This document shows positions 1 to 64,000 of a stretch of 64,000 nucleotides of DNA, piece after piece. Source of the stretch: Brucella cytisi (GTDB taxonomy: Bacteria; Pseudomonadota; Alphaproteobacteria; Rhizobiales; Rhizobiaceae); the NCBI GenBank assembly GCA_012103075.1, contig JAAVLQ010000001.1, positions 2,097,001-2,161,000 on the forward strand, in the 5' to 3' direction. Position numbers and translations under genes: made by a program. Each line of letters starts with the position of its first letter. Position 1 is the first letter of the stretch. The notes below the pieces were generated by a model. That model did not search any database, was not told the origin of the DNA, and saw nothing but the letters and a program-made list of their open reading frames with translations.

Positions 1-459
1 TTGTTGGTGAAAGCTTCCCGCCATTCGTCGGGAATGCGGCGCGGATGGCCTTCTTTGGTTATCATGACGGCCTCTACCTTCGCCTCCGAAAGCAGACGCT
101 CCCCGCAGGTAATTTTTCTGCGCCATGATGACCCGCGCGCCGCGAATTTCGCTGACGCGGGTTTCAATCAAAATAAGATCATCCATCTTCGCGGGCGATT
201 TGTAATCGATCTCCATGCGGCGAACGACCCAGACCATTTCTTCGCCAAGCGCGCCCTCAGCCAATTCGATATGATGAACGTCCTGCAGACGCAGGAAATC
301 CGTGCGTCCGCGTTCGTAGAATTCCAGATAGCGACCGTGATAAACGAAGCCGGAAAAATCCGTATCAGCATAATAGATGCGCGCATAGAGCAGATGCGCG
401 CCGTCTTTCAGTTCGCCCGATACGGCAGCCTGCGCCAATTGTTCCTGTCGTTCCGTCAT
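1..459 (-). CDS. ybgC: Acyl-CoA thioesterase of the Tol-Pal region (YbgC/YbaW family), 3' end outside window
   Basis: The reading frame begins at the ATG at 459-457, which overlaps the ruvB stop as ATGA, and runs off the window without a stop. The hot-dog fold signature is readable early on ([20 protein letters not shown]), with the catalytic Asp of the DTDFSG segment. These enzymes hydrolyse acyl-CoA or acyl-ACP thioesters, and their gene usually precedes tolQRAB, which would lie just beyond this edge. One frame change is needed in the run of T at 113-117 (one base too many); after it the protein continues cleanly. The family call is by motif recognition. Confidence 0.85.
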
Positions 460-1496
460 TCGTCTTCCATGAAGAGGCCGTACTGCGACTGCTGAATGAT
501 TTCGGCAGGCGCAGGCAATCCGAGATGCTGCCACGCGACAGCCGTCAAAACGCGGCCGCGTGGCGTGCGCTGCAGGAAACCCTGCTGGATCAAATAGGGT
601 TCGATAATGTCTTCAATTGCGTCACGCGGCTCTGACAGGCCGGCGGCAATGGTTTCGATCCCCACCGGACCGCCGCCGAAATTGCGCGCGATGATATTGA
701 GGTAACGCCGGTCGAGCTGATCCAGCCCGCGGTTGTCCACTTCAAGGCGTGACAGCGCCTCATCAGCGATCTTGCGATCGATGACATCGGCGCCGGCGAC
801 CAGCGCGAAATCGCGCACGCGACGCAACAACCGTCCGGCAATACGTGGTGTACCGCGTGAACGGCGGGCGACTTCCAGCGCGCCATCCGGCGAAATACCC
901 ATCTGCATGATGCGCGCACCACGCCGCACGATATATTCCAGTTCCTCGACCGTATAGAAATTGAGCCGTGTCGGAATGCCGAAGCGATCCCGTAACGGCG
1001 TGGTCAGAAGCCCGAGACGGGTCGTTGCCGCAACCAGCGTAAATTTCGCAAGATCGATCTTCACCGAACGTGCCGCCGGTCCCTCGCCGATAATCAAGTC
1101 GAGCTGGAAATCCTCCATGGCTGGATAGAGGATTTCTTCCACAGCCGGGCTGAGACGATGGATTTCATCGATGAACAGAACGTCGCGCTCTTCCAGATTG
1201 GTCAGCAGAGCCGCAAGATCACCCGCCTTGGCAATGACCGGGCCGGATGTGGAGCGGAAATTGACGCCCAGTTCCTTGGCCATGATCTGCGCCAGCGTCG
1301 TCTTGCCTAGACCCGGAGGGCCAACGAACAGGACGTGGTCAAGCGCCTCGCCACGCACTTTGGCGGCCTCGATAAAGACTTTCAGATTGGCGCGCGCTGC
1401 CGCCTGCCCGACAAAATCGTCAAGCGTCTGCGGGCGCAGCGTATTGTCTTCGTCTACGCGTCTGTCAGCATCAATGAGAGGGTTGCGGTCGCTCAT
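456..1496 (-). CDS. ruvB: Holliday junction branch-migration ATPase RuvB
   Basis: This is an intact 346-residue protein, the normal RuvB length. It shows the N-terminal segment [12 protein letters not shown], Walker [12 protein letters not shown] near residue 60, Walker [10 protein letters not shown] near residue 105, sensor region [18 protein letters not shown] with the arginine finger, and the C-terminal winged-helix domain ([16 protein letters not shown]). RuvB hexamers drive branch migration of Holliday junctions held by RuvA. The gene lies downstream of ruvC and ruvA on the same strand, and its stop overlaps the ybgC start, so a single ruvCAB-ybgC transcript is likely. Confidence 0.97.
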
Positions 1497-1536
1497 CCCA
1501 TCCTCCTCGCATGAACATATCGCTCAGGCAAGTAAA

Positions 1537-2153
1537 TCACCGCGACAATTCCTTCAGACCCGGGCGGATGAGCTTGGCCGAATCGACATTCTCCCCGCTT
1601 CCTTCAAGGCCGCGGCGACAGCATTGGCGGCCTGATCACGCGAGTAGCCGAGATTGGAAAGCGCCGACACCGCGTCGGCAACCGGCGCCGGAGCAGCGCC
1701 CGCGCCAAGTTCCTGCTTGAGCCCGATCGTGCCGCTCGCATCACCGGCGAAGGCAGGTGCCTTGTTCTTGAGTTCGGTCACGATGCGCTCAGCAACCTTC
1801 TTGCCGACACCCGGCGCGCGCGACACCATGGCGATGTCGCGCAATGCAATCGCATTGGCGAGTTCCGATGGAGACAAAGTGCCAAGCACAGCCAGAGCCA
1901 CTTTCGCGCCAACGCCCTGCACATTCTGCAACAGGCGGAACCATTCGCGCTCAAGCTGATTGGCAAAACCATAAAGGCGGATCATGTCCTCGCGAACATA
2001 GGTTTCGATAAACAGGATGGCCGCCTCACCCGCACCACCAAGATTGCCGAGCGTGCGCGCCGAACAAAACGCAACATAGCCAACACCATGCACGTCGATG
2101 ACGGCATGATCCTCGGCAATTTCATCGATCACACCCTTGAGCTTACCGATCAT
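1537..2153 (-). CDS. ruvA: Holliday junction-binding protein RuvA (single frame break near C-terminus)
   Basis: The N-terminal OB domain ([20 protein letters not shown]) and the tandem helix-hairpin-helix motifs ([17 protein letters not shown] and [16 protein letters not shown]) identify RuvA, which tetramerises on four-way junctions and loads RuvB. The ATG at 2153 is preferred over an in-frame GTG at 2159 because the family starts MIGKL. The frame breaks at about 1594, where a G run is one base short; restoring it gives a normal domain III tail and a 205-residue protein ending at 1537. Only six bases separate the start from the ruvC stop. Confidence 0.93.
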
Positions 2154-2159
2154 GGCCAC

Positions 2160-2678
2160 CTACGCGATAAGTTGTTGCAACCGGCGCGCACTTGCGATGC
2201 TTTGCCGGTGATGCGCATGACAAATGGCAATGGCAAGCGCATCGGCGGCATCGCTCGTATCGAACGATGCGCGCGGCATCAGCACTTTCACCATCATATG
2301 GATTTGCTGTTTTTCACCGTGTCCCACGCCGATTACAGCCTTCTTCACGGCATTCGGCGCATACTCGGCAACGGGCAGTCCAGCCTGCGCGGGCGCCAAC
2401 AAGGCAATGCCGCGCGCCTGACCAAGCTTCAGCGTCGCCGTTGCATCCTTGTTGACGAAGGTGTGTTCAACCGCCGCCTCATGCGGCATATATTCATGCA
2501 GGACTTTGGAAAGACCTTCATGCAGTTGGCAGAGGCGCGATGCGAGATCCATCTCGGCATTCGAGGTCACCGTCCCCGAACCGATGAAATGCAGTGAATT
2601 GCCCAACGATTCGACAATGCCCCAGCCGGTACGGCGCAGGCCCGGATCGATACCAATGATGCGAATCGTTTCTTTCAT
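2160..2678 (-). CDS. ruvC: Holliday junction resolvase RuvC
   Basis: This intact 172-residue protein is the endonuclease that cleaves Holliday junctions after RuvAB branch migration. The acidic catalytic residues can be seen in their usual places: Asp in [14 protein letters not shown] near residue 10, Glu in [12 protein letters not shown] near residue 70, and the Asp pair in [18 protein letters not shown] near residue 145. It is the first gene of the ruvC-ruvA-ruvB-ybgC cluster, and the promoter should lie in the 90 bases between it and the DUF1465 gene. Confidence 0.97.
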
Positions 2679-2769
2679 AAGCGAACCCTATCCTCAGACG
2701 GATTCACTTGACAGCAGAAAAGTGAACAAAAGAGAAACATGCGCTACGAAGGGCGCACATGATCAATCG

Positions 2770-3297
2770 TTATGAAGCGCCAAAAGCAGTTTTGAGCAAT
2801 ACGATCTGTTCGGAAACCGGATTGCCACGTGGGACGCCCTGCAGCGAGACCACTTCACCGTAAACTTCGCGGTCCATACGGCGCACACGCGCCTGAAGGC
2901 GCATGGAACGTTCGACCAACTCCATGAATGCTGCAGGCAGTTCGGACCAGCCTTGTGCGATTTCACCCGCCGATGGCGTATCAAGACGCACCTTGGCTTT
3001 CTCGGCTGCAACCTGCTGACGGGTCATTTCACCGTTGCGCGCCGCGCGCTGGAGCAGCAACCATGAAGCAATCTGCATCAGGCGCGTGGTCAGACGCATC
3101 GATTCGGCGGCATAGAGCGTCGCAGCCACACGCGAAAGATTGCGGGCGTCCTCACGGCCTTCGCCGTCGAGATAGCTTGCCGCTTCCTCGACCATATCCA
3201 TGCCTTCTGCATAGATCGGCTTGAACGAATCCGAGAAAACCATGCGCTCTGCGAGGCTGATCATATTGCTCGGCATCTGGCTCTGTTCGCTAATCAC
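2770..3297 (-). CDS. DUF1465 family protein
   Basis: The product is about 175 residues, largely helical, and matches my memory of the alphaproteobacterial DUF1465 family (SLAERMVFSDSFKPIYAEGM, then a long arginine/glutamate-rich helix). Its function is not established. I chose the GTG at 3297 because an AAGGTGG ribosome-binding site sits seven bases upstream; the open frame continues further upstream but without such a site. A perfect CtrA-type box lies about 200 bases upstream (3493-3508), so cell-cycle control is possible. It is transcribed toward ruvC but separated from it by about 90 bases. Confidence 0.8.
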   Translation of the reverse strand: MISEQSQMPSNMISLAERMVFSDSFKPIYAEGMDMVEEAASYLDGEGREDARNLSRVAATLYAAESMRLTTRLMQIASWLLLQRAARNGEMTRQQVAAEKAKVRLDTPSAGEIAQGWSELPAAFMELVERSMRLQARVRRMDREVYGEVVSLQGVPRGNPVSEQIVLLKTAFGAS

Positions 3298-3492
3298 TGC
3301 TCTGCCACCTTGCATGACCGCCTGTATCGGCGGCCCATTCCGTTGCCGTATTCGTCCAGTGGGATATGCCAGACGGATACGAATGAAACCATTGAACCGC
3401 TGTTCGACCATGAGGGAGGCTGAGACGGAACAGCTGTGCTAAACAAGTCCACGATAAACTGCACCTTCATACACCGTCGCGCAAGTTTATGT

Positions 3493-3508
3493 TTAACATT
3501 CGGTTAAC
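3493..3508. promoter_or_regulatory. CtrA-type box TTAA-N7-TTAAC
   Basis: The sequence TTAACATTCGGTTAAC fits the CtrA consensus TTAA-N7-TTAAC exactly. CtrA is the cell-cycle response regulator conserved in Rhizobiales. The box lies between the DUF1465 gene, which runs leftward from 3297, and the candidate small RNA, and could serve either. Function is inferred from motif match only. Confidence 0.5.
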
Positions 3509-3622
3509 ATTTTCAGAGGCTTTTGACGAAAGCTTGTAAATAGAACGGATTGGGCAGTTGTTCCGTTCCGCACGCCTGCATGTGGAAATCGATATTCCCC
3601 GATATGCAGCAAAAAAGCGCAC

Positions 3623-3720
3623 AAAAAAGAGCCGCAATGGCGGCTCTCAGGAGTTTAACAGGGAGGCGTCAAACAGAGTGGCTAAACCACTCGGTAAGAA
3701 TCCAGCCGAACTGGATGTAA
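3623..3720 (-). ncRNA. Candidate trans-acting small RNA with three hairpins and terminator
   Basis: Read on the minus strand this gene-free stretch folds into three consecutive hairpins: ATCCAG/CTGGAT (3716-3700), GAGTGG/CCACTC (3692-3676) and a GC-rich AGAGCCGC/GCGGCTCT stem (3647-3628) followed at once by six T, a standard intrinsic terminator. The linker before the terminator carries an unpaired CCTCCCT stretch that could pair with ribosome-binding sites. No open frame fits, and no coding gene ends here, so the terminator has no other client: opgC has its own terminator at 3814-3832. The 5' end is a guess. Confidence 0.45.
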
Positions 3721-3740
3721 ACCATTTAACATTCTTAAGA

Positions 3741-3756
3741 TTAATGAATGGTTAAT
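3741..3756. promoter_or_regulatory. Near-consensus CtrA-type box upstream of the candidate sRNA
   Basis: TTAATGAATGGTTAAT matches TTAA-N7-TTAAC with one mismatch in the last base. It lies about 20-35 bases upstream of the presumed 5' end of the candidate small RNA, the placement typical of CtrA-activated promoters. Inference from motif only. Confidence 0.35.
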
Positions 3757-3813
3757 TTCTGCGTAGCGCTGTGGATAATCTCACGCAATCCGGCACTTTT
3801 CACTCAAAGAGAA

Positions 3814-3832
3814 GCCGCCCGAAATGGGCGGC
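3814..3832 (-). terminator. Intrinsic terminator of opgC
   Basis: The stem GCCGCCC/GGGCGGC with a five-base loop is followed on the minus strand by TTCTCTTT, 14 bases after the opgC stop. Confidence 0.75.
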
Positions 3833-3845
3833 TGATCAGTAGTGG

Positions 3846-5069
3846 TTAATAGCGCTGCATCGCAGGCTTGGAGCTTGACGCAACCTGCATCTTGACGGGT
3901 TCGGCAGCAGGAACAGCGGGCTTTGCCGAAACGGGAGCCCCCTTCTTGCCCCAACCGATGGTTGGCAGCCATTCCAGATAATAGGCCAGTGCGAACTGCA
4001 TCACGATGCCGGTTGCGATCAGCAAAGTGTCATAAGGCAGGCCGCCCGGGTTCACGAGCTTCATCACCTGCGCAACCATTGCCAGCAGCGTACCGGCAAT
4101 GAAGACCGGCAGCGAATGCTTGCCGAGAACGGCGAGAGGATTATCCGGCGCCGTCCGGGCAATATTGTTCAGCGTCGGAACGACGGCGATGAGATAGGCA
4201 ATCGCCAGCACGTGCAGCAGACGCGGACCCGACAGGAAAGTCTTGTCGAAGCCGGTAAGAACCATGGGCAGGCCCATCGACGCGTCGATGCCCCAAAGCG
4301 GAATACGCACCCATGCCAGCGCCAGCACCAGATAGCCAACGGCAAGGCCGATCAGCAGCGGATGCTTCGGCAGCTCGCCACCGCGACGTACATGAATCAC
4401 GCCTGCAATACCGATTGCAAACAGGAACTGCCACGACAGCGGATTGAGGAACCAGACGCCTTCGGTCGGATAATTTACCGGCGCAACGTGATAGAGGCCT
4501 GACAGGAACCAGACCGTGCCGGAAACACCGAGCATGAGCGGCAGGCTGATGCGCGCCAGCAGAAGCAGGATCGGAGTCAAAACCAGCATCACGGCATACA
4601 TCGACAAAATGTTGTTATAGCCGAGCTGGTGACCCATCGTGACGATGCCGAACAGCGCTTCGACCGGGTGCTTGACCAGCGGCGCGATGTTGATCTGCGT
4701 AAGCAACTCCGAACGCTTCAGGAAGATAGCGGCAGCGGCGAAAATGGCGATGGTCGCCATGGTCGTCATGATGTGCGTCGTATAGAGCACACCAGCGCGG
4801 CGCCACATTTTCAGCGACAGAAGCAGGCGATTGCCGGGAGCGAATTTAGATCCATAGGCAAGCGCCACGGCCATGCCGGAAATCAGCACGAAAGCTTCAG
4901 CCGAATCGGAGAAGCCCAGATTCTTGTGCGTGAAATGCTCGTAGATCGTGCCGGGTACATGGTTGATGAAGATCGTTAGCAGCGCGAGCGCACGAAACAC
5001 GTCGATGCGCGTGTCGCGCATTTTCGTCGGTTGTGCGGGCATCGCTTCTCTAGCGGTCGCAATATTCAT
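3846..5069 (-). CDS. opgC: OpgC family membrane protein (succinylation of osmoregulated periplasmic glucans)
   Basis: This intact 407-residue polytopic membrane protein has about ten hydrophobic segments and the N-terminal RIDVFRALALLTIFINHVPG motif of the OpgC/acyltransferase-3-like family. OpgC proteins transfer succinyl groups to cyclic beta-glucans in the periplasm; in Brucella these glucans matter for envelope properties. The ATG at 5069 opens the only plausible frame. The C-terminal tail is proline/alanine rich and soluble. The gene stands alone, diverging from the ThiE-like gene across 386 bases in which I see only promoter-type sequence and a small hairpin at about 5345-5365. Confidence 0.9.
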   Translation of the reverse strand: MNIATAREAMPAQPTKMRDTRIDVFRALALLTIFINHVPGTIYEHFTHKNLGFSDSAEAFVLISGMAVALAYGSKFAPGNRLLLSLKMWRRAGVLYTTHIMTTMATIAIFAAAAIFLKRSELLTQINIAPLVKHPVEALFGIVTMGHQLGYNNILSMYAVMLVLTPILLLLARISLPLMLGVSGTVWFLSGLYHVAPVNYPTEGVWFLNPLSWQFLFAIGIAGVIHVRRGGELPKHPLLIGLAVGYLVLALAWVRIPLWGIDASMGLPMVLTGFDKTFLSGPRLLHVLAIAYLIAVVPTLNNIARTAPDNPLAVLGKHSLPVFIAGTLLAMVAQVMKLVNPGGLPYDTLLIATGIVMQFALAYYLEWLPTIGWGKKGAPVSAKPAVPAAEPVKMQVASSSKPAMQRY

Positions 5070-5455
5070 TTACCAGCCTGCCTATCTTTGAAGGAAAGTG
5101 CCTGCACTTGAGATTGCGAGCCTTTCCACTTTTCTTCGTGTCATTCCGGATGGGTGCCGGAACAGTTTCACACGTTCTGCCGGAGCGTTCAGCGCCCGGT
5201 CTTGGTGTGGCTTATATACGCGTTAATCCCGGCAGAACCGGGTTGGTTCCGATCAACTTTCGTTCCAGTGGATAACATTATGCCAGCCCGGACTGGCGCG
5301 GGCCCGAGGAGGTTTCGCCAATGAATACTTGCCGAAGCCCGGTTGCGTCGCATAAATGCGACAAAACAAATAGATAGAGCCCCGCTTCCGTTTCCGGTAA
5401 ACAGAACGCCTCTATTGCCCGAATTCCATCACGTTTTTCCCGTTAGGCTTGGCTC

Positions 5456-6120
5456 ATGAACACGCCCGCTCACCAGACTGAAACCGAACGCTGCCGCATC
5501 GTGCTGGTTGCGCCTCCACTTGCCGACGGCGCGGCCCTCGCAAAGCTTTTGACGGCTGCGCTCTCGGGCGGCGACGTTGCAAGCGTCATTCTCGACACCG
5601 GCGATCTCGACGAAGCCACTTTTCAGGCCGCAGCTGAAAAGGTCATCCCCGTCATTCAGGAAAAGGTGCCGCCGCGCTTATCCTGAACGATACGCGCATC
5701 GCGGGTCGCGTCGGTGCAGATGGCGTTCATATCGAAGGCAAGGCTGCCGATCTGGCAGATGCGATCGAAAAACATACGCCGAAGATGATCGTCGGCACCG
5801 GCAATCTGCGCGACCGCCATGGCGCAATGGAAATCGGCGAGTTGCAGCCCGATTATGTTTTCTTCGGCAAGATCGGTGCGGATAACAAGCCGGATGCCCA
5901 TCCGCGCAACCTGTCGCTGGCCGAATGGTGGTCGCAGATGGTGGAAATTCCCAGCATCGCGCAAGCCGGAAGCACGCTGGAAAGCATCATCCCCGCAGCC
6001 GAAACCGGCGCGGATTTCGTTGCGCTCGGTCGAGCGGTCTTCGACGCCGAAGACCCTGCAAAAGCTGTCGCGGAAGCCAACCGGCTTCTCGATGAGAACG
6101 CGCCACGCTTTGAAAACTGA
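5456..6120 (+). CDS. thiE: Thiamine phosphate synthase-like protein (one frame break)
   Basis: The restored 221-residue protein has the TIM-barrel pattern of the ThiE family: ALILNDTRIAGRVGADGVHI in the first half, then a phosphate-binding region (IPSIAQAGSTLESIIPAAETGADFVALGRAVF). ThiE joins the pyrimidine and thiazole moieties of thiamine. The canonical ThiE motifs are weaker than usual, so this may be a diverged paralogue rather than the main enzyme; no TPP riboswitch precedes it. A single G is missing near 5666, just before the AAALILNDTR segment. The following Sel1 gene starts 23 bases downstream, suggesting co-transcription. Confidence 0.78.
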
Positions 6121-6142
6121 TCCCTTCATCAAGGTCTTGCCG

Positions 6143-7194
6143 ATGCCCATGAAGAACAAATTTCTTCTCGCTGCCATTTTGACAATCGCGCTGCCGGTCC
6201 TGCCTGCTCTGGCAGCGGGCGAGCCGGTGCGCGGTCAAAAGAACAGCCATCAGGGCGATCATCAGGATAAGAAAGCCGACAAGCCTGCCAAGCCGGTGAT
6301 GCTGCCGCAACCGGCAACGACCGAACCGATGCCCCACATCGACCCAAGCCGTTTCGGCGACAAACCGGCAGACGAGGCTTTCGGTGCATTTCAGCGTGGC
6401 CTTTATCTGACCGCTTTCAATTTGGCCAAGCCACAGGCTGAAAAGGGTGATCCGGCATCGCAGACACTCATTGCAGAAATTTATGCGCGCGGCCTTGGCA
6501 TCCCCGCCAACCAGAAACTGGCGGCGGAATGGTACGAGAAAGCAGCCAATAACGGTGTTGTAGAAGCGCAGTTCCGCTATGCCGCACTTCTGCTTCAGGG
6601 CACCTACGCCGGGAAAGACCCCGTCAAGGCAGAGGAACTGATGAAGAAGGCGGCCGAGGGTGGCAATGCCATGGCGCAGTTCAACTACGGCCAGATGCTG
6701 ATGGAAAAACGCCGGGCAAGCCGGGCATCGATCTCGCCTTCCCGTGGTTCGAGAAGGCGGCCGGGGCCACGCTGGCCGATGCACAATATGCACTCAGCCA
6801 GATTTATGCCAACGGTACCCCGACCATCCCCCGCGACGACAAGAAAGCGCGCGTCTATCTCCTGCTTGCTGCCGCACAGGGTTATGATACGGCGCAGTTC
6901 GATCTGGGCCGCTGGCTGATCGAGGGCCGCGGTGGCGACCGCGACTACGAACAGGGGTTTGGCTGGATGCGTCTTGGCGCACAGCGCGGCATGGTGATGG
7001 CACAGGCCCGGCTCGCCCGCCTCTATCGCGATGGCATCGGCACAGAAGGCGATCTCGTCAAAGCAGCGGCCCGGTATATTGTTGCCCAGCGCGCCGGTTT
7101 TCGCTCACCAGACCTCAACGACATGATGGACGGACTGGCTGACGACCAGATTAAACAGGCCATAGAAACCGCCAACAATCTGCGCGTCCGCTGA
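6143..7194 (+). CDS. Secreted Sel1-repeat (TPR-like) protein, one frame break
   Basis: A signal peptide (MPMKNKFLLAAILTIALPVL, cut after ALAAG) is followed by a lysine/proline-rich linker and at least five Sel1-like repeats (for example AEWYEKAANNGVVEAQFRYA, EGGNAMAQFNYGQMLM, LLLAAAQGYDTAQFDLGRWL). Such periplasmic repeat proteins act as protein-interaction scaffolds; a specific partner cannot be named. The start at 6143 has AAGG eight bases upstream. A C is missing near 6711; correcting it joins the two parts into 350 residues. It follows the ThiE-like gene closely. Confidence 0.83.
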
Positions 7195-7398
7195 TTTTTG
7201 GGCGAATTTTGAGGCTGCATTGGCTCTCTTTTCGCGCTCAGGCTTGCGCCAAGCGCCTTTTATGGTCTTGAGACGCCGATTATCGTGGTTCGAGTATAAG
7301 GCAGGTGCGCAATCTCCGGAATAATGCCGGACGGTTGCCTTTTCGTCGTCATGCGTCGAACCGCACATGGTTTCACATTTTCATTCCGGATCAAGCTC

Positions 7399-7958
7399 AT
7401 GAAGATCAATGGTAACGAAATCCGCCCCGGCAATGTCATCGAACATGCTGGCGGCTTGTGGGTTGCGGTCAAGACCAACGCCGTCAAGCCGGCAAGGGCG
7501 GCGCTTATAATCAGGTCGAACTGAAGAACCTCATCAACGGCACCAAGCTCAACGAACGTTTCCGCGCTGCAGAAACCGTCGAGCGCGTTCGTCTGGAACA
7601 GAAGGATTTCTCGTTCCTCTACGAACAGGGCGAAGCGCTGATCTTCATGGACACCGAATCCTACGAACAGCTTGAGCTGGCCAAGGATTTCGTCGGTGAC
7701 CGTGCCGCTTTCCTTCAGGACGGCATGATGGTTACTGTCGAACTCTATGAAGAAAAGCCGATCGGCATTCGCCTTCCGGATCAGGTCACGCTTGCGATCA
7801 CCGAAGCCGACCCGGTCGTCAAGGGCCAGACCGCTGCTTCGTCCTACAAGCCTGCTGTACTTGAAAACGGTATCCGCATCCTCGTTCCGCCGTTCATCGC
7901 ATCCGGCGAACGCGTGATCGTTGATACCAACGAACTGACCTACGTCAGCCGCGCTTAA
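7399..7958 (+). CDS. efp: Translation elongation factor P (one frame break)
   Basis: Correction of one missing G near 7490 gives a 186-residue protein, the standard EF-P length. The N-terminal KOW-like domain ([20 protein letters not shown]) carries the conserved loop PGKGGA, whose Lys34 is the residue modified by beta-lysylation in many bacteria; the break falls exactly in this loop. The central and C-terminal OB domains end in [20 protein letters not shown] relieves ribosome stalling at polyproline stretches. It stands alone with a terminator at 7976-7998. Confidence 0.93.
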
Positions 7959-7975
7959 TACGAAAAACGAGATTT

Positions 7976-7998
7976 GTGGTGCCCGGATCAGGCACCAC
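7976..7998 (+). terminator. Terminator after efp
   Basis: GTGGTGCC and GGCACCAC pair across a seven-base loop, followed by TTTA, 18 bases after the efp stop. Confidence 0.6.
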
Positions 7999-8162
7999 TT
8001 TATCCATGTCGCAAAGATTGCGACCGTTCTTTCTCAGATCGCTCAATTCCTCGACCTCCACCGAATGTGTTTCGGTTCGGATGTTCGACATTCTGTTTAT
8101 GATTAACTGCTTGATCCCTTTCAAAATCCACGCTTCGGGATCGTGCTTACAAGGACAATGAA

Positions 8163-8954
8163 ATGGCCCGCTCAGCCCTTCTCAACGTTATGGTACAGGC
8201 CGCTATGAAGGCCGGCCGCAGCCTCGCTCGCGATTTTGGTGAAGTCCAGAATCTTCAGGTTTCTCTCAAGGGCCCCGGCGACTATGTCAGCCGGGCAGAC
8301 CGCCGCGCCGAACAGATCATCTATACGGAATTGAGCCGCGCCCGCCCGGATTATGGCTTCCTGATGGAAGAATCCGGCGAGGTTGAATCCAAGGACGGAC
8401 AGCACCGCTGGCTGATCGATCCTCTCGACGGCACCACAAATTTCCTGCACGGCATTCCAGTTTTCGCAGTCTCCATCGCTCTCGAGCGTCAGGGGCAGAT
8501 CGTCGCCGGCGTCATCTACAATCCGGCCATGGATGAGCTTTACACCGCTGAACGCGGCGGTGGCGCATTCCTCAATGACCGTCGCCTGCGCGTTGCATCA
8601 CGCAACAAGCTGGTCGATTCCGTTATCGGCACGGGTATCCCGCATCTGGGTCGCGGCCATCACGGGCATTATCTGGTCGAACTGCGCAATGTCATGGCCG
8701 AAACCGCAGGCATTCGCCGCATGGGCGCCGTTGCACTCGACCTCGCCTATGTTGCAGGCGGCCGTCTGGATGGTTTCTGGGAAGATGGCATGCATCCGTG
8801 GGATCTCGGCGCAGGCATTCTTATGATCCGCGAAGCCGGTGGTTTCGTCTCGGACAAGAATGGCGGTCAGGACATTTTCGGCACCAAGACCATCGTTGCA
8901 GGCAATGAAATCATTCAGAAGGCATTGCTGAAAACGATCAACAAACCGATCTAA
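8163..8954 (+). CDS. suhB: Inositol monophosphatase family protein (SuhB-like)
   Basis: This intact 263-residue protein carries the full metal-dependent phosphatase signature: EESGE (metal ligands) near residue 70, WLIDPLDGTTNFLHG near residue 84 and WDLGAGILMIREAGG near residue 215. Family members hydrolyse inositol-1-phosphate or related sugar phosphates and, as SuhB, also act in rRNA maturation through NusA in some bacteria; which role applies here cannot be told. The ATG at 8163 is preceded by ACAAGGACA. A terminator follows at 9022-9050. Confidence 0.93.
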   Translation: MARSALLNVMVQAAMKAGRSLARDFGEVQNLQVSLKGPGDYVSRADRRAEQIIYTELSRARPDYGFLMEESGEVESKDGQHRWLIDPLDGTTNFLHGIPVFAVSIALERQGQIVAGVIYNPAMDELYTAERGGGAFLNDRRLRVASRNKLVDSVIGTGIPHLGRGHHGHYLVELRNVMAETAGIRRMGAVALDLAYVAGGRLDGFWEDGMHPWDLGAGILMIREAGGFVSDKNGGQDIFGTKTIVAGNEIIQKALLKTINKPI

Positions 8955-9021
8955 AAAAGACCTGCTGCTTTGTCGATCCAATGGTTTGTTTCAACTGGGT
9001 CATCTCCAGCAATATAGAAAC

Positions 9022-9050
9022 AAGGCCGAGCGCTTAAATGGCTCGGCCTT
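9022..9050 (+). terminator. Terminator after suhB
   Basis: AAGGCCGAGC pairs with GCTCGGCCTT across a nine-base loop and is followed by TTTATT. Confidence 0.85.
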
Positions 9051-9059
9051 TTTATTAAT

Positions 9060-9437
9060 TTAGAGCGTATCTATAGAAAATTATGCTACAGTTGGCCGGG
9101 AAACTTTCCCAGAACCTCAAGTATATTCCCAAGAATATTCCACCAATTCATGCTTATTCCCTCTCACAAAGTTGAGTTTACAAATCAATAATTATCAAAA
9201 TTAGAAAACTTAAAAATATCAACTTATTTATTTATTTATTACCATAAATTATATAGGCATATATAAGAAATACATCATATTAAGATCCCGGGATCTAATA
9301 TTATAAACTTTCTGCTCTACAATATTCAGACCATCCCGCGAACCTGACAGCGCACACCACAAATCCGCGTAATTTTCTTGTTCCAATGATTCCGCTTCAC
9401 GAATTAATGAAGTAGGCTTCTTTTCAAACACGCGACC
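9060..9437. other. Strikingly AT-rich intergenic stretch
   Basis: In an otherwise GC-rich window, about 300 bases around 9120-9420 are dominated by A and T, including repeats of TTTA near 9225-9240. A 60-codon frame on the minus strand (9431-9249) has unusual codon use and matches nothing I know; I do not call it a gene. The stretch separates suhB from the MotA-like gene and may hold the latter's promoter or the remains of transferred DNA. Confidence 0.5.
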
Positions 9438-9543
9438 ATGGAGCGGAACGCATGAGCGATTTGAGAGTTTCCGGGACCGTCTGGACGAGGGACGCGATTA
9501 CGATCCCTATCGCCTGTCGAGCCCGCGCATTGTCATTCTCTCC

Positions 9544-10500
9544 ATGGCGATCTTCCTTATTATCGTGGCTTTTCTGGCCGCGATCCTGATGCGACAGATC
9601 CATACGTTCTTCGTCACCAATCCCGGCCTTAACGGCCTGATACTCCCGGTGCTTCTCATCGGTATTCTGCTGGCCTTCGGACAGGTGCTGCGGCTTCTAC
9701 CAGAGATTCGTTGGGTCAATTCATTCCGCGACGGTGACCGCGACGGCACCACGCGACCGCCCGTCCTGCTTGCACCGATGCGGGCTTTGATCGGCCGCCG
9801 CCAGTCGATGGCGCTTTCCACTGCCTCCATGCGTTCGATCCTCGATTCCATCGCGACACGTCTTGATGAAAGCCGGGATATATCGCGCTATCTGATCGGA
9901 CTTTTGGTCTTTCTCGGCCTGCTCGGCACCTTCTGGGGCCTTCTGGAGACGGTTGGTTCCATCGGGCGCACCATCCAGACCCTCGACCCGAATTCAGGAA
10001 GCACCGGCGATGTACTGGATGCGTTGAAGGCAGGCTTGCAGGCTCCGCTTTCCGGCATGGGCACGGCTTTCTCGTCCTCGCTGTTCGGTCTTTCGGGTTC
10101 GCTAATTCTTGGCTTCCTCGACCTTCAGGCGGGCCGCGCGCAAAATCGTTTCTATACAGAACTGGAAAACTGGCTTTCCTCCGTAACCGATCTCGGTTCC
10201 GATATCGGTGCCGACCAGAACGGAGGCACGGAAGAAATCCGCGTTCTGGCTGACCGGTTGCAGAACCTGCATGGCGGCGACGCATCCACGCAGCGCACCA
10301 CGGCAGCGTTGGCCAATCTTGCCGAAGGCATACAGGGCCTCGTCAAGAACATGCGCAGCGAGCAGCAGATCATGCGCGACTGGGTGGAAAAACAAGCGGA
10401 CGAGCAGAAGGCTATCCGCCAGACGCTTGATCGTCTCACCAAGGCCATCGGCGAGCGCTCGCACGACCGCAAATCCGATCGCACGGACAAGGCGGAGTAA
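9544..10500 (+). CDS. MotA/TolQ/ExbB-type proton channel protein
   Basis: The protein has two N-terminal hydrophobic segments (MAIFLIIVAFLAAILM and LNGLILPVLLIGILL), then the MotA/ExbB core helices (RYLIGLLVFLGLLGTFWGLL and a PLSGMGTAFSSSLFGLSGSL segment), and a long charged cytoplasmic tail. With the OmpA/MotB-like neighbour six bases downstream it should form a proton-driven complex across the inner membrane. The frame is open upstream to an ATG at 9438 if one G is removed near 9445, adding about 35 residues; the true start is uncertain. Standard flagellar genes are absent nearby. Confidence 0.85.
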   Translation: MAIFLIIVAFLAAILMRQIHTFFVTNPGLNGLILPVLLIGILLAFGQVLRLLPEIRWVNSFRDGDRDGTTRPPVLLAPMRALIGRRQSMALSTASMRSILDSIATRLDESRDISRYLIGLLVFLGLLGTFWGLLETVGSIGRTIQTLDPNSGSTGDVLDALKAGLQAPLSGMGTAFSSSLFGLSGSLILGFLDLQAGRAQNRFYTELENWLSSVTDLGSDIGADQNGGTEEIRVLADRLQNLHGGDASTQRTTAALANLAEGIQGLVKNMRSEQQIMRDWVEKQADEQKAIRQTLDRLTKAIGERSHDRKSDRTDKAE

Positions 10501-10506
10501 GCAGCC

Positions 10507-11541
10507 ATGTCCCTCGCCCGCAACCGCCGCTCCCAGAGGCATGTCGATTACTGGCCGGGCTTCGTCGATGCCCTGACGACGCTGCTGCTCGCAATCATGT
10601 TCCTGCTTACCGTCTTCGTGCTGGCGCAATTCCTGCTCAGCCGCGAGGTGAACAACAAGGATAGCGTTCTCGCACGACTCAATAGCCAGATACAGGAACT
10701 GACACAGCTTCTGTCGCTGGAGCGCAGCAATTCGCAGGACATGCAGGACACCATCGCCAATCTGCAGGCTTCGCTGTCCAGCACGGAAAGCGAGCGTTCA
10801 CGTCTGCAAAGCCTTTTGAACGAAGGCAGCGGCGCAGGTGCTGCCGCTGAAAAGCGCGCTGGCGAACTGTCCGAAAGCCTTGATGCCGAAAAGCAGGTCA
10901 GCGCTCGTGCACTCAGTCAGGTGGAACTGCTGAACCAGCAGATTTCAGCCCTTCGCCGCCAGATCGCAGCGCTTGAAGATGCGCTCAACGCTTCAGAAAG
11001 TCGCGACCGCGAATCGAACGCCAAGATCGCCGATCTCGGTCGCCGCCTGAATGTCGCATTGGCGCAGCGTGTGCAGGAGCTGAACCGCTATCGTTCCGAC
11101 TTCTTCGGACGCCTGCGTGAAATCCTGTCGGACAAGGAGAATATCCGTATCGTCGGCGACCGCTTCGTCTTCCAGTCGGAAGTTCTTTTTTTCCCGACAG
11201 GCTCGGCGGATATCAATCCTGCCGGTCAGGACGAGATGAAGAAACTTGCCGACGCGGTGATCCAGCTCAATCAGGAAATCCCAGATGACATCAACTGGGT
11301 ACTGCGTGTCGACGGTCACACGGATAATGTGCCTCTGACTGGCACGGGACGCTTCCGCGACAACTGGGAGCTTTCGTCAGCCCGCGCAACCGCAGTGGTC
11401 AAATTCCTGATCGCCAATGGCGTACCGGCCAACCGGCTCGTTGCAGCAGGTTTCGGGGAATATCAACCGCTCGACGCTTCCGACACAGCCGATGCCCGAT
11501 CCAAGAACCGGCGCATCGAGCTGAAGCTGACCGAACGATAA
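10507..11541 (+). CDS. OmpA/MotB-like peptidoglycan-binding protein with coiled coil
   Basis: This intact 344-residue protein has one N-terminal membrane helix preceded by WPGFVDALTTLLLAIMF (the Asp in the helix is the expected proton-carrying residue), a long coiled coil of about 150 residues, and a C-terminal OmpA domain (LRVDGHTDNVPLTG, WELSSARATAVVKFLI, DARSKNRRIELKL) that grips peptidoglycan. It is the stator partner of the preceding MotA-like channel. The same domain pair occurs in Zorya defence as ZorA/ZorB, but no nuclease or helicase partner lies here, so a conserved envelope role is more likely. Confidence 0.88.
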   Translation: MSLARNRRSQRHVDYWPGFVDALTTLLLAIMFLLTVFVLAQFLLSREVNNKDSVLARLNSQIQELTQLLSLERSNSQDMQDTIANLQASLSSTESERSRLQSLLNEGSGAGAAAEKRAGELSESLDAEKQVSARALSQVELLNQQISALRRQIAALEDALNASESRDRESNAKIADLGRRLNVALAQRVQELNRYRSDFFGRLREILSDKENIRIVGDRFVFQSEVLFFPTGSADINPAGQDEMKKLADAVIQLNQEIPDDINWVLRVDGHTDNVPLTGTGRFRDNWELSSARATAVVKFLIANGVPANRLVAAGFGEYQPLDASDTADARSKNRRIELKLTER

Positions 11542-11549
11542 GAAGGAAT

Positions 11550-11570
11550 AACGGGGGCAACGCCCCCGTT
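11550..11570. terminator. Bidirectional terminator between converging genes
   Basis: AACGGGGGC pairs with GCCCCCGTT across a three-base loop, between the converging OmpA-like and ABC exporter genes. Confidence 0.75.
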
Positions 11571-13398
11571 TCACTTCGCAGCGAAGGCTCCAGCACCTGC
11601 CTCGAATTGCAGCTTGGCGAGACGGGCATAGATGCCGCCCTTCTCGACAAGGCTTTGATGTGTGCCTTCTTCGACAATATGGCCATGGTCGAGCACCAGA
11701 ATGCGGTCGGCCTTGAGCACGGTCGCAAGCCGGTGCGCGACGACAAGCGTCGTGCGATCAGCCATCAGACTGTCCGGGGCCTTTTGCACAAGCATTTCGC
11801 TTTCAGCATCAAGCGCCGATGTCGCTTCATCAAGAAGAAGAATGGGCGCAGCACGCAAGATTGCCCGCGCAATGGCGATGCGCTGGCGCTGGCCCCTGAA
11901 AGCGTCACACCGCGTTCGCCGACTTCCGTGTCATAGCCCTTGTCGAGCGCCATGATGAAATCATGCGCAAGGGCTGCCTTTGCCGCTGCCACAATCTCCT
12001 CGTCGCTCGCTCCGGGTCTACCGAAGGCGATGTTTTCGCGCACGCTGGTGGCGAAAATCGCCACATCCTGCGGCACGGTTGAGATGCGCGCCCGAACGGC
12101 CTGCGGGTCAGCATCAGGCAAAGCCACGCCGTCGATCAGGATCTTACCTGACTGCGGATCGTAATAGCGCATGACGAGTGCAAAGATCGTGCTCTTGCCT
12201 GCACCCGACGGACCGACAATCGCAACAGTCTCGCCGGGCTTCACGGTGAAGCTGACGCCATTGAGCGACGGTGCATCTGGCCGCGTCGGATAGGAAAAAT
12301 GCACGGAATCGAACACGACCTCACCGCGTGGCGGCACCGGCATGGCAACAGGTTTCAAAGGCGCGGCAATACCCGGCTGCTCGTCCAGAATTTCGACAAG
12401 CCGCTCCGTAGCCCCTGCTGCCTGCGCCAGTTCCCCACCCACTTCCGACAAGGCACCGAAGGAGCTGCCTGCGAATACGGCATAAAGCACGAATTGACCG
12501 AGCGCGTACCGGCAGACATCGTGCCGGCCAGCACATCACGCGAACCAAACCAGAGCACCGCAACAATGCTGGAGAAGATCAGGAAAATGGCAAAAGCCGT
12601 CAGGATTGCACGCGCCTGAATGGAGGAACGCGCCGCCTGAAAGGCTTTTTCTACCGCGCTGCCAAAACGCCCGACCACTATGCTCTCATTGGTGAAGGCC
12701 TGCAGCGTGCGCATCGCACCAATCTGCTCACTGGCATAGGCATTGGCCTTCGCCAACATGTCCTGCGTCATACGGGAACGGCGACGCACCGAGCGTCCGA
12801 AGGCGATCAGGGGCACAACGATGATCGGGATGGCAGCAATGACCAGCGCAGAAAGCTTCGGGCTGGTCACGACCATCATCGCCAGCGCGCCGACACCCAG
12901 AATCATGTTGCGCAGCGCGACAGAGGCCGTAGCGCCCACCACCGACTTGATCTGCGTCGTGTCGGACGACAGGCGCGAAACGATTTCACCCGACTGTGAC
13001 CGGTCGAAGAATTCCTGCGAAAGCGCCGTCACATGCGAAAAGACCGCATTGCGCAAATCCGCGACCACTCGCTCGCCGAGCGAGATCACGAAGAAATAGC
13101 GCAGGCCCGATGCCAGCGCGAGAATGAGCGCCAGCAACACGAGCATGCCGAAGTAATTATTGACGAAGATCGCATTCGATCCCGTAAAGCCATGGTCGAT
13201 CATGCGACGCAGCGCGACGGGCACAGCAAGGGTCGTTACAGCGGCCAGCACCAGCGAAAAGAGCGCGCCTGCAACCGGGACCTTATAAGGTGCCGGGAAC
13301 GGCAAAACTCTCTTCAGCGGCTTCAGCGTGCGGCGTTTGCGGCCATCTTCTGCAGTCAATTCGTGATTCATATCAATTTCAGTATCCCGGTCGGCCAT
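11571..13398 (-). CDS. ABC exporter, fused permease and ATPase (MsbA/LipA type), two frame breaks
   Basis: The N-terminal half carries six membrane helices (ABC type-1 exporter, residues about 30-330) and the C-terminal half an ATPase with Walker [14 protein letters not shown]-loop [11 protein letters not shown], signature LSGGQRQR (restored), Walker [13 protein letters not shown] and the H-loop VVAHRL. Such half transporters work as dimers and move lipids, drugs or peptides outward; the substrate is not evident. Two single G losses, near 12507 and 11897, break the frame. The start is uncertain: ATG at 13398 fits the soluble leader, but in-frame ATGs exist up to 13500. Confidence 0.88.
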
Positions 13399-13569
13399 TC
13401 TTGTGTTTGCGCCCTTGTTATTGCCGTGCGCCTGATGTATAGGCTCGCCAACCCTTTTGGAAGCCGTTGCCTGTAGGTAATGGGTCTTCATATCTGCCAT
13501 TGGGCGAAAGTGCCGCAGTTTCGATAGTCAAGGCTGCGCTTTTCACCCCAGACTTTCAGGATTGAGAAG

Positions 13570-13791
13570 ATGAAAGCCAATATCCATCCCGACTACCACA
13601 CCATCAAGGTCGTGATGACCGATGGCACCGAATACATGACCCGTTCGACACGGGGCAAAGAAGGCGATACGATGAACCTCGATATCGACCCGACCACCCA
13701 TCCAGCCCGGACGGGCGGTTCGCAGACCCTGCTCGATCGCGGCGGTCGCGTTACGAAGTTCAAGAACCGTTTCGGCAATCTCGGCATCTAA
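13570..13791 (+). CDS. rpmE: 50S ribosomal protein L31 (zinc-independent form)
   Basis: This intact 73-residue protein starts [20 protein letters not shown], typical of bacterial L31. The zinc-ribbon cysteines of classic L31 are absent, so it is a C-minus form, as usual in rhizobia. It stands alone, diverging from the ABC exporter, and ends in a strong terminator. Confidence 0.95.
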
Positions 13792-13815
13792 TCCGATATT
13801 GCATCTGGTTGAAAA

Positions 13816-13840
13816 GCCCCGCCTCGGCGGGGTTTTTTTA
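13816..13840 (+). terminator. Terminator of rpmE
   Basis: CCCCGCC pairs with GGCGGGG across a two-base loop followed by seven T. Confidence 0.9.
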
Positions 13841-13869
13841 TGCCTGAATTTCATTCATCAGGGCACAAA

Positions 13870-13893
13870 AACTCCCGGATAACCGGGAGTTTT
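13870..13893 (-). terminator. Terminator of yebC
   Basis: AACTCCCGG pairs with CCGGGAGTT around a four-base loop, 25 bases downstream of the yebC stop and bounded by A/T runs on both sides, so it may act in both directions. Confidence 0.75.
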
Positions 13894-13918
13894 GCATCAT
13901 TGTTGTGAGCACGAGAAA

Positions 13919-14665
13919 TCAGGCGCTCAGCTTTTCCATCACTTCGTCGCTGACTTCGAAGTTCGTGTAGACGTTCTGCACGTCGTCATCGTCTTCGAGC
14001 ACGTTGAGAAGCTTGAGAACCGAACGCGCCTTTTCCTCGTCCAGCTCGGTATTGGTCTGCGGCTTCCAGATCGTCTTGATCGATTCGGCTTCGCCGAGAG
14101 CAGCTTCCAGAGCCTTGGACACTTCGCCGATATCTTCGAACGCGCAGATGATGACGTGCTCTTCTTCACCGGACTGCACATCGTCAGCACCAGCTTCGAT
14201 GGCCGCTTCCATAACCTTGTCGGCGTCGCCGACGGAGGACTTGTAGACGATTTCGCCAACACGGTCGAACATGAAGGACACCGAACCGGTTTCGCCCAGC
14301 GCACCGCCCGACTTCGTGAAGGCTGCACGCACATTCGATGCCGTGCGGTTACGATTGTCCGTCAGTGCTTCCACGATAACCGATACGCCGCCGGGGCCAC
14401 GGCCCTCGTAGCGCACTTCATCATAATTCTCGCCGTCATTACCGGCGGCCTTCTTGATGGCGCGCTCGATATTGTCTTTCGGCATGGACTGCGCCTTGGC
14501 GTTCTGGATCGCCAGACGCAGGCGCGGGTTCATCGTCGGGTCAGGCAGACCCTGCTTGGCAGCGACGGTGATTTCGCGTCCGAGCTTGGAAAACATTTTC
14601 GACCGCACCGCATCCTGACGACCCTTGCGGTGCATGATATTCTTAAACTGTGAATGGCCGGCCAT
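13919..14665 (-). CDS. yebC: YebC/PmpR family DNA-binding regulatory protein
   Basis: This intact 248-residue protein begins [19 protein letters not shown], the hallmark of the YebC/TACO1 family, and has the acidic C-terminal part ([15 protein letters not shown]). Members act as transcription regulators or, in recent work, help ribosomes through polyproline stretches. In many relatives yebC lies next to ruvCAB; here it is about 11 kb away. It diverges from bioR across roughly 230 bases in which I see no further gene. Confidence 0.95.
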
Positions 14666-14880
14666 GGCACCCCTGTTCTGTTTAAAATGCTGTGCACGGA
14701 GAAAGCGTCACGCATGAAACAGAGATCAAGCAGAGAAGGGCCGCAGGTTGGGCCACAGTGCTTTCCGTGCAGAATGGCGGCGTTATAAGGAATTCAGGCC
14801 CATTCGTCCAGCAAAAGCGCCGCTGCCCCCGAATCTCTGTCAACAAAAGCAATATTGCTCGACCCGTCAGGCAAAGCGGA

Positions 14881-14890
14881 TTATCTATAA
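14881..14890. promoter_or_regulatory. BioR operator in front of bioR (TTATCTATAA)
   Basis: The palindromic decamer TTATCTATAA is the published BioR recognition motif (TTATMKATAA). It lies immediately before the bioR start codon, consistent with autoregulation. Confidence 0.8.
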
Positions 14891-14894
14891 ATTC

Positions 14895-15575
14895 ATGATT
14901 CAGCCCGCCCAAAACACCCCCAGCGAAACCATCGCAGCCCGTATCAGCCGCATTCTCGCCGACCGCATCATCGCCGGTGAGATCGAGCCCGGCACGAAAC
15001 TGCGACAGGATCACATTGCCGAAGAGTTCAAGACCAGCCATGTGCCGGTGCGCGAAGCATTCCGGCGACTGGAGGCTCAGGGGCTTGCCGTTTTCCGAAC
15101 CTCGGCGTGGCGTTCGGGTTGCATCGTTCGACATCGGCGAAATCAGGGAAGTGGCGGAAATGCGGGCTGCTCTGGAAGTCCCGGCGCTACGCCATGCCGC
15201 GCCCCATATCACGCAGGCAACGCTCGATGCCGCAGAGCAGGCCACGCTGGAAGGCGACAAGTCACGCGATGTCAGAAGCTGGGAAGACGCCAACCGCCGT
15301 TTCCACCGGCTCATCCTCGAACCGTGCAAGATGCCGCGCCTGCTTGCAGCCATCGATGATCTTCACGCTGCCAGCGCCCGATTTCTCTTCGCCACCGGCG
15401 GTCGGAGTGGGAAACCCGCACCGACCACGACCATCGTGCCATATTGCGGGCGCTGCGCCAGAACGATGTCGAGAGCGCAGTCACTATCCTCGCCGGGCAT
15501 GTACAATGGATCGGGCACCGTCCGGTCAAGACCGCATCGGGCAAGACGCGCGATTCGTTTGCGATTGTCGGTTGA
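14895..15575 (+). CDS. bioR: GntR-family biotin regulator BioR (two frame breaks)
   Basis: The restored 226-residue protein has an N-terminal winged helix (ISRILADRIIAGEIEPGTKL, then HIAEEFKTSHVPVREAFRRL) and a helical FCD effector domain (EMRAALEVPALRHAA, EDANRRFHRLILEPC). BioR is the alphaproteobacterial repressor of biotin synthesis and uptake genes. The assignment rests on the exact BioR operators before this gene and before bioY. Frame breaks: an extra T near 15093 and a missing G near 15403. The start at 14895 lies four bases after the operator and has no clear ribosome-binding site, so translation may be leaderless or weak. Confidence 0.88.
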
Positions 15576-15770
15576 TCAGGCGATTGCACAGATAAGCATC
15601 TTATTTTCGGCGTCCCCATTCCGGGCTGTAGTGACGGATTATTCGCACAGATTTTCATCTGCACGACCGGGTCTCTGCGCGCGTCTCCCACAGCAGCACG
15701 CCATGCTGCCTGTTCCGCCTCTTGCGTTTATCGCCGGGAGCTTTAAGAAGATATAGATCGAATCTCAATT

Positions 15771-15780
15771 TTATCTATAA
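15771..15780. promoter_or_regulatory. BioR operator in front of bioY (TTATCTATAA)
   Basis: An exact TTATCTATAA lies 13 bases upstream of the bioY start codon. BioR bound here would block transcription of the bioY-DUF1284 operon when biotin is sufficient. Confidence 0.85.
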
Positions 15781-15792
15781 TTTGAGGAAGCT

Positions 15793-16369
15793 ATGACGAC
15801 CATCACCCAGACGCGCCCATCCTTCAGCCCGCTCAATCTGGAATCCCGTTCCCCTGCAATGCGCCTTGCAGCCGTTGCGCTTGGCACGCTGGTTCTCGCC
15901 GTCTCGTCGCAGATCGAAGTTCCGATGATTCCGGTCCCGATCACACTGCAGACCCTGATCGTTCCGCTGATCGGCGCGCTTTATGGTTGGCGTCTTGGCA
16001 TGGCCACTGTTCTGGGCTCGGCTCGGCGAAGCCATGCTTGGCCTTCCGGTTCTTGCAGGCGGCGCTGGTGGTCTTCCGCATTTCGCAGGCCCGACCGCAG
16101 GCTATCTCGTTTCCTTCCCGATCATCGCCGCGCTGACCGGCTATCTGGCCGAACGCGGCTGGAACGGTAACCGCATCGGCCTCGCCTTCGTTTCGTTCCT
16201 TGCCGCCAATGTGGTCTGCCTTGCTCTTGGCGCGGCCCGGCTGTCCAGCATCATTGGCCTTGAAAAGGCCGTTGCCTTCGGCGTGACGCCGTTCCTCGTC
16301 GGCGCCCTCATCAAGTCGGCTCTCGGCGCTGCGATCCTCAAGGCCATCGCCCGCGACGGCAAGGCCTGA
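15793..16369 (+). CDS. bioY: Biotin transporter substrate-binding component BioY (one frame break)
   Basis: The restored 191-residue membrane protein shows the BioY core: LAVSSQIEVPMIPVPITLQT in the first helices, then GLPVLAGGAGGLPHFAGPTAGYL and further helices. BioY binds biotin in the membrane as the S component of an ECF transporter or acts alone. A GAGGAAG ribosome-binding site precedes the ATG, and an exact BioR operator lies just upstream. One extra G near 16014 breaks the frame. The DUF1284 gene follows after seven bases. Confidence 0.92.
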
Positions 16370-16376
16370 TCTGCCG

Positions 16377-16816
16377 GTGACAGTACGCCTGCGCGGCCAT
16401 CATCTCCTGTGCATGCTGACTTATGTCGGCAAAGGCTACAGCCCGGCTTTCGTCGAAACTACGACAGGATTGCTGAGCGGCTCAGCAAAGGGGAAGAGAT
16501 TTTTCTGGTCGATGGCCCTGACGACATTTGCGCGCCCCTGCTCTGCGGGGGCGATTGCCATTGTTACGAAGCGAGTGTTCGCGAGCGTGACCGGCTGGCA
16601 TTGGAGGCCGTAGGCAAACTTCTCGGGCAGACGCTTTCCACGCAGAACCGTTTCGGGCTCGACGCAGAGCGGCTTGCCGTAATGCGCAGCGCTTTTGCAG
16701 AAGGCACATTACGCAAAGCCTGCGAGCGTTGCGAATGGTCGAACCTCTGCACGAGAATTGTCACAACAGACCAGTTTCACGGCGTTAAAATAACAAGGCC
16801 ACCCGCCTCAAGATGA
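16377..16816 (+). CDS. DUF1284 family cysteine-rich protein in the bioY operon (one frame break)
   Basis: The protein begins MTVRLRGHHLLCMLTYVGKG and contains clustered cysteines (CAPLLCGGDCHC and CERCEWSNLC) that look like an iron-sulphur or zinc site; DUF1284 has no assigned function. It starts with GTG seven bases after bioY and shares its BioR-controlled promoter, suggesting a biotin-linked role. One A is missing near 16459. The last codons of the frame run into the terminator hairpin at 16793-16832, so the real stop may be slightly earlier if another base error is present. Confidence 0.75.
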
Positions 16817-16832
16817 GACGGGTGGCCTTGTT
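16793..16832. terminator. Bidirectional terminator between DUF1284 and terC
   Basis: ACAAGGCCACCCG pairs with CGGGTGGCCTTGT, a 13-base stem between two converging genes, with T-rich sequence after it on the plus strand. Confidence 0.8.
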
Positions 16833-16843
16833 GTATCTGGCTT

Positions 16844-17592
16844 TTACTGTTGGCTTTTGCGCTTTCGCCGCGCCAGCATGTTGAGCGCTTCGACCAGCGC
16901 TGAGAAGCCCATAGCAGCGTAGATATAGCCCTTCGGCACGTGGAAGCCGAAACCATCAGCAATCAGCGTCATACCGATCATCAGCAGGAAGCCCAGCGCC
17001 AGCATGACGATGGTTGGGTTCGCCGCGATGAACCGCGAAAGCGGATCGGCTGCAAGCAGCATGACAGTAACGGCTGCGACCACGGCAATGACCATAATGG
17101 CGATCTCGTCGGTCATGCCGACGGCGGTGATGATCGAATCGACCGAGAAAACCAGATCAAGGATCAGGATCTGCACGATGGCGGCACCCATGGTGAGCTG
17201 AGCCACCTTGCCGCCGATGTTTTCCTTGCCATCATCGGGATCGACCGTGTGGTGAATTTCCTTGGTCGCCTTCCAGACAAGAAACAGGCCACCGGCAATC
17301 AGGATGATGTCACGCCGGGAGAAGCCATGGCCGAACGCCTCGAAGATCGGATCCTTGAGCTGGACGATGATCGAGATCGTGAAAAGAAGCGCCGGGCGCA
17401 GGATGAGCGCCGCGCCAATGCCGATGCGGCGGGCGCGCGCCTGCTGCGAGGCAGGTAGCTTGTTGGTAAGGATCGAGATGAAGATCAGATTGTCGATACC
17501 TAGGACGACTTCCATCGTCACCAGCGTAACCAGCGCGGCCCAGCCGGCGGGGGTCGAAAGAAATCCCAGATACTCGGCAAAAAAAAATCCAT
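16844..17592 (-). CDS. terC: TerC family integral membrane protein
   Basis: The protein has about seven membrane helices and the TerC signature acidic residues in membrane segments ([18 protein letters not shown] and [17 protein letters not shown]). TerC proteins are linked to tellurite resistance and to metal, mainly manganese, export or metalation of exoenzymes. I place the start at the ATG at 17592 ([11 protein letters not shown], with AAGGGGA upstream), which requires the T9 run at 17587-17579 to be one base longer; the open frame otherwise extends to 17629. An exact BioR operator lies about 100 bases upstream. Confidence 0.88.
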
Positions 17593-17694
17593 TGAGTTGC
17601 GTCCCCTTGCAAAAAAAAACTCGTTGCAAGGAGATAGTAGTCTGGAAAATCCATTCAACTGGCAGAAAGCTGCCAGATTAAAATAGCGGCCTAA

Positions 17695-17704
17695 TTATAG
17701 ATAA
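17695..17704. promoter_or_regulatory. Third BioR operator (TTATAGATAA) upstream of terC
   Basis: TTATAGATAA fits the BioR consensus TTATMKATAA exactly. It lies between the ymdB stop (17732) and terC, and on the minus strand it overlaps a TATAAT-like -10 element, so BioR could repress terC. TerC is not a known biotin gene; the regulatory link is inferred from the motif. Confidence 0.6.
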
Positions 17705-17731
17705 CATCATACTTCAAGATAAAATAAGACG

Positions 17732-18556
17732 TTATCGCCAGAATGCCGGAATGGTTTCCTCCAGATGCGCACCGATGCGCAAGGGAGCGGCCTTTTCTGC
17801 AAGCCCCGTGCGATCCGAAATCTCTATGCCCACACCGCAGACGGTAGCCGGACCATTCGCCGCTTCGAACCGTCCTTTGGGCACTTTCGACAGGAAGCGG
17901 TTGAGTGGTTCCTCCTTGTCCATGCCCAGTGAGGAATCATAATCACCGCACATGCCTGCATCGGACATATAGGCTGTGCCATTGCGCAATATCTGGCAGT
18001 CGGCGGTCGGGACATGCGTGTGAGTCCCGACAACAGCGCTGGCGCGACCATCGACAAAATGACCGAAACACTGCTTTTCGCTCGTCGCTTCAGCATGGAA
18101 ATCGAAGAACACGGCATCGGCTTGTTCCCCAAGGGGACAGGCTTCCAGAATTTTCTCGGCCGCGATGAACGGATCATCGAGATCGGGGTGCATGAACACC
18201 CGGCCCATGACGTTCGACACGAGAACGCGGGCGCCATTTTTGGCGATATAAAGCCCCTCACCTTTTCCGGCTGTGCCTTTCGGGAAGTTTGCCGGGCGCA
18301 GAAAGCGGTCTTCGCGCTTGGAAAAATCCAGCGCCTCGCGCTGATCCCACACGTGGTTGCCGGTCGTGACAACGTCGGCGCCAGCACGAATGGTATCGTG
18401 GAAAATCTCTTCCGTAATGCCAAAACCGCCCGCGGCGTTCTCGCCGTTGACGATTACGAAGTCCAGCTTCAGATCGGAAATCAACCCCGGCAGTTTTTCA
18501 TATACCGCGGTGCGGCCCGACCGGCCCACCATATCACCAAGAAAAAGCAATCTCAT
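17732..18556 (-). CDS. ymdB: YmdB-type metallophosphoesterase
   Basis: This intact 274-residue protein begins MRLLFLGDMVGRSGRTAVYE and contains the metal ligands in GDMVG, VNGENAAGG, TTGNHVWDQ, DFHAEATSEK and VVGTHTHVPTADCQI. YmdB-type enzymes hydrolyse 2',3'-cyclic nucleotides and influence motility and biofilm decisions in Bacillus; the role in alphaproteobacteria is not fixed. The terC gene follows 140 bases downstream on the same strand with its own likely promoter. Confidence 0.92.
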   Translation of the reverse strand: MRLLFLGDMVGRSGRTAVYEKLPGLISDLKLDFVIVNGENAAGGFGITEEIFHDTIRAGADVVTTGNHVWDQREALDFSKREDRFLRPANFPKGTAGKGEGLYIAKNGARVLVSNVMGRVFMHPDLDDPFIAAEKILEACPLGEQADAVFFDFHAEATSEKQCFGHFVDGRASAVVGTHTHVPTADCQILRNGTAYMSDAGMCGDYDSSLGMDKEEPLNRFLSKVPKGRFEAANGPATVCGVGIEISDRTGLAEKAAPLRIGAHLEETIPAFWR

Positions 18557-18661
18557 GAGAATGCCTTATAAACTTGCGCCAAGCGAACGCAAGCCGATCA
18601 GGGCATTTTGCAGTCAGGCGGAATTGCCTGACCTCGCATAAATGCAGGGAAAAAAAACTAA

Positions 18662-18702
18662 TGCATGTCCCCAAAAGCGCGAACCGGTTTTGGGGACATG
18701 CA
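18662..18702. repeat. Dispersed palindromic element
   Basis: TGCATGTCCCCAAAA and TTTTGGGGACATGCA form a perfect 15-base stem around a GCGCGAACCGG loop. The core, CAAAAGCG-GAA-CGGTTTTG, recurs at 26723, 52933 and in weaker form at 21649. It lies between ymdB and the cyclo-ligase gene and could also end the latter's transcript. Confidence 0.7.
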
Positions 18703-18714
18703 CGAAAACAAAAT

Positions 18715-19319
18715 TTAGAGCGGCAGCTCGGTTCCAACCGGGCGCAAGCCGCTCTCGGTCAGGATCTGGTTGAGCGCGATATCATGCGGCTCATTTGGCA
18801 CATGCTCGACTTCACGGCAGTCGAAAGCCATGCCGATCAAAAGCGGCTGCAGACCGCGTTCGGTGAACCGCGCCAGCGCGCGGTCGTAGTGTCCTGCACC
18901 ATAGCCAAGTCGATGCCCACGCTGATCAAAACCTGCAAGTGGCATCAACAGGATCGCAGGATCGACAATCGGCGCATCTGCTCCCGGCCCCATCGTGCCG
19001 AAACCCGTCTGACGCAATCTGGCATCAGGCAGATATTCACGAAAGGCAATCGTTTCCTTGTCCAGAACAACGGGGAGGCAAAGCCGGGCACCCTTGGCGC
19101 GAAGCGCCGATAATAATGGGCGTGGGTCGATTTCAGAACGGATCGGCCAATAACCAGCAATCAAGGTGCCTTTGGGAACGTCAATTGCAGCTTCACCTTT
19201 TTGGCTGCTGCCAGCGAAGCCTCGTAATGAAAGCGCGGATCAAGCGCATCACGGACCGCCAGAACCTTGCGTCTAAGCTCCTGCTTTTCCAGACCGGGGC
19301 TGCGCTCCGTTGCCGTCAT
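18715..19319 (-). CDS. fau: 5-formyltetrahydrofolate cyclo-ligase (one frame break)
   Basis: The restored 201-residue enzyme has the family pattern: KQELRRKVLAVRDAL at the start, IAGYWPIRSEIDPRPLL, LPVV in the core, and the nucleotide/substrate site LAGFDQRGHRLGYGAGHYDR. It converts 5-formyl-THF to 5,10-methenyl-THF using ATP. A G is missing near 19197. In many bacteria this gene lies downstream of 6S RNA; here an SRPBCC gene sits between them. The ATG at 19319 is chosen because translation from it matches the family N-terminus. Confidence 0.9.
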
Positions 19320-19379
19320 TCCAAGCCACTCCCTGCTGCCGTTTTTCACCATGCAGTGGAACCGCAAAGAGCCAATCCG

Positions 19380-20374
19380 TCAAGTGATCCCGCCCGCGCC
19401 ATACGCGATCTTCTCCGAGCGGTCACGAATGACCTTCAAAACAACGCCGTGGAAGTCATTGAGGAACAGTTTGCCCCACAGGTCACAGTAAAAATCGATC
19501 GGCGTGGCGATCTGATAATGGGTCGTCAGCGTGAGACGCGTGTGACCATTCGTGAGAGGCTCAAGACGATAATCCCCTGCGCAAGCTTCAGATAGGTGCT
19601 GTCGACCTTGATATGCGCTTCCACCTCGGGCGGTATGGAGGAGGGGCCGAAGCGGAAATCCCACGCCAGAAGCCGATTTTCTTCCCATTGCGTGACGATT
19701 TCCTGAAAATTGACGCCGTGCGTCCACTGCAAGTCGCGTACCGCTCCAACACCAGTACCGTTCAGCCTTGCATCCACCGGCTGCGGCACGCCAAGAACGC
19801 CATGGCTGAATGTCCACGACAGTTCGTCCGGGCGCACATTGCGGATTTCAACCGTCTGCTGCCAGACGACTTCCGGCGGCGCTGCGATCTCGATCACCGT
19901 GGTTACAGCGCCATCATGCGGGGTGTAGGACATCTGAAGTTCGGCTGGCAGAACGAGCAGCGGCAGCGCAATCACCAGCGTCGTGGTGCGACGCGAACGA
20001 AATTGCCGGATGATCCACAAGGTCACCGTCGAACCGAGCGCCGAGAACACCATGAAAAACGGAGCGGCCATGGCCACGCAAATTCCTGCTTCATGGAAAA
20101 AGACCATGCTGGTAACGACAAGCCCGGCGATGATAGCCCATCCCATACGGACATGCCGCCATAGGCTTTTTTGCGCACGCGGGTCGGAAAGGCTCGAAGC
20201 AAGGCTGGCAACAGCCATCGGTAACAGCATCAGGCCCGCAATGACGGGCATCGCATCCGCATATTGGCCCGACCAGATCATGACATAAAGCAGAAGGCCG
20301 TAGACGAATGCGATGGGTACCGCGACGGCCAGTCTTTCCGATGAATCGGGCGATGCTGTTTCAGGAGATTTCAT
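19380..20374 (-). CDS. Membrane-anchored SRPBCC (START/Bet v1-like) domain protein, one frame break
   Basis: The N-terminal 150 residues hold four or five membrane helices (VPIAFVYGLLLYVMIWSG, MPVIAGLMLLPMAVASLA, and so on), and the C-terminal half has a SRPBCC lipid- or ligand-binding fold (TVIEIAAPPEVVWQQTVEI, LLAWDFRFGPSSIPPEV, GHTRLTLTTHYQIATPIDFY). The function is unknown. A G is missing near 19575, which splits the last beta strands from the rest. It ends 60 bases before the cyclo-ligase start, so the two may be co-transcribed. Confidence 0.75.
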
Positions 20375-20496
20375 CAAGAGCGCAAATCGTTGGAGCTTTG
20401 CGCATGTTTACGAACAAATTGTCCGTTAGATCAAGCTCATAGCTATCCTGCGACAGCCAGAGGAAAAGAAAGCGGCGACCACGACGACCGATGGTA

Positions 20497-20642
20497 GTGA
20501 TTGATCCCGGGAACCTACAAAGTAGGTGGGCGCCATATGCGAAAGCCCGCAAGCCTTCACAGGGACAGCTCCCTTAGAGATCAATAAGGCCCCGGGGATG
20601 CTGTTACACCTGTCGGGAAGCGCAGTTCGCCAAGGCCCAATA
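20497..20642 (-). ncRNA. ssrS: 6S RNA (SsrS)
   Basis: The stretch between zapA and the SRPBCC/cyclo-ligase genes has no coding frame but is GC-rich and self-complementary, and on the minus strand it ends with GGCGCCCACCTAC before an AGGTTCCCGGGATC tail, as I recall for rhizobial 6S RNAs. A TACTATATT -10-like sequence lies just upstream of the presumed 5' end. 6S RNA binds the housekeeping sigma factor holoenzyme and typically sits between zapA and fau. Ends are approximate; structure prediction would refine them. Confidence 0.72.
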
Positions 20643-20719
20643 TAGTACCTGCCCGATGGGAACGCCAGTGGCTTACACCGGCTTAACAGGAAAACTTTTC
20701 AGAAAAATCTGGACGAAGT

Positions 20720-21085
20720 TCAGCTGTTCCGTGGCGCAATGCGCGACGCCACCTGCTCGATGCGCGACGCCACGTCCGACAGCATGCCTGTCAAGGCAGC
20801 ATCGTTGCTATCGGCGCGACCAAGCGCTTCATCACGTGCACGGCGCAGCGTTTCAACTTCGCTTTCCAGACCGTTGATACGTTTCTGCATCTCGGCCATC
20901 TCGTCCATCACCATGATCCCGGCCATGACGGTCAGGCGCAGATCGCCTATCTCCCCGAAGGACGTTTTGAGATGCGTGACATATTGATCGAAACGGTCGG
21001 CAAGCCCGGACAGATGTTCTTCCTGTCCTTCGTCGCAGGCCATACGGTAGGCTTTGCCATCGATGGTAACGGTTACGGTCGCTAT
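20720..21085 (-). CDS. zapA: Cell division protein ZapA
   Basis: The protein of about 121 residues has the ZapA N-terminal strand pattern (ATVTVTIDGKAYRMACDEGQ) followed by a coiled coil (MAEMQKRINGLESEVETLRR). ZapA stabilises FtsZ filaments. The frame that matches the family starts at an ATA codon (21085-21083), placed five bases after a perfect AGGAGG; the first ATG in frame is at 21043, inside the conserved domain. Either ATA is used or an ATG was misread. The upstream DUF4164 stop overlaps this ribosome-binding site, so the two genes are translationally coupled. Confidence 0.88.
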   Translation of the reverse strand: MATVTVTIDGKAYRMACDEGQEEHLSGLADRFDQYVTHLKTSFGEIGDLRLTVMAGIMVMDEMAEMQKRINGLESEVETLRRARDEALGRADSNDAALTGMLSDVASRIEQVASRIAPRNS

Positions 21086-21094
21086 GGTAGCCTC

Positions 21095-21366
21095 CTATCG
21101 GTCCAGAACAGCGCGGATTGTCTCCATCGCAGTCACAAGGCGACGCGAAACCTCGCGATTAGCAGCTTCCAGCCGCTCGGCGCGCGCTTCCGACTGATCG
21201 AGTTCCGGGCGAGACGGCTGCGATCCGCATTCATACGCTGTACCTCCTCCTCGGCCTCGGCGAAGTCGCCTTCTTTGTCCAGCCGCAGATCGACCGCTTG
21301 TTCAAGCGTATTGAGTGCCTTTTCCAGCCGTTCCAAGACTTGCCTGAGGGTCGTTTCGGGTGCCAT
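21095..21366 (-). CDS. DUF4164 coiled-coil protein upstream of zapA (one frame break)
   Basis: The restored protein of about 90 residues is nearly all helical coiled coil (TTLRQVLERLEKALNTLEQA, then SEARAERLEAANREVSRRLV) and fits the DUF4164 family that commonly precedes zapA in rhizobia. It may be a partner of ZapA in septum assembly; this is inferred from position. A G is missing near 21207. The ATG at 21366 has AAAGGA upstream, and its TAG stop lies within the zapA ribosome-binding site. Confidence 0.78.
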
Positions 21367-21759
21367 CCATATCCTTTCCAATGCCAATTCGCGGGCCAAC
21401 TTATGGGGATCGAATCGCGCCTGCGGGACGGGCATCTTTGAAAAGATTGTAATAATCACCCGCCCGATAAGCAACAAATGAGGGGCGCATCTAAACGTTC
21501 ATGCACCGTTATCGGTGCAAAAACGGCTTTTCGGTGATTGTTCTACAGCTTTCCACACAACTCAATCGATTAGTCGCGGACAGTTTATTGCCCAAAATTC
21601 ATCGGTTTATTGACTCCTTATACGCAGGTGCTATGTGTCCCGATGCCTTCTGGAGCGTGATCCCGAAACGCATGAAGCCGTTTTGGACACGGATCGTGCT
21701 CAGGCAAAAGGCATCGCCGCAACCCCGTTAACCCCTCCCAAGGAAAGACGGCTGAGACC
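21367..21759. other. Intergenic region between DUF4164 and tkt
   Basis: No gene is seen in these divergent promoter sequences. Positions 21649-21712 resemble the dispersed palindromic element (GAAACGCATGAAGCCGTTTT core), in a degenerate form. AGGAAAG just before 21760 is the tkt ribosome-binding site. Confidence 0.5.
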
Positions 21760-23754
21760 ATGACCAATTCCGACAAACAAAACCAGATGGCGAACGCGAT
21801 CCGCTTCCTCTCTATGGACGCGGTAGAGAAAGCCAATTCGGGCCATCCCGGCCTGCCGATGGGTGCAGCCGATATAGCGACGACGCTTTATACCCGTTTT
21901 TTCTCTCGCACGACCCGCAAAACCCGCACTGGCCGGATCGCGACCGTTTCGTGCTCTCCGCAGGCCACGGCTCGATGCTGCTCTATTCGCTGCTCTATCT
22001 TTCGGGCTACGAAGACATCACCATCGACGAGATCAAGAATTTCCGTCAGCTCGGTTCGCGCACCGCAGGCCATCCGGAATATGGTCACGCCGCCGGTATC
22101 GAGACGACGACCGGCCCGCTCGGACAGGGCATCGCCAATGCCGTCGGCATGGCGCTTTCCGAACGTATCCTCAATGCACAGTTCGGCGACAGCCTCGTCA
22201 ACCATTACACCTATGTGATTGCCGGTGACGGCTGCCTCATGGAAGGCATCAGCCGGGGAAGCCATCGCGCTTGCCGGTCATCTGAAGCTGAACAAGCTGA
22301 TCGTATTCTGGGATGACAACAACATCTCGATCGACGGCCCGGTCACGCTTTCCGACAATACCAATCAGCCAGCCCGTTTCGCCGCTTCCGGCTGGAACAC
22401 CATGGCTGTTGATGGTCACGATCAGGATGCGATTGCCAAGGCAATCGAACTGGCCAAGGTTTCCGACAAGCCGACGCTCATCGCCTGCAAGACGACCATC
22501 GGCTTCGGCGCACCAAACAAGGCTGGCACCAACAAGGTGCATGGCTCGCCGCTCGGTGCTGAAGAAATCGCTGCAACCCGCAAGGCGCTCGGCTGGAGTG
22601 CTGAACCCTTCGTCGTTCCGGCAGAAGTGCTGGACGGCTGGCGCGTTGCCGGTCTGAATGCCGCCAAGAAGCGTCAGGAATGGGAAAAGCGCTTTGCTGC
22701 CGTCGACGCGGACACCCGCGCTGAATTCGAGCGCCGGATGCGTGGCGACTTGCCTTCCAACTTCGATGCAACCATCATCGAATACAAGAAGAAGCTGTCC
22801 GCCGACAAGCCGAAGGTCGCAACCCGCAAGTCTTCGGAAATGGCACTGGAAGTCATCAACGGTGTCGTGCCGGAAACCATCGGCGGCTCCGCCGATCTCA
22901 CCGGTTCGAACAACACCAAGACGAGCCAGACCAAGGCCATAACGCCGGAAGACTACGGCCAGCGTTACGTCCATTACGGTATCCGTGAGCACGGCATGGC
23001 AGCAGCCATGAACGGCATGACGCTGCATGGCGGGCTGATCCCTTACGGCGGCACCTTCCTGACCTTCTCGGATTATTGCCGTCCGGCCATGCGCCTTTCC
23101 TCGCTGATGGGCATCCGCGTCGTTTACGTGATGACGCATGACTCCATCGGTCTTGGTGAAGACGGCCCGACCCACCAGCCGGTAGAACAGCTTGCCGCCT
23201 TGCGCGCCATTCCGAACCATAATGTGTTCCGCCCTGCCGACGCTGTCGAAGCGGCTGAATGCTGGCAGATTGCCCTGCAATCGAAGAAGACGCCATCGAC
23301 GATGGCTCTGACTCGCCAGAACCTGCCAACGGTTCGTACCGAGCATCGCGACGAAAACCTTTCGGCTTTCGGCGCCTATGAACTTGCTGCGGCAAGCAAG
23401 GATGCCAAGGTGACGATCTTCGCGACCGGTTCGGAAGTGGAAATCGCACTCAAGGCCCGCGACCTGCTGGAAGGCAAAGGCATTGCCACCCGTGTAGTTT
23501 CGGTTCCTTGCTTCGAGCTTTTCGAACAGCAGAGCGATGCCTACAAGACCGCGACCATCGGCAATGCGCCGGTCAAGGTGGCGATCGAAGCGGCAATCTC
23601 ACTCGGCTGGGAACGCTTCATCGGCGAGAACGGCATATTCATCGGCATGAAGGGCTTCGGTGCTTCGGGCGAGATCAACGATCTTTACAAGCATTTCGGC
23701 ATTACGGCAGAACATGCCGCCGAAGCTGCGGAGAAGAAGCTCAACGCCGCATGA
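21760..23754 (+). CDS. tkt: Transketolase (two frame breaks)
   Basis: The restored protein of about 664 residues has the thiamine pyrophosphate-binding N-terminal domain ([63 protein letters not shown]), the central domain ([16 protein letters not shown]) and the C-terminal domain ([17 protein letters not shown]). It transfers two-carbon units in the pentose phosphate pathway. Breaks occur at the T run near 21900 and near 22250, where an extra base splits the [11 protein letters not shown]-like segment. It is followed by a terminator, then gap and pgk in the same direction. Confidence 0.96.
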
Positions 23755-23761
23755 TTTTAAG

Positions 23762-23791
23762 AACGCCGGCGTCGTAAAAACGCCGGCGTTT
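23762..23791 (+). terminator. Terminator after tkt
   Basis: AACGCCGGCG pairs with CGCCGGCGTT across a loop of about nine bases, with T following. Confidence 0.8.
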
Positions 23792-23896
23792 GAGTTTCCA
23801 TTCCAGTCCGGTCGGACGAATCCTGTTCGATTTGTCCGTTCCGACGGAGTTTTGAAGCACTGCATGTGCAGTACCCTATCGGGAGATTAAGAGAAA

Positions 23897-24904
23897 ATGG
23901 CAGTTCGCGTCGCAATTAACGGTTTTGGCCGCATCGGCCGCAACATCCTTCGCGCCATCGTCGAGTCGGGCCGCACCGATATTCAGGTCGTGGCCATCAA
24001 CGACCTCGGCCCGGTCGAAACCAACGCACATCTTCTGCGTTATGACAGCGTTCATGGCCGTTTCCCCAAAGAAGTTAAGGTTGCAGGCGACACCATCGAC
24101 GTCGGCTACGGCCCGATCAAGGTTCATGCCGTCCGCAACCCGGCTGAACTGCCGTGGAAGGAAGAAGGCGTCGACATCGCTCTGGAATGCACCGGCATCT
24201 TCACCTCGCGCGACAAGGCTGCGCTTCATCTTGAAGCTGGTGCAAAGCGCGTCATCGTTTCGGCTCCTGCCGACGGCGCGGACCTGACTGTCGTCTATGG
24301 CGTCAACCATGACAAGCTGACCAAGGACCATCTGGTCATTTCGAACGCTTCGTGCACCACCAACTGCCTTGCACCGGTGGCTCAGGTTCTCAACGATGCT
24401 ATCGGCATCGAAAAGGGCTTCATGACCACGATCCACTCCTATACGGGCGACCAGCCGACGCTGGACACCATGCATAAAGATCTCTACCGCGCGCGCGCAG
24501 CAGCTCTTTCGATGATCCCGACCTCGACGGGCGCAGCCAAGGCTGTCGGCCTCGTTCTGCCGGAACTGAAGGGCAAGCTCGACGGCGTTGCCATCCGCGT
24601 TCCGACCCCGAACGTCTCGGTTGTCGACCTGACCTTCATCGCCAAGCGCGCAACGACCGTCGATGAAGTCAACAACGCGATCCGTGAAGCCGCCAATGGC
24701 CGCCTCAAGGGTATCCTCGGCTACACAGATGAGCCACTCGTCTCGCACGACTTCAACCACGACTCCCATTCCTCGGTCTTCCACACGGACCAGACCAAGG
24801 TCATGGAAGGCACCATGGTGCGTATCCTGTCGTGGTACGACAATGAGTGGGGCTTCTCCAGCCGTATGGGCGATACCGCTGTCGCCTTTGGCAAGCTGAT
24901 CTAA
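23897..24904 (+). CDS. gap: Glyceraldehyde-3-phosphate dehydrogenase, type I
   Basis: This intact 335-residue enzyme shows the Rossmann motif [16 protein letters not shown], the active-site [15 protein letters not shown] with the catalytic Cys near residue 154, and the C-terminal [12 protein letters not shown]. The Asp in AINDLG suggests NAD preference. It catalyses the phosphorylating oxidation step of glycolysis, or its reverse in gluconeogenesis. The DUF1089 gene follows after ten bases, then pgk. Confidence 0.98.
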
Positions 24905-24914
24905 GCCTCCGACC

Positions 24915-25484
24915 ATGTTTCGCGCCCTTCTCCCCACCGTTGCGCGCTGGCGTCCGCTGGAAGGAGAAGGGCTCGAACATCTCAATATCAGCCCCGCCGG
25001 CCGCACGATCCGTGCTGAAAGCGTGGTGATTGGCGACCGCGAAGACAATCCCTACGGCGTGCGCTACAGCATCGACTGCAACAGCGTCTGGCATGTCCTC
25101 CATTTCCTGATCGAAACTACGGCCGGACACCGGCTGGAGCTTGTTTCCGACGGCGACGGTCGCTGGAGCACGATGGCTGGCGATGCATTGCCCGAGTTCG
25201 ATGGCTGCATCGATATCGATCTGGCAGGAACGCCCTTCACCAACACGCTGCCCATCCGCCGTCTTGGCCTCACACCGGAAAGCGGCACCGTTCAGCTCGA
25301 CATGCTTTACGTGCCGTTCGACAGTTTCCGTCCGCTGCGCGACCAGCAGCGTTATACCTGCCTTGAGGAAGGGCGGCGCTATCGCTACGAGGCTGCCGAC
25401 CGCACCTTTACCGCCGAACTGCCCGTCGACGAGGACGGGCTTGTCACCGATTATCCAACCCTTTTCCGGCGCCTGCCTGTTTGA
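24915..25484 (+). CDS. DUF1089-type putative glycolipid-binding protein
   Basis: This intact protein of 189 residues begins MFRALLPTVARWRPLEGEGLEH and matches what I recall of the DUF1089/putative glycolipid-binding family (GVRYSIDCNSVWHVLHFLIE, then GDGRWSTMAGDALPEFDGCI). Its function is not known. It sits between gap and pgk with only 10 and 48 bases to its neighbours, so it is very likely expressed with the glycolytic genes. Confidence 0.8.
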   Translation: MFRALLPTVARWRPLEGEGLEHLNISPAGRTIRAESVVIGDREDNPYGVRYSIDCNSVWHVLHFLIETTAGHRLELVSDGDGRWSTMAGDALPEFDGCIDIDLAGTPFTNTLPIRRLGLTPESGTVQLDMLYVPFDSFRPLRDQQRYTCLEEGRRYRYEAADRTFTAELPVDEDGLVTDYPTLFRRLPV

Positions 25485-25532
25485 GCTCTCCTGCTCCACC
25501 GGCACCCGAAAGACAGTTCTGGGAGAAAGATC

Positions 25533-26724
25533 ATGAGTTTCCGCACTCTCGACGATGCTGACGTCAAGTCCAAGCGCGTACTGGTCCGCGTTGACCTCAA
25601 CGTGCCGATGGCAAATGGCGAAATCACCGACCTGACCCGTATCGAGCGTATCGTTCCAACCATTGCCGAGCTTTCCGGGAAAGGCGCAAAGGTAATTCTG
25701 CTCACCCATTTCGGTCGCCCCAAGGGCGTTGCTTCGGACGAGAATTCATTGAAGCATGTTGTGAAGCCGCTCTCCAAGGTGCTTGGACACGGTGTCCATT
25801 TTGCCGAAGACTGCATCGGCGAGCACGCCAAGGCCGCCGTCGATGCACTGAAGGACGGCGATGTCCTGCTTCTGGAAAACACCCGTTTCCACAAGGGCGA
25901 GGAAAAGAACGATCCGGAATTCGTCGCGGCTCTGGCAGCCAATGGCGATCTTTATGTGAACGACGCGTTTTCGGCTGCCCACCGCGCCCATGCTTCGACC
26001 GAAGGCCTCGCACACCGTCCTGCCCGCCTATGCGGGCCGCGGCATGCAGGCCGAGCTTGAAGCGCTGGAAAAGGGCCTTGGCAATCCGGCTCGTCCGGTT
26101 GTCGCCATCGTCGGTGGCGCAAAGGTTTCAACCAAGCTCGACCTCTTGTCCAACCTGATCGAAAAGGTTGATGCGCTCGTTATCGGCGGCGGCATGGCTA
26201 ATACTTTCCTAGCAGCACAGGGACACGATGTCGGCAAATCGCTCTGCGAGCATGAGCTGGCCCACACCGCCCGCGAAATCATGGCCAAGGCCGAAACCAC
26301 CAAATGCGCGATCATCCTTCCGGTCGATGCTATCGTGGGCTGGCACTTTGCAGCCGACACGCCGAACAAGACCTATGGAGTCGATGCAGTTCCAAGCGAC
26401 GGCATGATTCTCGATGCCGGGGCACTCTCGACCGATCTAATCGCCTCGGCCATCGATGATGCGGCCACGCTTGTCTGGAACGGTCCGCTCGGTGCGTTCG
26501 AACTGCGTCCGTTCGACACCGCGACGGTTAAGACCGCAAAACACGTCGCAGCCCGCACCAAGGCTGGCAAGCTGGTTTCGGTCGGCGGCGGCGGCGATAC
26601 GGTCGCAGCCCTCAATCATGCTGGCGTAGCCGATGACTTCACCTATATCTCGACCGCAGGCGGCGCCTTCCTCGAATGGATGGAAGGCAAGCCCCTCCCC
26701 GGCGTTGATGTGTTGAAGAAGTAG
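25533..26724 (+). CDS. pgk: Phosphoglycerate kinase (one frame break)
   Basis: The restored 396-residue enzyme has the family signature [12 protein letters not shown] near residue 15, the basic patch [17 protein letters not shown], the hinge region [20 protein letters not shown] and the nucleotide site [16 protein letters not shown]. It makes ATP from 1,3-bisphosphoglycerate. An extra C near 26022 splits the protein after residue 163. Its stop codon overlaps a dispersed palindromic element, and a terminator follows at 26783. Confidence 0.96.
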
Positions 26725-26764
26725 AGCATTTCCAGCAAAAGCGTGAAGCGGTTTTGCACGGAAG
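26723..26764. repeat. Dispersed palindromic element after pgk
   Basis: The unit AGAGCATTTCCAGCAAAAGC, then GTGAAGCGGTTTTGCACGGA, is nearly identical over about 35 bases to the copy inserted in the TPP riboswitch at 52933 and shares its core with 18662. The GCAAAA/TTTTGC arms pair. Confidence 0.7.
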
Positions 26765-26782
26765 AATGTATGAGAACAAATA

Positions 26783-26806
26783 AAGCCCCGGAAATCCGGG
26801 GCTTTT
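26783..26806. terminator. Terminator between pgk and the PQQ sugar dehydrogenase
   Basis: AAGCCCCGG pairs with CCGGGGCTT across a four-base loop, followed by T, between converging genes. Confidence 0.85.
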
Positions 26807-26808
26807 CT

Positions 26809-27958
26809 TCATGCTTTGGGGGTCAGCTTCAGGAGGCGCCCCGGATTGTCATCCTCGATCAGCCAGATGGCCCCGTCGGGACCGACAGCCACATCGCGGA
26901 CACGGTTTTCCATTTCAAAGCGCTCGGCTTCGTCCGCCTTGCCATCCTTGTCGATCACGACACGTACCAGCGACATGACCGAAAGCCCTCCGATCAAAGC
27001 CGAGCCGCGCCATTCGGGGAACATGTCTCCCTCGTAAAAGGCAAGACCGGCCGGAGCGATAACCGGCGTCCAGTACACCAATGGCGGCTCGAATTCCGGA
27101 CGTGTGCTATGGCGCGGGATCGGTCTGCCGCTATAATTGTCGCCATTGGAAACAACAGGCCAGCCATAATTAAGACCGGGCTTGATGAGATTGAACTCGT
27201 CACCGCCACGCGGGCCCATCTCGTGCTCCCAGAGCTTTCCATCGGGGCCGAAGGCCAGTCCGTACGGGTTGCGATGGCCGGTTGACCGGGTTAGTGCCCG
27301 CACACCTCCCGCATCCGCGTGCGGATTATCCTTCGGCACGGAACCATCGAGATTCATGCGGAGAATTTTCCCCATGGGAGCCTCATCGTCCTGCGCGGTT
27401 GCAGGCAACATGCGGTCGCCGACGGAAAGGAACAGATGTTTGCCGTCCGGCTCGAATGCAATAATGCCGCCCGGCTGTCCGCCGCGAGCCGCCGCATCCT
27501 GTTTCCAGATCGTGGTCTTGTCCTGCAGCGCTGCCTTGCCGTCACCTTCATCCAGCACAGCGCGCACCAGAACGACGCTGCTGCCGTTCTTCGCCGGTTC
27601 GTTATAGGAGAAGTAGACTGCCTTACCCTTTTTCGAAATCCGGAGCAGGCGCAATATCGAGCAGGCCGTTCTGGCCACTGAATGCCACTTCCGGCACACC
27701 ATCGACAGCAGTTTTGTCACCCGATTGCGTGACGATGAAAATCTTGCCGCCCTTCTCCGTCAATAAAAGTCTGCCATCGGGCAGAAAGGCGATAGCCCGG
27801 GGCGTATCGAATTCGGCAACCGACGTTGCAGTAAACGGAGCACTTGCTTCGGCCTTCCTGCCACCGGCATTGATGCTCTCAGCCGAAACATCCAGCACCG
27901 GCAGGGCAACCATTGATGCTGCCAGAACAAACGGCAGGCTCAAAAGGGCGCGTCGCAT
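26809..27958 (-). CDS. PQQ-dependent aldose sugar dehydrogenase (YliI/Asd type), one frame break
   Basis: The restored protein of about 382 residues has a signal peptide (MRRALLSLPFVLAASMVALP) and a six-bladed beta-propeller of the soluble glucose dehydrogenase family: TPRAIAFLPDGRLLLTEKGG, NGLLDIAPAPDF, STGHRNPYGLAFGPDGKLWE, EMGPRGGDEFNLI and GAIWLIEDDNPGRLLKL. It oxidises aldose sugars in the periplasm with PQQ. The frame breaks at an A/G run near 27630. It converges on pgk and diverges from the aldolase gene. Confidence 0.88.
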
Positions 27959-28110
27959 ATCTCCTCCTCAAATCGGGACAATGGAAAACGGGCGAGGTTT
28001 TTCTCACTGGTTTCTTACATGGGGGTGAGAGGCGGATATCAAAACGAGTTTCGGGAAAAACCTGAGATAACCAATCTGACCGCTCGTAAGATAACTTGTC
28101 TCATCTAAAC

Positions 28111-28132
28111 CGTTTGAAAAATCTTTCAAACG
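28111..28132. promoter_or_regulatory. Inverted repeat in the aldolase promoter region (possible operator)
   Basis: CGTTTGAAA and TTTCAAACG form a perfect nine-base inverted repeat with a four-base spacer, 72 bases before the aldolase start codon. The spacing suits a dimeric regulator; no cognate factor can be named. Confidence 0.4.
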
Positions 28133-28203
28133 TTTCAATGACTTGCGCTCTTCATAGTTTTAACCAACACTCCCTCATCGCTTTGATAGAAGGAGCATTG
28201 CAT

Positions 28204-29229
28204 ATGACTGAACGTCTTGAGGATATTGCGATTGCACTGGTGGCGGCAGGAAAAGGCATTCTCGCTGCCGACGAAAGTTCGGGCACCATCAAGAAGCGCT
28301 TTGACACAATCCATCTCGCATCGACGGAAGACACGCGCCGCGACTATCGCGAGATGCTGTTCCGCTCGGACGAAGCGATGAAGAACTATATTTCGGGCGT
28401 CATTCTCTATGACGAAACCATAAGACAGAAGGCCAAGGACGGTACACCGCTTGTCGAAATCATCCAAAGGGCGGGGTCGATTCCGGGCATCAAGGTCGAT
28501 GCGGGTGCGAAGCCGCTAGCGGGCTTCGAAGGTGAAACGATCACAGAGGGGCTGGACGGTCTGCGCGAACGGCTCAATGAATATTACGCACTTGGCGCCC
28601 GTTTCGCCAAATGGCGCGCAGTGATCTCGATTTCCGATGGCCTGCCCAGCTGGGGCGCGGTGAAACAGAATGCACAGGCGCTCGCCCGCTATGCAGCGCT
28701 TTGCCGGGAAGCAAACATCGTCCCTATCGTTGAGCCGGAAGTGTTGATGGACGGCCAGCCGGGCGATCACACCATCGACCGTTGTTATGATGTGACGGAA
28801 TGGGTTCTGAAGACGGTGTTTACGGAACTTTACGATGCTCGCGTCCGGCTCGAAGGCATGATCCTGAAGCCGAATATGATCATCGACGGCAAAAGGCACG
28901 CAAGGCTTCCGTCGAGGAAGTGGCGGAGAAAACTGTCCGCTGTTTCCGCAACACGGTTCCGGCAGCAGTGCCCGGTATTGCTTTTCTTTCCGGCGGCCAG
29001 ACCGGCGAGGAAGCGACGGCCCACCTTTCTGCGATGAATGCGGGCTTCGAAATGCCGTGGAAAATGACTTTCTCCTATGGCCGTGCCCTGCAGGCGGCAG
29101 CGCTGGACGCCTGGGGCGGCAAGGATGAAAACATCGCTGCTGGTCAACGGGCTTTCGCACATCGGGCAAAGATGAACGGTCTGGCTGCCACCGGCGGCTG
29201 GAAAAAAAGATCTTGAAAAAGCAGCCTGA
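28204..29229 (+). CDS. fbaB: Fructose-bisphosphate aldolase class I (two frame breaks)
   Basis: The restored 341-residue enzyme is a metal-free Schiff-base aldolase: [17 protein letters not shown] near residue 17, [10 protein letters not shown] (phosphate/substrate site), [11 protein letters not shown], and the catalytic lysine in [11 protein letters not shown]. It cleaves or forms fructose-1,6-bisphosphate. Breaks are a missing A near 28892 ([16 protein letters not shown]) and an extra A near 29205; after correction it ends [23 protein letters not shown] precedes the start at 28204. Confidence 0.95.
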
Positions 29230-29246
29230 CTTGTCTTGAGAAACAA

Positions 29247-29275
29247 GAGCCCGGCCATGTCAACCGGGCTTTTCT
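29247..29275. terminator. Bidirectional terminator after the aldolase gene
   Basis: AGCCCGG pairs with CCGGGCT across a ten-base loop, with TTTTCTT on the plus side and a T run on the minus side, between converging genes. Confidence 0.75.
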
Positions 29276-29440
29276 TCAGCCTTCGTGCAAGTGGAACCCC
29301 ACCGCCAGTGCCATGATCAATATGGCGATGACTGCGATCTTCCAGAAATCGCCGCGCTGCTTCAGGCCCGGCAGGCCAAGCGGTTTGATGATGTGCAGTC
29401 CCATCAGAAGAACAAGCAGCACAGGCAGGATTTTGGTCAC
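29276..29440 (-). CDS. Small two-helix membrane protein
   Basis: This short gene encodes 54 residues beginning MTKILPVLLVLLMGLHIIKP, with a basic linker (GLKQRGDFWK) and a second hydrophobic helix (IAVIAILIMALAVGFHL). The GTG start at 29440 has AGAGGTG five bases upstream. Size and sequence resemble a small conserved hypothetical protein of rhizobia that I recall without a function. It converges on the aldolase gene and shares the terminator. Confidence 0.7.
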   Translation of the reverse strand: MTKILPVLLVLLMGLHIIKPLGLPGLKQRGDFWKIAVIAILIMALAVGFHLHEG

Positions 29441-29601
29441 AAATCACCTCTCTGCCTCCTTGTGACGCAGACAGGCCGTCGCTGCAAGATGCGTGCAACA
29501 GACACAACCCTTTTACCGACAAGGTTCCATCTTCATCTTAAGTTTCATGGACGAGCCGCCGCCGGGCGGCGTAAACTGCATGCGGAGGTGATGAAAAGCG
29601 C

Positions 29602-29715
29602 ATGGAGGAGATAGACCAGAACAGGTCGATCTTGCGCTTTCGTCAGCAGACTAATCAGGAAGCAACAACCGCCCGACGGGTGGCGTTGCGCGTGTTTCTG
29701 GGAGGAAGAGCATGA
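29602..29715 (+). CDS. Possible 37-residue leader ORF overlapping prpE (ATGA)
   Basis: An ATG at 29602 opens a frame whose TGA overlaps the prpE ATG as ATGA. The peptide is arginine and glutamine rich (MEEIDQNRSILRFRQQTNQE) and resembles no family. The exact overlap suggests translational coupling, but chance cannot be excluded. Low confidence. Confidence 0.2.
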   Translation: MEEIDQNRSILRFRQQTNQEATTARRVALRVFLGGRA

Positions 29716-31621
29716 CTTCGAAATATGCCGAAACCTATGCCGCATGGCAGGCCGATCCTGAACGCTTTTGGGCTGAAGCGGCGCAGGCAATCGACTGGTT
29801 CAAGCCATGGGACCGTGTTTTTGCGGGCGACGAAGGTGTCTATGGACGTTGGTTCAAGGGTGCGCAGTGCAACACCTGCTATAATGCGCTCGACCGCCAT
29901 GTCGCCAAAGGGCGCGGTGAACAGGTTGCGCTCATCTATGAAAGCCCTGTCACCGGCAAGGTGCGCAAATTCACTTATCGCGAACTGCTGGAAGAAGTAG
30001 AAGCGCTGTCCGCCGTCATGCTCGACAATGGTGTATCGAAAGGCGATCGCGTTCTGATCTATATGCCGATGGTCCCCGAAGCAGCTGTCGCCATGCTGGC
30101 ATCGGCCCGTATCGGTGCCGTCCATTCCGTCGTCTTCGGCGGATTTGCTGCCACTGAACTCGCAACCCGTATTGACGACGCCAAGCCTGTGATGATCATC
30201 GCCGGTTCCTGCGGTATCGAGCCTACCCGCATCGTCCCCTATCAGGCCATGCTCGATAAGGCGATTTTACTTGCGCAGCACAAAGTCAATCATTGCATCA
30301 TATTGCAGCGCGAGCAGAGCCGGCACGAACCGGTGGCAGGACGTGACATCGACTATCGCGAGGCCGTTGATGCCGCGCGCGGTCGTCATGTTTCCTGCAC
30401 GCCGGTTGATGCTACCGACCCGCTTTACGTACTCTACACGTCCGGCACGACCGGCGAGCCGAAAGGCGTCGTGCGCGACAACGGCGGACACATGGTGGCG
30501 CTTGACTGGTCCATGAAGAATGTCTTCGGCGTGGAACCGGGACAAGTATGGTGGGCCGCATCCGATGTGGGTTGGGTGGTTGGCCATTCCTACATCGTTT
30601 ATGCCCCGTTGATCCATGGCGCGACCAGCATCCTGTTCGAAGGCAAGCCTATCGGCACACCCGATGCTGGCACCTACTGGCGCATCATCGCCGAACATGG
30701 CGTTGAAGTAATGTTCACCGCACCGACGGCGCTGCGTGCAATCAAGAAAGACGACGCGGACGGCAATTTCGTGCGTCGCTACGACCTTCAAAGTTCCGCG
30801 CCCTCTATCTCGCTGGCGAACGCGCCGATCCCGACACGATTCACTGGGCAGAAAATCTGCTGGGCTGCCCGGTGATCGATCACTGGTGGCAGACGGAAAG
30901 CGGCTGGCCGATGGTCGCCAATCCGCTCGGCCTCGGTCTTCTGGAAACCAAATACGGCTCACCCGCTGTCTGTCTTCCGGGTTACGATATCCGCGTGTTG
31001 GACGATGACGGCCACGAAGTCGAGCGCGGCCAGCTCGGGAATGTTCTCATCAAGCTGCCCCTGCCACCCGGTTGCCTGCCAACACTCTGGAACGCCGATG
31101 AGCGTTTCCGCAAAGCCTATCTGAACGAGTTCCCCGGCTACTATAAAACCGCCGATGCCGGCTACATGGATGAAGATGGCTATCTCTACATCATGAGCCG
31201 CACTGACGACATCATCAATGTCGCTGGCCATCGCCTGTCGACCGGGGCGATGGAGGAGGTACTCTCCAGCCATCCCGATGTTGCCGAATGTGCGGTGCTT
31301 GGTATTTCCGACCCGGTTAAAGGTCAGGTGCCTTGCGGCTTCCTCGTGCTGAAATCCAACATCGACCGCGATCCGCAAGAGGTCGAGAAGGAATGCGTCA
31401 GCATGGTGCGTGACATCATCGGACCTGTTGCAGCCTTCCGGCTGGCGCTGACCGTAAAGCGTCTGCCCAAGACGCGGTCTGGCAAGATTCTACGGTCAAC
31501 CATTCAGAAGATTGCCGACGGTGAGGAATGGAAGATGCCGGCCACAATTGACGATCCGGCTATTCTTGACGAAATCGGCACCGTTCTGCGCGAGCGTCAC
31601 ACGGGTCTCGCCTTCGCCTGA
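29712..31621 (+). CDS. prpE: Propionyl-CoA synthetase (acetyl-CoA synthetase-like), one frame break
   Basis: The restored 636-residue enzyme has the AMP-forming acyl-CoA synthetase motifs: YTSGTTGEPKGVVRDNGGH near residue 245, WWAASDVGWVVGHSYI, HWWQTESGWPM, and near the C-terminus the adenylation lysine in LPKTRSGKILRSTIQKI. The N-terminal YAETYAAWQADPERFWAEAA and GCGIEPTRIVPYQ-type segments are closer to PrpE than Acs. It activates propionate (or another short acid) to the CoA ester. One T is missing near 30787. GGGAGGAAG precedes the ATG. Confidence 0.9.
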
Positions 31622-31690
31622 TCTTAACCGTCCCGACTATTGACCGGCGGTTTCCGCCGGTCCACTCTCCATGCAAATTGGAGATCGATC

Positions 31691-32480
31691 ATGCGATTAG
31701 AAGGCAAGGTGGCAATCGTCACCGGCGCTGCCCGCGGTATTGGCTATGCCATAGCAAAGCGCTTCCTGATGGATGGCGCAAGCGTAGTCCTGTCCGACAT
31801 CGACAACGCCGCCGCCATGCGCGCAGCCAAGGATCTGGAGCAATTCGGCCCGGTTCGCCATATGGCAGCGGATGTGGGGACAAGCTCGATGTCCACAATC
31901 TCCTGACCTTCACCATCACCAATCTGGGTGAGGTTGATATTCTCGTCAACAACGCGGGTATCGTGCATCAGGCGGATTTCCTTGACCTCAAGGAAGAGGA
32001 TTTTGACCGTGTCATGCGTGTCAATCTCAAAGGCGCATTTCTGTGCGGACAGGCCGTGGCAAAACGCATGGTGGAGCGAGTCGAATCGGGCGGTGATCCG
32101 GGCACGATCATCAACATGTCATCGGTCAACGCAATCTTCGGTTTGCCGGAGCAGCTCGCCTATTCCGTTTCCAAGGGCGGATTGAACCAGCTGACACGTA
32201 CCATGGCAGTAGCGCTCGCCCGTTGGGGATTCGCGTCAATGCCATCGGCCCCGGCTCCATCGAGACCGACATGCTTTCCGCCGTGAACACAGACGCCGGT
32301 GCCCGCAACAGGATTCTATCAAGAACACCACTCGGTCGCATAGGCCAAGCCTCTGAAATTGCTTCGATAGCGTCGTTTCTGGCATCGCGGGATGCGAGCT
32401 ATGTAACAGGCCAGACCATCTATGCGGATGGTGGGCGCCTGCCCCTCAGCTTTACAGCAGCACCACGCTATAAGGCATGA
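31691..32480 (+). CDS. Short-chain dehydrogenase/reductase (two frame breaks)
   Basis: The restored protein of about 263 residues has the SDR cofactor motif [15 protein letters not shown] at residue 12, NNAG ([14 protein letters not shown]), the catalytic Ser/Tyr/Lys set ([11 protein letters not shown], then [15 protein letters not shown]) and the C-terminal GQTIYADGG. The Asp in LSDID after the second strand suggests NAD. The substrate is unknown. Two G bases are missing, near 31878 and 32228. It follows prpE by 69 bases. A hairpin (CTCCTGACA/TGTCAGGAG) lies at about 32524-32547. Confidence 0.85.
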
Positions 32481-32593
32481 TGTTGCGGCCCCGCTATATT
32501 AGGAAGATAATGAAATAAGGATTTGCTCCTGACAGAAAGCTGTCAGGAGGGGGGTGTGCGATAGTGCGTATCCAAGGATGAGGGAGATTCACC

Positions 32594-32779
32594 ATGGCAC
32601 TCGCAATCGCACCATTGATCGCAGTTTTGAAGGAATACAGGCGCAGGCATGATGAACGCCGTCGTTTCATTCGCACCGAGCGTGTAATCGACGGATTGCC
32701 TAAAGACCTGCGCAAGGATCTGGGCTGGCCGGATCGCTATCTGGAACAGCGCAACACCAAATACTGCAACGGAGAATAA
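32594..32779 (+). CDS. Small basic DUF1127/YjiS-like protein
   Basis: This 61-residue protein starts MALAIAPLIAVLKEYRRRHD and ends with DGLPKDLRKDLGWPDRYLEQ, resembling the arginine-rich YjiS/DUF1127-like domain whose members in alphaproteobacteria act in RNA and phosphate or carbon turnover. The match is partial. It lies six bases before the WYL regulator gene and is probably in its operon. Confidence 0.65.
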   Translation: MALAIAPLIAVLKEYRRRHDERRRFIRTERVIDGLPKDLRKDLGWPDRYLEQRNTKYCNGE

Positions 32780-32785
32780 AACGGA

Positions 32786-33486
32786 ATGCGCCGTGCAGAC
32801 CGCCTTTTCCAGATTGTTCAGCACCTGCGCGGTGGCAGGCTCGTCACCGCGCGCCAGCTGGCCGAGCGGCTGGAAGTCTCCGAACGCACCATCTATCGCG
32901 ATATTTCCGATCTGCAGTCAACCGGCGTCCCCATCGATGGCGAAGCCGGTGTCGGCTATATTTTGCGGCAGGGTTTCGAACTCCCGCCGCTTATGTTCAC
33001 GCGCGATGAAATCGTCGCTCTTGTCGCCGGGGCGCGCCTCATCCGCGCCGGGGCGGCGTTTCCATGGCGCGTGGCGCGGAAGAGGCTCTGGTCAAGATCG
33101 AAGCCGTTCTGCCCAAGGAAGAACGCGCCCGCATCACAAGTACTCAGATACATGCGCCAACTGCCCGCATCAGCATGGACGAACGCCGCATCATCGACGC
33201 GGTGGAACGCGCCGTCGATCAGGGCAATGTACTCAATATCCGCTATAGAGATCTGGAATCGCGCGAAAGCGAGCGTGATATTCGCCCGCTTGGTCTGTGG
33301 TTCTGGGGCAAGGTCTGGACGGTTATCGGCTGGTGCGAATTGCGCAATGCTTTCCGCACATTCCGGACAGATCGCATTGTTGAGGCCAGCGATGCAGGCC
33401 GCCTCTTCCGAGCCGAACGCGGCAAGACGCTGGGCGATTTCTACCGCCTCATGGAACTGAGCGAATACAACGCTTTTAAAGACTGA
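32786..33486 (+). CDS. WYL-domain transcriptional regulator (YafY/DeoR type), one frame break
   Basis: The restored protein of about 233 residues has an N-terminal helix-turn-helix (MRRADRLFQIVQHLRGGRLV, then LAERLEVSERTIYRDISDLQ) and a C-terminal WYL domain (VLNIRYRDLESRESERDIRP, LWFWGKVWTVIGWCELRNAF). Such proteins sense nucleotides or oligonucleotides and regulate stress genes. A base is missing in the GC-rich stretch near 33055. The target is unknown. Confidence 0.85.
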
Positions 33487-33507
33487 TTATTGCCTTCCAA
33501 GCCCAAG

Positions 33508-33740
33508 ATGACCGCTAAGCCGTTCTGGGACTGGCTCTTCTATCGCTTTCCGAGCAGAATGAATCGTATGAACTTTCAAATGAGTTCGGTTCTGACGCGA
33601 TCTGGCTAACATTGACGGTCGACAGATATGGCAAAATGCCCGTTCGGTTGATCTTTGAACCCGCGTCCTTGCTGCTGTTTCTACCGGTGTCACGCTCAGA
33701 ATATGAGGAACGGCTCTGCTTCGCACGCCGATATGCTTGA
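33508..33740 (+). CDS. Possible small hypothetical gene, frame broken
   Basis: An ATG at 33508 opens a frame (MTAKPFWDWL) which, after one base is added near 33540, continues in natural-looking protein sequence (SDAIWLTLTVDRYGKMPVRL, then LPVSRSEYEERLCFARRYA) to a TGA at 33738. The composition reads like a real protein, but no family is recognised and no good ribosome-binding site is present. It fills an otherwise empty 300-base gap. Confidence 0.3.
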
Positions 33741-33784
33741 AGCAGATCGACGCACGAAACTAGAGAGGAGTTTTTGAACCGGGC

Positions 33785-34270
33785 TTATTTCGTCAGGGCG
33801 GCAATGCGATCAAGCGCGCTTCCAAAACCTTTGAGCGAGACCTTGAAAGCGACTGGCAGGCTGGGTCCAAGTGCGGTGGCAGTGATATTGAGATTAGCTG
33901 CCGTCTTGAGCTTGCTGACCTGCTTGGCATCGAAAGAAAGTGGCGCCAGACAACCCTGCGGCAGGCAGGTCGAGAAAGTGAGCGCCGGTGCTTCTCCCTC
34001 GTCGATCTTCAGTGTAGCGCCCTTCGCCAGATTCAACCCGTACGGCATCAGAAGTACACCATCGACCTTACCGCCAGCGACATTGTGCAGTTCGACCGTC
34101 AGGACACGCTGGCCAGTCTGCGAGGAATTCTGCATCTGGTTCATAATGCAGTTTGTGCTCTCTTTCTGCGCCCGGCAGGAGATGGACCAGTCCTGATAGG
34201 TTTCTGTGAGGGTGCTGGCGCCTCCCGCAGCTTGAGCCAACAAAAAGCCCGGCTGATGAAGCCGGGCTTT
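33785..34270 (-). pseudogene. Invasion-associated locus B (IalB) family protein, 5' end lost at the IS1182 junction
   Basis: The mature part is complete: [20 protein letters not shown], then [20 protein letters not shown], and [14 protein letters not shown] with the paired cysteines of the IalB family, periplasmic proteins linked to host-cell entry in Bartonella and Brucella. Upstream, only the end of a signal peptide ([11 protein letters not shown]) remains before the frame runs into the palindrome at 34270-34244 and then the IS. No start codon for a full signal peptide is left, so the gene is probably inactive. Confidence 0.75.
34244..34270 (+). repeat. Left copy of 27-bp target duplication of the IS1182-type element
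   Basis: AAAGCCCGGCTGATGAAGCC followed by GGGCTTT occurs here and again at 37514-37540 in the same orientation. It is a GC-rich palindrome with flanking A and T runs, i.e. a transcription terminator used as the insertion target. Confidence 0.85.
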
Positions 34271-34659
34271 CAGATTGTTGACAAACCCCCGGCCTTGTTC
34301 GGGGGGTTTGTGATTCAGTGGGTCATGTTGAAGAAACCTGCTCCGTCCCAGACGGCTCTCGAGTTGGTAACGCTCGACAGCCCGGTGCCCAAGGATCATC
34401 TGCTTCGCAAGATCGATGCGGTGATAGACTTCTCCTTTATCCATGATCGGGTTGCCGGACTTTACTGCGCCGACAACGGCCGCCCGGCGCTCGATCCGAC
34501 CTTGATGTTCAAGGCTTTGTTCATCGGCTACCTGTTCGGCATCCGCTCGGAACGTCAGCTGGTGCGCGAGATCGAGGTCAATGTCGCCTATCGCTGGTTT
34601 CTGAGGATGAAGCTGACCGATGGTGTGTTCGATGCCTCGACGCTGTCGCAGAACCGCCG

Positions 34660-36370
34660 CCTGCATAGCGGCAATCTAGGTGAGATTCGCATTGCCTCAC
34701 TAGAAATGTTCCCTGATTGTTGGCCGTTGCCTCATCTGATTTGCTCCCAGCATTTGTGGGTGCGGAGCAAATCAGATGAGGCTGATCAGCGTGACGACGA
34801 AGAAGGAATTGGTTGCTGCTCTGGCAAAGCGCTATGCGGCCGGAAAGCGGGAGGAAAAATCGCAGATCCTCGATCAGTTCGTATCGATCAGTGGGATGCA
34901 TCGAAAACACGCGATGCGTTTATTGCGGGGGCAGATAAGCAACCGCAATCGCGAACGCGGGCGCAGATTTATAACGAGGCGACCCGACAGTCTCTTATTG
35001 TTCTGTGGGAAGCCTCTGACCGCATCTGCGGCAAACGATTGAAGCCCTTGCTGCCAATTCTGATCTCGGCGATGGAACAACATGGCCATTTGAAGTTAGA
35101 CGATCAGGTCCGCACACTTCTGCTACAGATGAGTGCGGCTACCATCGACCGTGCATTGAAAAGCGTGCGAGAAACAGCAGGCGGCCGTCGACGCCGACGT
35201 TCCGTTGCTTCATCGGCATTGAAGCGGAGTATCCCAATTCGAAAATTCTCCGACTGGGGTGATCCCGCACGGCTTCATCGAGGCCGATCTTGTGTCGCAC
35301 TCCGGTCCCAACGCACGCGGCAGCTTTATTCATACTCTTGTCCTTACGGATATTGCGACCGGTTGGACCGAGTGCGCGCCTCTGATTGTTCGCGAACAGA
35401 AGCTCTTGACGGAAGTTTTGACCGAGCTTCGCCGCATGATGCCGTTCCCGCTGCTTGGCTTTGATACGGATAACGATAGCGTATTCATCAACGAGACCCT
35501 CAGGGACTATTGCGTTCATTCAGATATCGAATTCACTCGCTGTCGGCCATATCGCAAAAATGATCAGGCTTATGTGGAGCAGAAAAACGGATCGGTCGTC
35601 CGCCGAATTGTTGGCTATCATCGGTATGAGGGTGTTGAAGCTGCAGCAACACTTGCGGAGCTTTATCGTTCGGTACGCTTGTTCGTGAACTTCTTTCAAC
35701 CGTCGTTTAAATTGCTCGAGAAGCAGCGAAATGGAGCGATGGTCAAGAAGCTCTACTCTTCTCCCGCGACGCCACATCAACGGCTATTGTCGGATGCAAG
35801 GACGGCGGTCGAGGTACGCGACCCCTTGGTGCGCATGAGTGAGCAACTCGACCCTGTGATGCTCCTCCGAAACATTCGTGCAGGACAACAGCGGCTTGCC
35901 GACATTGCGCATCAGGGAGCACCCTCAAGCGAGGCTCCCGATATCGAGAGCTTTTGCGAAGCCTGCGTATCGCGTGGACGGAGGGCGAAGTTCGTCCGAC
36001 CGCGAAAGCAAAGCCAAAACTGAAACGCGAGCGACGGCGGCCTGACCCGCTGGTTAACGTCACGAATGATCTTTACAGTTGGTTTGAAGCTGAGCCATGG
36101 AGAACCGGCCGGGAGCTACTGGAGCGACTTCAAAGCATTTATCCCGGCGAGTATCCTGATGCACTAATCCGTACGGTGCAACGACGGGTGAAAGCCCCGG
36201 CGTCGCGATCGCGCGCATAGAATGATATTCGGAAACGAGTCTGGCGAAGATGAACAACTACCAGCGCTCAGCAGGGCTTAGGGAGCATTCTGGTGAGGCA
36301 ATATGCTATCTGTTCGGGAGCATTTTTCGATGAGGCAATACGGCGTCTCATCCTGATTGTCGCGCTATAG
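34660..36370 (+). mobile_element. Second IS (rve-type DDE transposase) nested in the IS1182 element
   Basis: The ends are inverted: left TGCATAGCGGCAATCTAGG, right reverse complement TATAGCGCGACAATCAGGA, each followed by TGAGA. CCGCCG flanks both sides (34654-34659 and 36371-36376) as a six-base target duplication. Each end carries two subterminal copies of TTGCCTCA-N-AATGYTCCC in inverted orientation. The family could be the ISNCY/IS1202-like or IS481-like group; I cannot decide without a search. Confidence 0.8.
34776..36220 (+). pseudogene. Integrase-core (rve) transposase of the nested IS, three frame breaks
   Basis: The first part (MRLISVTTKKELVAALAKRY, KSQILDQFVSISGMHRKHAM) is a helix-turn-helix domain. 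The core has the DDE triad: Asp in FIEADLVSHSGPNARGSF, Asp in LLGFDTDNDSVF, Glu in RPYRKNDQAYVEQKNGSVVR. A basic C-terminal tail ends at 36220. Frame changes near 34960, 35240 and 35960 are needed to read it as one protein of about 480 residues. Whether these are sequencing errors or real decay cannot be told. Confidence 0.78.
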
Positions 36371-37513
36371 CCGCCGGCGTTTTAACGACGCATCGGTGGC
36401 CCGGGACATCTTCGACCATATCGTCGAACAGGCGATTGGCCATGGGCTGGTCGACGGGACGGTGCTCTATACCGACTCGCCCCATCTGAAGGCCAATGCC
36501 AACAAGGGCAAGTATGATCTGGCCATGATCGAGAAGTCGCGCGCCGACTATTGGGCCGCTCTCGACAGGGCGATCGAGGCCGAGCGGGCGCTGCACGGCC
36601 AGAAGCCATTGAAGGAAAAGAGCACGCGCCGCAGGTGACGGAGACCAAGGTCAGCCGCACCGATCCTGACAGCGGCTACATGGTGCGCGACGGCAAGCCG
36701 AAGGGCTTCTTCTATCTCGACCATCGCACGCTGGACGGCCGGCTTGCCATCATCACCGATACCCATGTCACCCCGGCAAACGTCCATGACAGCATCGTCT
36801 ACACGGGGCGGCTTGACCGGCAGCGTGAGCGCTTCGGCTTTGCTGTCGGTGCCGTCGGGCTCGATGCCGGCTATACCACATCCGGCATCGCCGAGGGGAC
36901 TGGAGGAGCGCGCCATCCTCGGTGTCACCGGCTATCGCAATCCAACACCGCCCAAACCCGGCATGATGCGCAAGTCGAAATTCGTCTACGACGGCGCGGT
37001 TGACGGCTACCGCTGCCCTGAAGGCCAACTCCTGACTTATGCCACCACCGACCGCAACGGCTATCGCCACTATCGCTCCGACCCGGCCATCTGCGGCGAC
37101 TGCCCGCTTCTCGCCTCCTGCACCAGCAACGCGGGGCGGAACGCACCATCACCCGCCATGTGTGGGCCGATGCCCGCGAGCGCACCGACACCCACCGCCT
37201 CACGCCTTGGGGCAAGGCCATCTACAAACGACGCAAGGAGACGGTGGAGCGTTCCTTTGCCGATGCCAAGCAGTTGCATGGACATCGCTATGCCAGTTCC
37301 GTGGCCTCATCAAGGTCAAATGGCAATGCCTGCTGGCCGCGAGTGCCCAGAACATCAAGAAGATCGCAATGGCGCTCACCAAAGGGCCAAAACCGGCCAT
37401 CGCGTGAGCTGGATACACCCTTCTCGATCGGCGTCAAAACTCCGCCGCCGAAAACAGCATAGTCCCAAGAACAAAACCCGCCGAAAATATCGACGGGTTT
37501 GTCAGTGAGTCTG

Positions 37514-37540
37514 AAAGCCCGGCTGATGAAGCCGGGCTTT
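37514..37540 (+). repeat. Right copy of the 27-bp IS1182 target duplication / trcR terminator
   Basis: Same sequence and orientation as 34244-34270. On the minus strand it lies 33 bases after the trcR stop and was presumably its intrinsic terminator before the IS insertion displaced the downstream T run. Confidence 0.8.
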
Positions 37541-37573
37541 TTTGTATTTCGGTAAAACGGTTTCCCGTCCCGA

Positions 37574-38262
37574 CTATTCTTCTTCGTCTTCGTCAGGCGT
37601 CGAGCTCTTGAGCGAAGAGAGCTTAGCGAAAACCTTGTCCGCGTCGAGTTCCTCTTCTGCAGGCTGTTCGTCACGATAGTCGAAATTCTCTGTCGCGGAG
37701 GCTGGCAGCAGGGTGCTATCCGATTCCGGTGTTGCCGGACGGTTGCGGGAAGCGCGTTCAACTTCGATGTCGAGATCAATCTGCGAGCAGAGGCCAAGCG
37801 TTACCGGGTCCATCGCCGTCAGATTTGCCGAGTTCCAGTGCGAACGATTGCGAATCTGTTCGATGGTCGACTTGGTCGTACCGATCAGGCGGGAAATCTG
37901 CGCATCCTTCAGTTCCGGATGATTGCGCACCAGCCAGAGAATCGCATTCGGGCGATCCGGCGCTTGGAAAGCGGCGTGTAACGCGGGCCTTTGCGCTTGG
38001 CTTCCGGAACACGAACCTTCGGCTCGGAAAGCTTCAGGCGATAATATGGATCCTTTTCACCCTTCGCGATCTCTTCGCGCGAAATCTGACCCGTGATGAC
38101 CGGATCCAGACCCTTGATGCCCTGAGAGGCTTCACCGTCGGCAATAGCCTTTACTTCCAGCGGGTGCAGCTTGCAGAAAGCGGCAATCTGATCAAAAGAC
38201 AGCGCCGTATTATCGACAAGCCAAACGGCCGTTGCCTTCGGCATAAGAAGCTGGGTGGCCAT
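37574..38262 (-). CDS. trcR: TrcR / DUF1013 family cell-cycle regulator (one frame break)
   Basis: The restored 229-residue protein starts MATQLLMPKATAVWLVDNTA and contains SFDQIAAFCKLHPLEVKAIA, LWLVRNHPELKDAQISRLIG and an acidic tail. DUF1013/TrcR proteins are essential alphaproteobacterial regulators that act with RNA polymerase on genes read by the housekeeping sigma factor. A G is missing near 37962, cutting the protein in half. The IS1182 insertion lies just downstream and leaves the coding region intact. Confidence 0.9.
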
Positions 38263-38381
38263 TAGATATAATCCTTCTGTTCGTCCGCTCCGGTGGCGCG
38301 GGACGTGGGCAAAACCACAATTTCCGGAAATCACGGCCTATATATCGTTTTTTATCGCCAGAGCAAGAATGGCTCTGAAGC

Positions 38382-39384
38382 TTAAGCAATATCGAGCACA
38401 ATCTTGCCAATATGCCTTCCCTCCTCCATGCGCTCATGCGCGCGCCATGCATCTTTCAGCGAAAAGATCATGTCCATCACCGGGGCAACATGGCGTTGCG
38501 CCAGAAGCGGCCAGACTTTTTGTCTCCAGTTCCCGTGCAATGCCAGCCTTGAAGTCAACAGGTCGCGGACGCAGCGTGGAGCCGGTATGGGTCAGGCGCT
38601 TGGTCATCAATATTGCAAAATTGGCCGTGGTTTTCGCACCGTTGAGAAAAGCGATCTGCACGATGCGGCCATCCTCGGCTGCAGCCTTGTAATTGCGGTC
38701 GACATAATCACCGCCGACCATATCGAGAATCACATCGGCGCCTTTGCCCCTGGTCACTTCCTTTACGACCTCGACAAAATCCTCTTGCCCGTAATTGACG
38801 GCGCGATCTGCTCCAAGTTTCAGACAGGCTTCGCATTTTTCCTTCGAGCCCGCCGTTGCAATGACGGTCGCACCAAATGCCTTTGCAAGCTGGATAGCCG
38901 TCGTGCCGATACCGGACGAGCCGCCGTGAACCAGAAAAACCTCGCCCTTCCTCAGCCCGCCGCGCTCGAACACATTGTGCCAGACGGTGAAGAAGGTTTC
39001 AGGGATCGCCGCCGCTTCGATGTAGCCATAGCCGGCAGGCAAGGGCAGTGCGTTAGTTTCATGCGCGACGGCATATTCAGCGTAGCCGCCGCCCGCCAGC
39101 AATGCGACCACCTGATCGCCGGTCTTGAACCGCTTGACGCCGCTGCCCATGGCAACAATGTCACCGGCAATCTCCAGTCCCGGAATATCCGATGCGCCGG
39201 GTGGCGGCGCATATTGTCCCTGTCGCTGCAGGACGTCCGGTCGGTTAACCCCGGCGGCGCGTACCCGCACCAGAATTTCACCTTCCTTGGGTTCAGGCAC
39301 CGAGCGTTGAACAGGTCGAAGCATATGGGCTCCGCCCGGTTCGGAGATTTCGATAGCAGTCATCTGGGAAGGCAAGTCGGCCAT
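38382..39384 (-). CDS. NAD(P)H:quinone oxidoreductase, zeta-crystallin type (one frame break)
   Basis: The restored 333-residue protein belongs to the zinc-free MDR family: GVNRPDVLQRQGQYAPPPGA near residue 50, GLEIAGDIVAMG, and the nucleotide-binding VHGGSSGIGTTAIQLAKAFG near residue 145. These enzymes reduce quinones with NADPH. One extra A near 38518 breaks the frame; the restored tail reads MEEGRHIGKIVLDIA. The ATG at 39384 is used, since the preceding frame starts only with TTG. Confidence 0.9.
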
Positions 39385-39554
39385 TATATTCAAACTCCAT
39401 TCAGATTTCTGGCCCTACGCATCGTCGCAGAAATGCCGCATGGCGGATGCAAGACGTCACGTTAGGGAAATCGTCATCGATTTTCTCAAATATATATGCG
39501 ACGATTCAAGGTGTTAAATCTTTTCTGAGCCATCATTGACCACGGAGGACGGCT

Positions 39555-39746
39555 ATGAGCGGTTTCGATGAGGATATGGTAAAGCCCCGCAATAGCGTGG
39601 CGCTAAGCGAAGAGGAGCTATCGCTGCTTTCGGTCACCGAAATCGACCAGCGCATAGCCCTGCTGCAATCCGAAATAGAGCGATTGAAGACAGAACGCCT
39701 CAAGAAAGGCGATAGCCGCGCTGCGGCAGAAGCATTGTTTCGATAG
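39555..39746 (+). CDS. DUF1192 small protein
   Basis: This intact 63-residue protein (MSGFDEDMVKPRNSVALSEE, then EIDQRIALLQSEIERLKTER) fits the short helical DUF1192 family, found in rhizobia without a known function. The start has GGAGGAC upstream. It precedes the MFS gene in the same orientation by about 150 bases. Confidence 0.8.
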   Translation: MSGFDEDMVKPRNSVALSEEELSLLSVTEIDQRIALLQSEIERLKTERLKKGDSRAAAEALFR

Positions 39747-39897
39747 GAATGGGGTCGTCAACGGAAATGGATACCGGAGCAAAGCAGCCGGAACCATTTC
39801 CGGGCGGCGCGCTTTTAGGAACAACAATCATTGATCGCAGCGATCACTCATCAGCCTCAGCACTGACAATTCGGCTTCAGACTTCGGGAATAGAGTT

Positions 39898-41137
39898 TTG
39901 CGCATTTACATTCAGGTTCTGGCCCTTCTCTGCGGTACAGCCTTCCTTCTCATAGCTTCGGGACTTCACGGTCTTCTATTGCCGCTGCGCGGCGGTGTGG
40001 AAGGTTTCTCAGTGGCATCGCTCGGCTTGCTCGGCACGACTTGGGCAGGCGGCTTCGTTGCCGGCTGTCTGTTTGCACCGCGCCTTGTGCGCCGTGTCGG
40101 TCATGTGCGGGCATTCGGTTGCTTTGCCGCATCGGCTGCGGTTATCGCTCTGCTTTCCGGCATCTTCGTGGATGCAACCATCTGGGTGATCCTGCGCGCC
40201 TTCACCGGCTTTTCGATGGCTGGTGCCTTCATGGTCATTGAAAGTTGGTTGAATGAGCGTGCGACCAACGAATCGCGCGGCAAGATTTTCGGCATGTATA
40301 TGATGGTCAACTACGGAGCCACCATGTCCGGCCAGATGTTGGTAGCGGCAGGCGACGTACGCTCCGATCATCTGTTCATGTTAAGCGGCATATTCTTCTG
40401 CCCGGCTCTCATCCCGACCGCGATCTCCACAGCCGTCAGCCCCAAGCCGCTGACGGAAGTGCAGCTTGATCTCAAGGCGCTCTACAATAACTCACCTGCA
40501 GCTTTCGTAGGTTGCATCCTGATCGGCATTGCCAATGGCGCCGGGGTACGCTCGGAGCTGTCTTCGGTGCGAAGTCCGGCATTTCGACCACCGAAATCGC
40601 CTTGATGGTCAGTGTCACCATTGCAGCTGGTGCCTTGATGCAGATTCCGATCGGACGCATTTCCGATCTGGTTGACCGGCGTTTTGTGCTGGCAAGCGTT
40701 GCGGCGCTGGCGGCACTGGTCGGCCTCATCGCCTTCCTCATCGCTCCGTCCAGCGGCCCCGTCATCATCACGATGACCGGATGCTATGGCGCACTTGCCT
40801 ATGCACTCTATCCCGTTGCCGTCGCCCACGCCAACGATCATGCGACATCGGAAAGCTTTTTGTGAAAGTATCGAGCGGGCTTTTGCTGCTTTACGGCTTC
40901 GGCACGATGCTCGGACCACTGCTGGCAGCGGCGGCCATGGATATTTTCTGGCCATCCGGCCTCTTCGCCATCACCATGCTCGCGCATATTTCCATCACCG
41001 GCTATGCGTTGTTCCGTTCACGCAAGCGTGCATCCGTCCCGAAAGAAGAGAAAGACCAGTTCAAGAGCATGCCTTCCGAACGTGGAGCAACACCGGAAGC
41101 GCTGAACCTCGATCCAAGAGCTGAGACGGAAGGGTGA
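39898..41137 (+). CDS. MFS transporter, YcaD/UMF-like (two frame breaks)
   Basis: About twelve membrane helices can be counted across the restored protein of about 413 residues. It has the MFS loop motif GCLFAPRLVRRVGHVRAFG between helices 2 and 3 and GRISDLVDRRFVLASVAALA in the second half, with ESWLNERATNESRGKIFGMY typical of the YcaD-like subgroup. The substrate is unknown. Bases are missing near 40546 and 40858. The apparent start is TTG at 39898. Confidence 0.85.
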
Positions 41138-41358
41138 CGGGCGCTGAAAATGACCGTCGATAAATAGAGCCGGTTAAATAGTTGAATCAATATGTTCGGC
41201 GGCTGTGTCACAGCCGCCAATACTGAATTTTGGCATCTTCGCTTTGGAATGCAAACTGCATTCACGACAAAGAAATACCAGCTCGCCAGAGCCGTTCGGT
41301 CTCAATGTCGATGGCTTGAGACGCCTTATCAAACCGCGATCTAAGCGCGGCTTCCCTG

Positions 41359-41538
41359 TTAGTGACGTGTTACGGGATCTCAGTTTTTCAATCTGGTCCT
41401 TGAGCATAAGCTTCTTGCGCTTGAGAGATGCAACGTGCAGGTCGTCCATTGCCGGTGACGCTATGGCTTCGGAAATTTCCTGCTCCAGAGCGCCGTGCTT
41501 TTTTCGAGCGTGGCAAGATGGGACTCGATAGCCATCAT
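41359..41538 (-). CDS. DUF465 (YdcH/SlyX-like) small protein, frame broken
   Basis: The start MMAIESHLATLEKKHGALEQ (ATG at 41538 after AGGAG) and the core MDDLHVASLKRKKLMLKDQI are typical of DUF465, a family of about 60-residue helical hairpins of unknown function. An A is missing near 41503, and two bases appear missing near 41385; with these the protein would end LRDPVTRH at 41359, the usual length. Without them the frame runs to 41174. Confidence 0.65.
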
Positions 41539-41891
41539 CAGATCTCCTTTGGTTGATTTCCCTTATTTACGGAACAGCGCAGACCTCGTTTGTCCGTTTA
41601 CCCGCTATCCCGTCATTCGACCTGCATGAACGCCCGGCACACCTCCTGTATTCCGGGCCAAACACGCAGTCCCGGCTGCCAAGGATACGGTATATTTGTC
41701 GCATTCGACAGCCGCCGTCCATGACAGAACCATGACAGTTTGGCATGAGTTTGGTGCAAAGTCGATTTTGTCGTGGTAGCATTTTCCTGACGCGAAAAAT
41801 GTGATAAGGGCTTCGCCGGAAACGGGCTGACGCCGCACCTTTTTATGGTTTGGCGCGGCCCGTAAAACTATTCAACAGAACGGGGCACCGC

Positions 41892-42095
41892 ATGTCCGAT
41901 CAGGAACAGGCCGAAATCAGATTGGCCGTCGCACGACTGAAACAGGAACACGCGGATTTCGATGCTGCCATAAACGCCATGATAGCGGTTGGCTGCGACC
42001 AATTGCGCGTCCAGCGCATGAAGAAGAAAAAACTCGCAATCAAGGACAAGCTGCAGGAGATGGAAGATCGGGTGATCCCCGACATCATCGCCTGA
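41892..42095 (+). CDS. DUF465 (YdcH-like) small protein
   Basis: This intact 67-residue protein (MSDQEQAEIRLAVARLKQEH, then VQRMKKKKLAIKDKLQEMED) is a second DUF465 member, diverging from the one at 41538. Pairs of such genes near purE are common in rhizobia as far as I recall. The function is unknown. I chose the ATG at 41892; the frame is open further upstream. Confidence 0.8.
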   Translation: MSDQEQAEIRLAVARLKQEHADFDAAINAMIAVGCDQLRVQRMKKKKLAIKDKLQEMEDRVIPDIIA

Positions 42096-42192
42096 ATGTC
42101 CATAATGATCGATGACAGAGCCGGGGTTCGCCCGGCTTTATCATTTTGATATCACCCGAAACATGCACGAAAGAAGCGGAGCAGGAAGATCA

Positions 42193-42687
42193 ATGAGCGT
42201 TACTGCCGATGTCGCCATCATCATGGGAAGCCAGTCCGACTGGGAAACCATGCGCCGTGCAGCGGACACACTGGAAGCACTCGGCATTTCCTTCGATGCC
42301 CGGATCGTTTCCGCGCATCGCACGCCTGACCGGCTCGTTGCCTTTGCCAAAGGTGCCAAGGCGGAAGGGTTCAAGGTCGTTATCGCAGGTGCGGGCGGCG
42401 CGGCTCACCTGCCCGGCATGGCTGCAGCCATGACACCGCTGCCTGTCTTCGGCGTTCCGGTCCAGTCCAAGGCGCTTTCGGGTCAGGATTCGCTCCTCTC
42501 CATCGTGCAGATGCCAGCTGGCATTCCCGTCGGCACGCTCGCCATCGGTCGCGCCGGTGCGGTCAACGCCGCCCTTCTCGCCGCCGCCGTTCTGGCGCTT
42601 TACGATGAGGCGCTTGCAGCCCGCCTCGATGAATGGCGCACTGCGCAAACGGAAAGCGTGGCTGAGCGCCCTTCAAACGAGGCCTGA
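42193..42687 (+). CDS. purE: N5-carboxyaminoimidazole ribonucleotide mutase PurE
   Basis: This intact 164-residue enzyme has the substrate-binding [20 protein letters not shown] near residue 7, [12 protein letters not shown], and [15 protein letters not shown]. It converts N5-CAIR to CAIR in purine synthesis, acting after PurK. The ATG at 42193 follows AGGAAG; an in-frame ATG at 42163 exists but lacks a site. purK starts one base after the stop. Confidence 0.96.
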
Positions 42688-42688
42688 T

Positions 42689-43786
42689 ATGAACAACTCC
42701 GCACTCAATTCTGCACTCAGGCCCGGTGCAACCATCGGCATCATCGGCGGCGGTCAGCTCGGCAGAATGCTTGCCATGGCCGCAGCACGTCTCGGTTTTG
42801 AAACGGTGATCCCGGAGCCACAGGCCGATTGCCCGGCAGCACAGGTCGCCAATCGCCAGATCATTGCCGCCTATGACGATCCGAAAGCGCTTGCAGAACT
42901 TGCAGCAGCGTCCGACGTCATTACCTACGAGTTCGAGAACGTGCCGGTCAGCGCTGCCGACAGGCTGGCCGAAACCGCTCTGGTCTTTCCTCCCCGGCAG
43001 CACTTGAAGTCTCGCAGGATCGCTTTACAGAAAAGCAGTTCCTCAACTCCAGCGACATCGAGACGGCACCCGGCGTCTTGTGGACGATGAAGAAACCCTG
43101 ATTGCAGCTCTGGGCGCACTTGGCGAGCGCGGCATCCTGAAGACGCGGCGTCTTGGTTATGACGGCAAGGGACAGGTCCGCCTGACATCACTCGATGAGT
43201 CCGAAGCTCACAAGGCGATTCTCGCGATCAATCGTGCCCCGGCCATCCTCGAAGGCTTCGTCGATTTCGAGCGCGAAGTTTCGGTGATCGCGGCACGTGA
43301 CCGCTCCGGCAATGTCGCAATCTTCGATATTGCCGAAAACGTTCACAAGGACGGCATCCTTGCGACTTCGACCGTACCGGCTGCCGTTTCCGAAAACACG
43401 GCCGAAGCAGCCCGTAAAGCCGCCACAAAGCTTCTGAACGGGCTTGATTATGTCGGCGTGCTCGGACTTGAGTTCTTCGTCCTGAAGGACGGCACGCTAC
43501 TGGCAAACGAATTCGCCCCGCGTGTCCATAATTCGGGCCACTGGACGGAAGCGGCCTGCGCCATTTCGCAATTCGAACAGCATATCCGCGCCATCGCCGG
43601 TCTGCCTTTGGGTAACACCGACCGGCATTCGGATTGCGTGATGGAAAACCTGATCGGCGACGATGTCGAGAAGGTGCCAGCGATTCTCTCTGAAAAGGAT
43701 GCCGTGCTGCATCTTTACGGTAAAAGGAAGCACGTCCGGGCCGCAAAATGGGCCATGTGACGCGCATTCACCCCTGCGGGAAATAA
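42689..43786 (+). CDS. purK: N5-carboxyaminoimidazole ribonucleotide synthase PurK (three frame breaks)
   Basis: The restored protein of about 366 residues is an ATP-grasp enzyme: GATIGIIGGGQLGRMLAMAA at residue 12, DVITYEFENVP, KTRRLGYDGKGQVRL, ILEGFVDFEREVSVIAARD, and GLEFFVLKDGTLLANEFAPR with HNSGHWTEAA. It makes N5-CAIR from AIR, bicarbonate and ATP. Single bases are missing near 42993, 43076 and 43723; the last restores the normal end MGHVTRIHPCGK. Probably co-transcribed with purE. A hairpin at 43789-43819 may end the transcript. Confidence 0.94.
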
Positions 43787-43875
43787 TGTTCATCGGGAAT
43801 CCCGTTGATTCCCGATGAATCTTTGCCACCTGCCAAGAATTTCAGCTCCAGTGCCCTGAATCTGCGGCTCAGGAG

Positions 43876-43904
43876 TTGACATTTGCCTGAAACCTTGTGT
43901 ATTT
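43876..43904 (+). promoter_or_regulatory. Likely sigma70-type promoter of rpmJ
   Basis: TTGACA at 43876-43881 and GTATTT at 43899-43904 are separated by 17 bases, 116 bases before the rpmJ start. Confidence 0.45.
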
Positions 43905-44019
43905 CGGCCAACCCTTCGGGCATCTAACAGTGCCTGTAATCAATTGGCGCCTCGAGCGCCTGTTTTATGAAGCCCCGCGGCATCTGCACGTCAACGGGCC
44001 AACAAGACCGGTGATTGAC

Positions 44020-44145
44020 ATGAAGATCAAGAACTCGCTTAAAGCGCTCAAGGGCCGTCATCGTGACTGCCAGCTGGTCCGCCGCAAGGGCCGCGTTTAC
44101 ATCATCAATAAGACCGCCCCGCGCTACAAGGCTCGTCAGGGCTAA
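44020..44145 (+). CDS. rpmJ: 50S ribosomal protein L36
   Basis: This 41-residue protein ([20 protein letters not shown], then [20 protein letters not shown]) is the longer, zinc-free variant of L36 usual in alphaproteobacteria. It is a small basic protein of the large subunit. The TPR gene follows after 37 bases. Confidence 0.95.
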
Positions 44146-44182
44146 TCTTATTTCTGATTTTGCATTTGACGTTTCGCTGCGC

Positions 44183-44875
44183 ATGGTAAAATCTATGCGC
44201 ATGCGGAACGTTTTGCATGTCTGGTTTCTTTTTTCTGTGCTCGCGTCGCTTGGTACGACGGTGCCGCTTGCTTATGCCGAAGTGGCACCCGGCAAAATAC
44301 CGCTCACCGCACCTCTGACACCCGTTCAAACCGGTCCCGACAGCGAACAGAAACCTGCCCCCGAAAAGCCCGCACCAGCGACAGCCCAGACGCCTGAAGA
44401 GCGTCTCGACAAACTCTTTGCCGATCTTCGCCGCACGACGGACGAAGCCAAGGCGCGGCGCATTGCTTCGCAGATCAATACGCTGTGGTCGCAGTCAGGC
44501 AGCGCAACAATCGATCTTCTGATGCAATGGGCCAATGCGGCGATGCTCGAGCGGCGTTATCCCTCGGCAATAGACTTCCTGAATGAGGCCATCGCGCTCG
44601 ACCCGGAATATGCGGAGGCACGGAACCGCCGCGCTACGGTCTATTTCCTGCAAAAAGACTACGCCCACGCCATGTACGATATCAATCGTACCCTAGAGTT
44701 GGAACCGCGCCATTATGGCGCCCTGACCGGCATGGCGGCCATCTTGCGCCTGCGCGGCCTCAAGGAACAGGCACTAAAAGCCTATGAGCAGGCTCTCATC
44801 GTCTATCCGATGATGCGCGACGCACAGAAGAACTTCAACGATTTGGCCGACGAACTGACGGATACGCGGACTTAG
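44183..44875 (+). CDS. Secreted tetratricopeptide-repeat protein
   Basis: A signal peptide (MRNVLHVWFLFSVLASLGTT) is followed by a proline/lysine linker and about three TPR units (AMLERRYPSAIDFLNEAIAL, AEARNRRATVYFLQKDYAHA, KEQALKAYEQALIVYPMM). It is probably a periplasmic scaffold with no assigned partner. The frame is intact; in-frame ATGs at 44183, 44195 and 44201 leave the exact start open. It follows rpmJ closely. Confidence 0.8.
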   Translation: MVKSMRMRNVLHVWFLFSVLASLGTTVPLAYAEVAPGKIPLTAPLTPVQTGPDSEQKPAPEKPAPATAQTPEERLDKLFADLRRTTDEAKARRIASQINTLWSQSGSATIDLLMQWANAAMLERRYPSAIDFLNEAIALDPEYAEARNRRATVYFLQKDYAHAMYDINRTLELEPRHYGALTGMAAILRLRGLKEQALKAYEQALIVYPMMRDAQKNFNDLADELTDTRT

Positions 44876-45240
44876 AGCCTGTTCCAGAAGTCGCCTGTAT
44901 CGCTTTTGATTCAGGCTCTTAGAACGGCTCCTGCTTACCCCCAAAACATTCTCAAAATTCATCAAGACCAAAACAAAACGCGCTCCGAAGGAGCGCGTTT
45001 CTTTATATGCTATCTGCCATAACTGGATGAGATTCCGGCTGTGGCGAGCCGGAATCGAAGATGGGCGCTTTAGCGACCAAACTGGTGGAGTTTGAGAGCC
45101 CGAGCGGAATGTACTTCCACGCATAGTCCCGAGAAGTCGCAGAATTTTCGGATTAGACTATGCGTCAAAGAAATACACATGAGCACCGGAAGCGCAAAAC
45201 AACGCCATTTGCCGGCCGTCACGGCTGGCATATCTTCAGT
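44876..45240. other. Intergenic region between the TPR gene and pyk
   Basis: No gene is seen. The region holds a palindrome just after the TPR stop (AGAGCCTG/CAGGCTCT, about 44875-44921), a terminator at 44977-45003 and a ten-base-stem hairpin (GATTCCGGCT/AGCCGGAATC, about 45031-45056). Confidence 0.5.
44977..45003 (+). terminator. Terminator after the TPR gene
   Basis: AACGCGCTCC pairs with GGAGCGCGTT around a three-base loop, followed by TCTTTAT. Confidence 0.8.
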
Positions 45241-46676
45241 TTAAATGCCTGACTTTCCGTCTGGTCCAATATAGGCGATGCGCAGCATGTTGGTCGCGCC
45301 CGGCGTGCCGAATGGGACACCAGCGGTAATGATGACGCGGTCGCCAGCCTTGCCGAATTCTTCATGGAAGACGATTTCGCAGGCATGGTTGACCATATCT
45401 TCCAAATCATGCGCATCGGCTGTCACCACGCAATGCAGGCCCCAGACGAGCGACAGCTTGCGCGCAGTATCGACGACCGGCGACAGGGCGATGATCGGTG
45501 TGCGCGGACGCTCGCGAGCGGCGCGCAGGCCGGTCGTGCCGGAAGCGGTGTAGGTTACGATGGCCGAAAGCTTCAACGTCTCTGCGATCTGGCGTGCAGC
45601 AAGCGAAATCGCGTCGGCACCCGTTGGTTCTGGCGCAGCACGCTGCGCATCGATGATGGTCGAATAGGTCGGTTCCTTTTCAACCTGTTCGGCAATGCGG
45701 TTCATGGTGGCAACGGCTTCGACCGGATACTGGCCCGAAGCCGATTCCGCCGAAAGCATGATCGCATCAGCACCTTCAAACACAGCGGTTGCAACGTCGG
45801 ACACTTCGGCGCGGGTCGGAACCGGAGCTGTAATCATGGATTCCAGCATCTGCGTCGCGACAACCACCGGCTTGCCCGCGCGGCGCGCCTTGCGGGTGAT
45901 CTGCTTCTGAATGCCGGAACGCTTTCAAGTGGCACTTCAACGCCAAGATCACCGCGCGCAACCATCAATGCGTCCGAAAGCTCGATGATTTCATCGAGAC
46001 GCGTCACAGCCTGCGGCTTCTCGATCTTCGACATCAGCCCGACCTTGCCGCGCGAAACCTTGCGCACTTCGGCCAAATCTTCCGGACGCTGGATGAAGGA
46101 AAGCGCAACCCAGTCGATTTCTTCCTTCAGGACGGCGTCGAGATCCTTGCGATCCTTCTCCGTCAGCGCGCCGACGCCAAGCGTCGTATCAGGCAGGCTG
46201 ACGCCCTTGCGGTCCGAAATGCGCGTTCCGGAAACCACCTTGCAGCGGATCGACTTGCCGTCGCTCGCCTCGGCGACCAGATGCAGCTTGCCATCGTCGA
46301 TCAGCAAGCGATGACCCGGTTCGACAGCTTCAAGAATTTCCGGATGCGGAAGATAGACGCGATGTTCATCGCCGGGCGCTTCGTTGTTGTCGAGGGTGAA
46401 GGTCTGGCCGGGAACGAGATCGGCCTTACCGTCCTTGAACTTACCAACACGCAGCTTCGGGCCCTGAAGATCGGCCAGAATGCCGATCGGACGGCCCAGT
46501 TCCTTTTCCACATTGCGGATGCGCTTGACGAGGGTGCGCATCAGGTCATGGTCGGCATGACTCATATTGATGCGGAACACATCCGCGCCTGCCTCAAACA
46601 GCTTGCGGATGACGGCTTCCTCACCCGACGCCGGACCTAGCGTGGCGAGAATCTTGACCTTGCGGTTGCGCTTCAT
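45241..46676 (-). CDS. pyk: Pyruvate kinase (one frame break)
   Basis: The restored 478-residue enzyme has [31 protein letters not shown] (substrate/ATP residues), [33 protein letters not shown] with the catalytic Lys, [13 protein letters not shown], and [18 protein letters not shown]. It makes pyruvate and ATP from phosphoenolpyruvate. A G is missing near 45915. Its ATG overlaps the stop of the DUF1036 gene (ATGA), so translation is coupled. Confidence 0.96.
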
Positions 46677-47133
46677 TGACTATTCGTTCCTGTAACGGTG
46701 GGATTTGCTGTCGGCGTTTCATCGGTGAGCTGAACCATCCAGCTCGATTGTTCCCCGGTGTCGTATTCACGGAAGCCGTTGCGCTGGAAACCGCGCGCGA
46801 AGCAATCCGGACGCCAGTAATACGGAATTCTTTCTCGGCCACGCACATATTGACCTTGCCCTCCCAGCGTCCGCCGCCCTGAGCGTCTTCTGCATAGAGG
46901 TAATAATAGCGCGATGTCAGCGGCCCCTCGATGAGGGTTTTGCAGCTTGATCCGTCGATATGCCACCAGCCTTCGGTCACCCAGCCGGTTTTGGCTCTGT
47001 AGCCGATGGACACACCAACCGGGTTCTGGGTTGCATTGCATACGCGGAAATCCGCACGAGCCTCTATGGATGTCATGCCCAGCGCAGTCATCAGCACACC
47101 GGCAAACAAAACTAGAGATAGTGGAAGTCGCAT
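46673..47133 (-). CDS. DUF1036 secreted protein overlapping pyk (one frame break)
   Basis: The restored protein of about 153 residues has a signal peptide (MRLPLSLVLFAGVLMTALGM) and the DUF1036 domain (ADFRVCNATQNPVGVSIGYR, then TEGWWHIDGSSCKTLI, YYYLYAEDAQ). The role is unknown. A G is missing near 46808. The stop overlaps the pyk start, so a membrane or periplasmic protein of unknown role is transcribed together with a glycolytic enzyme. Confidence 0.85.
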
Positions 47134-47390
47134 ACGCAGAACCCCTTCAGCCCGCTATCGGTTTTATCGAACAATTTATATTGCACAGGGAAATCCCATC
47201 TCGGGCAAATCCCATTTCGGGTCGCTCTCTTTTCGGCAGTTTCGCCTTTGATGTCAACGCAATCCCATTGAGAACAGGTACTCTTCATCAAAGAATGATC
47301 GTTGCAATCCGGGCTTTCTCATGACAGACCTGAAACAGCTTCCCGCACAACACAGAAATAATCCCCTTATTTAGCCTCGGATTTCGCTCC

Positions 47391-48210
47391 ATGCCGCTTC
47401 AATCCGGATCAAACGCTTCGCCGCCATTCTCACCGGCATACAGTGTCGACGGCGATTTTAGTCTCGGCCTGCTCCTGACCGCCGATCATGCACGGCGTGA
47501 TGTTCCAGCCGAATATGGCACGCTTGGTTTGCGGACAAGTGAATTCGACCGGCATATCGCTTATGATATTGGCGTCGAGAATCTGACCCGCAAACTTGCA
47601 ACCCGCCTGAACGCGCCTGCCGTCCTTGGCGGCTTTTCGCGCCTTTTGATCGATCCCAATCGTGGCGAAGACGACCCGACGCTTATCATGCAATTGTCCG
47701 ATGGGGCGGTCATTTCCGGCAATTACCCAATGTCGGCAGGGGAACGCGAGGAACGGCTTGAACGCTTCTATCGTCCCTATCACGACACGGTCGCGCGAGC
47801 GAGCGAATGCGTGGTGGCTGAAAGCGGGGCAGCGCCTTTCATCGTCTCGATCCATTCCTTCACGCCGCGCTGGAAGGAAAAGGCCCGCCCCCCGGCAGAT
47901 CGGCCTTCTCTGGGACAAGGACGACCGCGCCGTAAAGCCGCTTTTGTCGCTGCTGCGTGAAAACGTCGATCTGACGGTTGGCGACAACGAACCTTATGAC
48001 GGTGCCCTCAAGAACGATGCCATGTATCGCCACGCGACGGCAAAGGGCTTCGCCCATGTCCTGATCGAGGTACGACAGGACCTGATTGCCGATGACAAAG
48101 GAGCAGCTGAATGGGCTGACAGGCTGGCGCCAATGATCGCGCACATCAACACCTTGCCCGGCATTCATGCGGCCCAGCATTTCGGCTCACGTGCTGATCG
48201 CAGTGAGTAA
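47391..48210 (+). CDS. N-formylglutamate amidohydrolase family protein (one frame break)
   Basis: The restored protein of about 273 residues has LLLTADHARRDVPAEYGTLG, EFDRHIAYDIGVENLTRKLA, GGFSRLLIDPNRGEDDPTLI, IVSIHSFTPRW and HVLIEVRQDLIADDKG, the conserved His and acidic metal ligands of the family. HutG-like members hydrolyse N-formylglutamate in histidine breakdown, but this stand-alone version may act on another N-formyl or N-acyl amino acid. The frame breaks in the C run near 47890. Confidence 0.85.
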
Positions 48211-48394
48211 CAGGCCTGTCAGGAGAGGCTTTACCCGCTATCCACAGGGCTTGACCCGTCAAATCGGGTCGTGCATCGAAAAAGGCTCTTAATTTTGCCT
48301 GCGACTCGCGGGAAAAACGGTCCAGACTTTCGATAAGCGGTTTTCGCGCAATGCGTGTCCGCATCATCACAGATTTTGAATTGGAGAACTCCTC

Positions 48395-48656
48395 GTGAGC
48401 GACGACATTACCAGCGAAGCCCAAACCATTGCTGTCGGCCAGTTGCGTGCTTTCATCGAGCGCATCGAGCGCCCGGAAGAAGAAAAAAAAAGACCATCGG
48501 TGACGATATCAAGGAAGTTTACGCGGAATTGAAGGGCTCGGGGTTTGACAGCAAGGTCGTGAGGACCATTATTCGTCTGCGTAAAAAGAAGACCATGAAC
48601 GTCAGGAAGAAGAAGCCATGCTGCAGCTTTATATGGATGCGCTTGGCATGAGCTGA
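48395..48656 (+). CDS. DUF2312 (UPF0335) family protein (two frame breaks)
   Basis: The restored 87-residue protein reads [20 protein letters not shown], then [20 protein letters not shown], and ends [15 protein letters not shown]. This is the helical DUF2312/UPF0335 family of alphaproteobacteria, of unknown function. The GTG start at 48395 has GGAG upstream. An A is missing in each of two A runs, near 48493 and 48587. Confidence 0.85.
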
Positions 48657-48746
48657 TTTCGGCTCTTCCCGGAGCCTTCCTTCTTCCCGAAATCGAAACC
48701 CGACGGATCGCCCGCGATTCGTATTCAGAGGAAGGGGATAAGGTCT

Positions 48747-49695
48747 ATGGAGTTCAGGAAGCTCGGACATACCGAACTCAATGTTTCGCCACTTTGCTTC
48801 GGTGGCAATGTATTTGGATGGACGGTCGATGAAGCGACGTCTTTTTCGCTTCTCGACCGTTTTGTCGATGCTGGATTCAATTTCATCGACACAGCGGATG
48901 CATATTCCGCCCGGGCGCCCGGAAATGTGGGCGGCGAATCCGAAACCATTATCGGCAACTGGCTGAAATCTCGCGGCCTGCGCGACAAAGTCGTCATTGC
49001 CACCAAGGTTGGGTCCGAGATGGGGCCTGACGAAAAAGGTCTTTCCCCGGCCTATATCCGCAAAGCGATCGATGCCTCCCTCAAACGGCTGCAGACGGAT
49101 TATATCGATCTCTATCAATCGCACTGGGACGATCCCGAAACACCGTTCGAAGATGTGCTCGGCACCTATAAAGAGCTGATCGATGCAGGCAAAGTGCGCG
49201 CCATCGGTGCGTCCAATCTCACGCCTGAGCGACTGACTGAAGCGCTTGACGTCGCCCGGACCAACAATCTGCCGCGCTATGAAAGCCTGCAGCCGCTTTA
49301 TAATCTTTATGATCGAGCAGATTTCGAGAATGGGCTGGAGAAAATCTGCCACGAAAACGAGCTTGGCGTTATTTCCTATTATTCGCTCGCAGCAGGGTTC
49401 CTGACTGGAAAATACCGTTCTGCTGACGATCTCGGACAAAGCGCGCGCGGCAAATCAGTCGAAAAATATCTGACGGATCGTGGTTCGCGGATCATAGCGG
49501 CACTCGATGGCGTGGCGCGCAAATCTCGATGTCACGCCTGCACAGGTCGCAATCGCATGGCTCATCGCGCAGCCATCAGTCACAGCCCCTATTGCCAGCG
49601 CCACACGCTCGGCCCAGCTCGGTGAGCTGATCATCGCAGCCGAACTGAAACTCAGCGACGATGAAATCGCCTTGCTGAACAAGGCGAGCGGTTAA
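48747..49695 (+). CDS. Aldo/keto reductase (one frame break)
   Basis: The restored 315-residue enzyme has the family pattern: [20 protein letters not shown], the catalytic Asp and Tyr in [14 protein letters not shown], the Lys in [25 protein letters not shown], and the cofactor-binding end ([20 protein letters not shown]). It reduces aldehydes or ketones with NADPH; the substrate is not evident. One extra A near 49522 breaks the frame. Confidence 0.9.
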
Positions 49696-49721
49696 ATTTT
49701 GAAGCATCGAAGGGGATCGCC

Positions 49722-51538
49722 CTACCCTTCGATTTCCTCTCGCAGCATTTCCAGCTCCAGCCATTCTTCTTCCATGGCCGCATTTTCGGAGCGCTTCTTC
49801 TCAAGAAGATCGGCAGTCTTGGCAAAAAGCGCCGGGTCCTTGGCATAAAGCTGCGGATCGGCGAGCTTGTCTTCCAGCACTACGATTTCCTTCGAGAGAG
49901 CGTCCATCTTGCCGGGCAGCGTTTCGAGCGCGAATTTCTGCTTGTAAGAAAGCTTGCGCTTTTCCTCACGCTTGGGCTGCGGCGCATCCTCTTCCGACTT
50001 CTCGTCACTGCGGACGCCTGAGACCTTGACCGAGCGGCGGCTCAAGGCCTGCTCCTTGCGCTGCGCCATCATGTCGGCATAGCCGCCTGCATATTCGAGC
50101 CAGCGCCCGTCACCTTCCGGCGCAATCACCGACGTAACCGTGCGATCCAGAAAATCACGGTCGTGGCTGACCAGAATGACTGTGCGGGAAAACCTGCAAC
50201 CAGTTCCTGCAGCAGATCGAGCGTTTCCATATCAAGATCGTTGGTAGGCTCATCGAGGATAAGCAGGTTGGCGGGCCGCGCCAAAACACGGGCCAGCATC
50301 AACCGCGCACGTTCACCACCGGAAAGCTCCCGAATGGGGGTACGCGCCTGCTCAGGTTGGAACAGAAAGTCCTTCATATAGGACACGACATGCCGCTGCT
50401 CGCCGTTGACGACAAGGCTTTCGCCGCGCCCATCCGTCAGATAATGCGCCAATGTCTCATCCAGATTGAGACTTTCGCGCTTCTGGTCCAGTTCGGCCAT
50501 TTCGAGATTGACGCCAAGCCGCAACGTTCCGGAATCCGGCGCAAGCTTGCCAGTCAGAAGCGACAGAAGCGTGGTCTTTCCGGCACCGTTGGGTCCAACG
50601 AGACCGATACGGTCACCGCGCTGCACACGGATCGAAAAATCCTTGACCAGAACACGCTCGCCATAGGCCTTGCTCAACCCCTTGGCTTCGATCACCAGCT
50701 TGCCGGATTCCTTGGTATCGCTTGCCGCCAGTACCGCTGTCCCTTGTGCCTTGCGATGATTGCGAAAATCGGCACGCATGGAATGCAGTTCGCCGAGACG
50801 GCGCATATTACGCTTGCGCCGGGCGGTGACCCCGTAGCGCAGCCAGTGCTCCTCGCGCGCAATCTGCCGCCCCAGCTTGTGATGGTCGCGCTCTTCCTCT
50901 TCCAGCACCTTGTCGCGCCATTCCTCGAAATGACCAAAGCCTTGCTCGAGACGACGCGTAAGACCGCGATCCAGCCAGACCGTCGCCCGGCTGACATTTT
51001 CCAGAAAGCGGCGGTCATGCGAGATCAGCACAATGGCCGAGCGAATCTGGCGCAGTTCGCTTTCCAACCATTCGATGGTGGTCAGATCCAGATGGTTGGT
51101 CGGCTCGTCCAGCAGCAGAACGTCGGGCTGCGGTGCAATCACCCGCGCCGGGGCGGCACGTCGCGCCTCCCCACCGGATAGATGATCCGGCTTTTCGTCG
51201 CCGGTCAGTCCGAGATGTTCGAGAAGATAAGTGACACGATGCGGGTCATCGGCTGGTCCGAGCCCCGCTTCCACATAGGCGCGAACATTGGCAAAGCCAT
51301 CCATATCCGGCACCTGCGGGAGATAGCGGACGGTTGCACCCGGATGTTTGAAAACCTCACCCGACGTTGCTTCCACCATACCGGCGGCGATCTTGAGCAG
51401 CGTGGATTTACCCGAACCATTGCGTCCGACCAGCGCGATGCGATCGCCTTCGCTTACCGAAAGGCTGGCATCTTCCAGAAGCGGCGTGCCTCCGAAGGTG
51501 AGCTTGATCTCGTCGAGGCGAAGGAGCGGTGGTGCCAT
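49722..51538 (-). CDS. ABC-F family ATPase (Uup-like), one frame break
   Basis: The restored 605-residue protein has two ATPase domains and no membrane segment: Walker [16 protein letters not shown] near residue 40 and VGPNGAGKTTLLSLL near residue 310; signatures HLSGGEARRAAPAR and ELSGGERARLMLAR; Walker B VLLLDEPTNHLD and LLILDEPTNDLD. The linker and C-terminal coiled coil (LETLPGKMDALSKEIVVLED) suit Uup, which works on ribosomes or DNA repair intermediates. A base is missing near 50188. It diverges from nothing on its 5' side and ends close to the aldo/keto reductase gene. Confidence 0.93.
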
Positions 51539-51638
51539 GGTTCTCTTCGATAAACAGGGTTAAAAATTCCGCCCTGCTTGTCCGCGACAAAAGCCGTTCT
51601 GTCAAATGGTACGGCACGAAAAGACCCGTGAAAAACAA

Positions 51639-51662
51639 ACAGGCCGGGTTTCCCCGACCTGT
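51639..51662 (-). terminator. Terminator of the glycine-zipper lipoprotein gene
   Basis: On the minus strand ACAGGTCGGGG and CCCGGCCTGT form a stem followed by TTGTTTTTC. Confidence 0.7.
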
Positions 51663-51714
51663 CAGCAAACTTATTTATCCAGCTATTGCTGGCCCAGTCA
51701 TTACTGGCCCAGTG

Positions 51715-51999
51715 TTACTGGCAAGGCGCTTCGTAGACGCGGCCATAAGGATCGCGGTAACGGCAGTACTGCGTGCCATTGCGCGTCTGGGCTGCACCAA
51801 GGAGCGTACCGGCAACGCCGCCGATAGCAGCACCGGCAAGAGCGCCACGGCCATTGCCGCCAATTGCACCACCGGCGAGTGCGCCGAGTGCTGCGCCACC
51901 AACGCCGTACCCGGCCGTGCGCTGTTCATTCGTCGTGCATGCAGCCGTCGAGAACGCGAGCACGCCAGCAACAGCAATCATCGTAAGACGTGACTTCAT
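51715..51999 (-). CDS. Glycine-zipper outer membrane lipoprotein
   Basis: This intact 94-residue protein has a lipobox (VLAFSTAACTTNEQR, Cys near residue 21) and a glycine-zipper domain (GYGVGGAALGALAGGAIGGN, then GAAIGGVAGTLLGA), ending with a CRYRDPYGRVYEAPC pair of cysteines. This resembles small surface lipoproteins of the 17-kDa antigen/Omp10-like class. AGGAG lies eight bases before the ATG at 51999. Confidence 0.88.
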   Translation of the reverse strand: MKSRLTMIAVAGVLAFSTAACTTNEQRTAGYGVGGAALGALAGGAIGGNGRGALAGAAIGGVAGTLLGAAQTRNGTQYCRYRDPYGRVYEAPCQ

Positions 52000-52133
52000 T
52001 GAAACATCTCCTACAAGAGTTGAACTAATCACCGACTTTGCGTCCCCAATTTCGGCGTAAAGCAGATGACACCCGCTTGGCCCATTTACAATACGTTTCG
52101 CCTGCCAGCGTCAAGCTCTTTCGATTGATAAGG

Positions 52134-52790
52134 TTATCGGCCCCAGAGCGGTGTTTCCTCCATCGCCAAGTTGGCTATAAGTATCGCCAATCCAGAACTC
52201 GCAGTAACGCGAAGTGTTCCACGAACTACATTGGAAACTGTCCATGAAGAGCCGAATGGCAGTGTCACATTATCTAACGGCCACTCCGCATTCGTGATCG
52301 AAAGGCCTTCGATAGTGCTGAAATTAATCACACTGAACGGCGTCCCGTCCGGAAAATCATAAACATAATCTCCGGGCGGCAAAGGCCGGGCCTCCTCGGA
52401 ACCGCTGGACAACAGCACGTTCCGCCCTTTTGCAGCCTGCGCTGTCGCCATGGTCAGATGCAGAAGCGTGTGATCAGTGCGCTGACCGCCGAAGGCTCCG
52501 CAAAGGATCACCCGATCCGCACCCCGCATAAAGGCCTCCTCGAAGGCCAGTTCCCCGTCCGTCATGTCCTTGGCAGCAGGGAACCTCTTTTGCGGCACGT
52601 GTCCATATTGCACGCGAAGCTCAGCAGAAGCCGAATCGAAATCGCCAAGCCAAAGTTCCGGTTCGACACCAAGAGCAGCGGCGTGCCTGATCCCGCTATC
52701 GGCAGCGAGAATACGCGCACCTGCAATTTGGTGTTTCAAGCGATCGGTCACGACCAGATCACCGCCAAGGAGAATGACGAATGTGCTCAT
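52134..52790 (-). CDS. thiN: Thiamine pyrophosphokinase
   Basis: This intact 218-residue enzyme has FVILLGGDLVVTDRLKHQIA, the catalytic acidic patch LAADSGIRHAAALGVEPELW followed by LGDFDSAS, MTDGELAFEEAFMRGA, and GAFGGQRTDHTLLHLT. It converts salvaged thiamine to TPP with ATP. It diverges from the riboswitch-controlled thiBPQ operon, so uptake and activation genes lie back to back. Confidence 0.92.
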   Translation of the reverse strand: MSTFVILLGGDLVVTDRLKHQIAGARILAADSGIRHAAALGVEPELWLGDFDSASAELRVQYGHVPQKRFPAAKDMTDGELAFEEAFMRGADRVILCGAFGGQRTDHTLLHLTMATAQAAKGRNVLLSSGSEEARPLPPGDYVYDFPDGTPFSVINFSTIEGLSITNAEWPLDNVTLPFGSSWTVSNVVRGTLRVTASSGLAILIANLAMEETPLWGR

Positions 52791-52890
52791 AAGCCGCTCA
52801 TAACACGGGCAAATCCATGCCGGAAGCCTGCATTCGCCGCCATTGCACTCCCTTGCCCTTCCCGTTGCGAAAGATTATTCTCGCAACCGC

Positions 52891-53039
52891 TCTAACGGGG
52901 TGCCGTCTGCTTTCGCGGATGGCTGAGAGGCCCAAAAGCATTTCCAGCAAAAGTGTGAAACGGTTTTGCGTCCGGAAATGCTTAAAAAAACGGCCAACCC
53001 GCTGAACCTGATCCGGTTTGCACCGGCGGAGGGATTAGA
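52891..53039 (+). promoter_or_regulatory. TPP riboswitch (THI element) upstream of thiBPQ, with an inserted palindrome
   Basis: The conserved THI-box segments appear in order: TCTAACGGGGTGCC, GGCTGAGAGG at 52921, ACCCGCTGAACCTGATCCGG at 52997 and CACCGGCGGAGGGATTAGA at the end, whose TTAGA closes helix P1 with TCTAA. Between the GCTGAGA part and the ACCCG part lies a 51-base hairpin insertion (52933-52983) from the dispersed palindrome family, extending arm P3. The element should switch thiBPQ off when TPP is bound. Confidence 0.93.
52933..52983. repeat. Dispersed palindromic element inside the TPP riboswitch
   Basis: AAGCATTTCC pairs with GGAAATGCTT, with inner GCAAAA/TTTTGC arms around GTGTGAAACGG. 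About 35 bases are nearly identical to the copy after pgk at 26723. The hairpin sits where the riboswitch tolerates extension (P3), leaving the aptamer core readable. Confidence 0.85.
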
Positions 53040-53094
53040 TGCTCCATAAACGGCGCTCAATCCTCTTGTTGTAAAAAAGAAAGGAAGTGCCGTG

Positions 53095-54097
53095 ATGCGG
53101 CTTTTTATCTTTGCTGGCCTTTTCATTCTCCACAGCCCTCGCTTTCACGCCTTCTGCGCAGGCGAAGGACAAGCTCACTGTTTATACCTATGACAGTTTC
53201 GTTTCCGAATGGGGCCGGGCCCGAAGATCAAGGAAAACTTCGAGAAGGAATGCGATTGCGAAGTGGACTGGATCGCTTCGGCCGACGGTGTCGCCCTGCT
53301 CAACCGCCTGAAGCTTGAAGGTGGCAATACCAAAGCCGATATCGTCCTCGGTCTCGATACCAATCTGACGACCGAAGCACGCGCCACCGGCTTTTTGCTC
53401 CAAGCGGCATCGACCAAAGCAATGTGAGCGTTCCGGGCGGGTTCAAGGACGATATCTTCGTTCCCTATGATTATGGCTACTTCGCCGTGGTATACGATTC
53501 GGAAAAATTGCCCAATCCGCCCAAGAGCCTGAAAGAACTGGTGGAAGGCGATGCTTCCCAGAAGATCGTGCTGCAAGACCCGCGCACGTCGACACCGGGG
53601 CTGGGCATGTTGCTCTGGATGAAATCGGTTTATGGCGACGAAGCGGAAGCAGCCCGGCAGAAACTTCAGAAGCGCGTTCTCACCGTCACGCCCGGCTGGT
53701 CGGAAGCCTATGGTCTTTTCACCAAGGGGAAGCGCCGATGGTGCTGTCCTATACAACGTCTCCCGCCTATCACATGATTGCGGAAAAGACGGAGCGCTAT
53801 AAGGCTCTGGCCTATCCGGAAGGTAATTATCTCCAGATCGAGCTGGCCGCCCAGACCACCACTGGCGCGAAAAATCCACTGGCGCAAAAGTTCCCGGCTT
53901 TCATGACCAGCCCCGGCTTCCGGGATGTTATTCCTGAAACCAACTGGATGTATCCAGCGGGCAAGACATCCACCCCGCTTCCAGCCGCTTTCGACGCGAT
54001 GCCGAAGCTGGAAAAGACTCTTCTCCTGCCTTCCGACGAAGTAGCCAAGAACCGGAAGTCATGGGTCGATGAATGGCTGGCGGCAACCAGTAAATGA
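53095..54097 (+). CDS. thiB: Thiamine ABC transporter, periplasmic binding protein ThiB (four frame breaks)
   Basis: After correction the protein of about 334 residues has a signal peptide ([20 protein letters not shown]), then [68 protein letters not shown]-like and [20 protein letters not shown], the ThiB pattern. It binds thiamine or TPP in the periplasm for ThiPQ. Breaks: an extra T near 53104, and missing bases near 53216, 53402 and 53729. It lies 55 bases after the riboswitch, and its stop overlaps the thiP start as ATGA. Confidence 0.93.
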
Positions 54098-55720
54098 CGA
54101 CATTCCCGGCACAGCGCCGCTCGAAAGACGCACCTGCCGCCAGACCGGCTGCGGGTGTACTGGCGCTTGTCTTTCTGGTCGTGCTTGCCGGTGGTGCTCT
54201 TGTCGCACTGGCATTCGAAGCGGGCCGCGGTGGTTTTGACGCCGCGGCCAATTTCGACACCTATCTGTGGCGGGTTGCGCGCTTCACGATCCTGCAGGCG
54301 ATCGCTTCAAGCCTGCTTTCCGTGCTGTTTGCGGTTCCGGTCGCCCGTGCACTTTATGCCGAAGCGAGCTTTGCGGGGCGCGGGCTTATTCTGCGCCTGT
54401 TTGCCCTGCCGCTTGCTCTGCCTGCACTCGTCGCAGTGCTCGGCGTCACCAGCATCTATGGTCGCAACGGGTTCATTGCGCATCTGTCAGAAGCCGCAGG
54501 CCATCCGTTCCAACCGGACATTTACGGTATTACGGGCATATTGATCGCCCATGTTTTCTTCAACATGCCGCTCGCTGTCCGTCTCATTCTTGCAGGCTAC
54601 GACTCGATACCAACCGATTACTGGAAGCTATCCGCGCAGCTTGGCATGGGCAATGGAGCACGCTTGCGGCTTATTGAATGGCCCGTAATCCGGCGCAATC
54701 TGCCGGGCATGATCGGCCTCCTGTTCATGCTCTGCGTGACGAGTTTCACAACTGTGCTGACGCTGGGCGGCGGACCGCGTGCCACCACGCTGGAAGTCGC
54801 TATCTATCAAAGCTTGCATTTCGATTTTTGATCCGGGTCGCGCGGTCGCCCTCACCTTCACGCAGCTTGCATTGACGTTGCTGGTCCTTCTGGCCCTGCG
54901 GATGACCGGTAGTCCGTCTGAAGAAGGCTTCACCCACGCGGCGACACCGCGACGCTACGGCAAGGCGTCAACGGCTGAACGTGTTGCGAACGTCATCGTC
55001 ATTGGCATAGGTTTCCTTTATGTCGCACTGCCGATTGCCGGCGTTGTCATCTCCGGCCTCGCCGCAGATCTTGCGCGACTTCTGACCGAGAAAACAGTCT
55101 GGCGCGCCATTGGCACCAGTCTGGTCCTCGGTTTTTCTGCAGCATCGCTCTCGGTCATTCTGTCACTTGCGCTTGTGTCGGCACGTGAAGCGATAAAAAA
55201 ACGCAAGGTCGCCAGTATTTTCGATACGGGTGCCAGCCTGATCCTCGTCATGCCGCCTATCGTCATCGGTGCCGGCTGGTTCATCCTGCTTCGTCATTTC
55301 ACCGATCCGTTCGCGATGGCACCGTTTATGGTCGTCACCGTCAATGCGGCCATGGCCATGCCCTTTGCCGTGCGTCTTCTACGCCCCGCATGGGATACGG
55401 CAGCAAGCCGCCACAACCGGCTTTGCGCACAGTTGGGCATTCGCGGCATCAGCCGTTTCCGGCTCATCGACTGGCCTTCGATCCGCAAGCCTTTCGGCAT
55501 GGCCTTCGCCTTTGCCATGGCACTTTCCTTGGCGATCTCGGCACGATTGCCCTGTTTGGCAGTGACGCGCTTTTGACGCTGCCCTATCTCCTCTTGCAGC
55601 GCATGGGCAGCTATCGCACATTCGACGCGGCAGGTCTGGCGCTTATTCTCGGGCTGCTTTTGCCTCGTATTGATGATGATCGCGGATCGCGCATCCCGAA
55701 AGGAAACGCCTTCTCTATGA
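54094..55720 (+). CDS. thiP: Thiamine ABC transporter permease ThiP (three frame breaks)
   Basis: The restored protein of about 541 residues has two duplicated permease halves with about twelve membrane helices. Each has the EAA loop for the ATPase: [20 protein letters not shown] in the first and [20 protein letters not shown] in the second. Breaks are an extra T near 54828, a missing G near 55534 and an extra T near 55667. The corrected C-terminus ([18 protein letters not shown]) stops at 55718-55720, overlapping thiQ as ATGA. Confidence 0.93.
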
Positions 55721-56469
55721 ATGCCCGGATGAACCCCCTTGCCGAAATTCGCCTTGATGACGTTCGTTTCAGCTATGGTGAAACCGCCATGCATTTCGAT
55801 GCGACGATAGAGGGCGGTGTTATTGCTGCAATTGTCGGACCAAGCGGTTCGGGCAAGTCGACACTTCTCAACCTGATTGCCGGTTTCGAATTTCCGCAAT
55901 CCGGTCGCATCTTCATCGGCGATAAAGACGTCAGTGAACTTTCGCCAGCGGATCGACCAGTTTCAATGGTGTTTCAGGAAAACAACCTGTTTGCCCATCT
56001 GACCGTCGAACAGAATGTCGGCCTCGGACGTTCACCGAACCTGAAGCTCTCCGCGCAAGACCACACCGATATTGCGGAGGCTTTGTCGCGTGTCGGGCTC
56101 GCAGGCAAAGAACAGCGCAAGCCGGAAGCGCTTTCCGGTGGCGAACGCCAGCGCGTGGCGATTGCCCGGGCTCTTATACGCCAGCGCCCGGTTCTGCTCC
56201 TCGACGAAGCCTTTGCCTCGCTTGGCCCGGCGCTGCGACACCAGATGCTGGATCTGGTCAGGGAGCTTCAACTTGAAACTCGTATGACGGTGCTGATGGT
56301 GACCCATACGCCTGAAGATGCGCTCTATCTCGACGCGGTGTTGCTTTTTCTCGACAATGGCCGGATTTCCGCAATAGGCCCCGCCACTGAACTACTCTCT
56401 TCGACTGGACCGGAAGCATTGCAGCACTATATCGGCGAAAAGCGGAATTCGACGCTAAACCTCAAATAG
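55717..56469 (+). CDS. thiQ: Thiamine ABC transporter ATP-binding protein ThiQ
   Basis: This intact protein of about 250 residues has Walker [16 protein letters not shown] near residue 45, Q-loop [14 protein letters not shown], signature [16 protein letters not shown], Walker [14 protein letters not shown] and the H-loop VTHTPEDAL. It powers thiamine uptake through ThiP. The start at 55717 overlaps the thiP stop; an in-frame ATG five codons later is an alternative. Confidence 0.94.
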
Positions 56470-56618
56470 AGTTACGGTTGCGGACATATTTTGTTCGCAA
56501 TCTGCCGGAAGAACCGGCTACAGCTTTCTTATAGTGCCCATGTACGGCTTGTACGCTTTCTGGTCTGTGGCTAGATTTGGCCCCGGATCAAGCAATCTGA
56601 TTCAGAAGCGAGGATAAA

Positions 56619-58154
56619 ATACTGTTCCGTCAATCGACCCGTTCCCGGGCCTTCCTGTGTCTACCCATATCCCTGCCAGAATGGACGCAGCACAATTGGC
56701 GGAAACCAGCCATCGGTCTTGGCTTGCTTGCGGTCGCCCTGATTTCCGGTTGCCAGTCGATCAATTCCAGCAAGGATCTTGGACTGCAGCCTTCCGACAA
56801 TCCCGTGACGGTCGACAATGTGACGCGCAATGACCGGCTGGCGCAGCTCGGTGCGCAACAACATCCGCGCATTCTCGCGACCTATGGCGGCGAGTACAAG
56901 GACCAGAGGCTTGAACGTATGGTGGCCAAGATCGTCGGCAAGCTGACGACGGTTACCGACAAGCCGGACCAGACCTATCGCATCACCATTCTCGATAGTC
57001 CCAATATCAATGCCTTCGCATTGCCGGGCGGCTATCTCTACGTTACACGCGGCCTGCTTGCACTCGCCAACGACTCTTCCGAAGTCGCAGCCGTGATTGC
57101 CCACGAAATGGGCCATGTCATCGCCAATCACGGCATTCTGCGGCAGGAGAAGGAGGCGGAGACGGCCATCGCCGGGCGCGTCGCCAGCGAAGTCCTGCAT
57201 AATGAATCTGCCAGCCGCGAAGAAGCGTTGCGCGGCAAGCTGCGGCTTGCCCAGTTCTCGCGTAATCAGGAACTGCAGGCGGATGCCATCGGTATCAAGA
57301 TGATCGGCGAAGCCGGTTACGATCCGTTCGCTTCGGCGCGTTTCCTGCAATCGATGGAAGCCTATCAGGGCTTTCGTTCGGTTTCGGGCGCGACCGATGC
57401 CAGCCTCGACTTTCTCGCAAGCCATCCGGCAACGCCGCAGCGCATCCAGCTTGCGCTTGGTCATGCACGCCGCATCGGCGCACCCGGCGTCGGCACAACC
57501 GATCGCGATTCCTTCCTCAACGGAATTGATGGCCTTCTCTACGGCGACTCGCCCAATGAAGGTTATGTCCGCGAACAGACCTTCATCCATCCGAAGCTCG
57601 GTGTCACTTTCCGCGCACCAGATGGCTTCACCATCGACAATTCGGCCAATGCGGTCATGGCAAGCGGCCCCGGCGAAGTTGCCATTCGTTTCGATGGCGC
57701 ATCTCTTCCGGCGGGATCAAACCTTGCCGACTATATCCGCTCGGGCTGGGTAACCGGTCTCGACGACAGTTCGATCCAGACCACCACCATCAACGGTTTG
57801 CCCGCCGCAACTGCGCGCGCCAGCGCCGACCGGTGGCAGTTCGACATTGTGGTCATCGGTGCAAACAACAAGGTCTATCGCTTCCTGACAGCAGCACCGA
57901 AAGGCAGCAACGCCCTTCTGCCTGCTTCGCAGATGGTCACGCAGTCCTTCCGCTTGCTGTCGCCTGCCGAACAGAACGCCATCAAGCCGCTGCGCATCCG
58001 CGTCGTGACGGTGAAGCCGGGCGACACGCTGGCGAGCCTGTCGGCACGCATGCAGGGCACCACCCGCAAATTGGAACTGTTCCGCCTTCTCAATGCCATG
58101 TCGGCAGGGGCGACGGTTTCGGTCGGTGACCGCGTGAAGCTGATCAGCGAGTAG
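56619..58154 (+). CDS. M48-family zinc metalloprotease lipoprotein with LysM-like tail
   Basis: A lipoprotein signal (RKPAIGLGLLAVALISGCQS) precedes the M48 domain with the zinc motif HEMGHVIANHG (at about 57102) and a downstream Glu/Asp ligand (NQELQADAIGI). The C-terminal part ends in a LysM-like segment (RIRVVTVKPGDTLASLSARM). Such proteases degrade misassembled outer membrane proteins (BepA-like). The start is uncertain: only TTG at 56724 or an ATA at 56619 (after GAGG) open the frame, and TTG would leave too short a signal peptide. Confidence 0.85.
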   Translation: MLFRQSTRSRAFLCLPISLPEWTQHNWRKPAIGLGLLAVALISGCQSINSSKDLGLQPSDNPVTVDNVTRNDRLAQLGAQQHPRILATYGGEYKDQRLERMVAKIVGKLTTVTDKPDQTYRITILDSPNINAFALPGGYLYVTRGLLALANDSSEVAAVIAHEMGHVIANHGILRQEKEAETAIAGRVASEVLHNESASREEALRGKLRLAQFSRNQELQADAIGIKMIGEAGYDPFASARFLQSMEAYQGFRSVSGATDASLDFLASHPATPQRIQLALGHARRIGAPGVGTTDRDSFLNGIDGLLYGDSPNEGYVREQTFIHPKLGVTFRAPDGFTIDNSANAVMASGPGEVAIRFDGASLPAGSNLADYIRSGWVTGLDDSSIQTTTINGLPAATARASADRWQFDIVVIGANNKVYRFLTAAPKGSNALLPASQMVTQSFRLLSPAEQNAIKPLRIRVVTVKPGDTLASLSARMQGTTRKLELFRLLNAMSAGATVSVGDRVKLISE

Positions 58155-58160
58155 GTCGTG

Positions 58161-58865
58161 ATGACGGAAACACGCATCCACTCTGTCCTTGCCGGAAAAA
58201 TCGTTCCTCTCGGACCGCGTAGCGTTCCAAGCGGCATCGACAAGCATCCGGTTACCGGCAAAGTCCGTGTGACTTTCGAGGGGCTGGACTGCGATGCGCA
58301 GGGCGACCGGAAAGTGCATGGTGGACCGGAAAAAGCGCTCCATCATTATCCGCACGATCATTATGCGGTCTGGCGCGAAGAAATCGGCGAAAACCCGCGT
58401 CTGAGCGCGCGTGGTGCTTTCGGCGAAAACATCTCCACATCGGGTCTGAACGAGCACAATGTCGCCGTGGGCGACAGGTTCCGGCTCGGCAGCGCACTTG
58501 TCGAGGTTTCACAGGGCCGCCAGCCCTGCTGGAAACTGAACGAACGCTTTGCAACCGCCGACATGGCCGTGCGCGTGCAGAAGACGGGGCGAACAGGCTG
58601 GTATTATCGTGTTCTGGAAGAAGGCAATGTTGAAGCTGGCGATTCGATGATCCTCGTCGACCGCCTTTCACCAAACTGGACACTGCATCGTGTCTGGCAC
58701 CTGCTATATGTCGACACGCTGAACTATGATGAACTGTCCGTGATGGCGGAGCTTCCGCACCTCGCCGACAGCTGGAAACGCTATGCCGTGCGCCGCCTCG
58801 AAAATCGCAAGGTCGAGGACTGGTCGTCGCGCCTTGAAGGCAAGGCCACCGAACCACAAAAGTAA
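58161..58865 (+). CDS. MOSC domain protein, YiiM-like
   Basis: This intact 234-residue protein contains the MOSC core: DAQGDRKVHGGPEKALHHYP near residue 50, GAFGENISTSGLNEHNVAVG, and SQGRQPCWKLNERF with the conserved Cys that binds the molybdenum cofactor, plus a C-terminal three-alpha-helix region. YiiM-like proteins reduce N-hydroxylated compounds. The ATG at 58161 is preferred over the adjacent GTG at 58158. It starts seven bases after the M48 stop, suggesting an operon. Confidence 0.9.
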   Translation: MTETRIHSVLAGKIVPLGPRSVPSGIDKHPVTGKVRVTFEGLDCDAQGDRKVHGGPEKALHHYPHDHYAVWREEIGENPRLSARGAFGENISTSGLNEHNVAVGDRFRLGSALVEVSQGRQPCWKLNERFATADMAVRVQKTGRTGWYYRVLEEGNVEAGDSMILVDRLSPNWTLHRVWHLLYVDTLNYDELSVMAELPHLADSWKRYAVRRLENRKVEDWSSRLEGKATEPQK

Positions 58866-58910
58866 GGAGCCGTTCGGCCCCTCTACTTGTGTTGCCCTGA
58901 TTGTAACGGC

Positions 58911-59847
58911 TTATGCCTGATAGGCAGCCAGTTCGTGCTGGCTCAACAAGGCAATCTTCAGCTTCTCCATCGCACGGCTTTCGATCTGCCGCACCCGCTC
59001 CTTGGAAATACCAAGCTTTTCGCCCAGCGCTTCGAGCGTCACGCCGTCATCATCAAGGCGACGCTCGCGGATGATGTGCAGCTCGCGCTCATTCAGCGTA
59101 TCGAGCGCTACATTGAGCCATTGATTGCGACGTTCCATATCGATGGAGCTTTCAGCGACCTCATCCTGCAAGGGATGGTCGTCAACCAGAAAATCCATGC
59201 GGCGGGCTGCGCCCGATTCCTCGTTGTTCACTGGTGCCGACAAGGAGCTATCCGGCCCCGAAAAGACGGCTGTCCATGATCTCGACATCGCTTGTCGAAA
59301 CGCCCAGCTGATCGGAAATTTCGCGATACATCTCGGCCTTGGTCATATTGTCGTCGGACTGAGCCAGTTTTGAACGAAGCCGTCGCAGATTGAAGAACAG
59401 CGCCTTTTGCGCCGAACTTGTTCCGCCGCGCACGATGGACCAGTTGCGCAAAATATAATCCTGCATAGACGCACGAATCCACCACGATGCATAGGTCGAG
59501 AAGCGCACTTCCCGTTCGGGGTCAAAACGGGCAGCAGCTTCAAGAAGGCCGACATAGCCTTCCCGGATGAGATCGTTCATCGGCAGTTTGAATTTGCGGA
59601 AGCGCCCGGCCATGGAAATGACCAGTCGCATATGTGCCGATGTTATGCGGTGAAGTGCTTCCTGATCTTTCAGTTCCTTCCAGCGAATAGCGAGGGCTCG
59701 CTCCTCTTCGCGCTCCAGATAGGGAGCCGACATTGCGCTGCGGATCATGGACTGGGAAGAGGCTGCTGTCGCTGGGAGGCTACGCGCAACCATAGGCATG
59801 CGATTGGCTGGAACTGCGGAAGAACTGCTCATGGATGACTGCTTCAT
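58911..59847 (-). CDS. rpoH: RNA polymerase heat-shock sigma factor RpoH (one frame break)
   Basis: The restored 311-residue sigma factor has region 2 (AGRFRKFKLPMNDLIREGYV, FSTYASWWIRASMQDYILRN), the RpoH box (AQKALFFNLRRLRSKL) that separates it from RpoD, and region 4 (GVTLEALGEKLGISKERVRQ). It directs RNA polymerase to heat-shock promoters. An extra T near 59263 breaks the frame. The ATG at 59847 has AGGAG six bases upstream. Confidence 0.95.
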
Positions 59848-60175
59848 CTGGTTCTCCTGTTCTGAACTCACGCCCATCGGGCGTTCAGTGGAAGGATATG
59901 CCAGTCCCACAAAGACTCATTGGACGAACTTGCGAATTCGCCCAAAACTCCCCGCCGGGCCCATTCTTTAGCCAAAGTAGTTACGCCGCAAAACAAACCC
60001 GTTTACGAACTGGTGTCTGGGAGAACGCGTCAGCTGCGATCAGGTTCCCATCAAGCAAGGATAAATCTCTGACAATGCAGGAAGATGACTAGGAAGGTTA
60101 ATGACCGGCTGCAAAATTCAATAGAATTTTAACCAAGTGGCCCACTCAAAAAGCGGGCCACTTGTCAGAGTGCGT
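59848..60175. other. Intergenic region upstream of rpoH
   Basis: No gene is seen in these 328 bases. They include a short AAATTC/GAATTT hairpin near 60115-60130 and the terminator of the following SDR gene at 60134-60164. Confidence 0.5.
60134..60164 (-). terminator. Terminator of the SDR gene
   Basis: AAGTGGCCC pairs with GGGCCACTT around the loop 60143-60155; on the minus strand TGGTTAAAATT follows. Confidence 0.6.
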
Positions 60176-60925
60176 TTAGATCTGCGTCAGTCCTCCGTCG
60201 ACGACAAGGTCTGTTCCCGTCGAGAAGCTGCTTTCGTCCGATGCAAGGAAAAGGGCTGCAGATGCCAGCTCTTCCGGGCGTCCCAGACGTCCCAGCGGCA
60301 CATAAGCGGCACTGTTCGTGCGATACGCCGCTGCTTCCTCCGGTGTTGTGACCTGCGACTCAATAATGGGAGTGTCTATCGGCCCGGGGCTTAGCGTGTT
60401 CACCCTTATCTTGTTTGCAAGTAGTTCCGCCGCCGCCGAACGCGCGAGAGATCGCACCGCCGCCTTCGTAGCATTATAGACGCTGTAGCCCGGCGTTCCC
60501 TTGCTTGTCATACATGTAGAAAGAAGAATGATCGCACCGCCGTCACGCATCACGGGAAGAGCTCCCCGGACGGTGAAGTATGTACCTTTCACATTGATAT
60601 CGAACATCTTGTCGAAGTGATCTTCCGAAGCATCGCGGATCGAACTCAATTCCACAACGCCGGCATTGGCGACAAGAATATCGAGACCACCCTCCTCATT
60701 CTGGACTGTTTCAAATAGCCGATCCAAGCTACCCAGATCGGATATGTCGGCCTGAATTGCCGTCGCACCTCGTCCCAGCTTATTTACGGCGGCTTCAAGT
60801 TCCGCCTTGCGACGACCAGCAATATAGACAGTCGCACCTTCCTTGATAAAGCGCTGTGCGATGGCAAATCCAATACCGCTGGAACCACCTGTGACAACGG
60901 CGACTTTGGAAACGAGCTTACCCAT
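60176..60925 (-). CDS. Short-chain dehydrogenase/reductase
   Basis: This intact 249-residue enzyme has the cofactor motif VTGGSSGIGFAIAQRF at residue 11, NAG (ILVANAGVVEL), active-site Ser and Tyr-x3-Lys (LLSTCMTSKGTPG, YSVYNATKAAVRSLA) and the C-terminal GTDLVVDGGLTQI. AGRRK after the second strand suggests NADP. GAGGA lies five bases before the ATG. It diverges from a LysR gene across 144 bases, so the LysR protein probably controls it. The substrate is unknown. Confidence 0.9.
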   Translation of the reverse strand: MGKLVSKVAVVTGGSSGIGFAIAQRFIKEGATVYIAGRRKAELEAAVNKLGRGATAIQADISDLGSLDRLFETVQNEEGGLDILVANAGVVELSSIRDASEDHFDKMFDINVKGTYFTVRGALPVMRDGGAIILLSTCMTSKGTPGYSVYNATKAAVRSLARSAAAELLANKIRVNTLSPGPIDTPIIESQVTTPEEAAAYRTNSAAYVPLGRLGRPEELASAALFLASDESSFSTGTDLVVDGGLTQI

Positions 60926-61069
60926 GAAATCCTCGCTTGGGTTCGTTGAACGACAGGAGCCGCAGGTCCATGAGCGATATTGCGCATACCCTGCCTGACA
61001 GCTAGATATGACGAACCCGTGGAGGTTTAAACTGAAGATCAACGCACAACCCTCGTGAGAAAACGCACC

Positions 61070-61972
61070 ATGGATCACTGGAATGAGGTTCGCATGTTTC
61101 TCGCGGTCGCTCAGGGCGGCACGGTTCGCGCTGCAGCAGATGCGTTAGACGTCAATCATGCCACGATCATACGTGGTATCAGTCGGCTGGAAGAAACACT
61201 GGAAACAAAACTGTTCGACAGGCTGGCATCCGGATACCGGCTTACGGATGCGGGAAGCGACATTGTTGAACTCGCAGGACAGATGGCGACAGCCTCATCC
61301 CAGATCGAGGCTCGGATTTTTGGGCGCGATCAGCGTGTCTCCGGGCCTCTGAGGTTCACGCTCCCGATTTCAATGGCGACTGACCTGCTGATGCCATCCC
61401 TCGCAGATTTCAAGGCCGCCTATCCAGACATTGGGCTGGAAATCCCGGGCTCGACGTCAATGATTAATCTCGTCAACCGCGAAGCTGATGTCGCTTTGCG
61501 TGTGGTCATTGGCGGGAAGACGCCACCCGACAATTTATACGGAACAAGACTCTGCCAATTCCATATGGCGTTCTACATTCATCGAAATCTGATGACACAA
61601 CCGTCACCAGCTTCCGCAACCTAGTTGCTGGGACCAAACGAAAATGTTCCATCAGATTGGGAGTCAGCGACCGGGATTAAAATGGCTGCAAATCCGGTCC
61701 GCTTTGCGGAGATAGGATCACAGTTTCAAGCAACGCGGGCTGGGATGGGCATCTCGTTTCTCCCATGCTTTCTTGGCGATAGCGAACCGAAACTCATCCG
61801 CGTACCCGGAACTGCCAGTTCCTGTGTAGGCGATATCTGGCTACTGACCCATAGCGATACCCGACAAACAAGGCGCGCCCGCCTGCTATGCGATCACGTG
61901 CGAAGGGGCAATACAGGGATTTGTGGGTCTATTGAATGGCCAAGCGATATCTTAGAGCGTTTCACCTTTTAA
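61070..61972 (+). pseudogene. LysR-family regulator, in-frame stop and IS630 insertion at its 3' end
   Basis: The N-terminal helix-turn-helix (WNEVRMFLAVAQGGTVRAAA, then LDVNHATIIRGISRLEETLE) and the effector domain (GPLRFTLPISMATDLLMPSL, GMGISFLPCFLGDSEPKLIR) are those of LysR regulators. A TAG at 61622-61624 interrupts the frame without changing it, and the last codons are supplied by the IS630 element that begins at 61955. Either substitution or sequencing error could explain the TAG. It diverges from the SDR gene, its likely target. Confidence 0.8.
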
Positions 61973-63002
61973 CGGAACCATATCCGGCGTTTTCCAAATA
62001 GTTTTGGCATTCGGCGGGCTGGATGGTTTCGACCAGCCTGCCGATATGACGCCATGTGTCTTCGATGGTGCGCTTTTGTGCATTTCTCATCCAATGCTTG
62101 ATCTTGGAAAAGGCTTGTTCGATCGGATTGAGGTCCGGCGAATAGGGTGGCAGGAACCAGAGCCGCGCGCCAGCGGCTTTGATCAATTGACGGATGGTTG
62201 CCGACTTATGGCTGCCGAGATTGTCCATGACGACAATGTCGCCCGGCTTGAGCACCGGGACCAACTGCTGCTCGACATAGGCGCGGAAACACTGGCCGTT
62301 CATCGGTCCGTCGAAGACACAGGGTGCTGTAAGCTGATCGTTTCTCAAAGCGCCCGGGAATGTCAGCGTGCGCCAGTGGCCATGCGGTGCAAATGCCCGC
62401 AGTCGCTTGCCTTTTGGACCCCAGCCTCTGATCGGCGACATGTTGGTCTTGATCCGGGTCTCATCAATGAAGACCAGCCGTTCGGGATCAAGGTGATTTT
62501 GCAGGGTCTTCCAGCGCTGTCTTTTGCGAGCGACGTCGGCACGAGCTTGCTCAAGGGCGAATAGTGTTTTTTTTTGAAGCGCAGCCCTTCACTGCGAATG
62601 AATTCCCAGATCGTATTGTGCGAGACGGAAATACCCCGCTCGGTCAACGCCGCCTTCAGGCCATGGAGTGTCAGGTGTGGGTTCTCGGCGAGCCGTTGCA
62701 CAATGATATCACGATGCGGTTCGAGTATCCGCTTGCGGTGGCCGCCCATCTTGCCGGGATGAACCGATCCGGTCGCACGATGGCGCTGGGACCATTTTAC
62801 GACTGAAGATGCGGCAATTTCAAACCGCGTCGCCACTGAACGAACGCTTTCGCCACTCAGCACGGCGGCAATAACGCGCTCTCGAAGATCATTCGATATC
62901 GGTGCGGTCATCCAACGCTGGCCTCCATCCAGCCAGCATCAGTGAATCAGAACAAAACTGATTTGGGAAGCGCATTCGATTCAGAGAAAAACGGAAACGC
63001 TC
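61955..63002 (-). mobile_element. IS630-family insertion sequence
   Basis: The ends GAGCGTTTCACC and (reverse complement) GAGCGTTTCCGT form the inverted repeats, and TA flanks both sides (61953-61954 and 63003-63004), as expected for IS630, which duplicates TA. Length is 1048 bases. The element carries one transposase in two overlapping frames and has inserted at the 3' end of the LysR gene. Confidence 0.88.
61962..62911 (-). CDS. IS630 transposase in two frames with an A9 slippery run
   Basis: The first frame ([20 protein letters not shown], helix-turn-helix [18 protein letters not shown]) runs to 62363; the second carries the catalytic domain with [31 protein letters not shown] and [20 protein letters not shown]. 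The switch from the first to the second frame is -1 and falls at a run of nine A on the minus strand (about 62567-62575). Some IS630 elements use such runs for programmed frameshifting, so the split may be natural. Confidence 0.85.
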
Positions 63003-63166
63003 TAGCAGGTCAGACACCGACATCCCCAGACATACAAGGGCAAACAACTCATGAGCGCTGAGCCAACAGATCGAGCAAATCGGTCAGTCGCTCGACGCAA
63101 TGCATTTTGAAGCAATCTGCTTTCCATCACACGGAGAATGACGCAGGCGAACTCTTCTCAATGGAG

Positions 63167-63194
63167 AAAAAAGCCCGGCTATAGCCGGGCCTTT
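63167..63194 (-). terminator. Terminator of carD
   Basis: GCCCGGCTATAGCCGGGC is followed by six T on the minus strand, 25 bases after the carD stop. Confidence 0.85.
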
Positions 63195-63218
63195 TGAAAG
63201 AAAGAGAAGTAAAGCTGC

Positions 63219-63806
63219 TTATGCCGCTTCAACTTCATCGTCATCGAGGTCCGCTTCAGCGTCGGCTTTGCCGCGCTTCGGTCCCTTGGCGAGATCGCTT
63301 CGATCAGACGAACAGCTTCGGTTTCCGAAAGCTTGTTCACGGCAGCGATTTCGCGCGCCATACGATCAAGGGCAGCTTCATAAAGCTGGCGTTCCGAATA
63401 AGACTGTTCCGGCTGGTTCTCAGCGCGGAAAAGATCGCGAACGACTTCCGAGATCGAGATCAGATCGCCGGAATTGATCTTTGCATCATATTCGGGCGCG
63501 GCGCGACCACATGGTACGCTTCACACGTGCGCGGCCCTGTACGACCTTGAGTGCACGTTCAACATAGTCGGTCTCCGACAGCTTGCGCATACCGATGGAA
63601 GCGGCTTTGGCAACCGGCACCTTCAGGCGCATCTTGTCTTTTTCGAAATCGATTACGAAAAGCTCGAGCTTGTGGCCTGCCACTTCCTGCTCTTCGATAG
63701 TGACGATCTGACCAACGCCATGAGCCGGATACACGATGGCCTCACCGGCCTTGAAACCGCCACGCGCTACTGGAGACTTTTTCTGCTGGGATGACATACG
63801 CTTCAT
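63219..63806 (-). CDS. carD: CarD-family transcriptional regulator (two frame breaks)
   Basis: The restored 195-residue protein has the N-terminal RNA polymerase-interacting Tudor-like domain (FKAGEAIVYPAHGVGQIVTI, then HKLELFVIDFEKDKMRLKVP) and the helical C-terminal DNA-binding part (YDAKINSGDLISISEVVRDL, then YSERQLYEAALDRMAREIAA). CarD-type proteins stabilise open promoter complexes. Breaks: an extra C near 63495 and a missing A near 63297; the corrected C-terminus is acidic (DLDDDEVEAA). The ATG at 63806 has GGGAG just upstream. Confidence 0.9.
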
Positions 63807-64000
63807 TACTCCCTGTTGTGCCCGGCGCGACCCGCCGGTTGACACATGATGTTCGACCGCGCTCCGGAGAAATGAAGCACGGAAGTTGTTTGTCGGCTTG
63901 GAACTGAAAACGTATCTGACGGCAAATCTAGCCGACCGGGTGTACGGTGAGGGGACGACGCCAAATCGCAATCATCTTCCCCGGTGCCATCAGCCCGGTA
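63807..64000. other. Region upstream of carD to window edge
   Basis: No supported gene is visible; this is probably the carD promoter region. Confidence 0.4.

What the first reader, a model, noticed from the sequence alone, without database searches (positions are those of the whole stretch)
52891..53039. TPP riboswitch carrying an inserted dispersed palindrome in arm P3
All conserved THI-box segments are present, but a 51-base perfect-type hairpin (52933-52983) interrupts the sequence between the GCTGAGA and ACCCG parts. The hairpin is nearly identical over about 35 bases to an intergenic repeat after pgk at 26723. A mobile or expanding palindrome has landed in a variable riboswitch arm and may alter folding or RNase sensitivity while keeping the aptamer.
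Basis: partly seen in the sequence, partly recalled or inferred. Interest (0 to 1): 0.75.

Follow-up and report, generated by a model that had tools for sequence, protein, structure and literature searches.

The report
Dispersed palindrome nested in TPP riboswitch
A vitamin B1-sensing RNA switch in an Ochrobactrum-type bacterium carries, in a side arm that varies between relatives, a short hairpin that is also scattered around the genome; the second B1 switch of the same genome carries a cousin of it in another arm, so genomic repeats appear to have lengthened RNA sensors outside their conserved core.

Summary
Window 52886-53051 (+) is a TPP riboswitch (RF00059, 57.6 bits, cut-off 54.3) upstream of a thiBPQ-like transporter. 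A 46-nt hairpin (52937-52982) lies between CTGAGA and ACCC. That arm is the optional P3a, not P3. At least 121 hairpin copies are in this genome; the pgk copy differs at 2 of the first 33 bases. Of 35 genomes of the genus, own included, 34 have the thiB-type riboswitch: 9 carry the palindrome in P3a, 25 have a short P3a. A second TPP riboswitch, upstream of thiD, carries a related but different 46-nt palindrome in P3 in 16 of 35; six genomes have both. Within G000 the two differ at 13 of 46 positions, 10 of them in five compensated pairs. Dispersed full-length copies seen are two-armed units of about 100 bp, polymorphic between species, resembling published Bru-RS/CIR repeats; the riboswitches hold one arm. 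Covariance fit and Shine-Dalgarno hairpin are unaffected; single-sequence folds are mixed with and without the insert. Best reading: a non-autonomous palindromic element fixed in tolerant peripheral arms, near neutral for TPP sensing. Precedent exists in Rickettsia RNAs; my searches found none for riboswitches.

The parts
52886..53051 (+). TPP riboswitch aptamer (THI element) of the thiBPQ-like transporter operon
   Evidence: Rfam RF00059, 57.6 bits, gathering 54.3
52902..52923 (+). arm P3, ordinary short hairpin, no palindrome
   Evidence: sequence, Rfam alignment, folds
52923..52928 (+). conserved CTGAGA between P3 and P3a
   Evidence: sequence, Rfam alignment
52929..52932 (+). 5' strand of the P3a closing stem (GGCC)
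   Evidence: pairs with the 3' GGCC in the aptamer folds of the G033 and G018 orthologues
52937..52982 (+). 46-nt imperfect palindrome capping P3a: one arm of the dispersed repeat
   Evidence: R1 model 69.4 bits (this sequence is among those the model was built from); fold z -4.3; absent from 25 of 34 thiB-type riboswitches of the genus
52992..52995 (+). 3' strand of the P3a closing stem (GGCC)
   Evidence: sequence, folds of orthologues
53051..53092 (+). predicted hairpin enclosing the Shine-Dalgarno AAAGGAAG: likely translational expression platform
   Evidence: predicted in 6 of 6 folded leaders, 3 with and 3 without the palindrome
53095..54097 (+). thiB-like substrate-binding protein gene, split by frameshifts in this assembly
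   Evidence: orthologue in G034 is one 340-aa frame, SBP_bac_1; window ORFs are broken
52134..52790 (-). divergent thiamin pyrophosphokinase gene
   Evidence: Pfam TPK_catalytic and TPK_B1_binding
26725..26770 (+). dispersed copy of the palindrome directly behind the stop codon of pgk, 3' arm degenerate
   Evidence: R1 31.2 bits; present in G034, absent in G033, G008, G007, G010
18662..18702 (+). another, divergent dispersed copy
   Evidence: R1 32.1 bits; absent in G033, G034, G010, G008 and, as to the palindrome itself, G007

Best explanation
This is an ordinary TPP riboswitch whose optional arm P3a has been lengthened by one arm of a dispersed, non-autonomous two-armed palindromic repeat of the Bru-RS/CIR kind. 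The palindrome folds on its own as a hairpin on top of a retained P3a closing stem and leaves the conserved TPP-binding segments and the Shine-Dalgarno hairpin as they are in relatives without it. TPP sensing and translational control of the thiamine transporter therefore most likely work as usual. The same kind of event happened separately in the thiD riboswitch, in P3. Shown: presence, position, repeat nature, natural short arms in relatives, repeated gain or loss on two trees, largely kept pairing. Inferred: that the aptamer binds TPP, that the insert is close to neutral, and that it entered by transposition and not by another route.
For: Covariance fit inside the aptamer above the gathering score. 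Dispersed copies: 50 of the core with 0 in the backward control, at least 121 by model (no control). Natural short P3a in 25 of 34 and short P3 in 19 of 35 riboswitches of the genus; among 50 named loci the riboswitch was recognised in 37, and 7 of these carry the palindrome. Aptamer folds of G033 and G018 show P2 and P3a with the palindrome on top; all 4 palindrome-bearing thiD aptamers folded show P2, P3, P3a, P4 and P5 with the palindrome extending P3. Same Shine-Dalgarno hairpin with and without the palindrome, 6 of 6 leaders. Units of about 100 bp present in one species and absent at the same place in another; at one site with TA at both ends. Pairing across both loci: 92.9% of cells paired, 8 of 18 pairs with two-sided changes (18 of 500 shuffles reach that), covariation score reached by 0 of 500.
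Against: Single-sequence folds are mixed: the window's own aptamer loses P2 in its minimum-energy fold; of six aptamers P2 appears in 4 (2 of 3 with, 2 of 3 without the palindrome), of six whole leaders in 3. All 6 thiD aptamer folds replace P1 by another pairing. The riboswitch inserts are one arm only and not flanked by TA, so direct transposition is not demonstrated. Much of the covariation between the loci may have arisen in dispersed subfamilies before insertion; within thiD alone 2 pairs have two-sided changes, a number 60 of 500 shuffles reach. Further pair types are not above shuffles (85 of 500, 417 of 500). One thiD row (G029, one extra base) was left out of both alignments. No transposase was tied to the element.
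Confidence: 0.76

Rival explanations
1. The palindrome has been recruited for a function of the leader RNA, for example guiding co-transcriptional folding, protecting the leader or offering an RNase site, and is kept by selection as a replaceable RNA module.
For: Pairing is largely kept in place within the thiD locus: 92.1% of cells paired, two-sided changes at pairs 6-41 (U-A/G-C) and 11-33 (G-C/A-U), covariation score reached by 1 of 500 shuffles. Two different subfamilies in two riboswitches of one pathway. Rough estimate of mine: chance placement in these few loop bases is unlikely.
Against: Absent in close relatives: thiD filled in G033 but empty in G018, sisters on the rpoB tree. Riboswitch copies are not more stable than dispersed ones (21 against 29 copies, p = 0.19). 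The number of pairs with two-sided changes within thiD is reached by 60 of 500 shuffles. G029 carries an extra base in the inner stem at thiD.
Confidence: 0.15
2. P3a and P3 simply grew local hairpins, and the likeness to the dispersed repeat is convergence or reverse spread from the riboswitch.
For: Long, unrelated P3a arms do occur in the wider family, e.g. G073, whose insert has no other match in its genome at E <= 0.1.
Against: 2 differences in 33 bases to the pgk copy, 50 near-copies against 0 in the control; congeners without the insert in either riboswitch also hold many copies, at least 137 matches in G034 and 136 in G010.
Confidence: 0.03
3. The presence/absence pattern comes from exchange of the whole thi loci between species by recombination, not from insertion and loss in place.
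For: The flank tree and the rpoB tree differ, e.g. G018 and G033 are sisters only on the latter, and both have weak nodes.
Against: The flank tree follows the loci themselves and still needs at least 2 changes for thiB and 6 for thiD; the rpoB tree needs 4 and 6. Presence is clustered on both trees (0 or 1 of 1000 shuffled label sets need as few changes), as mostly vertical descent would give.
Confidence: 0.2

Closest known systems
TPP riboswitch, Rfam RF00059 (THI element), with optional arm P3a
   Same: Conserved segments, arm order and thiamine-gene context; P3a is optional and riboswitches are known to tolerate variable stem-loop insertions (Barrick and Breaker 2007, PMC2258182, passages).
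   Different: The P3a extension here is a dispersed genomic repeat present in a hundred or more copies, not a locus-specific hairpin.
Bru-RS1 / Bru-RS2 palindromic repeats of Brucella (Halling and Bricker 1994, not seen; as described in PMC10800456, PMC2266754, PMC3163539; passages)
   Same: Related palindromic repeats of 103 and 106 bp in the same genus; dispersed copies looked at here are about 100 bp with two palindromic arms.
CIR repeats of Caulobacter and Brucella (Chen and Shapiro 2003, not seen; as described in PMC2229807; passages)
   Same: Two arms joined by a linker and TA at the ends; GANTC behind the first arm in 10 of 29 dispersed copies against 4 of 29 control stretches.
   Different: GANTC is far from universal here, and 0 of 25 riboswitch inserts contain it.
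Rickettsia palindromic elements in tmRNA and RNase P RNA (Ogata 2002, not seen; as described in PMC2229807, passages)
   Same: A mobile palindrome inside a conserved structured RNA, apparently tolerated.
   Different: Different element and host; here the RNA is a ligand-sensing riboswitch, and two riboswitches of one genome carry it in different arms.

Membership tests
TPP riboswitch (RF00059) | Covariance score above the curated cut-off over the full model | tested here: met
   57.6 bits against 54.3, model 1-105
TPP riboswitch (RF00059) | Located in the leader of a thiamine gene | tested here: met
   Downstream permease (26.8 bits, cut-off 26.4) and, in the G034 orthologue, substrate-binding protein of an ABC transporter; upstream divergent thiamin pyrophosphokinase. 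Thiamine specificity of the transporter is inferred from context
TPP riboswitch (RF00059) | Binds TPP and controls expression | not testable with these tools
   Needs in-line probing
Dispersed palindromic repeat of this genus (model R1) | Many copies outside the riboswitch with the same hairpin | tested here: met
   50 near-copies of the core, backward control 0; at least 121 model matches
Dispersed palindromic repeat of this genus (model R1) | Presence/absence at the same place between species | tested here: met
   Sites at window 18662 and behind pgk, and at L265 and L255
Bru-RS1/Bru-RS2 | Full-length unit of 103-106 bp | tested here: not met
   Riboswitch inserts hold one 46-nt arm plus an A-rich remnant; dispersed copies reach about 100 bp
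Bru-RS1/Bru-RS2 | Sequence identity with the published repeats | not tested
   No sequence in the passages seen
CIR | GANTC motif in the loop of one arm | tested here: not met
   0 of 25 riboswitch inserts; 10 of 29 dispersed copies have GANTC within 74 nt behind the hairpin
REP with a RAYT (Y1) transposase | Y1 transposase gene accompanied by the repeat | tested here: not met
   The one Y1_Tnp match in this genome, on C3, has no R1 match within its 3.2-kb locus; a neighbouring frame looks TnpB-like to me, not searched

The most novel reading that the evidence does not exclude
In this genus TPP riboswitches have become repeated landing and loss sites for a palindromic mobile element: two subfamilies entered two riboswitches of one pathway in two different arms, and the hairpin is a swappable RNA module that tunes leader folding or stability without altering ligand recognition.
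Probability: 0.18. Interest if true: 0.75.

Novelty: new variant of a known kind. Interest (0 to 1): 0.52.

Why it matters
It shows a concrete source of long variable arms in riboswitches: genomic repeats that already fold as hairpins. Close relatives with and without the insert at two riboswitches give a natural experiment on how far peripheral arms can change while the sensor still works, and on whether RNA-shaped repeats are filtered into tolerant loops.

Tried and rejected
The family-wide covariance search (394 genomes) prints a capped list of the best matches, so long-armed riboswitches are hidden; replaced by pattern scans. These allow no mismatch in the conserved blocks, so divergent riboswitches are missed, and only 8 of the 35 genomes of the genus were in that draw. 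Long P3a: 24 of 394 genomes, 24 matches, backward control 0; 3 matches hold this palindrome (G000, G002, G012). Long P3: 12 of 394 genomes, 14 matches, with 4 matches of the backward control in 3 genomes; 3 matches hold it (G000, G012, G021). The other matches show, by eye, unrelated arms or chance hits. The long P3a of G073 was tested as another dispersed repeat: no other place in that genome at E <= 0.1.

REP/RAYT origin: the only Y1 transposase match has no palindrome in its locus. Elements inside other known RNAs: 40 dispersed loci (29 of the 50 sites, 11 of the 15) scanned against Rfam; 0 of these palindromes lies inside a family. The closest is L030, whose hairpin ends 62 nt before an RNase P RNA match (my notebook entry gives a larger distance, which was wrong). 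A stability advantage of riboswitch copies was not found. The sigma-70 scan gave no promoter match in 52780-53110.

Literature: searches listed no paper whose title, abstract start or passages seen report a dispersed palindrome or MITE inside a riboswitch aptamer; one search was too broad to use. I read passages of nine papers, no whole paper. The library lacks most subscription journals.

Full report
What is there. The window lies in a 5.87-Mb, three-contig genome of an Ochrobactrum/Brucella-type bacterium (inferred from named relatives). Rfam places a full-length TPP riboswitch at 52886-53051 (+), 57.6 bits against a gathering score of 54.3. It stands between a divergent thiamin pyrophosphokinase gene and an ABC transporter operon; I call it thiBPQ-like from context. 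The covariance fit treats the extra sequence as an insert in the stem after CUGAGA. That stem is the optional P3a; Barrick and Breaker count 552 TPP riboswitches with it and 355 without (PMC2258182, passages). P3 of this riboswitch is an ordinary 22-nt hairpin.

The hairpin. It is 46 nt (52937-52982; letters checked): an outer stem of nine to ten pairs, an A bulge, an inner stem with one G.G mismatch, a GAA loop and a 4-nt internal loop, -20.4 kcal/mol, z -4.3. The copy behind pgk differs at 2 of its first 33 bases but has a degenerate 3' arm. The whole genome has 50 matches of the 33-nt core at up to 3 mismatches, 0 for the pattern read backwards. A covariance model built from the riboswitch copies (R1) gives 121 matches among the 150 candidates scored in this genome, a lower bound; counts over the 35 genomes of the genus run from 2 (G009) to 143 (G005) under the same limit.

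Relatives. All 35 genomes of the genus set, own included, have TPP riboswitches. The thiB-type riboswitch was found in 34 (not G028); 9 carry the palindrome in P3a and 25 have a P3a of 11-17 nt. Among 50 loci with organism names the riboswitch was recognised in 37, and 7 carry the palindrome: B. tritici (two records), B. pseudintermedia, B. daejeonensis, B. oryzae, Ochrobactrum sp. CGA5 and the isolate AFS055504; B. pecoris, for example, does not. In G002 the sequence behind the aptamer differs, so its thiB-type riboswitch may serve another gene.

A second case in the same genome. The other TPP riboswitch of G000 precedes a gene whose product, in the G034 orthologue, matches phosphomethylpyrimidine kinase; scripts and early notes call this locus thiC-type, which was wrong. 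In 16 of 35 genomes its P3 is 65-67 nt long and contains a palindrome of the same architecture but another subfamily; in 19 it is 10-16 nt. Six genomes carry both (G000, G007, G012, G019, G029, G033). No thiB-type P3 and no thiD-type P3a is long. A third TPP riboswitch, upstream of thiC in G002, was recognised in 8 genomes and carries none. thiB and thiD inserts align without gaps (G029 thiD left out); within G000 they differ at 13 of 46 positions, within G033 at 12, and in both cases 10 of these form five compensated base pairs. Dispersed copies close to the thiD subfamily were seen in G028, G029 and G013, so the two riboswitches received different subfamilies.

Pairing. Over 21 distinct sequences (7 thiB rows for 9 genomes, 14 thiD rows for 15 of 16 genomes) 92.9% of cells pair, 8 of 18 pairs have two-sided changes (reached by 18 of 500 shuffles), and 0 of 500 shuffles reach the covariation score; the number of further pair types is not exceptional (85 of 500) and the outermost pair is unpaired in 16 of 21 rows. 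Because dispersed copies show similar differences, much of this may predate insertion. Within the thiD locus alone the covariation score is reached by 1 of 500 shuffles, but the number of pairs with two-sided changes, 2, by 60 of 500. This suggests that pairing was kept while the hairpin sat in the riboswitch; it does not prove selection.

The element. In five relatives with syntenic stretches, copies lie at places where others have none. Of the five sites aligned, three copies of the closest type, two in G010 and one in G033, are two-armed units of about 100 bp with an A-rich linker. At one G010 site the unit has TA at both ends against an uninterrupted site in G034; a second is consistent with this. 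Published Bru-RS1/2 copies are 103 and 106 bp (PMC10800456, passages). CIR repeats are described as two arms with a linker, TA ends and GANTC in one loop (PMC2229807, passages). GANTC follows the first arm in 10 of 29 dispersed copies, against 4 of 29 control stretches, and is in 0 of 25 riboswitch inserts. The riboswitches hold only the first arm and an A-rich remnant. I therefore call them derived from a Bru-RS/CIR-like repeat, not members of it.

How it works. Single-sequence folds are only partly helpful. Of six thiB aptamers folded, P2 appears in 4 (G033 and G018 with, G034 and G020 without the palindrome) and is missing in 2 (the window's own, with it, and G010, without it); in whole leaders it appears in 3 of 6. 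So the folds do not separate riboswitches with and without the insert, and for the window itself the case rests on the covariance fit. In the 4 palindrome-bearing thiD aptamers folded P2, P3, P3a, P4 and P5 are as expected, while P1 is replaced by another pairing, as in the 2 without the palindrome. A hairpin enclosing the Shine-Dalgarno is predicted in all 6 thiB leaders, 3 with and 3 without the palindrome. Inference: TPP stabilises P1, the Shine-Dalgarno hairpin then forms and translation drops, palindrome or not.

History. On a tree from thi-locus flanks the thiB insert needs at least 2 changes and the thiD insert at least 6; on an rpoB tree of 34 genomes (G022 had no match) at least 4 and 6. 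Presence is clustered on both trees: 0 or 1 of 1000 shuffles of the labels need as few changes. On the rpoB tree G018 and G033 are sisters, differ at thiD and share the thiB insert; on the flank tree they are not sisters. Both trees have weak nodes, and recombination of the thi loci is not excluded.

How surprising. Variable stem-loop insertions in riboswitches are known in general, and Rickettsia palindromic elements occur in tmRNA and RNase P RNA. What appears new, within the searches named under Tried and rejected, is a dispersed palindrome inside riboswitch aptamers, twice in one genome and in two different arms. In the wider family (394 genomes drawn, exact-pattern scans) it was seen only in this genus. 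If about a hundred copies were scattered evenly over intergenic DNA (my assumption), hitting the few loop bases of both riboswitches would be unlikely. Many past insertions over the genus weaken this argument, and it was made after the fact.

Noticed in passing
window 53095-54097; G000:C1:1429219-1430892: thiB is broken into overlapping frames here, and rpoB of the same assembly matches in 4 pieces; with 85.78% completeness this points to indel errors in the assembly rather than real gene loss.
   Followed up: partly
window 26722-26728: The pgk copy begins right at the stop codon: G000 and G034 with the element read TAG, four relatives without it read TAA. The element may have inserted at the TA of the stop codon and supplied its last base; several other dispersed copies also start with TAGAGC.
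   Followed up: partly
window 20473-20631 (-) and 3622-3764 (-): 6S RNA and the alphaproteobacterial sRNA BjrC1505.
   Followed up: no
L210 1440-1640 (G073): TPP riboswitch of another genus with a long P3a holding a hairpin that has no second copy in its genome at E <= 0.1: arm growth also happens without this repeat.
   Followed up: yes
L030 1501-2036: A two-armed copy stands directly beside RNase P RNA: the first hairpin ends 62 nt before the Rfam match and its second arm fills most of the gap.
   Followed up: no
window 18600-18733: A stretch missing in G033, G034, G010 and G008; G007 shares its outer part without the inner palindrome, so a repeat seems to have inserted into an older repeat.
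   Followed up: partly
G009 (35-genome set): Only 2 palindrome matches, against 36 or more in every other genome of the genus set: the repeat is nearly absent from this lineage.
   Followed up: no
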